Of a stretch of 64,000 bases of DNA, positions 1-64,000 are shown one piece after another. The translations under genes and the position numbers were made by a program. The notes beneath the pieces are model-generated. The model made no database searches. It saw nothing but the letters and a program-made list of their open reading frames with translations, and was not told the origin of the DNA. Every line of letters begins with the position of its first letter. Positions within the stretch are counted from its first letter, which is position 1. The DNA is from Candidatus Rokuibacteriota bacterium (lineage in GTDB: Bacteria > Methylomirabilota > Methylomirabilia > Rokubacteriales > CSP1-6): assembly GCA_003220535.1 (NCBI GenBank), contig QHSU01000096.1:20038-84037 (forward strand). The letters are read 5' to 3'.

Positions 1-1231
1 TGAGCGGAATCTCCTCCGGCATGACGCCGGGCCCGGTGTCGGAGACCTCCACGACGGCGTCCGGGCCGTCGACATCGACGTTGATGGAGACCCGGCCGCC
101 GGCGCCACAGAACTTCACGGCGTTGTGCAGGACGTTGCTGACCGCGACGCTGACGACGGTGGGCGGCGCCGTCACGGACACCGTCGAGCTGGGCTCGAGC
201 ACCATTGTGACGTGCGACCGCCGAGCCTCGTCCTCGAGCCGCTGCATCGCCTTCTCGACGATCGGGGCGAGCGGTGCCGGCTCGGTCGTCGCCTCCCGAC
301 CTTCGCCGCTGTCCAGGCGGGCCAGGCTCAGCAGCTCCTCGGTCAGCCACGACAGCCGCTCGACCTCCTCCAGACACGAGCGTAGCGACTCCTCGTACTC
401 GGCGATGTCCCGGCGTCGCCGCAGCGTCACCTCCAGTTCGGCGCGCAGGCGCGAGAGCGGGGACATCAATTCGTGCGACGCATCGGCCGTGAAGTGCCGC
501 TGGACCTCAAAGCTCTTCTGGATACGCTCGAGCATATCGTTGAGGGTGTCCACCAAGCGCCCGATCTCATCCTTCATCCCTGGATGGGGCAAGCGCTCGG
601 CGAGGCTCGATTCGCCGATGCGTCGGGCCTGGGTCACGATGTGATCGATGGGCACCAGCGCCCGTCGCGCGAGCAGCGCCCCGGTCGCGGCCACCGCGGC
701 CAAGATCGCGAGCGCGATGCCGAGGAACAGCCAGCTGGCGGCACGCATGATGGCCCGGGCGTCGTCCAGCGAGCCCGCGACCTGCACCGCATAACGGCCG
801 GCACCGACCCGCAACGGCACGGAGATCATACGGATCGGTTCTTCCCCGAAGTCCTCGAGGGTTTCGTACAGGGGTTCTCCCCCGCGGACGGTCTCGCGGG
901 CCCGGGCCGACAGCGGCAGCTTCGCCGTCCCGAGCGTGGCGCTGCGCGCTAGCGCTTCCCCGTCGACCGTGACGATCTGGACGAACTTGTCCAGACGCTC
1001 GAAGGAGGGCCGGGCGGTTCCGGGGGGCGCTTCGTGGATACGCAACGGCTCGTCCGGCGCCCGCAGGATGGCCGCGATCTCCCGGTTGGCCAGGGCCAAC
1101 AAGGCGGAATCGACTTGCTGGCGGACGAGGCGGGCCAGGGCCCAGTTGGAGACGAACGCGGCGATGGCCAGGATGAGCGCGACGCACACGAGATGCCACA
1201 GCGACAGACGGGTCTTGAAGTCGAGATGCAT
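1..1231 (-). CDS. sensor histidine kinase (HAMP, HisKA, HATPase), 3' end beyond window
   Basis: Manual reverse translation from 1231: MHLDFKTRLSLWHLVCVALILAIAAFV...RRALVPIDHIVTQARRIGESSLAERLPHPGMKDEIGRLVDTLNDMLERI...HFTADASHELMSPLSRLRAELE...VSDTGPGV. Missing from the ORF track because it has no stop in the window. Start overlaps the stop of the upstream response regulator. Confidence 0.93.
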   Translation of the reverse strand, partial: MHLDFKTRLSLWHLVCVALILAIAAFVSNWALARLVRQQVDSALLALANREIAAILRAPDEPLRIHEAPPGTARPSFERLDKFVQIVTVDGEALARSATLGTAKLPLSARARETVRGGEPLYETLEDFGEEPIRMISVPLRVGAGRYAVQVAGSLDDARAIMRAASWLFLGIALAILAAVAATGALLARRALVPIDHIVTQARRIGESSLAERLPHPGMKDEIGRLVDTLNDMLERIQKSFEVQRHFTADASHELMSPLSRLRAELEVTLRRRRDIAEYEESLRSCLEEVERLSWLTEELLSLARLDSGEGREATTEPAPLAPIVEKAMQRLEDEARRSHVTMVLEPSSTVSVTAPPTVVSVAVSNVLHNAVKFCGAGGRVSINVDVDGPDAVVEVSDTGPGVMPEEIPL

Positions 1232-1902
1232 CAGGGTGCCGGGCCCAACCGGTAGCCTCGCCCCCAGACCGTATGGATCAGTGGCTCCAGGGGCGGACGA
1301 TCAATCTTCTTTCGCAGGTGGCTCACATGGACGTCCACGAGGTTGTTGACGTCGTCGTCGTCCCGCCACAGGCGCTCCCCGAGGCTCGCGCGAGTGAGGA
1401 CTTCTCCCGGCTGGCGCATGAGCACTTCGAGAATTGCATACTCCTTCGGAGTGAGATTTATGGGCGTGCCGGCGCGGGTCACGACGTGACTGACCGGGTC
1501 GAGCGATAGATCGCCGATCGTGAGAACGATCGGTCGCGTGATGGCTGAACGCCGGAGCAGCGCGTGCAGCCGAGCCAGTAGCTCGGCGAAGGCGAAGGGT
1601 TTGGTGAGGTAGTCGTCGGCCCCCACGTTGAGCCCCGTCACCCGGTCATCGAGGCCTTGTCGAGCCGTCAGCATGAGGATGGGCGTCGAGACTCCACGAG
1701 CCCGTAGATCGTGGCAGAACGCGATGCCGTCTCTGCCAGGCAAGAGCCAGTCCAGGACGATGGCGGCATAATCTGTCGTCGCCGACATCTCGTCGCCTTC
1801 TTCGGCTGAATACGCGATGTCGACCAGGAAGCCGGCCTCGTGCAGCCCCTTGCTGACGAGCCGGGCCGCCTTACGGTCGTCCTCGACGAGCAGGACTCTC
1901 AT
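1231..1902 (-). CDS. OmpR/PhoB-family response regulator (heavy-metal regulator type)
   Basis: MRVLLVEDDRKAARLVSKGLHEAGF...VLDWLLPGRDG...LTKPFAFAELLARLHALLRR plus winged-helix C-terminus (LTPKEYAILEVLMRQPGEVLTRASLGERLW, HVSHLRKKID). Confidence 0.96.
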   Translation of the reverse strand: MRVLLVEDDRKAARLVSKGLHEAGFLVDIAYSAEEGDEMSATTDYAAIVLDWLLPGRDGIAFCHDLRARGVSTPILMLTARQGLDDRVTGLNVGADDYLTKPFAFAELLARLHALLRRSAITRPIVLTIGDLSLDPVSHVVTRAGTPINLTPKEYAILEVLMRQPGEVLTRASLGERLWRDDDDVNNLVDVHVSHLRKKIDRPPLEPLIHTVWGRGYRLGPAP

Positions 1903-1955
1903 GGTGTCCCGACTCTATCTCAGATGGCTGTCGCGGCAAGGCCATTTCGCGAAGT

Positions 1956-1994
1956 CCTGAAGAAAAATTCAGGAATTCTTCAGAGGTCCTTCAG
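1956..1994. promoter_or_regulatory. candidate OmpR-type operator: three TTCAG direct repeats at 11-bp period, preceded by CCTGAA
   Basis: CCTGAAgaaaaaTTCAGGaattcTTCAGaggtccTTCAGaactc in the divergent RR/RND intergenic region; TTCAG starts at 1968, 1979, 1990. Confidence 0.55.
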
Positions 1995-2081
1995 AACTCG
2001 CTCCATATACTTTGGCATACCTGACGTTTCGCGATCGAACTCACGTCGTCTCTCGGGAGGTTCGTCATTCATCGTCTGAGG

Positions 2082-3269
2082 GTGGTGATCGTGTTGATCT
2101 GCGCGTCGACGATGGCCAGCGGCTGCGGTCAATCCGAGAACGCGCGCCCGAGCGCAGAAGAGCGGGACGCGTCGGTCGTCTCGGCGTCGACACAATCGCA
2201 GGGGATGCCCCTCGTCGTCGTGCCGACCGATTCGCCGAGATTCAAGCAGCTTCGTATCGAGCCCGTGCGTGAGCAAACCTTCCCGACGGATGAAGTGGTG
2301 GCCCCTGCGAAGGTCATGATCAATCCGAATAGGATCTCGCGGGTGCTACCGCCGGTTCAGGGCCGCGTCCTGGTCGTGTCGGTGAAGCTCGGAGACACCG
2401 TCGCGGAGGGGCAGCCGCTTGTGACCCTGAACAGTCCCGATGCCGACGCCGCGATCTCCGCCTATCTGCAGGCCGATGCGACGCTGCGTCAGGCGAAGGT
2501 GACCCTGGCCAAGACCGAGACCGATCTGCAGCGAGCACGCAATCTGCTCCAGTACCAGGCGATCTCGGAGAAGGACGTCCTGGCCGCGCAGAACGACTTC
2601 GCGGCCGCCCGGGCCGCGCTCGAGAACGCTGAGGCGGCGCGCGCCCAGGCGCTGCGCAAGCTGACGTTGCTTGGCCTGACGCCGACGGACCTTCAGCAGG
2701 CGGTCGTCGTCCGCGCCCCGATTGCCGGCGTCGTGACGGACATCAGCGTGACGCCGGGTGACTACCGGGCCGCCGTCTCGTCCGCCGCGGACGTCACGAC
2801 CCCACTCATGTCGATCGCTGACCTGAGCACGGTATGGGTCTCGTCGGACGTCCCAGAGCCGTTCATGCGGTTGATTCACATCGGGGAAGCCGTCGAGATC
2901 ACCTTCGTCGCCTATCCGGGGGAGAAGTTCACTGGCCGCGTCGCCCGTGTTGGGAGCACCCTCGATCCGCAGACGCGCACACTCAAGGTCCAAGTGGACC
3001 TCCTCAACCCGGCGCGGCGGTTCGTCCCCGAGATGTTCGGCACCATGCGCCATGCCGGACCGGCGCGGCGGTTCCCGGCGGTCTCGGCCGCCGCGATCGT
3101 CCAGGAGTACGGGCGCTCGCAGGTATTCGTGGAGCGCGGGCCTGGCCAATTCGAGCGCCGAGTGGTTACGACCGGCGTCCGAACGGGGGATGTCGTGGCG
3201 ATCACGAGCGGTCTGGACATGAAGAGCCGCGTCATCGTCGATGGCGCAATCTTGTTGAGAGGCCAGTAG
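2082..3269 (+). CDS. RND efflux periplasmic adaptor subunit (CusB/CzcB-like), lipoprotein-type N-terminus
   Basis: MVIVLICASTMASGCGQ leader; RVLPPVQGRVLVVSVKLGDTVAEGQPLVTLNSPDADAA biotinyl-lipoyl-like segment; VRAPIAGVVTDISVTPGDY; first gene of RND operon. Confidence 0.93.
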   Translation: MVIVLICASTMASGCGQSENARPSAEERDASVVSASTQSQGMPLVVVPTDSPRFKQLRIEPVREQTFPTDEVVAPAKVMINPNRISRVLPPVQGRVLVVSVKLGDTVAEGQPLVTLNSPDADAAISAYLQADATLRQAKVTLAKTETDLQRARNLLQYQAISEKDVLAAQNDFAAARAALENAEAARAQALRKLTLLGLTPTDLQQAVVVRAPIAGVVTDISVTPGDYRAAVSSAADVTTPLMSIADLSTVWVSSDVPEPFMRLIHIGEAVEITFVAYPGEKFTGRVARVGSTLDPQTRTLKVQVDLLNPARRFVPEMFGTMRHAGPARRFPAVSAAAIVQEYGRSQVFVERGPGQFERRVVTTGVRTGDVVAITSGLDMKSRVIVDGAILLRGQ

Positions 3270-3273
3270 GCCG

Positions 3274-6200
3274 ATGCTTCCGCGGGTGCTCGAGTTCTCG
3301 CTCCACCATCGCGTCGTCATCATCTTCGCCGTCCTCGCGATGGCGGTCGCCGGGATCTGGTCCTTCACCCAGCTCAAGCTCGAGGCGTATCCGGACATCT
3401 CCGACCCGGGCGTCGTGGTCATCACGGTCTACCCGGGGTTCGCCGCCGAAGAGGTCGAGAAGCAGGTGACGGTTCCGATCGAGCGCGCGCTGAACAACAC
3501 GCCCAATGTCATCGGCCGGCGGTCGCGAACCATCTTCGGCCTCTCAATTGTCGAGCTCACGTTCACCGACACCACCAACGATTACTTCGCCCGGCAGGTC
3601 GTGCTCGAGAAGCTGCGCGACGCTGATCTTCCCGAGGGCGTCACGCCGACGCTCGGCCCCCTGATCGGCGGGATCAGCGAGTTCTATCGCTACGTCCTCG
3701 CAGGTCCCGGCTACGACGCGATGCAGCTGCGCGAGATCCAGGACTGGGTCGTGGCGCCGCGGCTGCTCCAGGTCCCGGGGGTGACCGATGTCACCCCCTT
3801 CGGCGGCCTCGTTCGCCAGTACGAGATCCAGATGAATCCCCGCGCGCTCGATAAGCACAACCTCGGCGTCCGGCAGATCGCGGACGCCGTGAAGAACAAC
3901 AATCGGAACGCCGGCGGCGCGCTGCTCCGGATGGGGCAACAATCGCTCGCCATCCGGGGGTCAGGGCTCATCCAGAACAGCGAGGACATCGGCAACATCG
4001 TCCTGGATTCACAGAAGAACGTGCCGGTCTTCGTGCGCGACGTCGGCAGGCTCGTGGTGGGCAGCCTGCCTCAGACCGGTATCTTCGCCGTCAACCGCGA
4101 TTCGCTCGGCTCGGGGGGCGTGGAGGCGATTGTCCTCATGCGTCGCGGGGAAAATCCCAGCGAGATCCTCCACCAGATCCACGAGGCAGTCGCGGATATC
4201 AACACCAGCCGCTTGCCGCGCGGGGTCGAGATCGTGCCGATCCATGACAAGACGGAGCTCGTGGAGAACACGCTTCATACCGTCTCACGCGTGATGCTCG
4301 AAGGCCTCGTTATCGTCGTGACCGTGCTCCTGGTGTTTCTCGTCAGTCTGCGCGCCGCTCTCCTGACGGCCCTCACGATCCCGCTGTCCTTACTGTTCGC
4401 ACTCCTCTGCATGCATCTGGCGGGCGTGTCCATGAGCCTGCTCAGCATCGGCGCGCTCGACTTCGGCATCCTCGTGGATGCCACCATCGTCATGGTCGAG
4501 CGCATCATCCGAACCCTGGCGCACGAATCGGCTCGACTGGATGCCGTCCGGCTGACCGCTCGGGTCCGGGAGGCGGCGCTCGTCGTCCAGCGCCCCATCC
4601 TGTTTTCTCTCCTGATCATCATCGTCGCGTATATTCCACTGCTGACCCTCGAGCGCGTCGAGCGGCGCTTGTTCACGCCGATGGCCCTGACGGTGTGCTT
4701 CGCCTTGCTCGGCTCGCTCCTGCTCTGCCTCGCCCTCATTCCTGTGCTGGCCACGTTCGTGTTCCGCGGTCGGCGCCAGATCAGGGAGAATCGGCTGCTC
4801 GACCTGATCGCCGGACGCTATGAAGCGATCATCCGCACCAGCGTCCGCCACGCATGGCTCACCGTTCTCGTCGCGACGTGCGTCGTGTGTGGCTCGATCT
4901 ACCTCGGCACGCGTGTGGGAACAGAGTTCCTGCCGCCGCTCGACGAGGGTCTCATCTGGATCCGAGCCAGCCTGCCGCCGGGCATCTCCCTCGAAAAGTC
5001 GGCGGAGGTCGCACGCACCATCAGGTTGGCCATTCTGCAGTCGCCCGAGGTCAAGCTCGTGATGTCGCAGACCGGGCGAAACGATTCGGGGACGGATCCG
5101 TTCGGACCGAATCGCAACGAACTGCTGGTTGACCTGTATCCGTACGGGACGTGGAAGTCAGGGAAGACGAAGGCTGAGCTCGTGGACGAGCTGCGGCGAC
5201 GGCTCGAGGACACGATCCCGGAGGTGGTTCTGAACTTCACGCAACCGATCATCGACACGGCGACCGAGATCGCCACCGGGTCGTCGGCGGACCTCGCCGT
5301 CATCGTCAGTGGTCCCGACCTCAGCGAGCTTCGCAAGCTCGCCGCACGAACCCTGAGCGTCCTGCGCGGCGTGCGTGGGGCCGTCGACACATCGATCGAA
5401 CAGGAGCGCGATCAGGCCCAGGTACAGCTCGCCATCAACCGCTTCCAGGTCGCCCGCTACGGTATCAACGTGAGCGACGTCCAGGACGTGATCAACCTCG
5501 CGATCGGCGGTAGCCCGATCACCAGCGTCTTCGAGGGCGATCGACACTTCGACGTCGTGGCCCGCTTCGTCCCCGAGGCGCGCGCCGATCCCGGGACCAT
5601 CGGAAACCTACTAATACCCGTCCGGGACGGTGCGCGGGTGCCGTTGTCGCAACTGGCGGACATTCGCGTGGTGGACGGTCCCACGATCGTCGCGCGGCGT
5701 GAGAACGAGCGGCAGATCACCGTGCGAACGAACATCCGCGGGCGCGATCAGGGCGGGTTCGTCGCCGAAGCCCAGGCGCGACTCGCGAGCGAGGTCTCAC
5801 TGCCTCCCGGGTATCGGTTCGCGTGGGGAGGGCAGTTCGAGAACTTCGAGCGCGCCCGCCAGCGGCTCGCGATCATCATCCCGGTCACGATCGGGATCAT
5901 CTTCGTGTTCCTCTTCATCACGTTCGGCTCCAGTCTCGACGCGCTGCTCGTCCTCCTGAACGTGCCGTTCTCGCTGTCGGGAGGGCTGATCCTGCTCTAC
6001 CTCAGAGGTATCAACCTGAGCGTGTCTGCCGGCGTCGGGTTCATCTCGCTGTTCGGGGTAGCGGTGATGAGCGGCCTGCTCTACGTTTCGGAAATCAACG
6101 TGCGACGGCGAACACCGGACGTGTCGCTGCGAGATGCCGTGGTTCAGGGTGCGAGGGCACAGTTTCGCCCGCTGCTGGTCCTCATCGTCGTCGCGGCCCT

Positions 6201-6384
6201 CGGGATGGTGCCGGCCGCGCTCGCCCGTGGGATCGGGTCCGACATTCAGCGGCCACTCGCGACCGTCGTGATCGGAGGTCTCACGTCCACGCTGTTCCTC
6301 ACGCTCTTCGCGCTTCCGGCGGTGTACTGGTTGACGGAGGCGTTCCGGCCGGCGGCGCGTCGCCTTTCGGACGATCGCAGATGA
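3274..6384 (+). CDS. heavy-metal-type RND efflux permease (CusA/CzcA family)
   Basis: 1036 aa: VVVITVYPGFAAEEVEKQVTVPIERALNNTPNV...DFGILVDATIVMVE...GTEFLPPLDEGLIWIRASLPPGISLEKS; typical HME-RND. Confidence 0.95.
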   Translation: MLPRVLEFSLHHRVVIIFAVLAMAVAGIWSFTQLKLEAYPDISDPGVVVITVYPGFAAEEVEKQVTVPIERALNNTPNVIGRRSRTIFGLSIVELTFTDTTNDYFARQVVLEKLRDADLPEGVTPTLGPLIGGISEFYRYVLAGPGYDAMQLREIQDWVVAPRLLQVPGVTDVTPFGGLVRQYEIQMNPRALDKHNLGVRQIADAVKNNNRNAGGALLRMGQQSLAIRGSGLIQNSEDIGNIVLDSQKNVPVFVRDVGRLVVGSLPQTGIFAVNRDSLGSGGVEAIVLMRRGENPSEILHQIHEAVADINTSRLPRGVEIVPIHDKTELVENTLHTVSRVMLEGLVIVVTVLLVFLVSLRAALLTALTIPLSLLFALLCMHLAGVSMSLLSIGALDFGILVDATIVMVERIIRTLAHESARLDAVRLTARVREAALVVQRPILFSLLIIIVAYIPLLTLERVERRLFTPMALTVCFALLGSLLLCLALIPVLATFVFRGRRQIRENRLLDLIAGRYEAIIRTSVRHAWLTVLVATCVVCGSIYLGTRVGTEFLPPLDEGLIWIRASLPPGISLEKSAEVARTIRLAILQSPEVKLVMSQTGRNDSGTDPFGPNRNELLVDLYPYGTWKSGKTKAELVDELRRRLEDTIPEVVLNFTQPIIDTATEIATGSSADLAVIVSGPDLSELRKLAARTLSVLRGVRGAVDTSIEQERDQAQVQLAINRFQVARYGINVSDVQDVINLAIGGSPITSVFEGDRHFDVVARFVPEARADPGTIGNLLIPVRDGARVPLSQLADIRVVDGPTIVARRENERQITVRTNIRGRDQGGFVAEAQARLASEVSLPPGYRFAWGGQFENFERARQRLAIIIPVTIGIIFVFLFITFGSSLDALLVLLNVPFSLSGGLILLYLRGINLSVSAGVGFISLFGVAVMSGLLYVSEINVRRRTPDVSLRDAVVQGARAQFRPLLVLIVVAALGMVPAALARGIGSDIQRPLATVVIGGLTSTLFLTLFALPAVYWLTEAFRPAARRLSDDRR

Positions 6385-7898
6385 TGAGACTGCTCGTGCC
6401 CTCGCCACGGCTGTTGACGAGCGCGACGGCCGCGCTGACCGTCGTGGGTCTGGCGTCCGGCTGCGCGGTGGGCCCGAACTTCCGCCGTCCCGCCGCGCCG
6501 GCGGTCGAGCGCTATACCCGGCCATCGCTGGCCGCGACGACCGCGTCAGCGGACGTCCCCGGGGGAGAAGCCCAACGTCTCGTCCATGGGCAGGACATTC
6601 CGCACGACTGGTGGACGCTGTTCCGGTCCCCCGGGTTGGACGCGCTGGTCAAGCGAGCCCTCAGCGCGAATCCGACCCTCATCACGGCGCAGCAGGCGTT
6701 GAGCCAGGCGATGGAGCTCGTCGCCGCGCAGCGGGGCGCCTTCTATCCGAGCGTCCAGGGCAGCTTCTCGTCGAGCTACCAACGGACATCGGCGACGTCG
6801 GCGCCGCCGTTGAACACCCCCGAGCTGAGATACAGCCTCTATACCGCCCAGGTAACCGTTGGCTTCACGCCGGACGTCTTCGGCGGCAACCGGCGGCAGG
6901 TGGAGTCACTCCTCGGACAGGCCGAGGCTCAGCGCTTCCAGCTGGAAGCGGCGTACCTGACGCTGATGTCGAACGTGGTGGCGGCGGCCGTCCAAGAGGC
7001 GTCGCTGCGGGCACAGATATCGGCGACGCGGGAGATCATCGCGATCAGCAGCGGGTCGCTCGCGCTGGTGCGGCGCCAGTTCGAATTCGGGGCGGTCGCG
7101 GGGATCGAAGTGGCGGCGCAGGAAGCCGCGCTCGCGCAGGTGGAGCAGACGTTGCCACCGTTGCAGAAGCAGCTCGAGCAAAACGGGAATCTATTGGCGG
7201 CTCTGACGGGCCAGCTTCCCAGTGATGATCCGGACGAGCGATTCGAGCTCACGTCGTTCCAGCTGCCCACCGAGCTGCCCGTAAGCGTGCCGTCCAGGCT
7301 CGTCCAGCAGCGCCCCGACGTGCGCGCCGCGGAGGCTCAATTGCACGCCGCCAGCGCTCAAATCGGCGTCGCCGTCGCGAGCCGGCTGCCGCAGTTCACG
7401 ATCACTGGCGCGTATGGCGGAACGTCGACCACGTTGATGCAGATGTTCGCCAACAGCAATCCGTTCTGGAGCATCGCCGGCACCGTTGCGCAGACGATCT
7501 TTGACGGGGGGACCTTGCTGCACCGGCAGCGCGCCGCCGAAGCGGCGTTCGAGCAAACGGCCGCGCAATACCGAGGTGCCGTTCTCACTGGCTTCCAGAA
7601 CGTGGCGGATGCGCTGTACGCCCTTCAGGCCGATGCGGAAGGTCTGAGGGCGGCCCTCGCCGCCGAACGGGCGGCCAAGAGAACCCTCGATATCACGCTG
7701 AAGCAGCAGGAGCTCGGAGCCGTCAGCTACCTGGCGCTGCTCAGTGCTCGGCAGGTCTATCAGCAGGCGCTGATCAGTCGTGTCCAGGCGCAGGGCAACC
7801 GATTGGCCGACACCGCGGCGCTCTTCCAGGCGCTCGGCGGCGGGTGGTGGAACCGCCCGGTCGCGACGCCAAGAGCCAGCAAAGCGGCAGAGCGATGA
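6381..7898 (+). CDS. RND outer-membrane efflux lipoprotein (NodT family)
   Basis: In frame with ORF 5823..7898; true start at 6381 (MMRLLVPSPRLLTS...GLASGCAVGPNFRRPAAP), overlapping the RND permease stop; NPTLITAQQALSQAMELVAAQRGAFYPSV. Confidence 0.93.
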   Translation: MMRLLVPSPRLLTSATAALTVVGLASGCAVGPNFRRPAAPAVERYTRPSLAATTASADVPGGEAQRLVHGQDIPHDWWTLFRSPGLDALVKRALSANPTLITAQQALSQAMELVAAQRGAFYPSVQGSFSSSYQRTSATSAPPLNTPELRYSLYTAQVTVGFTPDVFGGNRRQVESLLGQAEAQRFQLEAAYLTLMSNVVAAAVQEASLRAQISATREIIAISSGSLALVRRQFEFGAVAGIEVAAQEAALAQVEQTLPPLQKQLEQNGNLLAALTGQLPSDDPDERFELTSFQLPTELPVSVPSRLVQQRPDVRAAEAQLHAASAQIGVAVASRLPQFTITGAYGGTSTTLMQMFANSNPFWSIAGTVAQTIFDGGTLLHRQRAAEAAFEQTAAQYRGAVLTGFQNVADALYALQADAEGLRAALAAERAAKRTLDITLKQQELGAVSYLALLSARQVYQQALISRVQAQGNRLADTAALFQALGGGWWNRPVATPRASKAAER

Positions 7899-8104
7899 GG
7901 AGGTCACGCTTGCGATACCTAGCATTGATCGCAGCGGCGTGTTTGCTGAGCGGTTGCGCGGCAGATGTGGTCATGGTGAACCCACGAACCGGCGAGACGG
8001 CGAGGTGCACGGCGAGTTTGCGAGGACTGAACCCTTGGTCGCAGCAGGAAGCCTGTATTGGCGACTACATCGCGGGCGGCTGGATCAGATCCGGACAAGA
8101 TTGA
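7895..8104 (+). CDS. small putative lipoprotein
   Basis: MRRSRLRYLALIAAACLLSGCAADVVMVNPRTGETARCTASLRGLNPWSQQEACIGDYIAGGWIRSGQD; lipobox LLSGC; ATGA overlap with preceding gene. Confidence 0.7.
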   Translation: MRRSRLRYLALIAAACLLSGCAADVVMVNPRTGETARCTASLRGLNPWSQQEACIGDYIAGGWIRSGQD

Positions 8105-8124
8105 ACCGGCCAGAGGAACCACTT

Positions 8125-8544
8125 CCGTACCCCGTTCGCGTGTGTCGTCGGATGCGAGAAGCACTACCGCCTTCGCGATCTCGTCGGGTGTCCCGAGCCT
8201 GCCGAGCGGAACGCTGTTGGAAATCATCTTCAAGCGTTGCTGACCTGTTTCTGCGGAAGCCAGGAGGTCGCTCAGCCCGGGTGTGTCGATGGAGCCCGGG
8301 CTCACCACGTTCACGCGAATCCGGCGATCCTTCAGAGGCGATCGCGGTCACCAAGGTTCGACACGTCGCCTTGCACGCCGGTCACATGTCTTCCGATCTC
8401 CTGTACCGCCGAAGCCGCCTCCGGATCGCGGCGCCCCGTGATGAAGACGTACGCGCCCTCGTTCACGAACTGCTTCGCCGTCGCAAAGCCGATGCCGCTA
8501 TTGCCACCGGTAATGAGTGCAATCTTGCCCTCGAGCTTACCCAT
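8125..8544 (-). pseudogene. SDR oxidoreductase remnant with internal deletion (N-terminal Rossmann start plus C-terminal tail only)
   Basis: N-part [39 protein letters not shown]...[13 protein letters not shown]-part in another frame [21 protein letters not shown]...VPLGRLGTPDEIAKAVVLLASDD; central NAG/YxxxK region absent. Confidence 0.85.
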
Positions 8545-8554
8545 GCATATCTCC

Positions 8555-9391
8555 TTAAGCTCGGCGGCGTGCTCGGTCAGCCGATGCGGATGCACCAATC
8601 CGGTATCTGGGCGCTGGTACGGCATTGCCGAACCGCTTCGAGAGAGCCCGGCGCGTGGCCTCGAAACGCGTCCATTCGTCGCCATCGTGGAGACCGGGGA
8701 TCGTCACCAGCTCGCCCTGGTCGAGCCCGACCAGCGCCGCATCGACCATGTCTTCCGGGGACATGACGATTGATGCGGGCAAGTCCTTGAGGGGCAAGCC
8801 GGCCTTGTCCCAGATCTCGGTCGCGGTCGCGCCCGGCAGCACGGCCTGGATTCGGACGCCCTTTGCCGCGAGTTCGTGCTGCAGCGAATAGCTTAGCGCA
8901 AGAACGTAGGCTTTGCTCGCGCCGTAGACACCGTTGAGCGTCTCGGGCGAGATGCCCACCACCGAGGCGACGTTGATGATCTTTCCCGCGCCACGCGACA
9001 CGAATGCAGGCGCTGCGGCATAGGTCAGGCGCGTGAGCGCGGTGATGTTGAGGGCGATGATGTCGTCCATCTTCTCGACGCTGGCATTCAGCAGGGGCGC
9101 GACCGAGGCGACGCCGGCATTGTTGACGAGCATGGTGATGGTCTGGTCATCCCGCAGGATGCTTTCCACCTTGGCGAGACCCGGCTTGTCGCTGAGGTCC
9201 GCCGCCAGCGCAGTGACCGAGCGCCCGGTCTCGCTCATCAGGCGCGCGGCGAGCGCCTTGAGCCGCGCCTCGTTGCGGGCCACCAGGATGAGGTCGTAGC
9301 TACGCTTCGCGAGGCGGTCGGCATAGACGGCGCCGATGCCCGTGGAGGCGCCGGTGATGAGGGCAGTGCCCTGCGAGGGGGAATTGCTCAT
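8555..9391 (-). CDS. SDR family NAD(P)-dependent oxidoreductase
   Basis: [30 protein letters not shown]...LVNNAGVAS...[29 protein letters not shown]; start trimmed from ORF 8555..9481. Confidence 0.92.
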
Positions 9392-9516
9392 GCTCGTCTC
9401 CTTCGTGATGGGGATGTCGACCAAACTGTCCCGCTGCTGCTTGGGACGTCGGTCGAGGCCAGTCGGATTCACGTGGCGCACAAATTAATATGTAGCAGCA
9501 TATAATACCGGCATGC

Positions 9517-10086
9517 GTGCGCCTCCCCGCCGAGTATCTGCGCCTGGACCTTCGTGCCCACGAGCTGCTGCACGACGTTCCCTTGTACGACGTCTCGGTC
9601 GTGGATCTTCCGGGCGGCGGTGTCGGACGGAGCGTGGCCGACATTCGCGCGCTCGACTCGGCCGCTGCGCCGAGCCGCCTCGCGAACGCTATTTACGGCC
9701 TGCGACATCTCCTCGGGCGAACGTTCGGCTGGGACCTCGCGCAGATGCGGCCCGAAGACTCGCTGCTGTCACGGCTGTCAGAGCGCGACCGCCGGGACTC
9801 CGAAATTACCCCCGGCACTCCCGTTGGATCGTTCCTTTTGCTGTACCAGTTTCCCGGCGAGGCGTTGAGCGAGACCCGCAATGCCACGGTACACGGGTTC
9901 GTCTGCACGGCTCTGGCGCGAACCGCGAGCGGGTACCGTCTGTACTGGGGCGTATACGTGATCCCCGTTTCCTGGCTCACGCGACCGTATCTGCTCGCGA
10001 TCGAGCCGTTTCGACGCATCCTGTACCCGGCTATGCTTCGCCGGATTCGGCGCGCGTGGCTCGCCGCTTACGGCGCGACGACCTAG
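9517..10086 (+). CDS. DUF2867-like protein
   Basis: ORF 189 aa: SRLANAIYGLRHLLGRTFGWD...TPVGSFLLLYQFPGEALSETRNATVHGFVCTAL; resembles DUF2867 family. Confidence 0.65.
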   Translation: MRLPAEYLRLDLRAHELLHDVPLYDVSVVDLPGGGVGRSVADIRALDSAAAPSRLANAIYGLRHLLGRTFGWDLAQMRPEDSLLSRLSERDRRDSEITPGTPVGSFLLLYQFPGEALSETRNATVHGFVCTALARTASGYRLYWGVYVIPVSWLTRPYLLAIEPFRRILYPAMLRRIRRAWLAAYGATT

Positions 10087-10272
10087 GGGGCGTTCGCAGA
10101 ACCGACGGCGTGTGGCGTCTAGCCACGGTAGTGCCAATTTCGCCCGGGGGATGCCAAACAGCCCACCGGCGAACGATGTCATCGCCGCCGAATCAGCGTC
10201 TTACGCGTACGGCCGGAGGCTTGCTAAGCGGTAGGCCGCTCGTTCGCCAAGCCCGGGTACAAGGAGGGGAGA

Positions 10273-11508
10273 ATGTTTGAGCTGATTCAGCGAATTCCAG
10301 AGCCCTGGCGTCAGCTGACGGACGTGCTGATCGCGCCGCTGGCGTGGATTCCGCGCATGCAGCACACGCTGTGGGACTTCTTCTTCGCCCCGGGCCCGCT
10401 GTGGCTCGTCGCCGCGAAGTTCCTCTTCCTGCTCTTCCCGGCTCTACTCGCTGTCGCCGCCGTCTGGTGCACGCAGCTCTCCATCTACACGTTGCCGTTC
10501 CGCTCGGGGCGTGCGCAATTCATCCCGACGATGATGCTGACGTGGTGGGATGCCGTGCGCGCCGTCTGGCTGTACTGGGTGGGGATGTTCCGGTTCGTCG
10601 GGGTGGCGCTGGGATGGGCGGTGACGTTCAGCACCTTCGTGGCGAAGCTCGTGCTGGAGGTGATCCGCCAGGTCGTGCTCATGCCCTTCACGATGACGGG
10701 CCGGATGACGGAGACCTACTTCAGGCCCGGTGTACCCTGGGTCGCGTTCGTGATGCTCATCTTCTGGTGCGTGCTCGAAGCCGCCATCTTCAGCTACACG
10801 CTCATGCCGACCGTGACCGAGCTCCTCGCCGACCTCGTCGGTGGCGAGTCGACGGCGCGTTTCACGGGCCCCATCCTGTACTTCTTCCTGCTGCTGCTCG
10901 TCATGGGTAGCTTCGCGTGCGTGCAGACCTTGATGGACGCCGTGAAGAAGCGGGAGTGGAAGTACATCGTCCAGATGGTCGTGGTGGAGCTGTTCGTGAT
11001 GTTCTTCGAGGTCATATTCCTGTACCGGGAGCTCATCGACGCGCTGACGCCGTGGATTTCGCAGCAGACGGGTATGAAGCTGGGCCTCACGGTCACGCTC
11101 TTGCTGTCGTCGTTCGGATGGATCGGTATCCGCGGCATGACGTGGTTCCTGTTCGGCCAGTTCGGAACACCGCCGATGCTCGCCTTCATCTCGCGGCGGC
11201 CGATGGTGGACGAAGGCTCCCCGCGCCCCGCCAACGGCAAGCCGGCACCGGCCTGGTGGCGCCAGCCGGTGACGGAGCTCAAGCAGGAGATCGAATGGCT
11301 CCACGCCAAGAGCGAGGAGCTCCTCGACTACCTTGTGCTTCCGGTCTTGCAGATCGCGGCGGCCGCGCTCAACTTCGGCATGGTCCTGTTCGCCTCCCGT
11401 CAGGTCTTCTCGCTACCCTTCAAGGAGGCCAAGGAGATCACGCAGACCTGGCATATTTTACAGTCGTTGCACTTGCAAGCGCCGCCGCGGAAGCCGGCGA
11501 CGCTATGA
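10273..11508 (+). CDS. polytopic integral membrane protein of unknown function
   Basis: 411 aa with many hydrophobic segments (WLVAAKFLFLLFPALLAVAAVW, FVMLIFWCVLEAAIFSYTL, GPILYFFLLLLVMGSFACV, IVQMVVVELFVMFFEVIFLY); AAGGAGGGG RBS; coupled to next gene. Confidence 0.85.
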   Translation: MFELIQRIPEPWRQLTDVLIAPLAWIPRMQHTLWDFFFAPGPLWLVAAKFLFLLFPALLAVAAVWCTQLSIYTLPFRSGRAQFIPTMMLTWWDAVRAVWLYWVGMFRFVGVALGWAVTFSTFVAKLVLEVIRQVVLMPFTMTGRMTETYFRPGVPWVAFVMLIFWCVLEAAIFSYTLMPTVTELLADLVGGESTARFTGPILYFFLLLLVMGSFACVQTLMDAVKKREWKYIVQMVVVELFVMFFEVIFLYRELIDALTPWISQQTGMKLGLTVTLLLSSFGWIGIRGMTWFLFGQFGTPPMLAFISRRPMVDEGSPRPANGKPAPAWWRQPVTELKQEIEWLHAKSEELLDYLVLPVLQIAAAALNFGMVLFASRQVFSLPFKEAKEITQTWHILQSLHLQAPPRKPATL

Positions 11509-12278
11509 GGCGCCCGGGCATCTCGCTCACCGCTCGCGTCGTCGCAGCCGCTCTCCTCAGTGTCGCCGTCGTGGTCTCGGCGGCGGAGACGGAGGATAGC
11601 AAGGCGCCGCGGTCGACGCTCTTCGTCGGCGTCGACACCAGCGGATCGTTCCGAACCGCCTATGACGATGCCCTCACGTTTGTCGCCCACTACCTCTACG
11701 GCCATATGCACGAGCTCGGCGGCCTCCCGAAACCGCGCGATCTCTTCGTGACGGCCATCGGAGGGAAGGACAACAACGAGCCGAAGTCCTTCCACCCGAT
11801 CCACGACTTCAACAACAAGGACGTCAAGCAGATCGAAACGGACCTCCGGAAGTGGTTCCCGCCCACCGACACGCTCACCGATTTCAACGTCTTCTTCCAG
11901 CAGATCGCGCGCACCGTGAAGGAGCGGAATCTCGTCCTGGCGCCGATCACCGTGATCGTGGTCAGCGACGGCGTCCCCGACGTGCGCGACGGGACGATCA
12001 AGTCGGGCTCGCCCGCCTCCTACCAGCAGATCGATCTCAGTCCCCTCGATTACCTCTCGAAGAACGTCACCGTCCGCCTGGTCTACGCGAGCCCGAAGGT
12101 CGGCGACAACTGGCGAAAGCTGGTGAAGCGAGACCGCGTACGCTTCTGGGCCGTGGAGCACGACGTCATGAAGGGCTGGCGCGCCCAGATGAGGCCAGAT
12201 ACCGACCTCGCCAACCAGGACCGCTTCTGGAAGTGGGTGAGGGACAACGTGGATTACCGCGTGCGGCGCGGCGTCTGA
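11505..12278 (+). CDS. exported protein with vWA/MIDAS-like motif
   Basis: In frame with ORF 10917..12278; start 11505 overlaps preceding stop (ATGA). Signal peptide MRRPGISLTARVVAAALLSVAVVVSAAE; TLFVGVDTSGSF (DxSxS-like); ITVIVVSDGVPDVRDG. Confidence 0.8.
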   Translation: MRRPGISLTARVVAAALLSVAVVVSAAETEDSKAPRSTLFVGVDTSGSFRTAYDDALTFVAHYLYGHMHELGGLPKPRDLFVTAIGGKDNNEPKSFHPIHDFNNKDVKQIETDLRKWFPPTDTLTDFNVFFQQIARTVKERNLVLAPITVIVVSDGVPDVRDGTIKSGSPASYQQIDLSPLDYLSKNVTVRLVYASPKVGDNWRKLVKRDRVRFWAVEHDVMKGWRAQMRPDTDLANQDRFWKWVRDNVDYRVRRGV

Positions 12279-12574
12279 TCCCGTCGCCTTCCATCCAGGA
12301 GCTCTGATCGCGACCAGAGGTATAGGCGCTGGCATAGCGGCCACTCGCTGAACTGATCGGCGTCGCTCACCGTGCCGTGACCGAGCCGTTTCCCGAGGCA
12401 CCTGCGGTTTCAACACGTCGGAATTGCGATTGTCCAGCCAACCGAGGTCCGCGTTAGGCTATTGTCAATTCTTGCAGAAAGCTGCGGCAAGACTCGCTGC
12501 CGCCGATGTCAGTTCCGTCGTCTGGTGTCCTGCGGGCCGCGCGCCGGGTTCGCGGAGCTAGAGGAGTGCATCTC

Positions 12575-14206
12575 ATGAAGGGCGCCGACCTGCTCGTAGC
12601 CGCACTGGAGAACGAGGGTGTGCAGCACATCTTCGGCGTACCCGGGGAAGAAAACCTCGACGTCGTCGATGCATTGCGTCGCTCCAGGATCACGCTCGTG
12701 GTGACCCGCCACGAACAGGCGGCAGCCTTTATGGCAGCAACCCACGGACGGCTGACTGGCAGGGCCGGAGTCTGCCTCTCGACGCTTGGTCCCGGCGCGC
12801 TCAATCTGACCACGGGCGCCGCCTTCGCTCTGCTCGGCGCGATGCCCATGGTCATGATCACGGGCCAGAAGGGCATTCTGAGTCGGAAGCAGGCGCGCTT
12901 CCAGGTTGTGGACATGGTCTCGACCATGACGCCGCTGTCCAAGATGGCGCACCAGATCGTCAGCGCGGCGACGATCCCCTCGATCGTGCGGGAGGCGTTC
13001 CGGGTTGCGCAACAGGAGAGGCCAGGTCCGGTCCATCTCGAACTGCCGGAGGACATCGCCGGAGTGGCGGCACCCGAGATTCCGCTGGTGACGCCGCACC
13101 CGATCGATATGCCCGTTGCCCATCTCGCGGCATTGGAACGAGCGGCCGAGCTGATCCTCAAGGCCGAGCGACCGCTCGTGATGCTGGGCGCGGCAGCGAA
13201 CCGCCCGCGCCTGGCCGATGCCCTATCGGATTTCGTGCAGCGCCTGCAAATCCCGTTCTTCAATACGCAAATGGGTAAGGGCGCGGTCGCGGGCGGATCC
13301 GGACTCTACATGGGCACCGCCGCGCTTTCCGAGCGAGACTATGTTCATCGCGCGGTCGACCGGGCCGATCTGATCATCGCCATCGGCCACGACACGGTGG
13401 AGAAGCCGCCCTTCTTCATGGGTCCGAACGGACCGAAGGTCCTCCATGTGGGCTATCTTCCCGCGACGGTCGAGGAGGTGTTCTTCCCGAATGCGGAGCT
13501 CGTGGGCGACGTCGGCCCCAGCCTCACGCTGCTAGCCGACCGTCTCGAGGGCAAGCTGCCGAAGGCGGGCGCGCTCTTGGGACTGCGCGAGGAGATCCTC
13601 GCGCGGGTCGCCGTGCGGGCGACGGAAGCTCGCTATCCGCTGACCCCTCAGCGCATCGTGCACGACGTGCGGCAGGTGATGCCGGAGGACGGCATCGTCT
13701 GCCTGGACAACGGCATGTACAAGATCTGGTTCGCGCGAAACTACAGGACTCATGTCGCGAACACTCTGCTGCTCGACAACGCACTCGCGACGATGGGGGC
13801 TGGGCTGCCCTCCGCCATGATGGCCGCGATGCTCCACCCGACCCGGCGCGTACTGGCGGTATGCGGCGACGGCGGGTTCATGATGAATTCTCAGGAATTA
13901 GAGACGGCGGCGCGACTCGGGCTCAATCTCGTAGTGCTGGTCCTGCAGGACAATGCGTTCGGGATGATCCGCTGGAAGCAGGCGGCGGACGGGTTTGCCG
14001 ATTTCGGCATGACCTTCGGGAATCCGGATTTCGTCGCCTATGCCATGGCGTACCACATAAAGGGCAGTCGGGTGGAGAGCGCCGACGGCCTGGCGCCGAC
14101 GCTCGAGGCGGCATTTTCCGGAGGCGGCGTTCATCTCGTCTGTGTGCCCGTGGATTACTCTGAGAACATGCGGGTCCTGATCGATGAGTTGCGCAACCAG
14201 GCATAG
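12575..14206 (+). CDS. thiamine-pyrophosphate enzyme, acetolactate synthase large-subunit-like
   Basis: MKGADLLVAALENEGVQHIFGVPGEENLDVVDAL...GPGALNLTTGAAFALLGAMPMVMITGQKG...CGDGGFMMNSQELETAARLGLNLVVLVLQDN (ThDP motif). Confidence 0.93.
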   Translation: MKGADLLVAALENEGVQHIFGVPGEENLDVVDALRRSRITLVVTRHEQAAAFMAATHGRLTGRAGVCLSTLGPGALNLTTGAAFALLGAMPMVMITGQKGILSRKQARFQVVDMVSTMTPLSKMAHQIVSAATIPSIVREAFRVAQQERPGPVHLELPEDIAGVAAPEIPLVTPHPIDMPVAHLAALERAAELILKAERPLVMLGAAANRPRLADALSDFVQRLQIPFFNTQMGKGAVAGGSGLYMGTAALSERDYVHRAVDRADLIIAIGHDTVEKPPFFMGPNGPKVLHVGYLPATVEEVFFPNAELVGDVGPSLTLLADRLEGKLPKAGALLGLREEILARVAVRATEARYPLTPQRIVHDVRQVMPEDGIVCLDNGMYKIWFARNYRTHVANTLLLDNALATMGAGLPSAMMAAMLHPTRRVLAVCGDGGFMMNSQELETAARLGLNLVVLVLQDNAFGMIRWKQAADGFADFGMTFGNPDFVAYAMAYHIKGSRVESADGLAPTLEAAFSGGGVHLVCVPVDYSENMRVLIDELRNQA

Positions 14207-14293
14207 CACCTTCGGCCTTGGAACTGGTTGGAGCCGCTCAGCCACTGCGGCCGGCGGCGTTCAAGATGAGGTCGGCCTGAAGCAGTTCAGCCA

Positions 14294-14443
14294 CTAACGA
14301 AGCGCATCGAGGAGTGCTTTCGCGGCTAGCAGATCAGCGGTCTTGAACCATTCTGTGAACCGCCGGTAGACGGGGGCCAACACCTTGCGCGCCTGGGTGG
14401 TCCGGCCCTGCCGATGGTAGCCCGCCAGCCGCGCTCGCGCATG
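14294..14443 (-). pseudogene. C-terminal scrap of adenylate/guanylate cyclase-TPR type protein
   Basis: ARARLAGYHRQGRTTQARKVLAPVYRRFTEWFKTADLLAAKALLDALR resembles the conserved tail of cyclase/ATPase-TPR proteins ([42 protein letters not shown]). Confidence 0.65.
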
Positions 14444-15015
14444 ACTAGGAGGAGGCGGTCGAGTCATGCGGCCCTCTCTTCCTCTACGGCGTCGAACGAG
14501 ACGGACGCAGCCCACGGTTCCCCGTTGCGGATGTGGATTCGCGCACTCAGCACGCCTGTATGGGCCTCGTGATCGTGCAGTCGCTGTCGTAGCGAATCCA
14601 CAAGTTCGAGGAACCCTGCGACGTCAAAAACCGGGTTCTGTTCGCGCTCCATGACTCCGATCATCGCTCAAATCCAGCAAACCCGAGGGCCGCCCGCAGG
14701 GGGCGCTCCTCCTTTGCGGAGACTGCTTCCTTGGATAAAGCAAGGCGGCTGCCAAGGAATGCAGTGCGCGAAAACCGCATACGCGAGGTACCGGCTTGCC
14801 TTGAGGTCGCGAGATTACCGGCGAGAGTTACACGCCATGGAAGAAACGGAGAGTACTGCCACACCGATCCCGAATCCGGCAAGTCTGCCCAACGGACCCC
14901 ATCAACGGCGGACGTTTACTGATTCGGGGCCGCTCCGATATAGTCCATGCGTGACGCTACCGCGGGACTTGGAAGTCGTCCAGCCAGCCCGCAACACCTG
15001 AGCGATTCGAGCGAC

Positions 15016-15204
15016 TCAGTTCAGCGTTACAGCGTGCAGCAGGTCCAGCTCGGCATCCAGGGGCGCCACCGCTCGAAGACGACGCCGCGGGAACACGCGA
15101 CTGTGACGATGTAGCCGTTCCAGGCCGGAGCCGTTGCGTCCCCGGTCAGGGGGCCATGCGCGGTGGTCCGCGACGAACTCCTCGAGGTCGAGCAAGACCG
15201 CCAC
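15016..15204 (-). pseudogene. frameshifted small protein (tentative)
   Basis: Composite of two reverse frames: VAVLLDLEEFVADHR / AHGPLTGDATAPAWNGYIVTVACSRGVVFERW / VAPLDAELDLLHAVTLN. Confidence 0.35.
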
Positions 15205-15578
15205 GCCCGATTGCCCGAAGCGTTGTGGACTTTCCGGAAATTCCCGGCGCATCCGGGCCTCGTGGATTGCTTCGCAGGACATTCCCTGGAACTATTGGCC
15301 AGATGCGACAGCGGACTACCACCCGGCCGGCGGGGACCCAGATGCTGTCGATGAGCGTCCTGGTGGTGTCGCACCAGCATATGCTCCGTCTCACAATCAG
15401 TCGTCGCCGTATGAGGCCCACGGGACGACTGCGAACGGATTGTGTCGTATCCCGCGCGCACCGAACGTGTAAGCGGTGCTGGGCTCTTTCTCGCCATCTC
15501 GTCCGCGAGTGTCAGCAATTCAGGATGCGCGCCTTGAAGCTGGTGGTCGCTGCCGAGCGGTCGCGGTCGTAGGGAGAC

Positions 15579-16133
15579 CTACTCGCTGCGGTTCGAGCGG
15601 AGCAGCCTCGACTGCGATTCTCCGAGCGACGGCCGCATGGACGCTCGGAACGCGGCGAGTGCCGCAGCAGCCGTCTCTCGCATTGGCCCATCCGGGGCGC
15701 CTTGCAGTGTTCGGTCTCGCTTCACGAGCTTTCGCACCGTGTGACGCCTTGCCTTCACCCCATGCCGCGTTGCTTCCGGTCGCACCGTGTGTCGAACACG
15801 AAAGTCGTACGGCGACATGTCGAAGCGCTGCCGGAACGCTTTGTCAAGGTGCGGTAGGTCATAGAACCCAGACTCAACCGCAATGTCCGTCAGCGAGCGC
15901 CCGGAGGTGAGCACGAGTTCAAGCGCCCGCTTGAGTTTCAGATTGCGTAAGTAGTCCCGCAGGGGCACACCGGCCACCGCACGGAAAGTCCGGGAGAAGT
16001 ACGAGCGACTCATCGCCGCCATCGCGGCCAATTCGCTCAGAGCATGGCTCTGACCGGCGTGATCGTCGAGCATCGTTAAGATCCGCTTGATCTTGGCCAC
16101 GCTGCGGGCACTCGGGGCTCCCGGCTGGGCCAT
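15579..16133 (-). CDS. AraC-family transcriptional regulator
   Basis: LSELAAMAAMSRSYFSRTFRAVAGVPLRDYLRNLKLKRALELVLTSGRSLTDIAVESGFYDLPHLDKAFRQRFDMSPYDFR: two HTH of AraC family. Confidence 0.92.
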   Translation of the reverse strand: MAQPGAPSARSVAKIKRILTMLDDHAGQSHALSELAAMAAMSRSYFSRTFRAVAGVPLRDYLRNLKLKRALELVLTSGRSLTDIAVESGFYDLPHLDKAFRQRFDMSPYDFRVRHTVRPEATRHGVKARRHTVRKLVKRDRTLQGAPDGPMRETAAAALAAFRASMRPSLGESQSRLLRSNRSE

Positions 16134-16272
16134 GGCAACATCGTACTATCCATCCGCCTCGGGGTCCGTGCTAGCTTCCTCGTGCCTGCACCCCGGCCTT
16201 GCGGTGACGCATCCGACGTCGAGACCTCGGTGCATCTGGCGGATCGGCTAACGGTACTCGAAGGGAGCACCG

Positions 16273-16533
16273 ATGGACCAAGAAGCCCTTCGCTTTCTCA
16301 TCCGGCTCAAGATCCAGAACGGCCGCCTTCCACATGACCGCATCGCAAGAGTCTGGAGCAGTCCCAGCGACGGGGAAACGTGCGATGCCTGCGACACGAT
16401 CCTGTCAAAGGAGCAGTTGCTGATGGAGGGGACCACGCGGGCGTCCGGCCGGAGGCCCTGTCAGTTCCACATAGCCTGTTTTCAAATCTGGGATGACGAG
16501 AGGCGTGCGCAGAGACGAGCGCAGAAATCGTAG
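16273..16533 (+). CDS. small hypothetical protein with CxxC
   Basis: 86 aa MDQEALRFLIRLKIQNGRLPHDRIARVWSSPSDGETCDACDTILSKEQLLMEGT...FHIACFQIWDDERR. Confidence 0.6.
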   Translation: MDQEALRFLIRLKIQNGRLPHDRIARVWSSPSDGETCDACDTILSKEQLLMEGTTRASGRRPCQFHIACFQIWDDERRAQRRAQKS

Positions 16534-16652
16534 CCTCCCTCGCGTGCCTCTTGGACCGCTTCATCCGTGCTCTGGACGACCTTGTGAGACTCCCAACGCA
16601 TCCCACGCCAACCCTTTGGACCAGCCGGGCGTTGCGCTCCTCGCGGGGTTCG

Positions 16653-16728
16653 ATGAGTCGTCCGCGGTATACGATTCTCGTCATCGACGACGACCAGCAG
16701 TTTCTCGGGATGGCGGTCGAGCTGCTGG
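16653..16728 (+). pseudogene. truncated response-regulator receiver N-terminus
   Basis: MSRPRYTILVIDDDQQFLGMAVELL then homology is lost. Confidence 0.5.
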
Positions 16729-17119
16729 TGATCGACGCATCGCGTTCTTTCTGCTTCTGGCGCCGAGGACGGGTTGCGGCGGGCGCGTGTGGCCCGCCAG
16801 CCCTTCTCGTCGTATCGCGTGAGCTGGAGGTCATAGCCCTGACGGGCCATGCCGACAGCAATCCGTCCGATACCGGACCAGGAGTCGAGCCAGGAGCGCA
16901 GCGCGTGGAGCGCACGGTCGTAGGACGGGAGAGGGAGCCCAGCGAAAGCCGAGCGCTGCTCTCAGGAGTTGCCCCCGTTGGTCGAGGGTGCTTCCGGAAT
17001 CGCCAAAAAGATCAATTTAAAAAGAAACGGCACTCTGCTACTCATGGAGTTGCCCCCTTTTGCGATTCCAGAAATTTGGAAGTCTGGACGAACGCTCGGC
17101 CAAAGCCGTGAGGTGACCC

Positions 17120-18715
17120 GTGGGGACAATGGATCTCACCAAGGCGCGAATCCTCGTCGTCGACGATGAGCCTGCGAACGTTCGGCTCCTCGAGCGCACG
17201 CTGGCCGAGGCCGGCTATCGGCAGGTTCGCAGCACCACGGATTCCCGGCAGGTGCTCGCCCTGTACGGTGAGTATCAGCCTGATCTGCTCCTGCTCGACC
17301 TGATGATGCCGTATCTGGATGGGATCGCCGTCATGCGAGAGCTTCAGATCCCCGAGGATGTCTATCTCCCGATCCTGGTCCTCACGGCCGATACGACCAC
17401 CGAGGCGAAGAAGCGCGCGTTGGAGGCCGGCGCCAAGGACTTCCTGACCAAGCCGTTTGACCGGATCGAGGTGCTCCTGCGGATCAAGAATCTCCTCCAC
17501 ACGCGACACCTCTACCTCGACCTCCGGCGCCACAATCGCTCGCTCGAGAAGATCGTCGACGAGCGCACGCAGCGGCTCTTGCAGAGCGAGAAGGTTGCGA
17601 CCATGGGCTCGCTGCTGGCGGGCGTGGCCCACGAGTTGAACAATCCTCTCGCGATCGTCATGGGCCAGGCGCACCTTCTGCGCCGCAGGGTCAAGGACCC
17701 GTCGCTGATCGAGCGGGCTGACAAGATCAACACCGGCGCCGAGCGGTGCTCGCGTGTCGTGCGAAACTTCCTGTCGCTGGCGCGTCAGCGGGCGCCCGAA
17801 CGGGCAGAGGTGCGACTCAACCAGGTCGTCCAGGAGGCGATCGAGCTGCTCGCCTACGAGTTGCGCACCAGCCAAGTCGAAATCGCGCTGGACTTGGCCG
17901 ACGATCTGCCGGTGATGTGGGCCGACGCTCACCAGCTCCATCAGGTGATCGTCAACCTCGTGGCCAACGCGCATCACGCCATGCGCCGCATGGACGCGGC
18001 CCGCCGGATCGCTATCGAGACCCGGTCCGTGCGCGAGCCCGCCCGCGTCCAGCTCGATGTCACGGACACCGGCCCCGGCATTCCCGCCGAGATCTGCACG
18101 AGGATCTTCGAGCCCTTCTTCACGACCAAGGCCCCGGGCGAAGGGACAGGGCTCGGGTTGTCACTGTGCCGGAGCATTGTGGAGGACCACGGGGGCACCC
18201 TTACGGTCGATAGCGAGATCGGCCAAGGCACGATCTTCAGCGTCGAGTTGCCGGTGCTGGCTCCCCCGGCGTCCGTTTGTGACGTCGTGGAGCCCGAGTC
18301 CTTGCCGCCAATCGGCAGCAAGGCGATCCTGGTCGTCGACGACGCTGATGTCGCGGCCACGCTGGCCGAAGCCCTGCAAGGCGACGGGCATCAGGTCGAG
18401 GTCGCAGCGCACGGCGCCATGGCCCTCGAAATGCTGGAGCGGCGCGCCTACGACCTGGTCCTGAGCGACACGAAGATGCCCGTCCTCGACGGCGAGCGTT
18501 TCTACTCCGAGCTCGAACGGCGCTTTCCGGGACTTACCCGTCGGATCGTTTTCCTTACGGGCGACGTGCTGAGCCGAGAGAAGCAAGAGTTTCTCGAACG
18601 GAGCGGCGCGCCGCATCTCCTGAAACCGTTCGACCTGCGCAAGGTGCAGCAGCTCGTCCATCGAATGCTGGCGGATCCTGCAGCCGGGCGAGGCCTCAGC
18701 CTTCCTCAAGGCTGA
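17120..18715 (+). CDS. REC-HisKA-HATPase-REC hybrid sensor kinase, no visible TM segment
   Basis: ARILVVDDEPANVRLLE...LLDLMMPYLDG...VLTAD...KPF; GVAHELNNPLAIVMGQ; DTGPGIP...GTGLGLSLCRSIVEDHGG; second receiver AILVVDDADVAATLAEAL...DLVLSDTKMPVLDG...LLKPFD. Confidence 0.95.
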   Translation: MGTMDLTKARILVVDDEPANVRLLERTLAEAGYRQVRSTTDSRQVLALYGEYQPDLLLLDLMMPYLDGIAVMRELQIPEDVYLPILVLTADTTTEAKKRALEAGAKDFLTKPFDRIEVLLRIKNLLHTRHLYLDLRRHNRSLEKIVDERTQRLLQSEKVATMGSLLAGVAHELNNPLAIVMGQAHLLRRRVKDPSLIERADKINTGAERCSRVVRNFLSLARQRAPERAEVRLNQVVQEAIELLAYELRTSQVEIALDLADDLPVMWADAHQLHQVIVNLVANAHHAMRRMDAARRIAIETRSVREPARVQLDVTDTGPGIPAEICTRIFEPFFTTKAPGEGTGLGLSLCRSIVEDHGGTLTVDSEIGQGTIFSVELPVLAPPASVCDVVEPESLPPIGSKAILVVDDADVAATLAEALQGDGHQVEVAAHGAMALEMLERRAYDLVLSDTKMPVLDGERFYSELERRFPGLTRRIVFLTGDVLSREKQEFLERSGAPHLLKPFDLRKVQQLVHRMLADPAAGRGLSLPQG

Positions 18716-19053
18716 GCCCGATTGTCCTCATTTGCCCGCCCCCTGGACCACCTAAGGGTCCCGTTCTCAGCGAGAATCACGCTTGGGAACCAAAGGCCCT
18801 TGCAAGGGGCAAGAAGTAGGCCAAGTACGATAAGTGATTGTTCCGAAACGAGTCATTTGATGCTGTCACTCGATCGCAAGCCGTGATTTGTAAAATCTCG
18901 CGATAGGGCAAGGGTCACGGCGTGTTGGGCAAGGCCGGGCAAGGGTAAGGGCTCGGGCGGCGCGGTCGAGGCCCGAGGGTACTCTCAGATCGAAGCCGGA
19001 CCCAGGCGTCGGCCCAGTTGCGCATCTGGAAGTCGCTGGGCGCTTTCGGCAGC

Positions 19054-19485
19054 TCAAGACAGATCAGTCTCTGTGAGATCATCTGGACGCTTGGTTTCCG
19101 ACCTAAGCGCCATAGCCACGACTCGCCCGAGGTAGGCGAGGTCGAACGGTTTGTCGACGTAGGCGAGCGCACCCATCAGCAGGGCTTCGCGAGCAAGCCG
19201 GAGGTCCCTATTTGCGGTCACCATGATCACTCGAATGGTCGGGTCGACCGAGCGGATTTGCTTCAGCACCTCAACGCCGTTTGTATGGGGCAGTCCGATG
19301 TCGAGTAAGACCAGATCGGGCCGGGACGTCGTGATCGACTTGAGCCCATCGTCGCTTGTGAGCGCGCCGGCGATCTCGTAACCCTGCTCGGAGAGACCGA
19401 TGTCCAGGAGCTCAGCCAGTGTAGGGTCATCGTCGATAAGGAGGATGCGGGCGACTGGAGCCATGGTCATCGACTCGAACAGCAC
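19054..19485 (-). CDS. single-domain response regulator (receiver only)
   Basis: ARILLIDDDPTLAELLDIGLSEQGY...PDLVLLDIGLPHTNGVEVLKQIR...MVTANRD...ALAYVDKPFDLAYL. Confidence 0.93.
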   Translation of the reverse strand: MLFESMTMAPVARILLIDDDPTLAELLDIGLSEQGYEIAGALTSDDGLKSITTSRPDLVLLDIGLPHTNGVEVLKQIRSVDPTIRVIMVTANRDLRLAREALLMGALAYVDKPFDLAYLGRVVAMALRSETKRPDDLTETDLS

Positions 19486-19599
19486 GATCTGCTGGTGCCG
19501 ATCGAACGGGTGTCCATTCAGCTGCCGGCAATCTAGTGAAGTCGGTCGCGTCTCACCGACCAGAAGAATGGTGACAGGCCGTCCTGGTGGCTGTCAAGA

Positions 19600-20381
19600 A
19601 ATCCAGAGCGCCGCTCGCGTCACGAAGCACCGCCTTTGCGCCGCTGGCGGGACCCGTCGCGACCGCTCGGAAGAAGCTCCCTCCGACGAGCTCGCAGCGG
19701 CCGACCACGCCTCCGCGCTGAGGATCTGCCGAGCGCCTTCGATGACGTGAGGCTGGTCGAAAAGGATGCCGCGTAGTCGAGGGTACCGCTCGAGGATCGT
19801 GGCGAGCAGCCGGCCGCGTCCGCCCCCGACATCGACCACCAGGCTCATCCGGGAGAAGTCATACGTCGCGGCGACGAGGCGCGCGTGGGCGGGCGAGTTG
19901 CCGGTCATGGCGGCGTTGAACACGGTCGCCACCTCAGGGTGTCCGGCGAGGTAGTCAAAGAGGCCCGCGCCGTGGGCGTGGTGGAACGTCGTCTCCCCGG
20001 TCCGCACGGTGTGCAGCAGGTGGCCCCACGGTCGCCAGTGCGATTCGTCGAGCAACAGGAGAACGGCTGGCCGCAGGGAGCCCGGGACGCCCGTACGCAA
20101 TCCGGCCCCCACTGGGGTCAGGGCGAAGCGGCGCGGCCCGACCTTATCGAGCACTCCGGCCCCGCGAGGGCCAGCAGGACTCTGCGGAGGCTTGGCGGAT
20201 GAGACCCGGTAGCGTGTGCCAGCTCGTCAATCTCCCGGGGTCCGTCGGCCAGGAGGTCGGGAATGCCGAGCCGCGTCGCGACGTAGACCGCTTGCGAGAT
20301 CCGATAGCCCCGAACGAGGGCCAGAAGCTGCTCTGGGGACTCGACACTCGGAACACGGCTCGGGTCGACAGGTCCGTCCAC
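19600..20381 (-). pseudogene. O-methyltransferase (acetylserotonin-OMT-like) with frameshifts and 3' truncation
   Basis: N-part VDGPVDPSRVPSVESPEQLLALVRGYRISQAVYVATRLGIPDLLADGPREIDELAHATGSHPPSLRRVLLALAG; frameshift to VLDKVGPRRFALTPVGAGLRT...SLVVDVGGGRGRLLATILERYPRLRGILFDQPHVIEGARQIL; second frameshift to GVVGRCELVGGSFFRAVATG. Confidence 0.8.
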
Positions 20382-20389
20382 GAGAGAGT

Positions 20390-21517
20390 CTAGCCCGCCA
20401 CTGCCCGGACGAGGCACTCCACCTCGGACTCGTCGTTGTAGTAGTGCACGCTGGCGCGGACGACCGCGTCGGATCCGCGCGCGGGCAGATCGAGCCGCGA
20501 CAAGCGGGCCTCGTGGGCGTTGATGTTCATGGTGCGCAGCCGGTCGCGCGTCTTGCCCGGCGCTTCGCCGTCCTTGAGAAAGGCGACGATCCCGCACTGC
20601 TCCACTCCTCGATCGTGCACGCTCACGCCGGGTCGCTTCGCGAGCTCCCGCCGCAGCAGCGCACCGAGCGCTTTGACCCGTGCTTCGATCGCGTCGATCC
20701 CCACCCGCACCGCGTAACGGGCGGCGACGCCCAGGCCGATCTGGCCGGCCACGAATCGCTCCCAGTTTTCGAACCGACGAGCGTCGTCACGGACGACGTA
20801 GGTGTCAGCGATCCAGGAGGCGGCCTCGAGATCGATGAAAGGCGGCTCGAGGCTCCCGATAGTGTCGCGCCGCACGTAGAGGAAGCCCGTACCGCGGGGC
20901 CCGCGCAGATACTTGCGGCCCGCGGCTGAGAGCATGTGGCAGCCGATCTGCCGCACATCGACCGCGAGCTGGCCGACCGACTGGCAGGCATCGAGCAGAT
21001 AGAGGATGCCGTGGCGCGCGGCGATGCGGCCGACCTCCGCCGCCGGATTGATGAGCCCGCCTCTCCCGGGCACGTGCGTGATCGCGACCAGCTTTGTGCG
21101 CGGACCGATCGCGCGCTCGAGCGCGGCGAGGTCGACCTGCCCGGACGCGTCGCTGTCGACCACGTCGATCTCGATCCCCACACGCGCCTTCATCTGCAGG
21201 AACGCGAGGTAGTTCGAGAGGTACTCGGCCCGCGCGGTGATGACGCGGTCGCCCGCCCTGAACGGAACCGCGTAGAACGCCATGTCCCAGGCGCGCGTGG
21301 CGCTTTCCACGAACGCGATCTCGTCCCGGCGCGCGCCGATCAGCGTGGCGACGGCGTCGTAGACATCCGCGCCGCCGATGGCGGCCTCGCGCGCCAGGTG
21401 GCTCGTCACCGCGTCGAGGACCGGACGCGGCGGCAAGGCAGCGCCCGCGTTGTTGAAGTGGAGAACGTTGGCCACACCGGGCGTGTCCGATCTGAGCGAC
21501 GGTACGTCGGGCGTCAT
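20390..21517 (-). CDS. class-V aminotransferase-fold PLP-dependent enzyme
   Basis: [24 protein letters not shown]...[19 protein letters not shown]...[43 protein letters not shown] (PLP Lys context). Confidence 0.93.
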
Positions 21518-21787
21518 GACGGCCTCCTAGTAAGCTCGTGGTGCATGGTCACGGGACTCGCCGATCAGGATCGCGACGCGGCGGGGCGGCTCCGGATCCG
21601 TTCGGCGAGACCCGACTGATCCACGGCCGCGAGGCCCGGCTGCACCATCAGCCCCGTCGCCGCCGTCGGATCCACGGCCTGCGGGCAGGGAAGCCGCTCG
21701 ACGCGCTGATCGCACGTGCGGCGGGCGTCGGCGTCTGATTCAAGCGTAGAGTTTTGACGGTTCAAGGGAGCGAAGATGGACTGCATA

Positions 21788-23416
21788 CTATGGCTTCTCT
21801 ATGACTCGGGCGTAGGCACGGAGATAAAAGACCGCGTCGGCGACTCGGGCCACGATCGTCGCATCGTCGTCCTCGACCAGGAGAGCGCGCGCGGCACCAC
21901 CGAGGGCGGCCAAGACGCCGGTGGCGAGCTCCAGATCCTCGGCGCGGCCGGTGAGGCGATGAGCGCGAATGAGAGCGTCAGCCATGATCCCGTTCGCGCC
22001 CAGCGCGAGAGAAGAATCCTTGTCCTCGACGAACGCGCCGCGCGCGGTGTCGAAGAGTTCGGCCTTGGCATACGTGAGCACCCGCTGCGCGGCCTGGCGG
22101 TAGGCTTCGATGTGCGAGGCGCGATACCCTTCCAGAAACGCTAACGCGGCCCAGGCATTGGGCTCAAGCTGTCCAGGCAGTTGTCCCCGCCGCGTCTTGA
22201 CGTCATAGAGTTGGAAGGCGCCTTTCTCGGTGATGAGATTTTGGCCCATGAAGTCCAGCGTGCTCAGCGCGACGTCAACGAGGTCTTTCCGTCCGGTGGA
22301 CTGGCCCAGCGCGAGGAACGTCAGGACGGCTTCGGCGTTCCACGCCGTGACTTTATCTCGGTTGACGGGAGGCTTCCGGGCCGCCCGGCGCTCCGTAGGC
22401 GCGAGGCGATAGTAGTCGGGATCTGCGGTCTGGCTGCCGTAGAACCCACCAGCCCGGGCATCATAAAGCGTGCGCTGCAGATAGGCGATTGTCGCTTCGG
22501 TCGCTCGCTTGTACCGCGGATTCTGGGTCGTGCGGTGCGCTTGATTGAACACCAGCGCGAGCGAGGCATTCACGGACAACATCTTCTCGTAGTGCGGCTG
22601 GCGCCATTCCCGCCCTTCGGCGTAGCGGAAGAACCCACCCTCCACGGGGTCGTAGATTCCCCTCAGGATCCCCTCGAGGCTCTTCTCGACGGCCACGAGG
22701 TAGCGGCGATCTCGGGTGGCGTCATACTGGCCAAGCAGGTAGCCCAGAAGCTGGGCGTGCGGATATTTGTCGCCGCTCCCGAAGCCGCCGTGAACCGTGT
22801 CCAGATGGTCGGTCAGAAAATTGAGCGTCTCGTCCCGGAGCCGTCGGTACGTCTCCAGCGTCACCGGGACTGGGCTCGGGATCACGATCGCCTCCGTTCC
22901 CGACCTTCGGGGTGGCGCGGCCGCGATATTTGTCCGCACATCGCTCGCGACTCGCTTCAGGACGTCCAGGAAGTCGTCCTTCTTGAGCGCTCCTGCAAAT
23001 GACTGTCGAACTTGCCCCGCGGGATCGAAGAGGACGATCATCGGCAACCCCCGGGCATACTTGCGCGTGAGATCCATGCGCCGGTCGTGGTCGACGAAGA
23101 TGCTGAGGTAGTTCCGGTTCAGGTAGGTCGAGACTTCCTCGCTCTCGAGCGTTTGCTGGGCGAAGTACTTGCACCAGTAACACCACACTGCGCTGATCAG
23201 GAGAAAGACGGGTTTCCCTTCTCGCCGCGCGGTCTGGAACGCCTCGGGCGAGTAGTCGAGATAACGCACCCGCGACGTGTGATGGGAGTAGGCCCACATG
23301 GTCGGGGCAGGCAAGAGTACAAGGACGCCGACGGCGAGGGCTTGGAGCCGTTGCCGACCTAGAGCGCGGAAGAACCGCCTTGACAATCTTCGGACCTCGA
23401 CCCAGAGTTTCTCCAC
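21788..23416 (-). CDS. DUF255/thioredoxin-domain protein with N-terminal membrane anchor or signal
   Basis: LQALAVGVLVLLPAPTMWAYS; GKPVFLLISAVWCYWCKYFAQQTLESEEVSTYLNRNYLSIFVDHDRRMDLTRKYARGLPMIVLFDPAG. Confidence 0.85.
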   Translation of the reverse strand: MEKLWVEVRRLSRRFFRALGRQRLQALAVGVLVLLPAPTMWAYSHHTSRVRYLDYSPEAFQTARREGKPVFLLISAVWCYWCKYFAQQTLESEEVSTYLNRNYLSIFVDHDRRMDLTRKYARGLPMIVLFDPAGQVRQSFAGALKKDDFLDVLKRVASDVRTNIAAAPPRRSGTEAIVIPSPVPVTLETYRRLRDETLNFLTDHLDTVHGGFGSGDKYPHAQLLGYLLGQYDATRDRRYLVAVEKSLEGILRGIYDPVEGGFFRYAEGREWRQPHYEKMLSVNASLALVFNQAHRTTQNPRYKRATEATIAYLQRTLYDARAGGFYGSQTADPDYYRLAPTERRAARKPPVNRDKVTAWNAEAVLTFLALGQSTGRKDLVDVALSTLDFMGQNLITEKGAFQLYDVKTRRGQLPGQLEPNAWAALAFLEGYRASHIEAYRQAAQRVLTYAKAELFDTARGAFVEDKDSSLALGANGIMADALIRAHRLTGRAEDLELATGVLAALGGAARALLVEDDDATIVARVADAVFYLRAYARVIEKP

Positions 23417-23494
23417 GCGCCGGTTCCTCGGGAGAGAATATGCGCCCAGAGCAGGTCCTCCGACAACTGGCTGATCAGCTCAGGACGCATTCAC

Positions 23495-24526
23495 GTGCCG
23501 ACGACCCGCGGGACGACGAGGAGCGCGGAAGAGAAAGTGAGCCTCAGAAGACTCGGGAAGATTCTCGCCCTCCTTCTCGGGATCCTTGCCGCGCCGCTCG
23601 CCGTCCAAGCGCAGGGGCCCCGGAATGCCCCGAAGATCGGCTACCTGGTCTTGTCACCTCTGGCCGACCCGCCCTCCGCGGAACGCCGGGCCTTCTTGGA
23701 AGCTCTCCGCGATCTCGGCTATGTGGTCGGCCGGAACATCATCATTGAATACCGATCGGCGGCCTGGAATCGAGAGCTCCTTCCCGATCTTGCCGCCGAG
23801 CTGGTCGAGCTCAGAGTTGACGTCATGGTCGCCGTACCGGGAGCGACCGATGCCGCACGGGAGGCAACCAAGACGATCCCCATCGTCGTTCCGGCCGCGA
23901 ACGATCCGGTCGAGAGCGGGCTCGTCGCGAGCCTTGCGCGGCCGGGAGGGAATATCACAGGCACCGCGGTGTCCACGACAGACTTAGCGGGGAAGCGGGT
24001 TCAGCTGGTCAAGGAAGCGTTTCCCAAGCTCTCGCGCGTTGCAGTACTCTGGAGCCCGGGCTATGAAGCCGCGCCACTCCAATGGAAAGAGACGCAGGCC
24101 GCGGCCCGCGTGCTCGGCGTGACGCTTCAATCTCTGGAGGTGAAGGATCCCAGAGAGTTCCCCGGGGCCTTCTCCGCAATGACGAGAAAGCGTCCAGACG
24201 CTCTCCTCACGTTCATTAGCCCACTCACGACCGCGTATCGACCCATTATCGTGGAGTTCGCGACAAAGAACCGATTGCCGACGATATTCGCCGGGCGAGA
24301 GGCAGTGGAAGGTGGTGGCCTCATGTCCTATGCACCTAACGTGCCTGACATGTTCCGCCGCGCCGCCATCTACGTGGACAAGATTCTCAAGGGCGCCAAG
24401 CCCGGCGATCTCCCCGTCGAGCAACCGACGAAATTCGAGTTGGTGATTAACCTCAAGACGGCCAAGGCGCTCGGGCTCACGATCCCGCCTTCCATTCTGG
24501 CTCGTGCTGACGAAATCATTCAGTAG
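23495..24526 (+). CDS. ABC transporter substrate-binding protein (ABC_sub_bind / TrpX-like)
   Basis: KIGYLVLSPLADPPSAERRAFLEALRDLGYVVGRNIIIEYRSA...IPIVVPAANDPVESGLVASLARPGGNITG...PTKFELVINLKTAKALGLTIPPSILARADEII; actual start probably downstream of 23495. Confidence 0.93.
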   Translation: MPTTRGTTRSAEEKVSLRRLGKILALLLGILAAPLAVQAQGPRNAPKIGYLVLSPLADPPSAERRAFLEALRDLGYVVGRNIIIEYRSAAWNRELLPDLAAELVELRVDVMVAVPGATDAAREATKTIPIVVPAANDPVESGLVASLARPGGNITGTAVSTTDLAGKRVQLVKEAFPKLSRVAVLWSPGYEAAPLQWKETQAAARVLGVTLQSLEVKDPREFPGAFSAMTRKRPDALLTFISPLTTAYRPIIVEFATKNRLPTIFAGREAVEGGGLMSYAPNVPDMFRRAAIYVDKILKGAKPGDLPVEQPTKFELVINLKTAKALGLTIPPSILARADEIIQ

Positions 24527-24766
24527 TCCGCTGCGGACAAACGACCGGAAGGAGGAAGCCACCCCACGCCAAGTTTCTCACCGGACCCCTGATTGGCGCG
24601 GACTTCCGCGGATGTCGACGACTAGGATTTGTGCCGGCGGACCGTCGCCTTCGCGCTATCCAGCGGAAACGGCAACCGTGATGGCTGGCCTGGCGGACGT
24701 GGATGCGTAGCGCCCGCCGGCTCTAGGCCCCGTCACTGAGAAGCTCGGTACTCGTGGACGTCTGGC

Positions 24767-25681
24767 TCATTGCTCACCGCCGAGATCCTTTGGCGTGATG
24801 GTCTTCAGAAACTCGGGCAAACGCCCCAGGGCTGGCGCATCGATCCGTGCCGCCTGCGGCGGCTGCGTGGGTTCCGCCTGAACGGGCAGAGCAGAGATCG
24901 TCGCGGGTCCTTGCGGTGCGGGGATGACTGTCACTGTCTGCTCCGGGGCGGTCGGGTCGATCTGGCTCTGGGCATCTTCCCAGGAGGACCACGGGGCGAG
25001 CAACCGGATGTCCACCCGCCGGGCCTTGGCAAGGGCCTCCGGGCTTGCCTTCTCGCCAGCACCCAGCGCCACCTTGCCCATGGGGATCGCTCCCAGCTGA
25101 CGCAGCTCGATGCCGTGACGTTGCACGAGATAGCGCATCACGGCCTCCACGCGTTCGCGGGCGAGCTCGCGATTGTATCGGTCGCTCCCGCGCGAATCGG
25201 CAAAGCCTTGCAGCTCAAGAATCGCGTTGGGGTCCGCCCTGAGAGCCTTGGCCACGTACTCGAGCTCGTCGACGTCCTGGCTTCGGATTTCAGTCTGACC
25301 AGAGTCGAAGTAGACGAATCTCGCGTCCAGTAGCCTGTGCCTGTTGCGACTCGCGAGGCGTTGCGAAAGCCGGGCTTCGGCATCACGCGCGCTGCTCGCG
25401 CGGGCGCCCACCTCACCCACCCGCAAGTCGAGGCCGTTGAGCCGCTGGTCGGCAACGTCGATCGCCTGGCGGCTTTCCCCGGCGCGATCCGCCGTTTCAC
25501 GCAGCTTCGTCTCCTGGAGGGCGGCGCGCTCGGTGAGATTGGTCTCCGTCGCGGTCATCTGCTGGGTGAGCTTGCTCTCCGTCGCACTGACCTGCTTCTG
25601 TACGAAGCTCTTCGTCGCGCAGGCGGAGCCGAGCACGGCGACACTGCCGCAGAGGATCAAGGAAGCCAGTCGTCGCGTCAT
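24767..25681 (-). CDS. OmpA-family lipoprotein with coiled-coil N-terminus
   Basis: GSACATKSFVQKQVSATESKLTQQMTATETNLTERAALQETKLRE...VYFDSGQTEIRSQDVDELEYVAKALRADPNAILELQGFADSRGSDRYNRELARERVEAVMRYL. Confidence 0.9.
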   Translation of the reverse strand: MTRRLASLILCGSVAVLGSACATKSFVQKQVSATESKLTQQMTATETNLTERAALQETKLRETADRAGESRQAIDVADQRLNGLDLRVGEVGARASSARDAEARLSQRLASRNRHRLLDARFVYFDSGQTEIRSQDVDELEYVAKALRADPNAILELQGFADSRGSDRYNRELARERVEAVMRYLVQRHGIELRQLGAIPMGKVALGAGEKASPEALAKARRVDIRLLAPWSSWEDAQSQIDPTAPEQTVTVIPAPQGPATISALPVQAEPTQPPQAARIDAPALGRLPEFLKTITPKDLGGEQ

Positions 25682-25723
25682 GAACCGCCCTCCTTCGTCA
25701 AGGGTCGCCGATGTGAACCGTCA

Positions 25724-25933
25724 TCAACGTGCATCCGGAGTGCCGTTGGGTCCCTTCATTGTGCCGGGCTGTGCTGCGATCACCTTCTGGGAGACGAGCA
25801 CTTCGTCCGTGCGCTTGGTCCACCCCTTCAGTCGGCGTTGGGCCTCGGTCAGCTCCCGGCGGAGGGCATCGATCTCACAGGCCGGGCAGCGCGTGCTTGT
25901 CTCGGGGCGGTGATAGCAACCTGCGGCGTCCAT
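25724..25933 (-). CDS. small hypothetical protein
   Basis: 69 aa MDAAGCYHRPETSTRCPACEIDALRRELTEAQRRLKGWTKRTDEVLV..., upstream of ompA-like gene. Confidence 0.4.
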   Translation of the reverse strand: MDAAGCYHRPETSTRCPACEIDALRRELTEAQRRLKGWTKRTDEVLVSQKVIAAQPGTMKGPNGTPDAR

Positions 25934-26238
25934 AGCGATTCTAAGGACGCGGCCAGAGTATTTTCTATGAGGTTTTCACCCGAATCGGGTCAGGGAAGAT
26001 CCCCTCAGTCACCGAGCGCGAATGCTCGTCGGACGCCGCGCGGGGTCCACCGCAGGACGCCAGGGAACTACCGCCCGTGGGGAAGGGGTGGTACCAGCCA
26101 GAAAAGTAGTGCTTGCGGGCATCTAGGCGGCCCGCCGGCGGACACCTCGCAGGGGAATCGTTAGCCTAAAGCGTCCGGGTCCCGTTGGGAAGGCGCTGTC
26201 ACCCTCACTGGTGCTCAGACTTGTTGTGAAATGACTCT

Positions 26239-26979
26239 CTAGAACGTCCGCACGATCAGCGCGACGCCGGTGAGGAACAGCGCTGCGCCGATCATGCGGG
26301 CCATCTTCGCCGGGGTCAGGCTCCCATGCGCTCGATTACCGACCCAGACCCCGGCCCATGCCACGGGAAGCAAGAGCATCACCGCGATCCAGAGTGCGCG
26401 GGAGAGGAGGAGTCCGGCGAGAGCGAACGCCACGACGCGTAATCCGACGTTCAGGATGACCATCTGGGAGATCGTGGCGCGTTGGACCGCCGGGTCCGGG
26501 ATTCGGCCGGTAATGTACACGACGTATGGCGGACCGCCCATGCCGAAGAGGGCTCCGACGATGCCACCGAGAACGCCGGCGGGCGCTGCCCAGCGCCGAC
26601 TCAGTCGTCGCGCAGTGCGGCGCCCAAGCATCACGTGGAGCGCGTACACGCACACGAAAAGCCCCAGCGCCAGCACTGTCGCGTTGCGCGGGAGCCTGAC
26701 GAGAAGCGTCACACCCAGCGTGAGCCCCACGAGCGTGAACGGTATGAGCGTCAAGAGTTCCCGCGTATCCGCCTGCCTTCGCGTATGAAACCCGAGAGCC
26801 AGCCCCGAGCTGAGGTCGAGGAGCGCGGCCAAGGAGAGCACGAAGGTCAGCGGGAGAACATGGGCGAGGACGGGGATCGTAATCGGCGACGCGCCGAAGC
26901 CAGTGGCACCGAATATCGTGTACCCGACGAAGATCACGAGCGCCACTACGATCAGTGTTTCGGGCGGGATCGCCATCAC
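26239..26979 (-). CDS. sulfite exporter TauE/SafE family permease
   Basis: VALVIFVGYTIFGATGFGASPITIPVLAHVLPLTFVLSLAALLDLSSGLALGF...GVLGGIVGALFGMGGPPYVVYI. Confidence 0.92.
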   Translation of the reverse strand: MMAIPPETLIVVALVIFVGYTIFGATGFGASPITIPVLAHVLPLTFVLSLAALLDLSSGLALGFHTRRQADTRELLTLIPFTLVGLTLGVTLLVRLPRNATVLALGLFVCVYALHVMLGRRTARRLSRRWAAPAGVLGGIVGALFGMGGPPYVVYITGRIPDPAVQRATISQMVILNVGLRVVAFALAGLLLSRALWIAVMLLLPVAWAGVWVGNRAHGSLTPAKMARMIGAALFLTGVALIVRTF

Positions 26980-26982
26980 GTC

Positions 26983-27126
26983 CTACTCGGTCAGGATCTT
27001 GATCGCTTTCTCCTCGAAGAACGACACCGCACGCTCGAGTTGAGGCGGCCTGATGTTCGCGTAGATCTGGGTGATGTCGATGCGCGAATGTCCCAGGAGC
27101 GCGCGGACCTGCTCGAGATACTTCAT
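26983..27126 (-). pseudogene. tyrosine recombinase/integrase C-terminal remnant
   Basis: Manual reverse translation: MKYLEQVRALLGHSRIDITQIYANIRPPQLERAVSFFEEKAIKILTE*; contains LLGHSxI..T..YA and following helix of phage-integrase C-terminus. Too short for ORF track. Confidence 0.85.
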
Positions 27127-27159
27127 CCGGGCGAAGTTGGGCCGCAGGGCACGGCTTAT

Positions 27160-28308
27160 TCAGCGGAGTCCTTTGTTCGGGTTGATCAGGTACTTCCCAC
27201 CTGTGGCTTGTTTGCTATAGACGGCGATCTCCTCGATCCCTAGCGCCTCAGCGAGAGAGACTTCCTTCGTATAGGTGCTCGCGAACGTGGTCTTGATATC
27301 GGCCGCGACCCTCTCTCTCAGCTTCTGGGCGGCTTCGAATCCAATCTTCTGCAGGAAGGCGGTGAGTAGCCAGCCGCCAATACCCCAAGCCATGCCGAAG
27401 GTGCGATTGAACTCGGTCGGCCCACGGTCCAGTCCGCCGTAGATGTATACCTGCTTGTGCGTCGTGGACCCATAACGGCTGTATTCCTTCGCCTTCTTGT
27501 TCGCTGCAGTCTCCATGGCGGTGAGTATTTGTCCCGCCAGTCTTCCACCTCCGATCGCGTCGAAGGCCACCGTGGCACCGGAGGCGGAGAGTGCCTCGGT
27601 CAGGTCGTCCATGAAGGTTGGCGAGTCCGAGTTGCACACGTAGGTGGCACCGATCTTCTTCAGGACATCCACGTGCTCGCGCTTGCGCACGATGTTCACC
27701 AGGCCGACGCGGTCCTTGATGCAGATCTTGTTGAGCATCTGCCCGAGATTGGAGGCAGCCGCCGTGTGCACGAGCGCCTTGTGACCCTCCGAGCGCATGG
27801 TTTCGACCATACCGAGCGCGGTGAGCGGATTGACGAAGCAGGAGGCGCCCTCGGCCGGGGTGGTACCCGGCGGTAACACCAGGCATTGCACGGCCTTGAT
27901 GCAGCGGTACTGCGCGTACATGGCGCCGCCGAGGATTGCGACGGTCTTCCCCATCAGCGCTTGCGCTGCGGGAGACACCCCCGCCTGGACGACCACCCCG
28001 GCCCCTTCGTTGCCGACGGGCAACGACTGCTCCAAACGCCCTGCTAGCGCCTTCATCACCGCCGGTGAGATGGTCGCCGTCACCACGGGGTTGTCAGCCG
28101 TGCCGGATGCCTTGGCCGTGCTCATGTCGGCTCCACCGAAAAGGAGTCCTTGGTCGGAGGGGTTGATGGGAGAGGCGTCGATGCGTACGACGACCTCCTC
28201 GGGTTTTGGCTCAGGGGTGGGGACGCTGGCGAGCGATAGTTCGAGGATATCCTCCTTCTTCACCGTTGAACGGAGCTGAAGTCCCGTGCGCGCGCTGGTG
28301 TTTGCCAT
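27160..28308 (-). CDS. zinc-binding-dehydrogenase/quinone-oxidoreductase-like MDR protein
   Basis: MANTSARTGLQLRSTVKKEDILELSLASVPTPEPKPEEVVVRIDASPINPSDQGLLFG...ALVHTAAASNLGQMLNKICIKDRVGLVNIVRKREHVDVLKKIGATYV. Confidence 0.9.
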   Translation of the reverse strand: MANTSARTGLQLRSTVKKEDILELSLASVPTPEPKPEEVVVRIDASPINPSDQGLLFGGADMSTAKASGTADNPVVTATISPAVMKALAGRLEQSLPVGNEGAGVVVQAGVSPAAQALMGKTVAILGGAMYAQYRCIKAVQCLVLPPGTTPAEGASCFVNPLTALGMVETMRSEGHKALVHTAAASNLGQMLNKICIKDRVGLVNIVRKREHVDVLKKIGATYVCNSDSPTFMDDLTEALSASGATVAFDAIGGGRLAGQILTAMETAANKKAKEYSRYGSTTHKQVYIYGGLDRGPTEFNRTFGMAWGIGGWLLTAFLQKIGFEAAQKLRERVAADIKTTFASTYTKEVSLAEALGIEEIAVYSKQATGGKYLINPNKGLR

Positions 28309-28335
28309 ACGTCGTCTCCGTTTTCGTATCACGGG

Positions 28336-28624
28336 TCAGGACGGCTTCAGGACCAGGACCGCAAGAGGGGGCAACGTGAGCGCGAGCGAGTGAAGTCTCC
28401 GAAGAAACCCACGGGGTGCAGCCGCTCCATCGGGGTCGGTGGTGCGTCGGCGGGCAGGACTCGAACGGCGGCCGCGCCGGGCACGATCGCGCGCACGGCC
28501 ACGGTCGCGCCGTCCGGGGTCTGCACGCGGTGCGGACCGAGCACGGCGAAGGGGTCACCGTGCTCCCTTCCACGACCGCGCGGACTGCTTGCCGGTCCAG
28601 CGCCAGGTGGTCGACGGCCTTCAC
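28336..28624 (-). pseudogene. glgB: 1,4-alpha-glucan branching enzyme remnant: N-terminus joined to extreme C-terminus, catalytic core missing
   Basis: VKAVDHLALDRQAVRAVVEG/EHGDPFAVLGPHRVQTPDGATVAVRAIVPGAAAVRVLPADAPPTPMERLHPVGFF then SLALTLPPLAVLVLKPS* in another frame. Confidence 0.82.
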
Positions 28625-29682
28625 CCTGCCGCGACTCGTCCGAGCGGCCCGAGCGCCTTTTCGACCCTCGGTTTGACCTCGCCGATCATCAGTTCCATCG
28701 AGCGCATCGCCGCCGTGTGCGGCGTGTTGCCGACCTTGAACGAAAAGCACACATGCACGGGCTTCGTCGCGCGGATCTCGGCGACGAGCTTTTCGGCAAC
28801 CGTCTCGACATCGCCGATCAACAGATCGTTGTAGATGGTTTCGAGCGGCGGTTCGTCGGGGAACGGCACATCGACCAATACGGTCCCTTGCATGACCTCC
28901 TGCCGGCGCCTGAGGCTCGACGCGAGCCGCGACTGATAGCGCGCGTTCTCGGCAAAGCGCATCCCGGCCTCGCGGCTGTCGGTGATGTGCGCGAAGCGGT
29001 TGAGGGTGATATGCGCCCGCGACAATGGCGCATTCTCGGCGGCAAACGCGGCGGCGATGTCGGCATACTGCTCGGCCAGCAATTTGACGCCGCCGACCCG
29101 GCCCGACGTCAGCACCCGATAGCCGTGCCGCGCGGCGGCGCGGAACATCCCCTGGGTATGGCCGGCGACGTAGATCGGCAGCGGGTTTTGCACCGGGCGG
29201 GCCGGGATATGAGTGTCCGGCATCTGGTAGTGCTTGCCGTCGTAGCTGAAGAAGTCTCGGCTGAAGGCCAGGTCGAGGATGTCGCAGAACTCGTCGGTCA
29301 TCTCGAGATTCCGGGCGATGTCGACGCCGAACCGCTCGAATTCGTAGGGCTGATAACCGGCGCCGATCCCGAGCGTCAGTCGGCCATTCGACAAGGCGTC
29401 GGCCGTGGCGATTTCGGCGGCGAGCCGAGCCGGGTTGTATAAGGGCAACACCACGACTGCCGTGCCGAGCCGGATCCTTTTGGTGATCGAGGCGCAATGC
29501 GCCACCATCATCAACGGGGACGCGCAGAGGCAATAATTCGAGAAATGGTGCTCGGCGAACCAGGCGATCGTGTAGCCGAGCGCGTCGGCCAGCTTTGTTT
29601 GCTCGGCGACTTCGCCAAACACCTGCGCCGTCGGCTTGTTCGCTTCGCGCGCCCCCATCAGATTGAAGATCCCGAAATCCAT
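28621..29682 (-). CDS. LLM-class flavin-dependent oxidoreductase (luciferase-like)
   Basis: MDFGIFNLMGAREANKPTAQVFGEVAEQTKLADALGYTIAWFAEHHFSNYCLCASPLMMVAHCASITKRIRLGTAVVVLPLYNPARLAAEIATADALSNGRLTLGIGAGY. Confidence 0.95.
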   Translation of the reverse strand: MDFGIFNLMGAREANKPTAQVFGEVAEQTKLADALGYTIAWFAEHHFSNYCLCASPLMMVAHCASITKRIRLGTAVVVLPLYNPARLAAEIATADALSNGRLTLGIGAGYQPYEFERFGVDIARNLEMTDEFCDILDLAFSRDFFSYDGKHYQMPDTHIPARPVQNPLPIYVAGHTQGMFRAAARHGYRVLTSGRVGGVKLLAEQYADIAAAFAAENAPLSRAHITLNRFAHITDSREAGMRFAENARYQSRLASSLRRRQEVMQGTVLVDVPFPDEPPLETIYNDLLIGDVETVAEKLVAEIRATKPVHVCFSFKVGNTPHTAAMRSMELMIGEVKPRVEKALGPLGRVAAG

Positions 29683-29859
29683 CGCCTCATCCTCCAGTTC
29701 AGCTCACCCTAGCGAGCGAGGCAACTTTAGCACCCTCCGGCGGCGGCCACCCCGTCCGCGGCCCAGGCCTCACGCGCCCACAAGATTGCTGCGCAGGATC
29801 CGACTACGCGGTAGGATTCAGGCGCCAGGTGCTCTCTATAGAACGAGAGGAGAGAGATC

Positions 29860-31314
29860 ATGCACAGGCCCGTACGGTTTGCCGATGACATCGAGCCGCT
29901 GGTGCAGTTCATCGAGGAGACCGACCCCAGCCGGATCCTCGAAGCCACCCTGAGCAAGCTGCGCGAAGGCCTGTCGGTCAAGAAGCTCCTGACCGCGTCG
30001 GCGCTCGCGGTCACTCGTTCCTCGGACTTGCCGCCCGGCCACCATGGCGGGCCGCTGCACCCGCTCGTCGGGCTTCATGCCCTGCACAACACCGTGGAAC
30101 GGGTGTCGGGTGAACAGCGGTTCCTGCCGATCCTTCAGCACGTCGCGCTGTCGAACAAGCACATCAATCACCCCGGCATGGGCCCGTACATCCTGGCGGA
30201 CGCCGAGCCCGTGGATTCGGGCGGCGTCGAAGGCACGAAGAAGGCGTTTTTCGCCGCCGTAGATCGCGGCCTGTACAACGCCGCGGATCACGCCTTCCTC
30301 TACCTCTGGGACAACATCCCACATGCCGCGGCGCTGGACCTGCTGCTGACCGTGGCGATCCCGAAGAACATGCTCGACGATCACTACTTCATCTTCCCTA
30401 TGTTCACGTGGCGTGCCCTCGACTGGCTGGGACGCGAGTACACGCCGTTCCTGATGCGCCCCGCCGTCCGGTACGTCAGCCGGTTCCCCACGCCGCCTCC
30501 GCTGCGCGACATCGAGCCGCTACTCGAGGAGTACGAGCTCCTGAAGCGCCCGCTGGGGTTCCACACGAGCCCGGATGAAACACCGGCGATCGGCCTCCTG
30601 GGCGAGGCGATCACCGAGTGCGATACCTATGCGGAGATCCCGAGGATACTCGCGAAGGCCCTCGCGGACGGTCTGTCGCTCCAAGGCACAGGCGAAGCGT
30701 TGTCGATCGGGGCCGCCGGCCTGTTCATGCGATCGCTCACGGGGAATCCGATGGACGTGCACCTGCACACGGGCGCGAACCTGCGCCGGTATCTCTTGAA
30801 GCTGGACGGTGTGAGCCTGCGCAACAAGCTGCTGGCGCTGCTGACGTGGCACACAGGCCCCGAGGTGCGCTCGACGCAGAACCGCATGGAGCCACCGCCC
30901 CAGCCGAATCCGGAGGCCGTCGCCGCGCTGCCCCATCGCACCCAGGCCGCGTTGCTGGACGCGCTCGAGGAGAGCATCTACACGCAGCCGCCGACCGACT
31001 GGTCGAAGGTCACCAACCTCGGGCAGATGCGCGCGGTGCCCGAGGTGAAGAACACCGTGAACCTGGCGCAGCAGTATGCCGACCTCGGGTACGACCCGGA
31101 TGCGCTCATCAGCCGTCTGGCCACGATTGTCGTGCACGACAACTTCACCGAGATGCACGCCTTCAAACACCATCAAGCCACCTTCGAGGAGTTCCACGCC
31201 ACGCGCCTTCCGTGGCGCTGGCGCCATCTCGTGAGCGCAGCCCAGGCGTCGGCCATCTCCTACGGCAAGAACATGGAAGTCTACGAGGAAGCGATCGAGC
31301 TCCTCCACGCGTAG
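29860..31314 (+). CDS. His-rich conserved-looking protein of unknown function
   Basis: 484 aa: GHHGGPLHPLVGLHALHNTVERVSGEQRFLPILQHVALSNKHINHPGMGPYIL...; good coding character; operonic with next gene. Confidence 0.85.
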   Translation: MHRPVRFADDIEPLVQFIEETDPSRILEATLSKLREGLSVKKLLTASALAVTRSSDLPPGHHGGPLHPLVGLHALHNTVERVSGEQRFLPILQHVALSNKHINHPGMGPYILADAEPVDSGGVEGTKKAFFAAVDRGLYNAADHAFLYLWDNIPHAAALDLLLTVAIPKNMLDDHYFIFPMFTWRALDWLGREYTPFLMRPAVRYVSRFPTPPPLRDIEPLLEEYELLKRPLGFHTSPDETPAIGLLGEAITECDTYAEIPRILAKALADGLSLQGTGEALSIGAAGLFMRSLTGNPMDVHLHTGANLRRYLLKLDGVSLRNKLLALLTWHTGPEVRSTQNRMEPPPQPNPEAVAALPHRTQAALLDALEESIYTQPPTDWSKVTNLGQMRAVPEVKNTVNLAQQYADLGYDPDALISRLATIVVHDNFTEMHAFKHHQATFEEFHATRLPWRWRHLVSAAQASAISYGKNMEVYEEAIELLHA

Positions 31315-31320
31315 AGGAGA

Positions 31321-32100
31321 ATGGCCATGCCCTTCTACGAACGAGGCCCCGTCCGTATCCACTACGCAGAGGTCGGCTCCGGCTTCCCCTTGCTGCTCAT
31401 CCCGGGCGGCGGGCTCAATTCAGCGCTCTCATCCTGGCAGACAGCCTCGCCCTTCAACCCGATGGAACGGTACAAGGACGACTTCCGCTGCATCTGCGCT
31501 GACCTGCGCAACGCCAACCCCGGCAAGTCCAGCGGCCCGCTGGAGATCGACCGCCCCTGGGACGCCTACGCCGACGACCAGCTCGGGCTGATGGACCACC
31601 TCGGCATCCGTGAGTTCATGGTCATGGGCTTCTGCATCGGCGGGCCGATGATTCACAACCTTATTTGGCGGGCACCGGAGCGCGTCGTCGCGGCCGCGAT
31701 GATGCAACCCAGCGGCTTCAGGCCTGAGATCCCGGACCTTTTCTACCAGAACAACATCAAGGGCTGGGGGCCGCCGCTTTGCGAGAAGCGCCCCGACGTC
31801 ACGATGGACATGGTCCATGACTTCCTCACCAGCATGTACACCAACCGCGCCGACTTCGTTTTCACCGTGTCGCGCGATTTCGTGCGCTCCATCCAGACGC
31901 CGCTGTTGGTCGCGCCTGACGACGTGCCCGCGCACCCGTACAAGGTCGCGATGGAGGTGGCCAGCCTCGCCCCGAACGCCGAGGTGACCATCTATCCCTG
32001 GAAAGATTCGCAGGAGCATATCGACGAGGTCGTGGAGCACGCGCGGCGCTTCCTCAAGGCACACGAACCCGTCACAGCCGGGCGTCAAGGACGAATCTAG
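31321..32100 (+). CDS. alpha/beta hydrolase with Cys in the nucleophile-elbow position
   Basis: VRIHYAEVGSGFPLLLIPGGGLNSALSSW...DQLGLMDHLGIREFMVMGFCIGGPMIHNLIWRAPERV; GxCxG instead of GxSxG. Confidence 0.9.
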   Translation: MAMPFYERGPVRIHYAEVGSGFPLLLIPGGGLNSALSSWQTASPFNPMERYKDDFRCICADLRNANPGKSSGPLEIDRPWDAYADDQLGLMDHLGIREFMVMGFCIGGPMIHNLIWRAPERVVAAAMMQPSGFRPEIPDLFYQNNIKGWGPPLCEKRPDVTMDMVHDFLTSMYTNRADFVFTVSRDFVRSIQTPLLVAPDDVPAHPYKVAMEVASLAPNAEVTIYPWKDSQEHIDEVVEHARRFLKAHEPVTAGRQGRI

Positions 32101-32367
32101 CCTGGATGAGCGCAGACGGAACAAAGGCCCTCTGTTGAAGTAACGCCGCGGAATGCAATCAGCGCGCAATAAAATCACGTACTCGAATTCTGCAGGCTCG
32201 ATCGGGTCCCGTTGGGGCCACCAAATTGTTTTCGTTGATGTTTGATGGCTGCGTGTTCGAGTCGCGTCGCCGACCGGACTCAGACACGAAGCCGCATCTC
32301 TCGTTCTCTCCTCGTTAACTGCTCAGGACGGCGCTGAGCTTCGCGCAGCCGCTCAGGAGGTGACGTG

Positions 32368-33483
32368 ATGGCCAAGGCAGGCTTCCGCGTGCTCGACAGC
32401 GATCTCCACATCATCGAGCCGCCGGACCTCTGGGCCCGTTACATCGACGCGCCGTTCAAGCATCGGGCGCCCCGGGGTCTGGCCGATTGGGTGCTCGATC
32501 TCCGGATCGAAATCGATGGAAAGCTGATGCCGGCGGATGTTGCCTATTCGGGCACGGCTCGCGGCCGGTCCGCGCAGCGCGACCGCGAGCGCTTCCGTCC
32601 CTTCCACGATCGCGGGTGGGACGCCCGCGCCCAGCTCGACGCGATGGATGAGGAAGGCATCGACGTCGGCGTGATCTATCCAACGCGAGGGCTCTTCGCT
32701 CAAGGGATCGATGGGATGGAGCCGAAGTTCGCCGCCGCCATCGCGCGGGCCTATAACAACTGGCTCTACGACTTCTGCGCCGCCGATCCCGCTCGGCTGA
32801 TCGGCGCCGGCATGATCTCGCCGTTCGACGTCGACGATGCCGTGGCGGAGACCCGCCGCTGCGTGAAGGAGCTCGGATTCAGGGGGATCTTTCTCCGCCC
32901 CAATCCCGTGAACGCGCGCAACTGGCACGAGCCCTACTACGGACCCCTCTGGAGCGAGCTCGAGGCGCTCGACGTGCCCCTCGGGTTCCATGAGGGATTG
33001 GGCGCGCACCTGCCGCAGGTCGGTGACCGGTTCGGCCGAAACGTCATGCTACGGCACACCGTTTGTCATCCGGCCGAACAGATGCTGGCGGCGGTCAGCT
33101 TCTGTGGAGGTGGAGTCCTCCACCGGCACCCGCGCCTGCGCGTGGCGTTCCTCGAAGGCAATGCGAGCTGGGCGCCGTTCCTCCTTTGGCGGATGGACGA
33201 GCACTACGAGTGGCTCGGCGACGTCTACGCGCGCGAGCTGACGATGGAGCCGAGCGGGTACTTCAAGCGCCAATGCTTCGTCTCGGTCGAGTGCGATGAA
33301 GATCCGGTCACGGGCGTCGTCGAGCTGATGGGCGCGCTCAACATCGTGTTCTCCACCGACTTCCCACATCCGGATTGCAAGTATCCTGGCGCCGTCGCGC
33401 GCTTTCTCCAGCTCCCGCTGTCCGACGATGTGAAGCGCGCGATCCTCTGGGACAACACGGCGCGCTTTTACGGACTCGCCTGA
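32368..33483 (+). CDS. amidohydrolase-2 family protein (ACMSD-like decarboxylase/hydrolase)
   Basis: MAKAGFRVLDSDLHIIEPPDLWARYIDAPFKHRAP...AMDEEGIDVGVIYPTRGLF...RLRVAFLEGNASWAPFLLWRMDEHYEW...NIVFSTDFPHPDCKYPGA. Confidence 0.93.
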   Translation: MAKAGFRVLDSDLHIIEPPDLWARYIDAPFKHRAPRGLADWVLDLRIEIDGKLMPADVAYSGTARGRSAQRDRERFRPFHDRGWDARAQLDAMDEEGIDVGVIYPTRGLFAQGIDGMEPKFAAAIARAYNNWLYDFCAADPARLIGAGMISPFDVDDAVAETRRCVKELGFRGIFLRPNPVNARNWHEPYYGPLWSELEALDVPLGFHEGLGAHLPQVGDRFGRNVMLRHTVCHPAEQMLAAVSFCGGGVLHRHPRLRVAFLEGNASWAPFLLWRMDEHYEWLGDVYARELTMEPSGYFKRQCFVSVECDEDPVTGVVELMGALNIVFSTDFPHPDCKYPGAVARFLQLPLSDDVKRAILWDNTARFYGLA

Positions 33484-33726
33484 AAGGGCGCGCGCACCGT
33501 CGTCACACGACGGCCACTCCCAGAGCCGTGAGCTCCCGCTGGATCCCGGACAACGCGCCGTCGCGGTGGGGACCGGCGACCGTGCCGTGAGGAGGTTGGA
33601 TGTTCCGGTAGTCAGACAGAACCTACTCCCCGCCACCGTCGCCCGCGAGCGGGGCTCTCCACCCGCCCGCCGATGCGTTAGGATCTCATCCCGAGGGGCC
33701 AATTTGGTCGGCCAGCAGCAGCTCGC

Positions 33727-34506
33727 ATGAACGATATCTTCTACCTCGTGTCGAGCTTCTGGCTCGGCGCGCTCCACGCGGCGACACCGGGCCACGGCAA
33801 GACAATCGCCGCGGCCTACATCGTCGGGGCGCGCGGTCGCCCGATCGATGCGTTCGTGCTGGGAATCTTCGTGACGCTGTCGCACACGAGCGGCATCGTC
33901 CTCGTGGCGGCCCTGGCGACGTTTGGCTCCCCGTCATTTCTCCCGCAACGCATCGAGGCCTACATCTCGGTGCTGACCGGGCTACTGGTGATCGGCATCG
34001 GCCTGTGGCTGCTCCGAGTCCAGGCCAGACCCCGGTTGATGCAGACGGCGCCCGAGCACTCCCACGAGCGCCATGTGCACGACAACGCGGACCCGGCTCC
34101 GCACGAGCACGGGCCGGGCAGCGGCTATCATCGGCATGGCTGGGGACCCGCGCACACCCACGACGTCGCCTTCGACGCGGCGCAGAGGCCGAGGCTCGCC
34201 ATCCTTCTCGGGCTCGGCATCGCCGGAGGGCTGCTCCCCGATCCCGGCGCGCTGGCGATCCTCCTGGCCGCGCTCGCCAGCGGCAAGATGATGCTCGGCC
34301 TCTTCACGGTGCTGATCTTCAGTCTGGGATTCGCCTGCGTACTGGTGGCGGTCGGGATCGCGGCGGCGCTGGTCGGCGACCTGGTGCTCACGTGGCTTGA
34401 CAGCCGATGGATCGCCTGGCTGCAGATCGCAGCCGCGGCATTGATCGTCCTGGTGGGGCTCGTCCTCACCGTGAACGCGCTGCGAACGCTCGCTATCCTC
34501 GCGTGA
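33727..34506 (+). CDS. NicO/RcnA-type nickel/cobalt transporter with His-rich loop
   Basis: SFWLGALHAATPGHGKTIAAAYIVGARGRPIDAFVLGIFVTLSHTSGIVLVA...HSHERHVHDNADPAPHEHGPGSGYHRHGWGPAHTHD. Confidence 0.94.
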   Translation: MNDIFYLVSSFWLGALHAATPGHGKTIAAAYIVGARGRPIDAFVLGIFVTLSHTSGIVLVAALATFGSPSFLPQRIEAYISVLTGLLVIGIGLWLLRVQARPRLMQTAPEHSHERHVHDNADPAPHEHGPGSGYHRHGWGPAHTHDVAFDAAQRPRLAILLGLGIAGGLLPDPGALAILLAALASGKMMLGLFTVLIFSLGFACVLVAVGIAAALVGDLVLTWLDSRWIAWLQIAAAALIVLVGLVLTVNALRTLAILA

Positions 34507-34525
34507 TCGGCGCCACCGCGGTCCT

Positions 34526-35551
34526 CTACCGGATCTGAGCCCGACTGGCGTCGAGCCGCCCCACCCAGCCGCTGAGGTCGGTGTACCAGACGTTGTTCGC
34601 GGCGTCGACGGTGATGCCGAAGGGGCGCGCGTCGGAGCGAGGCAAGACGAACTCGGTGATGGTGCCGCCGTACACGCGCCCGAGCTTGTGGCCGCGCAGC
34701 TCCGTGAACCACGCCGCGCCATCGGGCGCGACGGCCAGGGCCGTGAGCCCCGCGCTCGGCGTGGGCACGGTGAACTCCTCGAACCGTCCGCCTGCGAAGC
34801 GCCCGATCTTGTTGGCGGCGATCTCCAGGAACCAGACCGCGCCGCCAGCGTCCACCGCGACGTCACCCAGACCACTGACTCGCGTGGGCACGTCGAACGC
34901 CGTCTTGTCGCCACTAGGCGAGATCCGCAAGAGCTTGTTGGCGTTCTGCAGCGTGGCCCACACCGTCCCTTCGCGCGCCACTGTGACGCCGAACGGCGCG
35001 GCGTCCATCGGAGTCGCCGGGGTGATCGATCCCAGGACATGACGCGTGAGTCGGCCGTCCTTGAGGTGCGTCACGCTCACCAGGCTCGACTCGGCGAACC
35101 ACACGTCGCCATCAGGAGCGATCGCGAGCCGGCCCAGCCTCGCCACCGGCGCCGAGAGTGGGAAGGAGGCGATGGTGCCGTCGAGTGACGCGCGGGAGAT
35201 CCGCTGCTTCGGCGCTTCCGTGTACCAGGCGCGGCCGCCGGCGTCGATGGCCAGACCGAGCGGCTCGACGCTGTCCACGCCTTTCGGAAGCTTCTGGATA
35301 TGTCCATTGCGCAACAGCCCGAGGCTGTCCGAGGCGTCGAGCGTGAACCAGACCGTCCCGTCGTGCGAGACGGCGATGCCGACGGGGATGTCCGCGGGCG
35401 ATAGCCGGAACTCCTGAAATCCCCACGAGCTGTACGTCCCAGGGCGCCAGACGAGCACGCCGACCGCGAGAACGACCACGATGGCGATCGTCAGCACGAG
35501 CCACAGAGGCCACCGCCAGCCCGGCGACGGCTTGGGCACCCCCACGCTCAC
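34526..35551 (-). CDS. Vgb/streptogramin-lyase-like beta-propeller, N-terminal membrane anchor
   Basis: WRWPLWLVLTIAIVVVLAVGVLVW; repeats such as PVGIAVSHDGTVWFTLDASDSLGLL, PLGLAIDAGGRAWYTEAPKQRISR, GRLAIAPDGDVWFAES. Confidence 0.88.
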   Translation of the reverse strand: MSVGVPKPSPGWRWPLWLVLTIAIVVVLAVGVLVWRPGTYSSWGFQEFRLSPADIPVGIAVSHDGTVWFTLDASDSLGLLRNGHIQKLPKGVDSVEPLGLAIDAGGRAWYTEAPKQRISRASLDGTIASFPLSAPVARLGRLAIAPDGDVWFAESSLVSVTHLKDGRLTRHVLGSITPATPMDAAPFGVTVAREGTVWATLQNANKLLRISPSGDKTAFDVPTRVSGLGDVAVDAGGAVWFLEIAANKIGRFAGGRFEEFTVPTPSAGLTALAVAPDGAAWFTELRGHKLGRVYGGTITEFVLPRSDARPFGITVDAANNVWYTDLSGWVGRLDASRAQIR

Positions 35552-36723
35552 CGCGGCGCAGCCCGAGGAACGCGATAGTGGGAGCGCGCCACACGCCTCA
35601 CCGTGAGTCCGGCGGCGATGAACAGCAGCGCGAGGAAGGCCAGGCCACCGGCGACGTCCACGAGGTCCAGTCGCCCGAGCGGGCTGCCGCCCTCGCCCGC
35701 GCGGCGCAGCAGCTCTTCGTGTGAGGTGAGCGCGAAGCCGGCATAGACCGTCGCGGGATTCAGCGGATCACGAACGAGCAGTCCCGCCCCGACGTGCGCC
35801 GGGAGGTTGTCGCTCGAGAGCTCCCAGCGCTGACCACCATCGGCACTTCGGTGCACGCCACGGTCGGTGGCCATGAGTATCACGTCGTCCACGACCGCGA
35901 CCGCACGTGCTACGACCGGCTTGTCCGGCACCGACGCGCCGATGGGTCGCCAGCGCTGCCCCTGATCGTCAGTGCGGAACACCTGACCGGTCGCGACCGA
36001 CCAGAGACGGTTCGCGTCGGACGGATCGACCGCGACGACCTCGATACCGCTCGCGGGAAGTCCATCGCTACGGAGCTGCCAGCTCCGGCCCGCGTCGATG
36101 CTTACCCAGAAACGCCCGCCGGCGAGGACGTACACGTGTTCCGGATGGCTGGGCGGCACTACGACACTGGCGGCGTACTCAGCCCGGATCCCGTCACCGA
36201 CGTTGATCCACGACGCGCCCCAATCGTCGCTGCGATGGAGACCGCCCCAGCCCGCCAGATAGACACGTCCGGCGACTGATCCCGACACCAGGGCTCGAGC
36301 GGGTATCGACCCGGCGGGGAGCCGCAGCGGCGACCACCGATCACCGTCGCCGCGGAAAAGCGCCGAGGCTCCTGCGACGAGCGCCCTCTGGCCGTCGACG
36401 TCGAACGTCACCGCGAAGCCTGGGCCGACCAGCACGTCACGTGCCTCGATCACCCAGTCGCGACCCCCGTTGCGCGAGCGCGACACGCCCGTGTCCGTCG
36501 CCAGCAGGAGGTGATGTGGATCCACCGGACTGACGGCGACCGCGAGCGCCGCGCTCACGAAGCTCGCGGGATTGACGTGCAGCCAGGTGGCGCCGGCGTC
36601 GCGTGTGCGGAACAGCCCGCCCCACGCGCTGGCGTCGTGCGCCGGCGCGTCGGCCCGAGACAGAGCAACGACCAGCAGGAGCACGCCGGCGCCGACTCGG
36701 TGAGGCGTGACGTGGGAAGGCAT
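35548..36723 (-). CDS. BNR/sortilin-like beta-propeller protein with C-terminal TM anchor
   Basis: Repeated FRTRDAGATWLHVNP, SRSRNGGRDWVIEA, HRSDDWGASWINV, FWVSIDAGRSWQL, FRTDDQGQRWRPI, HRSADGGQRWEL; C-terminal LAFLALLFIAAGLTV. Start trimmed to MPSHVTPHRVGAG. Confidence 0.88.
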   Translation of the reverse strand: MPSHVTPHRVGAGVLLLVVALSRADAPAHDASAWGGLFRTRDAGATWLHVNPASFVSAALAVAVSPVDPHHLLLATDTGVSRSRNGGRDWVIEARDVLVGPGFAVTFDVDGQRALVAGASALFRGDGDRWSPLRLPAGSIPARALVSGSVAGRVYLAGWGGLHRSDDWGASWINVGDGIRAEYAASVVVPPSHPEHVYVLAGGRFWVSIDAGRSWQLRSDGLPASGIEVVAVDPSDANRLWSVATGQVFRTDDQGQRWRPIGASVPDKPVVARAVAVVDDVILMATDRGVHRSADGGQRWELSSDNLPAHVGAGLLVRDPLNPATVYAGFALTSHEELLRRAGEGGSPLGRLDLVDVAGGLAFLALLFIAAGLTVRRVARSHYRVPRAAPR

Positions 36724-36737
36724 GAGAGGAGCGAGGC

Positions 36738-36766
36738 CTGGAGCCCGTCGTCCTGACGGGCTCCAG
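36738..36766. terminator. perfect 12-bp stem inverted repeat in intergenic region
   Basis: CTGGAGCCCGTC-gtcct-GACGGGCTCCAG between MBL gene and propeller gene. Confidence 0.6.
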
Positions 36767-36786
36767 ATCCTCTTCAGCAACCTACG

Positions 36787-38001
36787 CTACGGTGAGACGG
36801 TATGAGGCGGGGCGTTCAAGTTGACACACAACGTCCTGTCCGGGCTGGCCGGCACGTGCGTGGTCTTGCCCGGCGCGAGGATCAGCTCGGCCGCGCGCGA
36901 GCAATTGCCGTTCGGGATGTTCCACCAGTTGGCGGTGAGGGGGTACGCGGCGGTGTAGGCGATTGGCTCGTGAGCCGAGACGCAGTTGTTGAAGCTGTTC
37001 AACCGCGACGTGAGGACGTAGCACTTCTCGTAGGCGAGGAACTGCTGGATCGTGTCCGTCTGCTGGATGTTCGCCACGAGCCAGTCCCTGATGCCCGTCC
37101 ACGACGAATAGGTATCGCTTCCGAACACCAGTTGGCCGCGCGCGGTGTTGACCTGCAGGAGCTGCGACCCGTAAGTGTGGCCACGGAACGCCGGGTGGAT
37201 CACCAGCCCAGGCGTGATCTCGTGGCGCCCGTCGACGATCTTCGCCTTGCCGTGGAGGACCTTGCCCAGGATCTCCTGGATCGTCTGAGGCGGGTAGCCG
37301 CAGACAGGTGTTCGCGCGCACGCCTGGGCCGGGGGCCCGACTTGCGCGCCGGTCATCGGATCGACGGTGTTGACGGCGCGGATGTGCCCGGCGTTGAAGT
37401 CAACCGGGTAGTTGAGGAAGAAGTCGATCTGCTTCAACTCCTCCTTCTGAATATAGGCCACCGCGTCCGGGAATTCGCTCAGCTGCCCGGCGTGGTCCCA
37501 GTGGGCGTGGCCCAGAACGATCTGTGTGACCTTGTCGGGGTCGAGACCGATGGCATGCATCTGGTCCCGGATGCCCTTCCAACAGCACGAGGTGTTCCAG
37601 TCGAAGATGTACGCCAGCTGCTTCCAGCCGGTGTCGTACAGCGTGATCTTGCCGTCCGGGCCCTCGATGATCCCGACGTTCACCGGCAAGTTCACGGTGG
37701 TGTTGAGCCCGGCCTTGTCCGGCTGGAAGCCGCCAAAGGGCACAAACATGAACCGGCTGCTTTCCACGATCCACGCCGAGTAGAGCGGCGCCTTCTCCGC
37801 GCGCTCCACGTCGCGCAGGAGCTGGTCCGTGCTCTCGAACCCGCTCCGCAGGGTTTGCGGCGGCAGCTTGCCCTGGCCGTTCTCCTGGTCGCGGTCTTCC
37901 TTGTCGTCCTGGCGCGCCTGGAGGACATCGGCGCCGCCGAGGCCACCGACTACTCCGACGAGTCCCACGATCATCGTGACGCGTAACAGTTTCCGAATCA
38001 T
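36787..38001 (-). CDS. MBL-fold metallo-hydrolase (AHL-lactonase-like), signal peptide
   Basis: MIRKLLRVTMIVGLVGVVGGLGGADV; ITLYDTGWKQ; IVLGHAHWDHAGQLSEFPDAVAYIQKEEL; LVIHPAFRGHTYGSQLLQV; LVFGSDTY. Confidence 0.92.
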   Translation of the reverse strand: MIRKLLRVTMIVGLVGVVGGLGGADVLQARQDDKEDRDQENGQGKLPPQTLRSGFESTDQLLRDVERAEKAPLYSAWIVESSRFMFVPFGGFQPDKAGLNTTVNLPVNVGIIEGPDGKITLYDTGWKQLAYIFDWNTSCCWKGIRDQMHAIGLDPDKVTQIVLGHAHWDHAGQLSEFPDAVAYIQKEELKQIDFFLNYPVDFNAGHIRAVNTVDPMTGAQVGPPAQACARTPVCGYPPQTIQEILGKVLHGKAKIVDGRHEITPGLVIHPAFRGHTYGSQLLQVNTARGQLVFGSDTYSSWTGIRDWLVANIQQTDTIQQFLAYEKCYVLTSRLNSFNNCVSAHEPIAYTAAYPLTANWWNIPNGNCSRAAELILAPGKTTHVPASPDRTLCVNLNAPPHTVSP

Positions 38002-38086
38002 CGATCCGACCTCCCACGAACGCTCGCTCGACTGATGCAATCTTGCGTTTTACATCTCGCCAAGCTGTTGCGGCATTACTCCTTTC

Positions 38087-38656
38087 TCAGTTCGGCGGGA
38101 ACTCGTTTGGCCAGAACTTGCCCCCGACCTCTCTGATTTTGTCGCTGCCCTCCTGGCTCTTTGGATAGGCGGCGAGCAGGTGCTCATCACGGCCGTCCTT
38201 GAACATCTTGATCGCCTCCGCTGCGGACTCCTGGAAGAGGCGGACGGCGGCCAGATATTGCTCGTGATCGCTGCGAAGCGATGTCGGTGGCGAGAGCGCG
38301 CGGATGCGGGTCTCCGCGCCGCGATAGGCGACGAGGGCCTGTTCGATCCTCGTCTTGAGCTCGGCACGGCTCAGGTCATCGGTCTTGTAGAGAATCTGAC
38401 CGAGGCTCATCCGCATCAGGCTGCGCTCGACGTCGCCATGGATCGGCCACATCGCGCGCATATAAGCCTCTTCGGCGGGGTCGAGCGCGGGCCGGGATGG
38501 TTGCGGCGAGGGGCGAGGGCTGGCGACGGTTGACGGGCCGGTCACGGCGCGACTCATAGCGAACGTCACAACGCCGACGAGACCGAGCGAGACCACACCC
38601 AAGATTGCCAGCCTCGGAGTCATCCAGCGCTGCAGGCCAACTCCAGCTGTGGACAT
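38087..38656 (-). CDS. hypothetical membrane-anchored helical protein
   Basis: 189 aa, N-terminal TM (LAILGVVSLGLVGVVTFAMS), Pro-rich linker, helical domain. Confidence 0.65.
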   Translation of the reverse strand: MSTAGVGLQRWMTPRLAILGVVSLGLVGVVTFAMSRAVTGPSTVASPRPSPQPSRPALDPAEEAYMRAMWPIHGDVERSLMRMSLGQILYKTDDLSRAELKTRIEQALVAYRGAETRIRALSPPTSLRSDHEQYLAAVRLFQESAAEAIKMFKDGRDEHLLAAYPKSQEGSDKIREVGGKFWPNEFPPN

Positions 38657-38763
38657 CGTCGTCTCCCGCTCAGAAACCTACAGTGAGCCCGGGGAGAAGA
38701 TCGGCGACTGTCAACCGCGTTGTCAATATGTAACTCTTACAGTGAGCGCCGCCAGACTTCGGC

Positions 38764-39279
38764 TTGACCTCGCGCAGCGGGACGGTCTACGCTTCAGGCG
38801 CTGTGCGACGGGTCGTCATTCTCCTCGCCGGTTTGTTGCCCGCCCTGATGCCCTCCCCTGCGACGCCACAAGGACCACTCCCGATCCTCCGAGGCATCGT
38901 CCTGATGGCGAACGGGGAGGGGCGCGCGTACTTCGAGGATCCGCAGACCAGGGCTCTCGGGGGGTACGCAGTGCGGGAGACGGTCGGGGATAGCCGGATC
39001 GAGCAGATTCAGGAGGACCGAGTCGTGCTGCGGCGTGGAAGCGAGCTAGTTCAGATGCTGTTCGGGACCCAGTCGCCCCCCGACAACCCTTCAGTGCAGG
39101 TGACGATGCCGAGCCCCGCGGCTGTGCGCCCGCCTACGGCCCAGGCGGCTCCTGGAGGCCGCCCCATCATCGGTAGTGGTCAACCGTGGCTCGACACGCT
39201 TGGCATTCCGCCCGAGGCCTTCTCGCGAGCCATCGAGCAAGCCCTCCCGGCTCAGCAGTCGACCAACCTCCACGAGTAG
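38764..39279 (+). CDS. exported GspC/PilP HR-domain-like protein
   Basis: VRRVVILLAGLLPALMPSPATPQG leader; LRGIVLMANGEGRAYFEDPQTRALGGYAVRETVGDSRIEQIQEDRVVLRRGSELVQMLFG resembles HR/GspC domain; actual start probably ~38800. Confidence 0.7.
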   Translation: MTSRSGTVYASGAVRRVVILLAGLLPALMPSPATPQGPLPILRGIVLMANGEGRAYFEDPQTRALGGYAVRETVGDSRIEQIQEDRVVLRRGSELVQMLFGTQSPPDNPSVQVTMPSPAAVRPPTAQAAPGGRPIIGSGQPWLDTLGIPPEAFSRAIEQALPAQQSTNLHE

Positions 39280-39323
39280 CGGCCAGACCGGCATCGGGCC
39301 CCGACCGCGACCGGTCCTCGGCC

Positions 39324-40883
39324 TCAGCGAGCGCCGCCCTTCGCCTTCAGCCGCACCTCCTCGTACGGCGCCGACCAGGGATACGGGTCGATCAGCAGCA
39401 GCGCCGGCTCGGCGACGCGAGGGCCGATGCCGCTGGGCCAGATGAATTCGTAGAGGGGGCCGAAGCGGACGCGGTCGTAGAGGAGCTGCTGGACCTTGTG
39501 GAGCATGGCCTCGCGCTTGCGGCGATCGGTCTCGCGCGCCTGTTGCTTGAAGAGCGCCTCGACGTCGGGATCGAAGCCGCGCGTGTACGTGCCGTCGCTC
39601 TGCACCGCCTCGGCGAGCCGGGTGGCCGCATTGCCGAAGTTGGCCAGCGTACACATGCAGATGCCGCTGAGCTTCTTGCCGGCCCAGGCCGTCTGGAAGG
39701 CGGCGCGCTCCATCGTGCGCATCTTCATGCGGATGCCCACCGCCCCGAGGTAGTTGACGATCGTCTCGCCCGCCGACCAGTAGGGCGGGAATGGATAGAA
39801 GTCGCCTCCGTCGAAGCCGCTCGGATACCCGGCCTCGGCGAGGAGCTGTTTGGCTTTCGCCGGCTCGTAGGCGTAGGGCGGCAGCGCGAGGGTGAACTCG
39901 AACGAGCGCGGGGCCATGCTCCCGGTCGCACGCGAGGCGCCGAGGGTCTCGGCCTCGATGAGCCCGCGGCGATCGATGGCGTGGTTTGCGGCCAGCCGCA
40001 CGCGACGGTCGGACCACGGCGACTTCGGGTCCCACTGGTCGAAGAAATCCAGGTAGTGCACACCGATCGCCCCCGAGAAACCAAGCCGAAAGTTCGGATC
40101 TCGCTTGAGCTCCAGGGCGGAAGGGGCGTCGAGCATGTATGCGATGTCGACCTCGCCGTTCTTCAGCATGGCCGCCCGCGTGGTGGGGTCGGGGACCGTC
40201 TTCATGACCAGCCGCTTGACGGAGGGCATCTTGCGCCAGTAGCCCTCGAACGCTTCCAGGACGAGCTCGACGCCGGGCGTGTGGCTCACGAACTTGTAGG
40301 GCCCGAGCCCGACCGGATGCTTCTTGAAGCCCTCGTCGCCGACCCTCTCCACGTACTTCCGCGGCACGATCCAGCCGGCGCCGGTCAACACCGTGCCGTA
40401 GTACGCCATGAAATCGGGAAAGGGTTCGTGCAGGTGGAAGCGCACCCGCGCGGGCCCGACGACCTCGACCTCGCGCACCCGGTCCTTGAGGTCCTTGCCG
40501 GCCTTGGAGCGCTGGAAGCTGAACTTCACGTCGTCCGCGGTGAAGGCATCGCCGTTGTGGAATCGGAGCCCCTCCCGCAGCTTGAAGTCGTAGACGCGCT
40601 GATCTCCGCTCACCGTCCACGATTCGGCCAGGCTCGGGGTCATGAGGTTCCCGGGCATCGGTTTCACCAGCGCGTCGTGCATGGCGTAGAGGACCCAGAA
40701 CGGCGTGAGGACACCCGCACGCACTTCGCCGGGATCGAACCAGGCCGGGGCCAGCGTCACGTAGAGCGCCCAGCGCATCTCGCCGTCCGGTTTTTCCGAC
40801 GGCGTCGGCGCCGGCCGTGATTGGGCCGCCGCCTGCCCGGCGAGAGCGGCCAGCATCAAGGCGGTGATCATGAGCCGTGTCAT
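39324..40883 (-). CDS. ABC transporter substrate-binding protein, peptide/oligopeptide (SBP_bac_5) family
   Basis: MTRLMITALMLAALAGQAAAQ; LAESWTVSGDQRVYDFKLREGLRFHNGDAFTADDVKFSFQR. Start trimmed from 41012. Confidence 0.95.
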   Translation of the reverse strand: MTRLMITALMLAALAGQAAAQSRPAPTPSEKPDGEMRWALYVTLAPAWFDPGEVRAGVLTPFWVLYAMHDALVKPMPGNLMTPSLAESWTVSGDQRVYDFKLREGLRFHNGDAFTADDVKFSFQRSKAGKDLKDRVREVEVVGPARVRFHLHEPFPDFMAYYGTVLTGAGWIVPRKYVERVGDEGFKKHPVGLGPYKFVSHTPGVELVLEAFEGYWRKMPSVKRLVMKTVPDPTTRAAMLKNGEVDIAYMLDAPSALELKRDPNFRLGFSGAIGVHYLDFFDQWDPKSPWSDRRVRLAANHAIDRRGLIEAETLGASRATGSMAPRSFEFTLALPPYAYEPAKAKQLLAEAGYPSGFDGGDFYPFPPYWSAGETIVNYLGAVGIRMKMRTMERAAFQTAWAGKKLSGICMCTLANFGNAATRLAEAVQSDGTYTRGFDPDVEALFKQQARETDRRKREAMLHKVQQLLYDRVRFGPLYEFIWPSGIGPRVAEPALLLIDPYPWSAPYEEVRLKAKGGAR

Positions 40884-40894
40884 AGCTGTCTCCC

Positions 40895-42418
40895 TCACTT
40901 CGGCTTGAGCTTTACATCCTCGTACGGCGCCGACCAGGGGTAGTCCGTGATGAGTCCGAGCCCCGACTCCGCCACGCGGGCACCGTACCCGGTCAGGGCG
41001 GAGAGCTGCCACACCGGCAGGAACATGACCTTGTCGTGAATCAGCTGCTGGATGCGGTGCACGATCGCCTCACGCTTCTTCGAATCGAGCTCGCTCGCTT
41101 GCTCGCGAAAGAGCCCATCGATGTCCGGATAGGCTCCGTACGCGTAGGGCCCGCTCGAGGCGGCGAAGGCGTCGATTCGGGTCGCCGCGTTGCCGGAGAT
41201 GCCGCTGATGGTGAAGACGAGGTTCTTCAGCTTCTTCTCGCGAAAGGCGCTCAGCATCGCCGCGCGCTCCATCGGACGAAGCTTCGTCCGTATCCCGGCC
41301 GCTTGCATGTAGTTGAGGACCGCTTCGGCGGTGGCGCAGACCGATGTGTCGCACCACAAGTCCCCGCCGTCGAAGCCCTTAGGATAGCCGGCTTCCGCCA
41401 AGAGCTGCCTGGCTCGCGCCGGATCGAAGGGGTGGACCGGGGGCTGCCAGTAGAAGTCGAAGCTCGTGGGGATGATGCTCCCGGTGATCTTGGAGAACCC
41501 CAGGCTCTCCGCCTGGTTGATCGCCTGACGGTCGACCGAGAGCGTGGCGGCGAGGCGCACACGCCGGTCGTGCCACGGCGAGCTCGTCTCCCACTGGTCG
41601 GCGAAGAGCACCCAGTGCGTGCTCGTGAACGGGGTGGGTTTCAGCGTGAGTCCCGCGGTGCGCCGGACCTCGCCGCCGAGCTCTCCGGACAGAGCGTAGG
41701 AGACGTCCGCGTCACCCCGCTTGAGCATCACCAGGCGCGTGGCGGGGTCCGGAACCGATTTGAAGACCAGACGCTTGACGCTGGGGGTCTTGCGCCAGTA
41801 CCCATCGACGGCCTCGAGCACCAGCTCGATGCCCGGCGTGGAGGACACGAATCGATAGGGCCCGGCGCCGACGGGCGCCTTCTTGAAGCCGTCCTCGCCG
41901 ACCCGCTCGACGTACGCCTTGGGGACGACCCAGCTCGCCCCCGTCGCCGGCGTCGCGTAGAAGGTCATGAAATCCGGCCACGGTTGCTTGAGACGGAACC
42001 GGATGCGCCCGGGATCGGGCGTTTCGATCGCCGCCACCTTCTCCTTGAGAATCTTCGCGGAGACGCCGCGATACCGCTCGAAGGAGAACTTCGCGTCTTC
42101 GGCCGTGACGGGGTCGCCGTTGTGGAACCGCACCCCCTTGCGCAGCACGAACTCGTAGGTCAGCCCGTCGGGCGAAACGCTCCACGACTCCGCGAGGCTG
42201 GGCGCCATGAACTTGCCGGGCATCGGCTTCACCAGAGCGTCGTGAAGCGCGTAGAGGATCATGAACGGCGAGACGACGCCCGGCGTTTCGGCGGGCTCGA
42301 AGAGGGTCGGCGCCAGAGAGAAATGCAGGGCCCAGATCATCTGCCCTTCGGGAGCCGCGTGCGCCGGGCCGGGGGCGACCGGCAGCAGCGTGAGCACGAG
42401 AACCAAGAGGCGTCGCAT
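40895..42418 (-). CDS. ABC transporter substrate-binding protein, SBP_bac_5 family (paralog of the preceding)
   Basis: MRRLLVLVLTLLPVAPGPAHA; LAESWSVSPDGLTYEFVLRKGVRFHNGDPVTAEDAKFSFERY. Start trimmed from 42523. Confidence 0.95.
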   Translation of the reverse strand: MRRLLVLVLTLLPVAPGPAHAAPEGQMIWALHFSLAPTLFEPAETPGVVSPFMILYALHDALVKPMPGKFMAPSLAESWSVSPDGLTYEFVLRKGVRFHNGDPVTAEDAKFSFERYRGVSAKILKEKVAAIETPDPGRIRFRLKQPWPDFMTFYATPATGASWVVPKAYVERVGEDGFKKAPVGAGPYRFVSSTPGIELVLEAVDGYWRKTPSVKRLVFKSVPDPATRLVMLKRGDADVSYALSGELGGEVRRTAGLTLKPTPFTSTHWVLFADQWETSSPWHDRRVRLAATLSVDRQAINQAESLGFSKITGSIIPTSFDFYWQPPVHPFDPARARQLLAEAGYPKGFDGGDLWCDTSVCATAEAVLNYMQAAGIRTKLRPMERAAMLSAFREKKLKNLVFTISGISGNAATRIDAFAASSGPYAYGAYPDIDGLFREQASELDSKKREAIVHRIQQLIHDKVMFLPVWQLSALTGYGARVAESGLGLITDYPWSAPYEDVKLKPK

Positions 42419-42543
42419 AGGCACTCCTTTCGGGGTCGAGCCGTGGCGGGCGGTAGTGTATCTTTCCTTCGCGCGCTGGTCGTGCGATATCGACGTCTGG
42501 GGATGCGGTTGCGACAGAGCCAACTCGCAGGGGGGGAACGACG

Positions 42544-43770
42544 ATGAGTGAGAACAGCCAAGACCTCGATTGTCTCGCCGGCATCCGGGTGGTCGATTTC
42601 ACCCAATTCGAGGCGGGGACGTCCTGCACCGAGGCGCTCGCCTGGCTCGGCGCCGACGTGGTCAAGATCGAGAACCCAAAGACTGGCGATCCCGGCCGCC
42701 GGCTGCGGCCCGGGAAGCCCGATGACGATCCGTGGTATTTCCATATGTTCAACGCCAACAAGCGATCGTTGGCGATCAACCTCAAGTCGCCGCGCGGGCT
42801 CGAGATCGTCAAGGAGTTGCTGAAGAAGGCCGATATCACGGTCGAGAACATGGCCCCGGGGACCATCGATCGCCTCGGGCTCGGCTACGACGAGGTGAAG
42901 AAGATCAACCCCGGCATCATCTTTTGCCAGGTCCAGGGGTTCGGCACCGGGAGCAAGTATGAGACTGGCCTCGCCTTCGACATGATCGCGCAGGCCGCCG
43001 GCGGGACCATCAGCGTCACCGGCGAGCCCGACCGGCCCCCGGTCAAGCCGGGCCCGAGCTTCGGCGATACCGGCACCGGCATGCTGATGGCGGTGACCAT
43101 TCTCGGCGCGCTCCTCGAGCGGCAGCGGACCGGCAAGGGGCGTCGGCTGCAAGTGGCGATGCAGGACGCGATGATCCACTACATGCGCACCTGCTTCGCC
43201 ACCCAGGCACGCACTGGTAAGGCGGCCCCGCGCCGCGGTGGGAAGACCGTCATGGGCACCAATGCGCCCTCCGGCCTCTATCAGTGCAAGCCCTTCGGCT
43301 CCAACGACTGGGTCTACATCACCACGAGCCGCGGCAATCCCGAGCATTGGGCACGGCTGATGAAGTTGGTCGGCCGCGAGGAGCTGATCGACGATCCGCG
43401 CTTTGCCACCGGCGCCGCCCGGGTCGAGCACGAGGCCGAGGTGGACGCGATCATCACTGAGTGGACGCGCAAGCACACCAAGGAAGAAGCGATGACGCTG
43501 GTCAGCGGTGTCGGGGTGCCGGCCGGCGCGGTCTTCGACACGATGGAGCTGCAGAACGACCCGAGCTTCGAGAAGCGCGGCATCATGCAGGTGATGGAAC
43601 ACCCGAACGGACCGTTCAAGATGCCGACCTGGCCAGTGCGGGTCGACGGCAAGACGGCGCGGCTCAAGCCCTCGCCGGGCCTGGGCCAGCATGGCGCCGA
43701 AGTGCTGAACACCTGGCTCGGCATCGGCGCCGACGAAGTCGCGGCCTTGAAGAGCGAGGGGGCGCTATAG
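42544..43770 (+). CDS. CaiB/BaiF family III CoA-transferase
   Basis: LAGIRVVDFTQFEAGTSCTEALAWLGADVVKIENPKTGDPGR...FHMFNANKRSLAINLKSPRGLEIVKELLKKADITVENMAPGTIDRLGLGYDEVKKINPGIIFCQVQGFG. Confidence 0.97.
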   Translation: MSENSQDLDCLAGIRVVDFTQFEAGTSCTEALAWLGADVVKIENPKTGDPGRRLRPGKPDDDPWYFHMFNANKRSLAINLKSPRGLEIVKELLKKADITVENMAPGTIDRLGLGYDEVKKINPGIIFCQVQGFGTGSKYETGLAFDMIAQAAGGTISVTGEPDRPPVKPGPSFGDTGTGMLMAVTILGALLERQRTGKGRRLQVAMQDAMIHYMRTCFATQARTGKAAPRRGGKTVMGTNAPSGLYQCKPFGSNDWVYITTSRGNPEHWARLMKLVGREELIDDPRFATGAARVEHEAEVDAIITEWTRKHTKEEAMTLVSGVGVPAGAVFDTMELQNDPSFEKRGIMQVMEHPNGPFKMPTWPVRVDGKTARLKPSPGLGQHGAEVLNTWLGIGADEVAALKSEGAL

Positions 43771-43790
43771 AGCGCACTTCCTGAGCGGGG

Positions 43791-44834
43791 TCATGGCTTC
43801 TTCCACACGATCATCTCGCTGCCGCTGATCGTGAGCGTGGTGCCGACCTTGTCGCACCGGCGCATGATCTGCTCGACGGCCTCCTTGTCCCGGCCCGGGT
43901 CGCAGACGTAGGTTTCGTTGCGTTCGTTGTGGCGCACCATCGAGAACGCGACCTCCACCAGCGCCGAGTCGTCGAAGGTGAGGCGGGCCAGCATGCCGAC
44001 CCAGTCGCCGTGCGCCCGGCCGCCGTGCCCGGTGTGGAACGAGAAGCTGCCGAGGCCGTAGAAAATGGGGTGGCCCCGATACATCTCGACCGCGCACGCG
44101 TAGTGCGGTCCGTGCCCCATGACCCCGTCGGCGCCGGCGTCGATCGCCGCGTGAGCGATCTCGACCTGGTAGTCGAGGACATCCTCGAACAGTCCCCAGT
44201 GATGGGAGGCGACCACGATGTCAGCCTCGGTGCGCAGCGCGCGCAGATCGCCCGTGAACTCGGCCAGCGACGTGGCGTCCGCCCAGGTGAGGATCGTGGG
44301 GGGAAGGCCCGGACGGTTCGCGGGCGGGAGGCCGGCGTGGCGCGTCTGGACCATCGGCTCGTATGCGGTGCGTCCCGTGAGGACGGCGACACCAGGGGAG
44401 TTGTCGGTGGCCTCATGGCCGGTAGCCCAGTAGACGGAGGTCCGTTGCACAAAGCCGAAACGCAAACCCTCGTGGGTGACGATGGCGGGGGCGCGCGCGG
44501 CCTTACGATTCACGCCCGCTCCGGTGCATGCAATGCCGATGCTTTCGAGTCGTCTGAGCGACGCCCGAATCGCCTCCTCGCCATAGTTCACGTTGTTGGC
44601 GTTGCCGACCGCGCGATACCCAGCGATGACGAGCGCTTGGGCGGAAGCGAGCGGGGCATAAAAGCCCTCGCGTTCCCCCGAGTGCCCGGTGGCAGTCTCG
44701 TAGAAGCAGCATTCCAAGTTGCCGAACAGCACGTCAGCCTGCCGTAGCGTGTCCTTGACGCGGGCGAACGGCACCTGGGAATCGGTGACGTTCATGAGGT
44801 TCACGTCGCCGGTCAGCATCAACACCCGTTTCAT
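43791..44834 (-). CDS. CapA-family (PGA capsule biosynthesis/metallophosphatase-fold) protein
   Basis: KRVLMLTGDVNLMNVTDSQVPFARVKDTLRQADVLFGNLECCFYE...VVASHHWGLFEDVLDYQVEIAHAAIDAGADGVMGHGPHYACAVEMYRGHPIFYGLGSFSF. Confidence 0.93.
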   Translation of the reverse strand: MKRVLMLTGDVNLMNVTDSQVPFARVKDTLRQADVLFGNLECCFYETATGHSGEREGFYAPLASAQALVIAGYRAVGNANNVNYGEEAIRASLRRLESIGIACTGAGVNRKAARAPAIVTHEGLRFGFVQRTSVYWATGHEATDNSPGVAVLTGRTAYEPMVQTRHAGLPPANRPGLPPTILTWADATSLAEFTGDLRALRTEADIVVASHHWGLFEDVLDYQVEIAHAAIDAGADGVMGHGPHYACAVEMYRGHPIFYGLGSFSFHTGHGGRAHGDWVGMLARLTFDDSALVEVAFSMVRHNERNETYVCDPGRDKEAVEQIMRRCDKVGTTLTISGSEMIVWKKP

Positions 44835-44985
44835 GGCTCACCCCCTTCATGCTCGACCCTGCGCGCTCAGCCGCGAGAATACCTTGAAGCAACGGCTCGC
44901 GCCGATGGTGGCATGACCGCGTCGCGATCGTCATGATAAGGTCGGGGGAAAATCAGCAGGCAAAAGTGGAGTGAAGGAGCAAGCG

Positions 44986-45396
44986 ATGGGTATCAAGGGC
45001 ATCGACCACTGGGTCATCGTCGCGGGCGATCCACAGCGCACGCTGGACTTCTACCAGGGGCTCGGCTTCACGATCGCCTGGGAGAAACGGCCAGGCCGTC
45101 CGGACATGGCGACGATCCGAATCAACGACGCGCAGAAGATCAACGTCCACGGACCGGACGCGCCGGCGCGCCCGGGTTACCTGGGAGCGCGGCAGCCGAC
45201 CGCGGGGGGCGCCGACTTCTGTCTCGAATGGGACGGGACCGTTGACGAGATTCTCGCTCTGCTGAAGCGTAACGGCGTGGTGCCAGAGGCTGGGCCCGGC
45301 CCACGCACGTGTGCGCGCGGTGTGTCGACCAGCGTGTACTTCCGCGATCCCGACGACAATCTCGTCGAGTTCACCGTCTACGAGGGGCGATCCTAG
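44986..45396 (+). CDS. VOC-family (glyoxalase/bleomycin-resistance-like) protein
   Basis: MGIKGIDHWVIVAGDPQRTLDFYQGLGFTIAWEKRPGRPDMATIRINDAQKINVHGP...VYFRDPDDNLVEFTVYE. Confidence 0.93.
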   Translation: MGIKGIDHWVIVAGDPQRTLDFYQGLGFTIAWEKRPGRPDMATIRINDAQKINVHGPDAPARPGYLGARQPTAGGADFCLEWDGTVDEILALLKRNGVVPEAGPGPRTCARGVSTSVYFRDPDDNLVEFTVYEGRS

Positions 45397-45483
45397 TCGA
45401 TCGACTCCGCCGGGAGCTCCGGAATTTCCACCAAACGCGTCCACCTGAGCGTCGCCGAGGCCCGCGCGCTGTCGGAGCGTGCC

Positions 45484-46422
45484 ATGCGTGGGATCGGGTA
45501 CGAGCCCGAGGAGGCTCGTATTCTCGCCGACCACGTGATCGACGCGGCTCTGTGCGGCTACGAGTACTCCGGCCTGCCGAAGCTGCTCAACGTCGCCGAC
45601 CACCCCCGCTTCACGGCGCCGCGCAGCCCGATGCGCACGCTCAGGGAGACGAGCGTGTCGGTGCTGTTCGACGGTGGCAACCAGAGCGGCATGCTAGGGA
45701 TGTACCACGCGACGCGCGCCGTCATCGAGCGGGCGCAAGCCAACGGCTTCGCCCTCGTCGGTGTCAACAACATCTGGATGAGCGGTCGCAGCGCCTACTA
45801 CGTCGAAATGGTGGCGCGGGCCGGCCTGATCGGCATCCACACGGTGGCCGCGCCCCCCATGGTCGCGCCGCTGGGCGGCGCCAAGGCTGCCCTCGGCACC
45901 AATCCGGTCGCCTTCGGCTTCCCCATGGAAGGCGACCCGCTGGTAATCGACCTTGGAACCTCCGCGTTCATGGGCACCGATCTCCAGTTCCGGCGGCGTC
46001 TCGGCATCCCGCTGCCGGAGGGCGCGGCGATCGACGAGCATGGCCGCCCCACGACGGACGCGGAGGCCGCGCGGCGCGGCGCGCTCCTGCCCTTCGGCGG
46101 GCACAAGGGCTACGCGCTGGCGCTCGCGATGCACGCGCTCGGCGTGCTCTGTCGCGGGGGGGTCGACGAGGAGAGCACCGGGTACCTCCTGATCGCGTTG
46201 AAGCCCGATCTGTTCGTTCCCCTCGAAGACTATCGTCACGCGCTGGCCGCGGAGATCGCCCTGATCAAAGCGACACCGCGACAGGAAGGGGTCGACGAGA
46301 TCCGCATCCCTGGCGAACGCGCCTATCGCGAGCGCGCGCGTCTGACGCGCGACGGCTTCGACATCGACCGGCGCATCCACGACGCGCTGATCGCGCTCGC
46401 GGAAGGCCAACGCGGCGCCTGA
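45484..46422 (+). CDS. malate/L-lactate dehydrogenase (Ldh/YlbC) family
   Basis: MRGIGYEPEEARILADHVIDAALCGYEYSGLPKL...ANGFALVGVNNIWMSGRSAYYVEMVARAGLIGIHT...GGAKAALGTNPVAFGFP; reading frame continues upstream (KRVHLSVAEARALSERA), so the start may lie 5' of 45484. Confidence 0.93.
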   Translation: MRGIGYEPEEARILADHVIDAALCGYEYSGLPKLLNVADHPRFTAPRSPMRTLRETSVSVLFDGGNQSGMLGMYHATRAVIERAQANGFALVGVNNIWMSGRSAYYVEMVARAGLIGIHTVAAPPMVAPLGGAKAALGTNPVAFGFPMEGDPLVIDLGTSAFMGTDLQFRRRLGIPLPEGAAIDEHGRPTTDAEAARRGALLPFGGHKGYALALAMHALGVLCRGGVDEESTGYLLIALKPDLFVPLEDYRHALAAEIALIKATPRQEGVDEIRIPGERAYRERARLTRDGFDIDRRIHDALIALAEGQRGA

Positions 46423-46549
46423 GAGGCTGTCGCCGATGCGGGGATCGAGCGATGTTGTCGGCGTCCTGCGCCTGAGCTACTATCCGCCTCGTAGATCCGG
46501 CTGGTGGGTCAGCGTTGCCTGAGTGACAAACGCCGAGAGGAGCGACACC

Positions 46550-48256
46550 ATGGCCTACGACCTGCTGATCAAGAACGGACGTATCATCGACGGCTCGGGC
46601 CGGCCCGCCTTCCACGGCGACGTCGGGGTGGCGCATGGAAAGATCGTCGAGCTCGGGCGCCTCGCCGGATCCGCGCGGCGGGTCATCGAGGCTGATGGGC
46701 GGGTCGTCTCGCCGGGATTCGTGGACAACCACTGTCACTACGACGCCCAGGTCCTCTGGGATCCGCTCTGCACCTTCTCGTGTCACCACGGCGCCACCAG
46801 CGTCATCATCGGGAACTGCTCGCTGGCGCTCGCTCCCGTGAAGGCCGCCGAGCGCGAGAAGCTGGCGGGGATGCTCTCCTACGTCGAAGCCATTCCCATG
46901 GACGTGCTGGACGCGGGCGTGCCCTGGACGTGGGAGACGTTCCCCGAGTACATGAGCGCCGTCGGCCAGCGGCTCGGCGTGAACGTCGGCACGCTGATCG
47001 GCCACTCCGCCGTCAGACTCTACGCCATGGGGAAGGACTGCTCGGAGCGTCCGGCCACGGACGGAGAGCTCGAGACGATGCGGCGCGTGGTGCGCGAGGC
47101 GCTCGAAGCGGGAGCCCTCGGGCTTTCGATCACCCGTAACATGAACCACTTCGACATCGCCGGGACGCGGATTCCCGCGGCCTGCGCGCCGGAGGCGGAG
47201 CTCTTCGCGCTGACCGACGTGCTCCGCGAGGTGGGCACGGGCGTGATCCAGTGCGGCGGCGGGACCAACCCCGAATTGAAAGACCATCTCTTGAGTCGGA
47301 TCTCCCAGGCCTGCGGCCGCCCGGTCATGTACAACACGCTGGTCGAGCAGGCGCGTCACCCGGGCCGCTGGCGGCAGCACCTGGCGCACGTCGAGGAGAC
47401 GGCGCGGCAGGGGATTCGCGCGGTGCCGCTCTGCAATCCCGGGAGCGTCGTGCAGCGGTTCACGATGAAGAACTGCCAGGTGTTCCGGAGCATGCCGACC
47501 TGGCTGCCGATCCTCCAGGGTTCCGATGCCGAGAAGATGCGCGCCTATCGCGATCCCGAGGTGCGCGCGAAGCTCCGGGCCGAGGTCGACGGCCCTCAGG
47601 GCCCGGACCCGAGCTTCTCCAGGCGCTGGGACCTGATGATCGTGGAGGAGCCTCAGCTTCCGAAGAACCGCGGCCTCGAGGGCCAGAACATGGCGGAAAT
47701 CGCCAAGGCCCGGGGACAGCATCCGGTCGATGCGTTCCTCGACCTGGTGGTCGAGGAGGAGCTGAACACGGTGTTCACCCTCGGGGAGAACAACACCGAC
47801 ACCGAGGCGGTGGCGCAGATCCTTGGTAGCCCCTACGCCGTCGTCGGCCTGTCCGACGGAGGCGCGCACGTGCAGTTCCACTCGAACGTGTCGAACCCTA
47901 CCCGGCTGCTCGGCCACTGGGTGAGGAAGAAGGGCATCATGCCCCTCGAGCTGGCCGTCCGCCGGCTGACCTTCGACTCGGCGACCGCGTTCGGCATCTA
48001 CGATCGCGGGCTCCTGCAGCCCGGAATGGCGGCGGACCTCGTGGTCTTCGATCCCGACAGCGTGCAGCCGATCACGGAAGACGTGGTGCACGACTTCCCG
48101 AACAACGGCTGGCGGATGCGGGAGCTGGCCGAGGGGATCCACTACACCGTGGTCAACGGCGAGGTCCTTCTCGAGAAGGGAACACATACGGGGAACTACC
48201 CCGGCCGCGTGCTGCACAACGCGCGGTACCACGCCACGCACAACGGTCGGGGTTAG
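46550..48256 (+). CDS. N-acyl-D-amino-acid deacylase-like amidohydrolase
   Basis: MAYDLLIKNGRIIDGSGRPAFHGDVGVAHGKIVELGRL...VSPGFVDNHCHYDAQVLWDPLCTFSCHHGATSVIIGNCSLALAP. Confidence 0.95.
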   Translation: MAYDLLIKNGRIIDGSGRPAFHGDVGVAHGKIVELGRLAGSARRVIEADGRVVSPGFVDNHCHYDAQVLWDPLCTFSCHHGATSVIIGNCSLALAPVKAAEREKLAGMLSYVEAIPMDVLDAGVPWTWETFPEYMSAVGQRLGVNVGTLIGHSAVRLYAMGKDCSERPATDGELETMRRVVREALEAGALGLSITRNMNHFDIAGTRIPAACAPEAELFALTDVLREVGTGVIQCGGGTNPELKDHLLSRISQACGRPVMYNTLVEQARHPGRWRQHLAHVEETARQGIRAVPLCNPGSVVQRFTMKNCQVFRSMPTWLPILQGSDAEKMRAYRDPEVRAKLRAEVDGPQGPDPSFSRRWDLMIVEEPQLPKNRGLEGQNMAEIAKARGQHPVDAFLDLVVEEELNTVFTLGENNTDTEAVAQILGSPYAVVGLSDGGAHVQFHSNVSNPTRLLGHWVRKKGIMPLELAVRRLTFDSATAFGIYDRGLLQPGMAADLVVFDPDSVQPITEDVVHDFPNNGWRMRELAEGIHYTVVNGEVLLEKGTHTGNYPGRVLHNARYHATHNGRG

Positions 48257-48299
48257 CCGCCGCCGACCGCGTCTCGCGGAGGACCTACGCCGCGGCTCT

Positions 48300-48328
48300 G
48301 ACGGCCGCCGAGCCACTCGGCGGCCGTC
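48300..48328 (+). terminator. perfect 13-bp stem hairpin downstream of amidohydrolase
   Basis: GACGGCCGCCGAG-cca-CTCGGCGGCCGTC. Confidence 0.7.
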
Positions 48329-48484
48329 GGCAATTCACCTCGCCACCTGACGGAGTTCTTTATCGCCTGATCCTCTTGACCACCATGTCACGGGAGGCTA
48401 GTGTTGCCGCACCGACAGAAACCTGCGCGGTCCCCGCGCTGACCCGACGCCCGTCGCTCCCAACCACTCGGAGGGAGAGTCCCG

Positions 48485-50101
48485 ATGACGCGCCGTGATC
48501 TGCTGAGAGCCGGCCTCGTCGGCGGCGCAACGTTGCTCGCCGAGCCCGGGCTGGCGCCCCGCTCCTCCCGGGCTCAGCAGCCCAAACGGGGCGGGATCCT
48601 GCGCGTGCGCGGCTACGATCCGCCGCACTTCGACCCGCTCCTGGCCGTGGCGTTCAAGACCAGCTGCACGGTCAGCTTCGTCTACAACAAGCTCGTGCGC
48701 TACAAGGTGGGCGCCGACGTGCGCCCGGGCACGTTCACAGTGGAGCCCGACCTGGCCGAACGCTGGGAAGAGCTGGACGGCACGACGTACATCTTTCATC
48801 TCCGCCGCGGGGTGCGCTGGCACAACAAGCCACCCGTCAACGGCCGCGAACTCACCGCCGACGACGTGAAGTTCACGTTCGAGCGCTTCCTGTCGGAGCG
48901 GGGGAGCCCGCACCGATACATGCTCGATCCGGTGGACCGGCTCGAAGTCGTGGACCGGTATACCGTCCGGTTTCGCCTCAAGGAGCCGTTCGTCTGGTTC
49001 CTCCACATGCTCGCCAGCCCGTGGGCGAGCTGGATCGTCGCCCGCGAGGTCGTCGAGAAATACGGGGACCTCAAGAAGCCCGAAGCGGCGGTCGGCACGG
49101 GACCCTTCACGCTCGAGCGCTACGACCCGAACGTGAGGACGGTGTTCAGGCGGAACCCCGACTACTTCCGCCCCGGCGAGCCATGGGTGGATGGGGTCGA
49201 CTGGCTCGTGATGGAGGACGACGCCGCCGGGCTCGCCGCCTACCGAACTGGCAAGCTCGACGCCGGTCCCTCCCACTGGTGGGCCGTCCGTCAGGTGGAC
49301 GTGGCCGCTCTCAGGAAGAGCCATCCCCAGCTGGTGTATCAGGACTTCCTCTCCAACGTTCCCAACGCCGTCTACATGCGGTCCGACAAGCCCCCGTTCA
49401 GCGACGTGCGCGTCCGGCGCGCGATCTCCCACGCGATCGACCGACAAACGATCATCGAAGCCGTCTACCTCCGGGGGGAACCGACGCCCATGATCGCGCG
49501 CGGCCTGTCCGAGTGGTCGGCTCGCATCGACCAGCTCGGTCCCGGGGCCCAGTACTATCGGTACGACCCGCGCGAGGCGCGGCGGCTCCTCACCGAGGCC
49601 GGGTTCCCGCAGGGGGTGAAAACCCAGCTGAACGTCACGAGCGGCTATGGGGTCGACGCCGTCGACGCGTATCAGCTGGTTCAGCGCCAGCTCAAGGAGA
49701 GCGGGATCGACGCGGAGCTGCAGGTCCAGGAGTACGGCGCCTACGTGTCGACGACGAACGTCGGGAAGTTCGAGGGGCTGGCGATGGGCCCGGCCGGCAT
49801 CGCCTGGGAGCCGCACACCGTGCTCTACGGAAAGTTCATGCCTGGCGAGCCCCGCAACAACAGCCACGTCAACGACTCCAGGCTCACCGCGATGGTGAAG
49901 GAGCAGATGCGCACGAAAGATCTGGAAATGCGCCGGAAGGTCGTCCTCGACATCCAGCGGCATGCCGCCGAGCAGCAGTACTACGTCTATCTGTATAGCG
50001 TCGGGATCACGGCCTCCTGGCAACCCTACGTGAAGAACTACGCGCCGAACACCGTCTTCGACTACGGCAACCGGGCCGCCGCTGTCTGGCTCGACCGATA
50101 G
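48485..50101 (+). CDS. ABC substrate-binding protein, SBP_bac_5 family, Tat-like leader
   Basis: MTRRDLLRAGLVGGATLLAEPGLAPRSSRAQQPKRGGILRVRGYDPPHFDP...LAERWEELDGTTYIFHLRRGVRWHNKPPVNGRELTADDVKFTFERFL. Confidence 0.95.
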   Translation: MTRRDLLRAGLVGGATLLAEPGLAPRSSRAQQPKRGGILRVRGYDPPHFDPLLAVAFKTSCTVSFVYNKLVRYKVGADVRPGTFTVEPDLAERWEELDGTTYIFHLRRGVRWHNKPPVNGRELTADDVKFTFERFLSERGSPHRYMLDPVDRLEVVDRYTVRFRLKEPFVWFLHMLASPWASWIVAREVVEKYGDLKKPEAAVGTGPFTLERYDPNVRTVFRRNPDYFRPGEPWVDGVDWLVMEDDAAGLAAYRTGKLDAGPSHWWAVRQVDVAALRKSHPQLVYQDFLSNVPNAVYMRSDKPPFSDVRVRRAISHAIDRQTIIEAVYLRGEPTPMIARGLSEWSARIDQLGPGAQYYRYDPREARRLLTEAGFPQGVKTQLNVTSGYGVDAVDAYQLVQRQLKESGIDAELQVQEYGAYVSTTNVGKFEGLAMGPAGIAWEPHTVLYGKFMPGEPRNNSHVNDSRLTAMVKEQMRTKDLEMRRKVVLDIQRHAAEQQYYVYLYSVGITASWQPYVKNYAPNTVFDYGNRAAAVWLDR

Positions 50102-50133
50102 AGCCACCGCCACGTCGCGAGGGAGAAGCGCCA

Positions 50134-51765
50134 ATGACCACGCTCGGGGTGACGCGCCGCGACCTTCTCAGAGCCGGCCTCGTAGCCGGAGCTTCTCTGT
50201 CCGCCGAGCCCGTGCTGGCTCCGCGCGCGCTCCGAGCTCAGCAACCCAAGCGTGGAGGGATCCTCCGCGTGCGCGGCTACGATCCGCCGCACTTCGATCC
50301 GCACCAGACGCTCAACTTCAAGACCAACAACACCCTGAGCTTCGTCTACAACAAGCTCGTCCGTCACAGGGTCGGCGCCGGGGTGGTGCCGGGCACCTTC
50401 ACGGTCGAGCCCGATCTGGCCGAACGCTGGGACGAGCCGGACGACACGACCGTGGTCTTTCATCTCCGCCGAGGCGTACGCTGGCACAACAGGCCGCCCG
50501 TGAACGGCCGCGAGCTCACGGCCGAGGACGTCAAGTTCTCGTACGACCGCTTCCTCACCGAAAAGGGCAATCCGCTCCGCTTCATGCTCGATCCCGTGGA
50601 TCGGGTGGATGTGGTGGATCGGTACACGGTGCGGTTTCGATTGAAGGAGCCGTTCGTCTGGCTCCTCAACATGCTCGCGAACCCGACCGGCACCTGGATC
50701 GTGGCCCGGGAGGTCGTGGAGAAGTACGGGGATCTGAAACGCGCTGAGACGGCGATCGGCACCGGCCCATTCCTCCTCGAACGCTACGAGCCCAACGTGA
50801 AGACCGTCTTCCGACGGCACCCCGACTATTTCCGCTCGGGCCAGCCCTCGGTGGACGGGGTGGACTGGCTGGTGATGGAGGACGAAGCTGCCCAGCTCGC
50901 CGCCTACCGTACGGGGCAGATCGATTGCGCGCCCTGGCACCAGTGGGTCGTGCGTCAGCAGGATCTCGCCGAGCTCAAGAAGAGCCATCCGCAGCTCATG
51001 TATCGAGACTTCGTGTCCAACGTGACGACCGGCATTTACATGAGGACCGACAAGCCGCCGTTCAACGACGTCCGCGTGCGCCGCGCGATCTCCCACGCCG
51101 TCGATCGGCAGGCGATCGTCGACGCCGTGTTCCTCCGGGGCGAACCGACGCCCGCCATCGGCCGTGGTCTGACCGAATGGTCCCCGCGGATCGATCAGCT
51201 GGGCTCGGGAGCTCAGTACTACCGCCACGATCCCAAGGAGGCCCGCCGGCTCCTCGCCCAGGCTGGCTTCCCGCAGGGTTTGAAGACGCAGCTCACCGTC
51301 ACCGGCGGCTACGGAAACGACCTGCTGGACGCCTTCCAGCTCGCCCAGCGCCAGCTCAAGGAGGGCGGCATCGAGGCGGAGCTGAAGGTGCAGGAGTACG
51401 GGGCCTACATGGCGACGACCTTCGCCGGCAAGTACGAGGGCCTGGCGCTGGGGCCGTTCAGCATCTCCTGGGAGCCGCACACCGCGCTCTACGGCATGTA
51501 CGCTCCGGAGCAGGCCCGCAACTCGAGCCACGTCGCCGACGCCAAGATCTTGGCGATGATCAAGGATCAGATGCGCACCAAGGATCTCGAAGCGCGCCGC
51601 AAGCTCATCTTCGACATCCAGCGGTACGCCGCTGAGCAGCAATACTACGTGTATCTCTATTCGCCGACGTTCACGGCGTCCTGGCGACCGTACGTGAAGA
51701 ACTACGCGCCGAATCCGAGCTTCGACTACGGCAACCGCGTCGCCGCGCTCTGGCTCGACCGGTAG
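50134..51765 (+). CDS. ABC substrate-binding protein, SBP_bac_5 family, tandem paralog, Tat-like leader
   Basis: MTTLGVTRRDLLRAGLVAGASLSAEPVLAPRALRAQQPKRGGILRVRGYDPPHFDPHQTLNFKTNNTLSFVYNKLVRHRVGAG; closely similar to preceding SBP. Confidence 0.95.
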   Translation: MTTLGVTRRDLLRAGLVAGASLSAEPVLAPRALRAQQPKRGGILRVRGYDPPHFDPHQTLNFKTNNTLSFVYNKLVRHRVGAGVVPGTFTVEPDLAERWDEPDDTTVVFHLRRGVRWHNRPPVNGRELTAEDVKFSYDRFLTEKGNPLRFMLDPVDRVDVVDRYTVRFRLKEPFVWLLNMLANPTGTWIVAREVVEKYGDLKRAETAIGTGPFLLERYEPNVKTVFRRHPDYFRSGQPSVDGVDWLVMEDEAAQLAAYRTGQIDCAPWHQWVVRQQDLAELKKSHPQLMYRDFVSNVTTGIYMRTDKPPFNDVRVRRAISHAVDRQAIVDAVFLRGEPTPAIGRGLTEWSPRIDQLGSGAQYYRHDPKEARRLLAQAGFPQGLKTQLTVTGGYGNDLLDAFQLAQRQLKEGGIEAELKVQEYGAYMATTFAGKYEGLALGPFSISWEPHTALYGMYAPEQARNSSHVADAKILAMIKDQMRTKDLEARRKLIFDIQRYAAEQQYYVYLYSPTFTASWRPYVKNYAPNPSFDYGNRVAALWLDR

Positions 51766-51801
51766 CTCGGGGAGTCGTCTCGGGTCCCCGTCGAGCACGC
51801 C

Positions 51802-52743
51802 ATGCGCAAGTACGTTCTGAGGCGGCTGCTGGTCGCGATCCCGTCGCTCCTGATCGCGTCCTTCATCGTGTTCTCGCTGCCGCGGCTGCTACCCGGCGAC
51901 ATCGTCCAGCTCATGCTCGAGGAGCGGGCGTACGGCAAAGACCTTGACGATCTGCGGGCGAAGCTCGGGCTGAACCGGCCGATCTACGTTCAGTACTTCG
52001 AGTGGCTCGGCAGCGTCGTCCGGGGCCACCTCGGCGAATCGCTGTGGACCAAGCGGCCCGTCGTCGAGGAGCTGACCCGGCGGCTGCCGGTGAGCCTCAA
52101 GCTGGGCGCCCTCGCGCTCCTCTTCTCGGTCTCGATCTCCCTCCCGATCGGCATCCTGGCCGCCGTGCGGCAGGACACGCTGGCCGACTACCTTTCCCGC
52201 AGCGTGGCCATCCTCGCCCTGTCGATCCCCGGCTTCTGGCTCGCGACGCTCGTCGTGGTCTTGCCGGCGATCTGGTGGAACTGGAGCCCGCCCATCCAGT
52301 TCACCGAGTTCAGCGCCGATCCCTGGGCGCACGTCGCCCAGTTCATCCTGCCGGCGTTCATCCTGGGCGTCGCTTCCTCGGCGGCCATCATGCGTCTCAC
52401 CCGTGCCACGCTCCTGGAAGTCCTCCGCCAGGACTACGTGCGCACGGCCTGGGCGAAGGGATCGCGCGAACGGTCGGTCGTGCTCAAGCACGGTCTGAAG
52501 AACGCGCTGATCCCGGTGGTCACCGTCCTCGGGATCCAGATCGCGCAGATCCTGGGCGGCACTGTCATCTTCGAGACCATTTTCGGGTTGCCGGGCATGG
52601 GGCGCTTTCTCTTCGATGCGATCAACCAGCGGGACTATCCCGTCATCCAGGGCATCAATCTGCTCATCGTCAGCATGATCGTCCTGATGAACCTCCTCGT
52701 CGACGCCTGCTATGCGTTCCTCGACCCGCGGATCCGGTACTGA
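51802..52743 (+). CDS. ABC transporter permease, DppB/OppB type
   Basis: MRKYVLRRLLVAIPSLLIASFIVFSLPRLLPGDIVQLML...VRTAWAKGSRERSVVLKHGLKNALIPVVTVLGIQIAQILGGTVIFETIFGLPGMGRFLFDAI. Confidence 0.96.
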   Translation: MRKYVLRRLLVAIPSLLIASFIVFSLPRLLPGDIVQLMLEERAYGKDLDDLRAKLGLNRPIYVQYFEWLGSVVRGHLGESLWTKRPVVEELTRRLPVSLKLGALALLFSVSISLPIGILAAVRQDTLADYLSRSVAILALSIPGFWLATLVVVLPAIWWNWSPPIQFTEFSADPWAHVAQFILPAFILGVASSAAIMRLTRATLLEVLRQDYVRTAWAKGSRERSVVLKHGLKNALIPVVTVLGIQIAQILGGTVIFETIFGLPGMGRFLFDAINQRDYPVIQGINLLIVSMIVLMNLLVDACYAFLDPRIRY

Positions 52744-52747
52744 CGTC

Positions 52748-53680
52748 ATGGCCAACCAAGTCGAGACCCTGACCACCGCGGCGCGCCGGGCCGAGCGAAG
52801 GCGCCCCGACGCCTCCGGCTCGGCGCGGGTCCGAGCCTTGTGGCGCTTCTGCCGGCGCAAGCCGCTGGGCGCCCTGGGCGGCCTCATCGTGCTCGCGCTG
52901 ATCGTCATGGCCGCGCTGGCGCCGTGGATCGCGCACTATGCGTACGACGAGACCCTCCGGGGCGCCCGCTTGAAAGCTCCGGGCGCGCAGTTCTGGATGG
53001 GGACGGACAACCTCGGGCGCGACATGTGGAGCCGGGTGGTCTACGGCGCGCGCGTCTCCGTCACCGTTGGCTTCGGCGCCGTCCTGCTCGCCAACGCGCT
53101 CGGGGCCCTCATCGGCGTCAGCAGCGGCTACTTCGGCGGAAAGTACGATATCTGCGTCCAGCGGGTGGTCGACGCCTGGCAGTCCTTTCCCTTCCTGGTC
53201 GTGATCCTCTCCATCATGGCCGTGCTCGGCCCGGGCCTCCTGAACATCGTCCTGGCACTCGGCGTGGTCGGCGCCGCCAACGCGTCCCGGGTCATCCGGG
53301 GAACGACCATCAGCGTCGTGGAGAACGTGTACGTCGAATCGGCCCGGGCCATCGGCTGCGGGCACCTGCGCATCATGGTGCGCCACATCCTGCCCAACGT
53401 GGCCGGGACGATCATCGTCCTGGCGACCATCGGGCTCGGAGCGTTCATCCTCGCCGAGTCCGCGCTCTCGTTCCTCGGCTTCGGCGTGCCGCCGCCGTAT
53501 CCGTCCTGGGGGGCGATGCTCTCGGGCGCCGGCCGCTCGTTCTTTTACCAGGCCCCGTGGATGGCGATCTATCCCGGACTCGCCATCTCGCTGGCCGTCT
53601 TCGGCTTCAACATGCTGGGCGATGCGCTGCGCGACATGCTCGACCCCCGGCTTCGAGGCGTCGGGGGCCGGATGCGCTAG
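52748..53680 (+). CDS. ABC transporter permease, DppC/OppC type
   Basis: FCRRKPLGALGGLIVLALIVMAALAPWIAHYAYDET...FWMGTDNLGRDMWSRVVYGARVSVTVGFGAVLLANALGALIGVSSGYFGG. Confidence 0.96.
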   Translation: MANQVETLTTAARRAERRRPDASGSARVRALWRFCRRKPLGALGGLIVLALIVMAALAPWIAHYAYDETLRGARLKAPGAQFWMGTDNLGRDMWSRVVYGARVSVTVGFGAVLLANALGALIGVSSGYFGGKYDICVQRVVDAWQSFPFLVVILSIMAVLGPGLLNIVLALGVVGAANASRVIRGTTISVVENVYVESARAIGCGHLRIMVRHILPNVAGTIIVLATIGLGAFILAESALSFLGFGVPPPYPSWGAMLSGAGRSFFYQAPWMAIYPGLAISLAVFGFNMLGDALRDMLDPRLRGVGGRMR

Positions 53681-53696
53681 GTGGCGCCACCTCGCC

Positions 53697-55328
53697 TCAC
53701 CGCTCCAGCCACAGCGCGGCGACGCGGCTGCCGTAGTCGAACGTCGGGTTCGGAGCGTGGTTCTTCACGGAGGGCTGCCAGGAGCCGGTGTACAGGGGGG
53801 TCGCCAGGCACACGTAGTGCTGCTGCTCGGCCATGTAGCGCTGGATCTCGAAGACGAGCTTCTTGCGCGCGTCCACGTCCTTCAGCCGACGCTGCTCCTT
53901 GATCATCGCGGTCAGCTTGGGGTCGTTGACGTGGCCCCGGTTGCGCGGTTGATCGGGAATGTAGGGCCCGTAGAGCGCGTCGTCGGGGTCCCATGCGACG
54001 GCGAAGGGACCCATCGTCATGCCGTCGAACTTGCCCTGGATCGTCGTCGCCTGATAGGCGCCGTACTCCTGCATTTTCAGCTCGGCCATGATCCCGACGT
54101 CTTTGAGCTGGCCGAGCACCAGCTGCACGGCGTCGACGAGATCGGTGCCGTAGCCTTGGGTCGCGGTCAGCTGCGTCTTGAAGCCGTTGGGGTAGCCGGC
54201 CTCCGCCAGGAGTCGCCGGGCCTCGCGCGGATCGTACCGATAGTACTTGGCCCCCTCGCCGAGCTGGTCGACCGGAAGCGCCCAGTCCTTGAGCCCGCGG
54301 GAAACGGGCCCGCTCGGCTCGCCCCGCATCCACACGGTGTCGATCAGCATCCGGCGATCGATGGCGCGGGAAATGGCGCGACGCACGCGCACGTCCGCGA
54401 ACGGGGGCTGATCGGTCCGTAGCGAGATGGCGTAGACCATGTTGCCCAGGAAATCCTGGTAGACCAGCCGCGGGTGGGTCTTCTTGAGCGTGTCGAGATC
54501 CGACTGGCGCACGGACCACCAGGTCGAGGGCCCCGCGTCGATCTGTCCGGTGCGGTACGACGCGAGTCCCGTCGAGTCGTCCTCGATGACCATCCACTCC
54601 ACGCCGTCCACCGAGGGCTGGCCGGGGCGGAAGTACTGCGGGTTCTTCTTGAAGACCACCTTCACGTTCCGGTCGTAGCGCTCCAGCGTGAAGGGGCCGG
54701 TGCCGACGGCGGTCTCTGGCTTTTTAAGGTCGCCGTACCTCTCCACCACTTCGGGCGCCGCGATCCACATGCAGAGCGCGTTGGCCAGCTTGTGGGGCAG
54801 CCAGACGTACGGCTCGCCGAGGACGAACTTCACGGTGTAGCGATCGACCGCCTCGACCCGGTCGACCGAGTCGAGCAGATACCGCTCAGGGTTCCCCTTG
54901 ACCGTGAGGAAACGGGTGTAGGTGAACTTCACGTCCTCGGCCGTGAGCTCGCGGCCGTTGACAGGAGGCTTGTTGTGCCAGCGCACGCCTTTGCGCAGAT
55001 GGAAGATGTAGGTCGTGTCGTCTGGCTGCTCCCACCGCTCGGCCAGATCGGGCTCCACGGAGAAGCTGCCCGGCGCCACACCCGCTCCCACCTTGTGACG
55101 GAGCAGCTTACTGTAGACGAAGCTCAGGGTGGTCATCGTCATGAAGTTGCGCGTCAGGTGCGGGTCGAAGTGGGGTGGATCCCAGCCGCGCACGCGCAGG
55201 ATCCCGCCCGGCTTGGGGCTCGCGACGGGCCCGGCGGCCAGCATCGCGCCGGCGGCGACGCCGGTCGTGAGCAGATCACGCCGGCTCAGACCGAGACCGT
55301 CCTTTCGCGAGCGGTGTCGCGCGCTCAT
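53697..55328 (-). CDS. ABC substrate-binding protein, SBP_bac_5 family, Tat-like leader, inverted paralog
   Basis: MSARHRSRKDGLGLSRRDLLTTGVAAGAMLAAG...KPGGILRVRGWDPPHFDPHLTRNFMTMTTLSFVYSKLLRHKVGAGVAPGSFSVEPDLAERWEQPDDTTYIFHLRKGVRWHNKPPVNGRELTAEDVKFTYTRFL. Confidence 0.95.
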   Translation of the reverse strand: MSARHRSRKDGLGLSRRDLLTTGVAAGAMLAAGPVASPKPGGILRVRGWDPPHFDPHLTRNFMTMTTLSFVYSKLLRHKVGAGVAPGSFSVEPDLAERWEQPDDTTYIFHLRKGVRWHNKPPVNGRELTAEDVKFTYTRFLTVKGNPERYLLDSVDRVEAVDRYTVKFVLGEPYVWLPHKLANALCMWIAAPEVVERYGDLKKPETAVGTGPFTLERYDRNVKVVFKKNPQYFRPGQPSVDGVEWMVIEDDSTGLASYRTGQIDAGPSTWWSVRQSDLDTLKKTHPRLVYQDFLGNMVYAISLRTDQPPFADVRVRRAISRAIDRRMLIDTVWMRGEPSGPVSRGLKDWALPVDQLGEGAKYYRYDPREARRLLAEAGYPNGFKTQLTATQGYGTDLVDAVQLVLGQLKDVGIMAELKMQEYGAYQATTIQGKFDGMTMGPFAVAWDPDDALYGPYIPDQPRNRGHVNDPKLTAMIKEQRRLKDVDARKKLVFEIQRYMAEQQHYVCLATPLYTGSWQPSVKNHAPNPTFDYGSRVAALWLER

Positions 55329-55350
55329 GCTGAGCTCCTGCCCGAGCGCT

Positions 55351-57030
55351 TCAGTGCCGGCCCGCGCCGCCCGGCGTCGGTGCCGGCGCCGGGAAGTACT
55401 CGGCGACCGGAATTTCGATCACAACAGGCTCGTTCGAGGCCAGCGCTTCCTTCATGGCGTCCCCGATCTCCTCGGGGCGCTGCACGTATATCCCGCGCGC
55501 GCCGTACACCTCGGCCAGCTTGTCGAAGCGCGGGTTGACGAGGTCGACCCCGATGTAGCGCCCGCCGAAGTGGCGCTGCTGCTGGGCCTTCTCGGCGCCG
55601 TGGCAGCTGTTGTTCAGCACGATGCTGACGAGCGGGATGCGCCAGCGCACCGCCGTGTTGATCTCTTGCGAAGTGTAGAGGAAGCCGCCGTCGCCCTGCA
55701 GACTCACGGCCGGGCGGTCGGGCCGTCCGAGCTTGGTCCCGAGACCGACGCAGTAGCCCATGCCGAGCCCGCCGTGCCCGGCGTAGTTGAACAGCGTGCG
55801 CGGGATCTCGAAGTGCAACCGGTCGTAGGCCAGTCCCGGCGCGACGCCGGCGTCGATCGTCACCATGCAGTCGCGGGGCAGGACACGGGAGAGCTCCGGG
55901 TACACCCGCTGCGGCATCATCGGCGTTCCGGTCAGGGACAGCTCGGCCTGGAGCCTCGCCTGACGCCGCGCCGCCAGGGCCGCCACCTCGCTCCGCCACG
56001 CTTCCTTGGGACGGCCCCGCGGATGGGCGTCGCGCACGGCGCGGAGTAGTTGCTCGGCCACGGCCCTGGCATCTCCCACGATCCCGACCGCCACCGGGTA
56101 GTTGCGGCCGATCTCCTGGGCGTCGATGTCCACCTGGACGATCTGCGTGTCGCGGTTGATCACGCGGTAGTCCCAGAATGTCGTCGGCTGATTGAGGCGC
56201 GTCCCCAGCGCGAGGATGACGTCGGCACGGTGCAGGGCTTCCGCCGCCTCGGCGGACCCACGGCCTCCCGGCGGCCCGACGTACAGATGATGGCTGTTGG
56301 GGACCGCGTCGGTGTGGCCGTAGGAAGGCACGAGCGCCATGTCCAGAAGCTCGGCCAGCGCGACCGCCTCCTTGCTCGCCTCGGCGTCGATGATGCCTCC
56401 GCCCGCCAGCAGGAGCGGCCGCTGCGCCCGCGCCAGCAGCGCCGCCGCGCGCTGGATGGCCTGCGGGTCCCCCGCGATGCGGGTCTCCACCGCGCGGTAC
56501 GCCCCCGGACGGAGCGGCTCCCCCGCGATGGTCTGGTCGTCCAGGAGATCTCGCGGGATATCCAGGAAGACCGGCCCGCGCTTGTCGGCGAGCGCGGCGC
56601 GGAAGGCGTAGTGCAGCATCTCGGGGATACGCTCGGTCTTGTTCACCTCGAGCGCGAGCTTGGTGATTGGCTTGAACAGCCCCACCAGGTCGAACGCCTG
56701 GCTGCCGTCGCGATAGATGAAATCGCGCGCGACGTCGCCGGCGATCACGATCACGGGCGCCCGTCCCTTGTAGGCGAGGGAGATACCCGTGACGAGATTG
56801 ATGGTTCCGGGCCCGGAGGTGGTGATGCAGGCGGTGGGCTTGCCGGAGGCGCGGGCATAGCCGTATGCCATGAAGGCCGCGCCCTCTTCGTGCCGGGTGT
56901 CGACGAAGCGGATGTCGCTCCGCCCGTGCATCTCGGTGACGATGCTGTTGGTGGTCGAGCCCACCACGCCGAAGGTGTACTCGACTCCTTCCGCGCGCAA
57001 CGCTTCCAGGACGGCCAGGCCCGCTTTCAT
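55351..57030 (-). CDS. thiamine-pyrophosphate enzyme (acetolactate-synthase-like superfamily)
   Basis: MKAGLAVLEALRAEGVEYTFGVVGSTTNSIVTEMHG...RHEEGAAFMAYGYARASGKPTACITTSGPGTINLVTGISLAYKGRAPVIVIAGDV...LQGDGGFLYTSQEINTAVRWRIPLVSIVLNN. Confidence 0.94.
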   Translation of the reverse strand: MKAGLAVLEALRAEGVEYTFGVVGSTTNSIVTEMHGRSDIRFVDTRHEEGAAFMAYGYARASGKPTACITTSGPGTINLVTGISLAYKGRAPVIVIAGDVARDFIYRDGSQAFDLVGLFKPITKLALEVNKTERIPEMLHYAFRAALADKRGPVFLDIPRDLLDDQTIAGEPLRPGAYRAVETRIAGDPQAIQRAAALLARAQRPLLLAGGGIIDAEASKEAVALAELLDMALVPSYGHTDAVPNSHHLYVGPPGGRGSAEAAEALHRADVILALGTRLNQPTTFWDYRVINRDTQIVQVDIDAQEIGRNYPVAVGIVGDARAVAEQLLRAVRDAHPRGRPKEAWRSEVAALAARRQARLQAELSLTGTPMMPQRVYPELSRVLPRDCMVTIDAGVAPGLAYDRLHFEIPRTLFNYAGHGGLGMGYCVGLGTKLGRPDRPAVSLQGDGGFLYTSQEINTAVRWRIPLVSIVLNNSCHGAEKAQQQRHFGGRYIGVDLVNPRFDKLAEVYGARGIYVQRPEEIGDAMKEALASNEPVVIEIPVAEYFPAPAPTPGGAGRH

Positions 57031-57033
57031 CGG

Positions 57034-58296
57034 TCATGTCCTCCGCACCATGGCGGGAAGAAGATGCTTGATCGTTGGCGCGCCGATCTGCTGCATGATG
57101 GCGCGCGTCTCGATGCGCAACAACTCGAGCGCGCGCTCGACGCCTGGCTGCCCGAAGGCGCCGAGGCCCCAGATGTAAGGCCGGCCCACGCACACCGCCG
57201 TCGCTCCCATGCACAGCGCCTTGACGATGTCGGTGCCGCGGCGGAAGCCCGAGTCGACCAGGATCGGGATGCGGCCCTTCACCGCCTCGACGATTTCCGG
57301 CAGCGCATCGATGGTGGAGCGCCCGCTGTCTTCGCTGCGCGCGCCGTGGTTGGAGACGATGATCCCGTCCATCCCGGCGTCGGCGGCGAGCACGGCGTCC
57401 TCGTGGGCGAGGATGCCCTTGAGCACGATCTTCATTTTGGTCGTACCGCGCAGCCGCTTCATGAAATCCCAGGTCATCGCGGAAGACTGGGTGTGCGTCA
57501 GCCCGGTCACGTCAACGCCCTCGTACATGGGCCGGCGCTTCAGGGCGGCTTGCAGGCTGGAGCGGTCATGGCAGGCCGAACATTGGCGGGTATCGGTGCG
57601 CAGCAGCCGGACCAGGGTTTCCTGATTGCGGCCGCTGCTGCGATCGATGGTCACCGCGACCACCGGGCATCCCGCCTTCTCCGCGCGCGTCACGAAGGCC
57701 TGGGCGACCTCCCATTTGTTGGTGGCATAGAGCTGGTACCAGACCGGGGCGCCACGCGCGGCGATGACATCCTCGACGCCTGTCGTCGTGCCCGTCGAGA
57801 GGATCTGCAGGTGGTGTCCGACCTTCGCCGCTCTCGCGGTGGCGATTTCGCCGTCCGCGTGGAAGGCCTTCTGGCCGCCGACCGGAGCGAGGACGATCGG
57901 CGTGTCGTATCGTACGCCGAGGATGTCGACGCTCATGTCGACCTTGCTGACGTCGACCAGCCGGCGGGGGCGCAGCACGAATTTCAGGAAGTCCTCGCGA
58001 TTCCGACGCAGCGTCACCTCGTCGTCGATGCCGGAGGCCATGTAGCCGAAATGCGCGGGAGGAACCTTCGCGCGCATGACCGGCTCGAAATCGAACACGT
58101 TGATCGCCTCGTTCGGCGACTTGATGAGAGCTTCCGCGCGCTGCGGCGCCCACATGATGGGGTCGGAAAGCCTCGTTCCGGGCGTGGGACCTTCGCTCGC
58201 GAAGGCGTCGAGACCTCCATAGGCCAACAGAGGGCTACCGGCCAGGAATTGCAGAAATTTTCGGCGACTGCTACTCGAATCGAGGACGGATGACAT
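57034..58296 (-). CDS. FMN-dependent alpha-hydroxy-acid oxidizing protein with Tat-type leader and internal CxxCH
   Basis: MSSVLDSSSSRRKFLQFLAGSPLLAYGG; DDEVTLRRNREDFLKFVLRPRRLVDVSKVDMSVDILGVRYDTPIVLAPVGGQKAFHADGEIATARAA; DGIIVSNHGARSEDS; CSACH at 57568-57582. Confidence 0.93.
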   Translation of the reverse strand: MSSVLDSSSSRRKFLQFLAGSPLLAYGGLDAFASEGPTPGTRLSDPIMWAPQRAEALIKSPNEAINVFDFEPVMRAKVPPAHFGYMASGIDDEVTLRRNREDFLKFVLRPRRLVDVSKVDMSVDILGVRYDTPIVLAPVGGQKAFHADGEIATARAAKVGHHLQILSTGTTTGVEDVIAARGAPVWYQLYATNKWEVAQAFVTRAEKAGCPVVAVTIDRSSGRNQETLVRLLRTDTRQCSACHDRSSLQAALKRRPMYEGVDVTGLTHTQSSAMTWDFMKRLRGTTKMKIVLKGILAHEDAVLAADAGMDGIIVSNHGARSEDSGRSTIDALPEIVEAVKGRIPILVDSGFRRGTDIVKALCMGATAVCVGRPYIWGLGAFGQPGVERALELLRIETRAIMQQIGAPTIKHLLPAMVRRT

Positions 58297-58437
58297 GGCG
58301 GGAAGTCTAGCTGAACGTCACGACACGCACCAGCACCGCCTCCGCCGGGTGACGGTGGGGGCATGACTGCGTCATGATCGTCATGATAGGGTCGGGGCGA
58401 AACTCGGCAGACGACACTGGAGCGAAGGGAGCGAGCG

Positions 58438-58857
58438 ATGGGCATCAAGGGCATCGACCACTGGGTCATCGTCGCAGGCGATCTCCAGCGCACGTTGGGC
58501 TTCTACCAGGGGCTCGGCTGGGTGCGGAAGAAAGGGATCATGCCGCTCGAGCTAGCCGTTCGCAGGTTGACCTTCGACTCGGCCACCGCCTTCGGGATCT
58601 ACGATCGCGGGCTCCTGCAGCCTGGGATGGCGGCCGACCTCGTCGTCTTCGATCCCGACACCGTGCAGCCGGTCACGGGAGACGTGGTGCACGACTTCCC
58701 GAACAACGGCTGGCGGATGCGGGAGCTGGCCGAGGGGATCCACTACACCGTGGTCAACGGCGAGGTCCTCCTCGAGAAGGGAACGCACACGGGGAGCTAC
58801 CCCGGCCGCGTGTTGCACAACGCCCGGTGTCACGTGACTCACAACGGTCGGGGTTAG
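58438..58857 (+). CDS. chimeric ORF: VOC N-terminus fused in frame to amidohydrolase C-terminus (deletion derivative of a second copy of the 44.99-48.26 kb locus)
   Basis: MGIKGIDHWVIVAGDLQRTLGFYQGLG (as 44986 gene) followed by WVRKKGIMPLELAVRRLTFDSATAFGIYDRGLLQPGMAADLVVFDPDTVQPVTGDVVHDFPNNGWRMRELAEGIHYTVVNGEVLLEKGTHTGSYPGRVLHNARCHVTHNGRG (as end of 46550 gene). Flanking DNA also matches on both sides. Confidence 0.95.
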   Translation: MGIKGIDHWVIVAGDLQRTLGFYQGLGWVRKKGIMPLELAVRRLTFDSATAFGIYDRGLLQPGMAADLVVFDPDTVQPVTGDVVHDFPNNGWRMRELAEGIHYTVVNGEVLLEKGTHTGSYPGRVLHNARCHVTHNGRG

Positions 58858-58886
58858 TTGCCGACCGCGTCTCGCGAAGCGGCCCT

Positions 58887-58917
58887 GACGGCCGCCGAGC
58901 CACCCTCGGCGGCCGTC
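58887..58917 (+). terminator. 13-bp stem hairpin, duplicate of the one at 48300
   Basis: GACGGCCGCCGAG-ccacc-CTCGGCGGCCGTC. Confidence 0.7.
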
Positions 58918-58991
58918 GACGGGTTTACCTCGCGAATCCGGAATGGTGCCGGTGGCCCAGGACGCGGCCCAGGCCTCCCGGTTGGTAACGC

Positions 58992-59414
58992 TCACCACCG
59001 CTCGACCGCCACGACCGCGGCGTCGTCCACGAGCGTGCCGCGCAGCGAAAATCGGATGGGGTCGCCGATCCGGATCCACTCACGAAGCGTCGGCGACGCC
59101 GCGCGGAAGCTCGTGGTCCTCGCGGGCAGCAGCCCGCGGATCTCCTCGTGCGTGATCACCAGCAGCTGCGGGTAGATCGCGCGGACGACCCCGCGTCCCT
59201 CCCACTGCTGCTCTCCGGCGCGCGCGCCGGGGCCGCACGCCGCCCGCTCGCGCTCGAGCCGCTCCACCTGCGCGCGGGCGGCGTCGAACTCCCTGTCGAG
59301 TGCTTCCGCGCGCCGGCCCCAGCCGGCGTAGCCGAGACCGAGGCCGACGGCGAACGTGAGGTTCAGCACCAGGGCCACCTGCCACACCGGCATCACGAGA
59401 CTCCTTCCGATCAC
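58992..59414 (-). CDS. membrane-anchored CusF-like/copper-binding-fold protein lacking the usual Met ligands
   Basis: MIGRSLVMPVWQVALVLNLTFAVGLGLGYAGWG; GRGVVRAIYPQLLVITHEEIRGLLPARTTSFRAASPTLREWIRIGDPIRFSLRG resembles CusF pattern (GVV..I......I.HE.I.G.MPAMTM.F.V....L...K.GD.V.F). Confidence 0.7.
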   Translation of the reverse strand: MIGRSLVMPVWQVALVLNLTFAVGLGLGYAGWGRRAEALDREFDAARAQVERLERERAACGPGARAGEQQWEGRGVVRAIYPQLLVITHEEIRGLLPARTTSFRAASPTLREWIRIGDPIRFSLRGTLVDDAAVVAVERW

Positions 59415-59468
59415 AGTCGCGCCTCGGCCGGCGGGGCCCCAGCCCCGCGACGGCCTGCGGCGCGCACC

Positions 59469-61415
59469 TCAGTGCACGTGGTCGTCGGGGAAAGGCGGCG
59501 GGCTCTTCTCATCGTTCAGTTTCTCCACCTGGGCCTGGACCACGCTGGCCTGCGGCATCTCGCCGCCTCTCCAGATCGCGCGGATGTAGCCCTGGCGGTC
59601 GATCAGGATCTCCGCGTGGGGTCCCGGCGCGAACATCCCGTACGTCGCGATGATGTCGCCATTGCCGTCGGTGACCACCGGGAACAGCACGGCCGGTGAC
59701 GAGCCGAGCTCGCGGATCGCCTCGGCTGGGGCGTGAATCGGCACGGCGATGATCTCGACGCCGATGACGGAGAGCACGTCATAGCTGCGCGCCAGCTCCG
59801 CCATGCGCGCGCGGGACTCGGGCAGCGTGTAGAGCACCAGCAGAACCATTCGCCGTCCCCGGTGGTCGCGCAGGGCACCCGGCGCCAGCGGACCCACCGC
59901 GACCGTGAAGTCGGGCGCGGCGAGCCAGGCGCGGTCGGGCTCCACCCGGGATCCGAGCGCCTGCGCGCCCTTGGCGGCGCCGAGAGCCCGGATGAAATTG
60001 ATCACGTCCCAGCGTCGGGCTTCGCCGAGACGGCTGCCGAAGTCCGGCATGCCGCGCTCGGGAATGCCGTGGCTAATCAGCCAGAAGATCTCGCCCGCGT
60101 GACGGCGTGACGTGGGCGGCGAGCGAAGATCGGCGAGCGACCCGGCGGCGCCCGTGGCGCCGTGGCAGCCGGCGCAGTGCTCGCGGTAGATCGTCATTCC
60201 CGAGGCGATGGACGCGGCGTGGTACGTCAGGAGCGGACGCTTGTACGTCGTCGGGTAGGCGTCGACCACGAGCGGGAGAACGCCGACGCCCGCGCCGATG
60301 GCGACGAGCGCGAGGCCGCCCGCGAGCACTGGCACGCGCCGGCGCCGCACGAGACACGACGCGATCAGCGCGACCAGGCCCGCCACCGCCAGCTGGCTGC
60401 CCAGCAGCGCGCGCCACCGCATCGTCGGCACGTCGTCAAGGACGTCGGGGGAGAGTCGAAACGGCAGCGGCCAGACGGGCTCGGCGTGGCGGGCCGGCGT
60501 TGTCAGCGTCATCGCTGCGGCCAGCCCGAGTAGGACGAGCGCGAGCACAGCTTCCAGTCCGACGAACGCGGTCAGATGCCGCATGGTCGAGCGCCCGATG
60601 GGGACGCTCGGCGCGGACAGCGCCGGAAGAATCCGCGTGCGGTTGACGGCGGCGAGGACGAGGATCGGGACGAGCACGACGAGCTTGGCGAGGAGCAAGC
60701 GGCCGTGCGTCGTCCCGGCCAGGGCGGCGACACTCTCGACCTGAGCGATCGCGTTCAGCGCGCCCGAAGCCACCAGGAGGAGCATCACGATCAGCGCGGC
60801 ACGGGAGAAGCGACGCGCCGCGAGGACGGCGTAGGGGCGCGCGTCGGCGCCGTCCTCGCGACTCGCCGCTCGTAGCAACAGCGCGAGCGCCACGAGGCCG
60901 CCGACCCAGAGGCCCGTTCCCACGACGTGCGTGACGTCCACGGCCACCGCCAACGTCGTGCCTGGGGTGATCGCGGCGGCGTGACTGGAGGCGCTCATAA
61001 GGGCCAGCGCCAGCGTGGCAAGTGTCAGCGCCTCGCCGCGCGCGGCGAGCCAGTCGCGCCGCTCCGCGATGCTCGCACGCATCGCCAGAAACACGCCGAG
61101 CACGATCAGGAGCCCGTGCCGCGCCAGCCAGACGAGTCCAGGCCACGTATCGAGAACGGCGTGCCACACGGCGCGAGGCTCGAGAGCGGCCTGAGGACGG
61201 TTCTCGAAGACAGCCGTCCGCAGCAACAGCCAGACGACGCCCGAACCGAGCGCCACGAGCACGAGCAGCCGCGAGCCGCGCACGAGCGTCTGATCCCACC
61301 GGCGCGGCGTCGCGGCCCGGGGCTGACCCGCGAGCAGGAGCATAGAGAACGTGCCCACCAGCAGCACGCAGGAGGCGAGGTGCACCCAGAGCGCGGCGAG
61401 GAGCAGCGCCCTCAT
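59469..61415 (-). CDS. CopD-domain membrane protein fused to cytochrome c and Cys-less thioredoxin/peroxiredoxin-like domain
   Basis: MRALLLAALWVHLASCVLLVGTFSMLLLAG (CopD); IYREHCAGCHGATGAAGSLADLRSP...GIPERGMPDFGSRL (c-type heme CxxCH and Met); DHRGRRMVLLVLYTLPESRARMAELARSYDVLSVIGVEIIAVPIH...AEILIDRQGYIRAIWRG. Confidence 0.88.
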   Translation of the reverse strand: MRALLLAALWVHLASCVLLVGTFSMLLLAGQPRAATPRRWDQTLVRGSRLLVLVALGSGVVWLLLRTAVFENRPQAALEPRAVWHAVLDTWPGLVWLARHGLLIVLGVFLAMRASIAERRDWLAARGEALTLATLALALMSASSHAAAITPGTTLAVAVDVTHVVGTGLWVGGLVALALLLRAASREDGADARPYAVLAARRFSRAALIVMLLLVASGALNAIAQVESVAALAGTTHGRLLLAKLVVLVPILVLAAVNRTRILPALSAPSVPIGRSTMRHLTAFVGLEAVLALVLLGLAAAMTLTTPARHAEPVWPLPFRLSPDVLDDVPTMRWRALLGSQLAVAGLVALIASCLVRRRRVPVLAGGLALVAIGAGVGVLPLVVDAYPTTYKRPLLTYHAASIASGMTIYREHCAGCHGATGAAGSLADLRSPPTSRRHAGEIFWLISHGIPERGMPDFGSRLGEARRWDVINFIRALGAAKGAQALGSRVEPDRAWLAAPDFTVAVGPLAPGALRDHRGRRMVLLVLYTLPESRARMAELARSYDVLSVIGVEIIAVPIHAPAEAIRELGSSPAVLFPVVTDGNGDIIATYGMFAPGPHAEILIDRQGYIRAIWRGGEMPQASVVQAQVEKLNDEKSPPPFPDDHVH

Positions 61416-61789
61416 TCGATCCGGAACGTGAACGCGCCTTCGGTGACGTCGCCGTCGATCGAGAGCACGCGCCACTGCACCTTGTAAGCTCCCGGCCGCA
61501 GCGGCGGAAGCGTCGCGCGCAGCAGCGCCGGGTTCGTGCGGTCGACGCGGCTGTCCCGGCGGTCGACCTGCACGCCCTGATCGTTCATGACGCGGAATGC
61601 GCTGTACGCCGGCTCGAGGCGCTCGGTGAAGTACAGCTTGACCTCGTCGGGCGCACGCTTCAGCTTGCTCTCGACGCGGGGCTCCGCTCGCTGGAGAACA
61701 GCGTGGCCTGCGGCGACGGTCGTGGTCAGCGCGCAGGCGGCGAGCGCGAGACCGAGTCGCCTCGCGCTCGCTCGCCCCATGGGCGCCAC
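61412..61789 (-). CDS. copC: copper-resistance CopC-domain protein
   Basis: LALAACALTTTVAAGHAVLQRAEPRVESKLKRAPDEVKLYFTERLEPAYSAFRVMNDQGVQVDRRDSRVDRTNPALLRATLPPLRPGAYKVQWRVLSIDGDVTEGAFTFRIE; ATGA overlap with CopD fusion. Confidence 0.93.
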   Translation of the reverse strand: MAPMGRASARRLGLALAACALTTTVAAGHAVLQRAEPRVESKLKRAPDEVKLYFTERLEPAYSAFRVMNDQGVQVDRRDSRVDRTNPALLRATLPPLRPGAYKVQWRVLSIDGDVTEGAFTFRIE

Positions 61790-61805
61790 GGAGCCGGCGT
61801 TTCGC

Positions 61806-62828
61806 TTAGCTGGGTCCGGCCTTGGCCTTGTAGTAGGCGACGATGTCGCTGGTGTTCAGCCAGAACAGGTCGTAGGTCGAGCCGGTGCCGCCGGAGGTGG
61901 ACACCGGCCCGGGCCCACGGTCATAGCCGGCCGACCAGATCATCTTGTCTCCGCCGGCCGTGAACATCGGGCACGCGCCATCGATGGCCGGATTGTTGAA
62001 CGGAGCCGGGACGATCGGCCCCTTCCACTCTCGGCTTGCCGGGTCGTAGTGAACGAACTGCATCGTGTGGAACTTTCCGAAGTCATGCACGGAGACGACG
62101 CCGAGCACCAGCCCGTCCCTGGAGACGGCGTTGAGGCGGCACTTCAACCCGATCGAGTCGAGCAGCTTGCTTTCATATCTCCTGGCGGGTTGCCAGACGC
62201 CCTTTTCCATCCTGGTGGTGAAAAGGTCCGCCGTCGGAGTGGCGCCAGCCTCTCTGGGTCTGACAGAGACGAACACGGACGTATCGTCCGCGCCCGGCAG
62301 GCCGAGCGGCATGAAGCAGTGCTCGGTGGCGGGGGTGTTGATGGTGAGACTCTGGGCTTTCGCCCACTCGCCATTGGGCTGCTTGTGGGTGACCCAGATG
62401 TCCGCGTTCCCCGAACGCCGGCTCATGAAGTAGAGCGTCTTGCCGTCCGGCGTGATCCGCGGCTCCTGGTCGATGGAGTCGCTGTTAACCGTGTCGGGCA
62501 GCCGTTCGGGCGGTGTCCAGTCCGCGCCCGTCCCGGGCCACTCGCCGCTCTGGCGGATGCGGTGCGTGACGAAGATGTCCGTCGTCGTGCCGAGGACCCG
62601 CTTGTCGCCGCTGCCCGCGAAGCGGGCGAAATAGATGGCGTTCCCGTCCGGCGTGATCGTCGGCTCGTAGCTGCCGAACTCGTCGTTCGGCGGGAACGGC
62701 ATCTTCTTCGGGATCAACTCTTTCTCGGCGGCTCCCACTCGCTGCGACAGCGCCAGCGATGGCACCATCGTCGCTCCGACGACCGTCCCCGAGGCCCGAA
62801 GGAATTGTCTACGCGACAGCCTGTTCAT
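61806..62828 (-). CDS. Tat-leader PD40/TolB-like beta-propeller protein
   Basis: MNRLSRRQFLRASGTVVGATMVPSLALSQ; GSYEPTITPDGNAIYFARFAG; EPRITPDGKTLYFMSRRSGNADIWVTHKQ. Confidence 0.9.
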   Translation of the reverse strand: MNRLSRRQFLRASGTVVGATMVPSLALSQRVGAAEKELIPKKMPFPPNDEFGSYEPTITPDGNAIYFARFAGSGDKRVLGTTTDIFVTHRIRQSGEWPGTGADWTPPERLPDTVNSDSIDQEPRITPDGKTLYFMSRRSGNADIWVTHKQPNGEWAKAQSLTINTPATEHCFMPLGLPGADDTSVFVSVRPREAGATPTADLFTTRMEKGVWQPARRYESKLLDSIGLKCRLNAVSRDGLVLGVVSVHDFGKFHTMQFVHYDPASREWKGPIVPAPFNNPAIDGACPMFTAGGDKMIWSAGYDRGPGPVSTSGGTGSTYDLFWLNTSDIVAYYKAKAGPS

Positions 62829-63156
62829 GGTGTTCTCCTTCCGCTGGCTCCTTCGTTCAGTGCCCCGTCATGACCGGGCCCTGTTATACACCCGCCGCCG
62901 ACCGTCCACGAGACCCATTTCTGCTCTTGCTCACGAGGTGCTTCTCCTGCATGTCGAGAACTCGGCGGCCGCTTGACTTCCCCGTCGGCGGCGGCCGCAC
63001 GACGCACGTGGACGCTGCGTTCAACACGCTGGCCACGCACGATCTTGTGCTGGCGATCCCGCGCGGCTCCATCAAGGACATGGACGACGCGGCCGCCTGG
63101 CTCGCGCGCAATCCAGCGGCGCCGCCGCGGGCCGACACGAGCGCGGGCCGGCCGAT

Positions 63157-64000
63157 CTACTGAACAGGCGTTTGTCGCTGTGAGGCCGGGGTCATCACGG
63201 TCGGGCGCTCGTCGCGCATGAAGCCCAGAACGAAGATCCCAACAATGTACGTCACGCTCAATACCGTCAGCGCGGTCGCGAATCCCGCGTTGTCCATGAG
63301 GAATCCCGTGATCAGCACCCAGAAAGGCTGGGAGAGGAAGCCCAGCAGAAAGTACAAGCTGAACGCCGCGTCGCGGTCTTCGTTCGACGCCGCATCGGCG
63401 ACGATGGCCTGCGTCTGGGTCCCGCGCGAGGAGGTGAAGGCGCTGTAGAGCAAGAGGCTGATGAACAGCATCACTTCACCCGGCCCAAGATGGGCGACCC
63501 ACAGGGTACCCACGCAGGAGAGCGCCAGGGAAGCCTGCAGCATGCGAACGCGGCTGAACTTATCGGAGAGCCAGCCGAAGAATATCGGACCCACGATACT
63601 TCCGATACTGATCGCCGTGATGAGGATCCCGATGGTCAGGCTGGAATAGCCGAAATCGTTCGCGAGGTGGGGCGCGAAATAGATCTGGTTCACCCCGCCG
63701 TCACGGCCGGCACCGCCGACCATGAACACGAGAGCGATGAGCACCATGTTGCGGTTCTTCAGCACTCTCCGGTAACTTCCGAAGCCCTGGACGAGTCCAG
63801 CCCATCCAGAACCCGCTCGATTCGGCATCCCGTAGTCACGGAAGAAGAGATAGATCAGGCCCATGACAACGCTGGCGACCGTAACGACGAAAAAGATTTG
63901 TCGCCAGCCCAGGACCAGCAGCAGCGCGGTCGCGAGAGGCGTCGCCACGAGTGTCCCCACGTTGGAGACGCTGGTGTTCAGCGCCATCACCGCGCCGCGG
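63157..64000 (-). CDS. MFS transporter, 5' end beyond window
   Basis: MALNTSVSNVGTLVATPLATALLLVLGWRQIFFVVTVASVVMGLIYLFFRDYG...LTIGILITAISIGSIVGPIFFGWLSDKFSRVRML; frame open to the window edge. Confidence 0.93.
   Translation of the reverse strand, partial: RGAVMALNTSVSNVGTLVATPLATALLLVLGWRQIFFVVTVASVVMGLIYLFFRDYGMPNRAGSGWAGLVQGFGSYRRVLKNRNMVLIALVFMVGGAGRDGGVNQIYFAPHLANDFGYSSLTIGILITAISIGSIVGPIFFGWLSDKFSRVRMLQASLALSCVGTLWVAHLGPGEVMLFISLLLYSAFTSSRGTQTQAIVADAASNEDRDAAFSLYFLLGFLSQPFWVLITGFLMDNAGFATALTVLSVTYIVGIFVLGFMRDERPTVMTPASQRQTPVQ

Follow-up and report, generated by a model that had tools for sequence, protein, structure and literature searches.

The window, by which we mean the whole stretch of 64,000 nucleotides of Candidatus Rokuibacteriota DNA that was analysed, carries on its reverse strand a gene of the FMN-dependent alpha-hydroxy-acid dehydrogenase family that begins with ATG (Table 1). 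This gene probably heads an operon with the genes for a ThDP-dependent enzyme, whose start is preceded by GGAGG, and for a family 5 solute-binding protein; the adjacency of the ThDP enzyme gene was not kept in the related loci that were clustered. Convergent with the operon, the forward strand (48485-53680) encodes two permeases together with two solute-binding proteins of family 5. On the other side lies a 139-aa open reading frame (58438-58857, forward strand), in which the first 30 or so residues look glyoxalase-like by eye and residues 24-110 match the C-terminal end of Amidohydro_3 alone, suggesting a chimeric or remnant gene. Further on, a single reverse-strand open reading frame (59469-61475) matches CopD, cytochrome c (CBB3/Cytochrom_C) and AhpC/TSA in series, and has a CopC gene directly upstream (61412-61789, reverse strand), the whole resembling a copper/heme/redoxin fusion.

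Table 1. Features of the locus, with positions in the window
Feature	Position	Strand	Basis and remarks
FMN alpha-hydroxy-acid dehydrogenase gene, 420 aa, with Tat-type leader and CxxCH in the lid	57034..58296	-	Open reading frame and Pfam
N-terminal leader, residues 1-33	58198..58296	-	RR at residues 11-12 (58261-58266), SRRKFLQFLAGSPLLA core, AFA before the predicted cleavage point
His82, clade-specific invariant, candidate distal heme ligand	58051..58053	-	99/99 CxxCH sequences vs 0/26 other homologues, counting as one event; role presumed
Loop 4 (residues 217-275), active-site lid joining beta4 to the next helix of the barrel	57472..57648	-	DSSP of the model and glycolate oxidase alignment
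CSACH, putative heme c attachment motif, residues 239-243	57568..57582	-	C239, C242 and H243 in 99/99 (by construction); D235 and R237 near-invariant just before
Catalytic His317 to Arg320 (HGAR)	57337..57348	-	Counterparts of His254 and Arg257 in spinach glycolate oxidase; act with Y85, Y190, D218 and K293
ThDP-dependent enzyme gene (acetolactate synthase-like), second in probable operon	55351..57030	-	Pfam/NCBIfam; 3 bp downstream of the FMN enzyme gene
Family 5 solute-binding protein gene with its own SRRDLL leader, third in probable operon	53697..55328	-	Pfam

The 420-aa protein matches the Pfam profile FMN_dh (PF01070) over positions 2-349 of 350 (E=3.9e-109), and the same scan otherwise returned weak NMO and IMPDH matches alone, with no cytochrome b5 domain and no cytochrome c domain. 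No NCBIfam model scored above its cut-off, the LldD model reaching 191.9 bits against a cut-off of 550. An AlphaFold2 model built on the clade alignment adopts a TIM-barrel fold (mean pLDDT 83, pTM 0.82), with pLDDT of about 63-83 across the loop blocks at residues 221-280, and the top Foldseek match was the glycolate oxidase 5zbm (5zbm_A, TM 0.74/0.88), 1gox also being matched. The original prediction had been of an open reading frame with an SRRxFLx-type leader and a CSACH motif, all of which are present at exactly the coordinates given for them.

For comparison we assembled the window protein and 98 relatives, of about 42% identity upward, as a set of 99 CxxCH sequences, together with 26 homologues lacking the motif. 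Similarity to the window protein was the criterion for gathering sequences, and presence of CxxCH the criterion for assigning them to one set or the other, so that the occurrence of C239, C242 and H243 in 99/99 sequences of the first and 0/26 of the second is, for the motif itself, true by construction. Two observations are independent of this sorting: all homologues above about 43% identity hold CxxCH and none below do, and a tree calculated without the leader and loop columns divides the same two sets. In that tree, which is unrooted and was made by a quick method, one branch of length 0.94 (SH-aLRT 100) divides 57 CxxCH rows from the 26 others; on the sequences compared, CxxCH is thus confined to one side of a branch and not scattered. 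Four paralogues from the window's own genome (L001, L002, L003 and L005) are among the 26 that lack it.

A search of one genome from each of 84,980 species recovered 80 loci at 55-81% identity, all with CxxCH at the same site. Genomes were also surveyed in the window's class (95) and in two orders, one that of a Bradyrhizobium genome (298) and the other that of a Burkholderiales genome (300). Members found there reached down to 44-47% identity and all carried CxxCH, while full-length matches at 42% identity or less lacked it. Members of the clade span Alpha- and Betaproteobacteria, Acidobacteria, Rokubacteria and others, and the gene is patchily distributed, with a clear member in 12/298 genomes of the Bradyrhizobium order and 6/300 of the Burkholderiales order. 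Among the 95 genomes of the window's class, an intact full-length copy is found in the window genome and one other of the same family (G086) alone. Elsewhere in the class, a genome of the window's genus (G050) has a clade copy split across two frames (L098), and another of the same family (G067) a partial copy (L100). Tandem pairs of clade genes occur at L047 (4548-7245) and at L037 (2763-5485).

A CxxCH anywhere in a shuffled protein of 420 residues arose in 0.11% of draws, but it is mainly the family survey that rules out a chance motif, since 99/99 clade members, with pairwise identities as low as 42%, keep the site despite variable loop neighbours. Residues flanking CxxCH vary freely across the clade while the motif stays in place; just ahead of it, D235 is retained in 98/99 and R237 in 96/99 CxxCH sequences, and elsewhere R112 and D91 are present in 99/99.

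The protein begins MSSVLDSSSSRRKFLQFLAGSPLLAYGGLDAFA, an RRKFL leader of Tat type in which the twin arginine precedes a moderately hydrophobic stretch (SRRKFLQFLAGSPLLA), as the sequence of a Tat substrate requires. A leader of the pattern RRx[FLIVM][LIVMFA] is found in 96/99 members of the CxxCH clade against 3/26 other homologues, and the three clade members that depart from it comprise a fragment, one RRLWL that keeps the arginine pair and one WRN. The suggestion that an RR leader and CxxCH might be co-conserved in the family is therefore strongly upheld. TatC is encoded in the window's own genome (E=1.6e-70), and we infer that the protein is exported through Tat, a route that fits an FMN enzyme folded beforehand. 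That leader and motif should be a coincidence in an ordinary cytoplasmic oxidase is barely conceivable: the nearest structures are indeed ordinary glycolate and lactate oxidases, but CxxCH is strict and RR near-strict over the clade, CxxCH is absent from the paralogues, and the family survey contradicts it. A leader of RR type also occurs outside the clade. L099 and L102, from the window's genus, are separate and possibly exported FMN_dh paralogues, and L104, on a Klebsiella pneumoniae plasmid (NZ_OR095741.1), is an FMN_dh protein named 'alpha-hydroxy-acid oxidizing protein' whose leader reads SRRIFI; all three share family and leader type with the clade but lack CxxCH and His82. L104 adjoins DoxX and is near ZigA, and many Klebsiella plasmids have what is apparently the same match.

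The CxxCH motif lies in the beta4-alpha4 loop, which in family enzymes is a flexible lid above the flavin site (PMC4908395, PMC10153336). The original prediction had placed it in an insertion, and this is ruled out by loop length, the loop counting 60 residues (T216 to W276) where tobacco glycolate oxidase has 58; judged by alignment, loop 4 is rewritten rather than lengthened. The catalytic apparatus is retained. Y85, Y190, D218, R223, K293, H317 and R320 align to Y24, Y129, D157, R164, K230, H254 and R257 of glycolate oxidase, and Y190, D218, K293, H317 and R320 are invariant in both the 99 CxxCH sequences and the 26 others, while Y85 is found in 98/99 of the former. At position 140, where plant glycolate oxidase has Ala79, 97/99 clade members have Gly or Ser; a glycine here was considered as a mark of dehydrogenases but is not diagnostic, as it is also present in 16/26 other homologues.

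Outside CxxCH, His82 is the sole His, Met, Lys, Cys or Tyr that is invariant and specific to the clade, and is on this count the best candidate for a distal heme ligand. It aligns to Val21 of spinach glycolate oxidase, three residues ahead of Tyr24, and precedes the substrate tyrosine by one helical turn. The equivalent of Tyr24 in flavocytochrome b2, Tyr143, lies at the contact between flavin and heme domains, which would put His82 near the lid. Since a single branch holds all CxxCH sequences, the joint presence of His82 and CxxCH represents one event and not many.

From these features we think it likely that the gene encodes a Tat-exported flavocytochrome c, in which electrons would pass from FMN to a heme c on the lid and on to soluble periplasmic carriers. 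The enzyme, of glycolate oxidase fold, would fold with its FMN in the cytoplasm and then cross by Tat, and the host's cytochrome c maturation system would attach one c-type heme to the CxxCH of loop 4, with His243 as proximal and probably His82 as distal ligand. An L-2-hydroxy acid would reduce the FMN by the chemistry of the family, and the FMN would pass electrons, one each time, to the lid heme and thence to a soluble periplasmic cytochrome c. Heme attachment, export, ligation by His82, electron route, substrate and acceptor are all read from sequence and conditional in this sense. Cytochrom_C_asm is present in 14/14 host genomes examined, with three matches in the window's own, and discriminates little, such genes being common in bacteria of this kind. 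An exported flavocytochrome had been proposed from the outset, and the co-conservation of leader and CxxCH, the site on the lid, the Ccm genes of the hosts and the Tat genes all fit it, whereas the insertion that formed part of the proposal has fallen away.

Tat moves folded proteins, and Ccm normally works on unfolded apocytochromes, so that attachment of heme here needs an exposed, flexible loop. A fuller version of the flavocytochrome reading, which we put forward tentatively, is that heme c sits on the mobile lid, axially ligated by His243 and His82, that lid closure couples substrate binding to transfer between FMN and heme, and that Ccm acts on the loop of a folded, Tat-exported flavoprotein.

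The same residues could serve otherwise. CxxC with His243 and His82 might form a structural metal site, of zinc for example, or a redox disulfide that closes the lid, a heme-free exported enzyme then reducing oxygen or quinone. C239, C242, H243 and H82 are all invariant and would suffice for a Cys2His2 site, and a CxxC in the periplasm could form a disulfide, but a His immediately after the second Cys in 99/99 sequences is the canonical signature of heme c, H243 is needless for a disulfide, and an adjacent Cys-His pair is unusual for zinc; we regard this explanation as unlikely, yet one to be taken seriously. Far less probable is an enzyme that does carry heme c yet remains bound to the membrane, works for a partner complex, or has a function outside catabolism, for instance in sensing or in gating of the lid. 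The hydrophobicity of the leader is modest, with cleavage predicted, and gene context is variable, both of which leave room for such a role; however, the catalytic residues are all retained, and neighbour clustering and Pfam searches of the related loci disclosed no conserved partner gene, nor any conserved neighbour acting as a dedicated electron-accepting subunit. Among the neighbours, TctC carboxylate receptors alone recur, in 37/81 loci, a context weakly consistent with the use of organic acids given how abundant TctC receptors are in such genomes.

A flavocytochrome of this kind would stand apart from the systems it most resembles. Glycolate oxidase and hydroxyacid oxidase 1 (PF01070; 5zbm, 1gox, 6gmb) have the same fold, the same catalytic residues and a similar length of loop 4, but neither leader nor heme motif. 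LldD L-lactate dehydrogenase and MdlB mandelate dehydrogenase are, like the proposed enzyme, FMN_dh dehydrogenases rather than oxidases; these act on the cytoplasmic side with quinone as acceptor and are not known to carry heme. The flavocytochrome c enzymes FccAB and Fcc3 combine flavin with periplasmic c-type heme, as is proposed here, but have unrelated FAD folds and carry their hemes in separate cytochrome domains or subunits. Flavocytochrome b2, the yeast L-lactate:cytochrome c oxidoreductase, shares the FMN domain, acts outside the matrix or cytoplasm and uses the route from FMN through heme to cytochrome c that we propose for the clade. Its heme is of b type and belongs to an additional cytochrome b5 domain at the N-terminus, whereas the clade protein has one CxxCH inside barrel loop 4; the latter would work like flavocytochrome b2 without being one, as it has no cytochrome b5 domain, and would be a convergent, single-domain counterpart of that fused enzyme.

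No matching description of an FMN_dh protein with CxxCH in its lid was found in Pfam, NCBIfam, the PDB or the open literature searched, and annotation pipelines would probably miss the putative heme site, since the motif lies within the barrel and matches no Pfam profile for cytochrome c. The constancy of the lid motif throughout a widespread bacterial clade, to which the protein of this soil bacterium belongs, suggests an undescribed enzyme that would deliver electrons from hydroxy acids straight to the periplasmic cytochrome chain. If so, a clade whose sole database match is the general FMN_dh family would consist of periplasmic dehydrogenases feeding that chain without producing peroxide, and its members would be minimal, one-domain flavocytochromes of use in biosensors based on direct electron transfer. 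The protein would also probe whether a loop in a folded protein exported by Tat is open to cytochrome c maturation.
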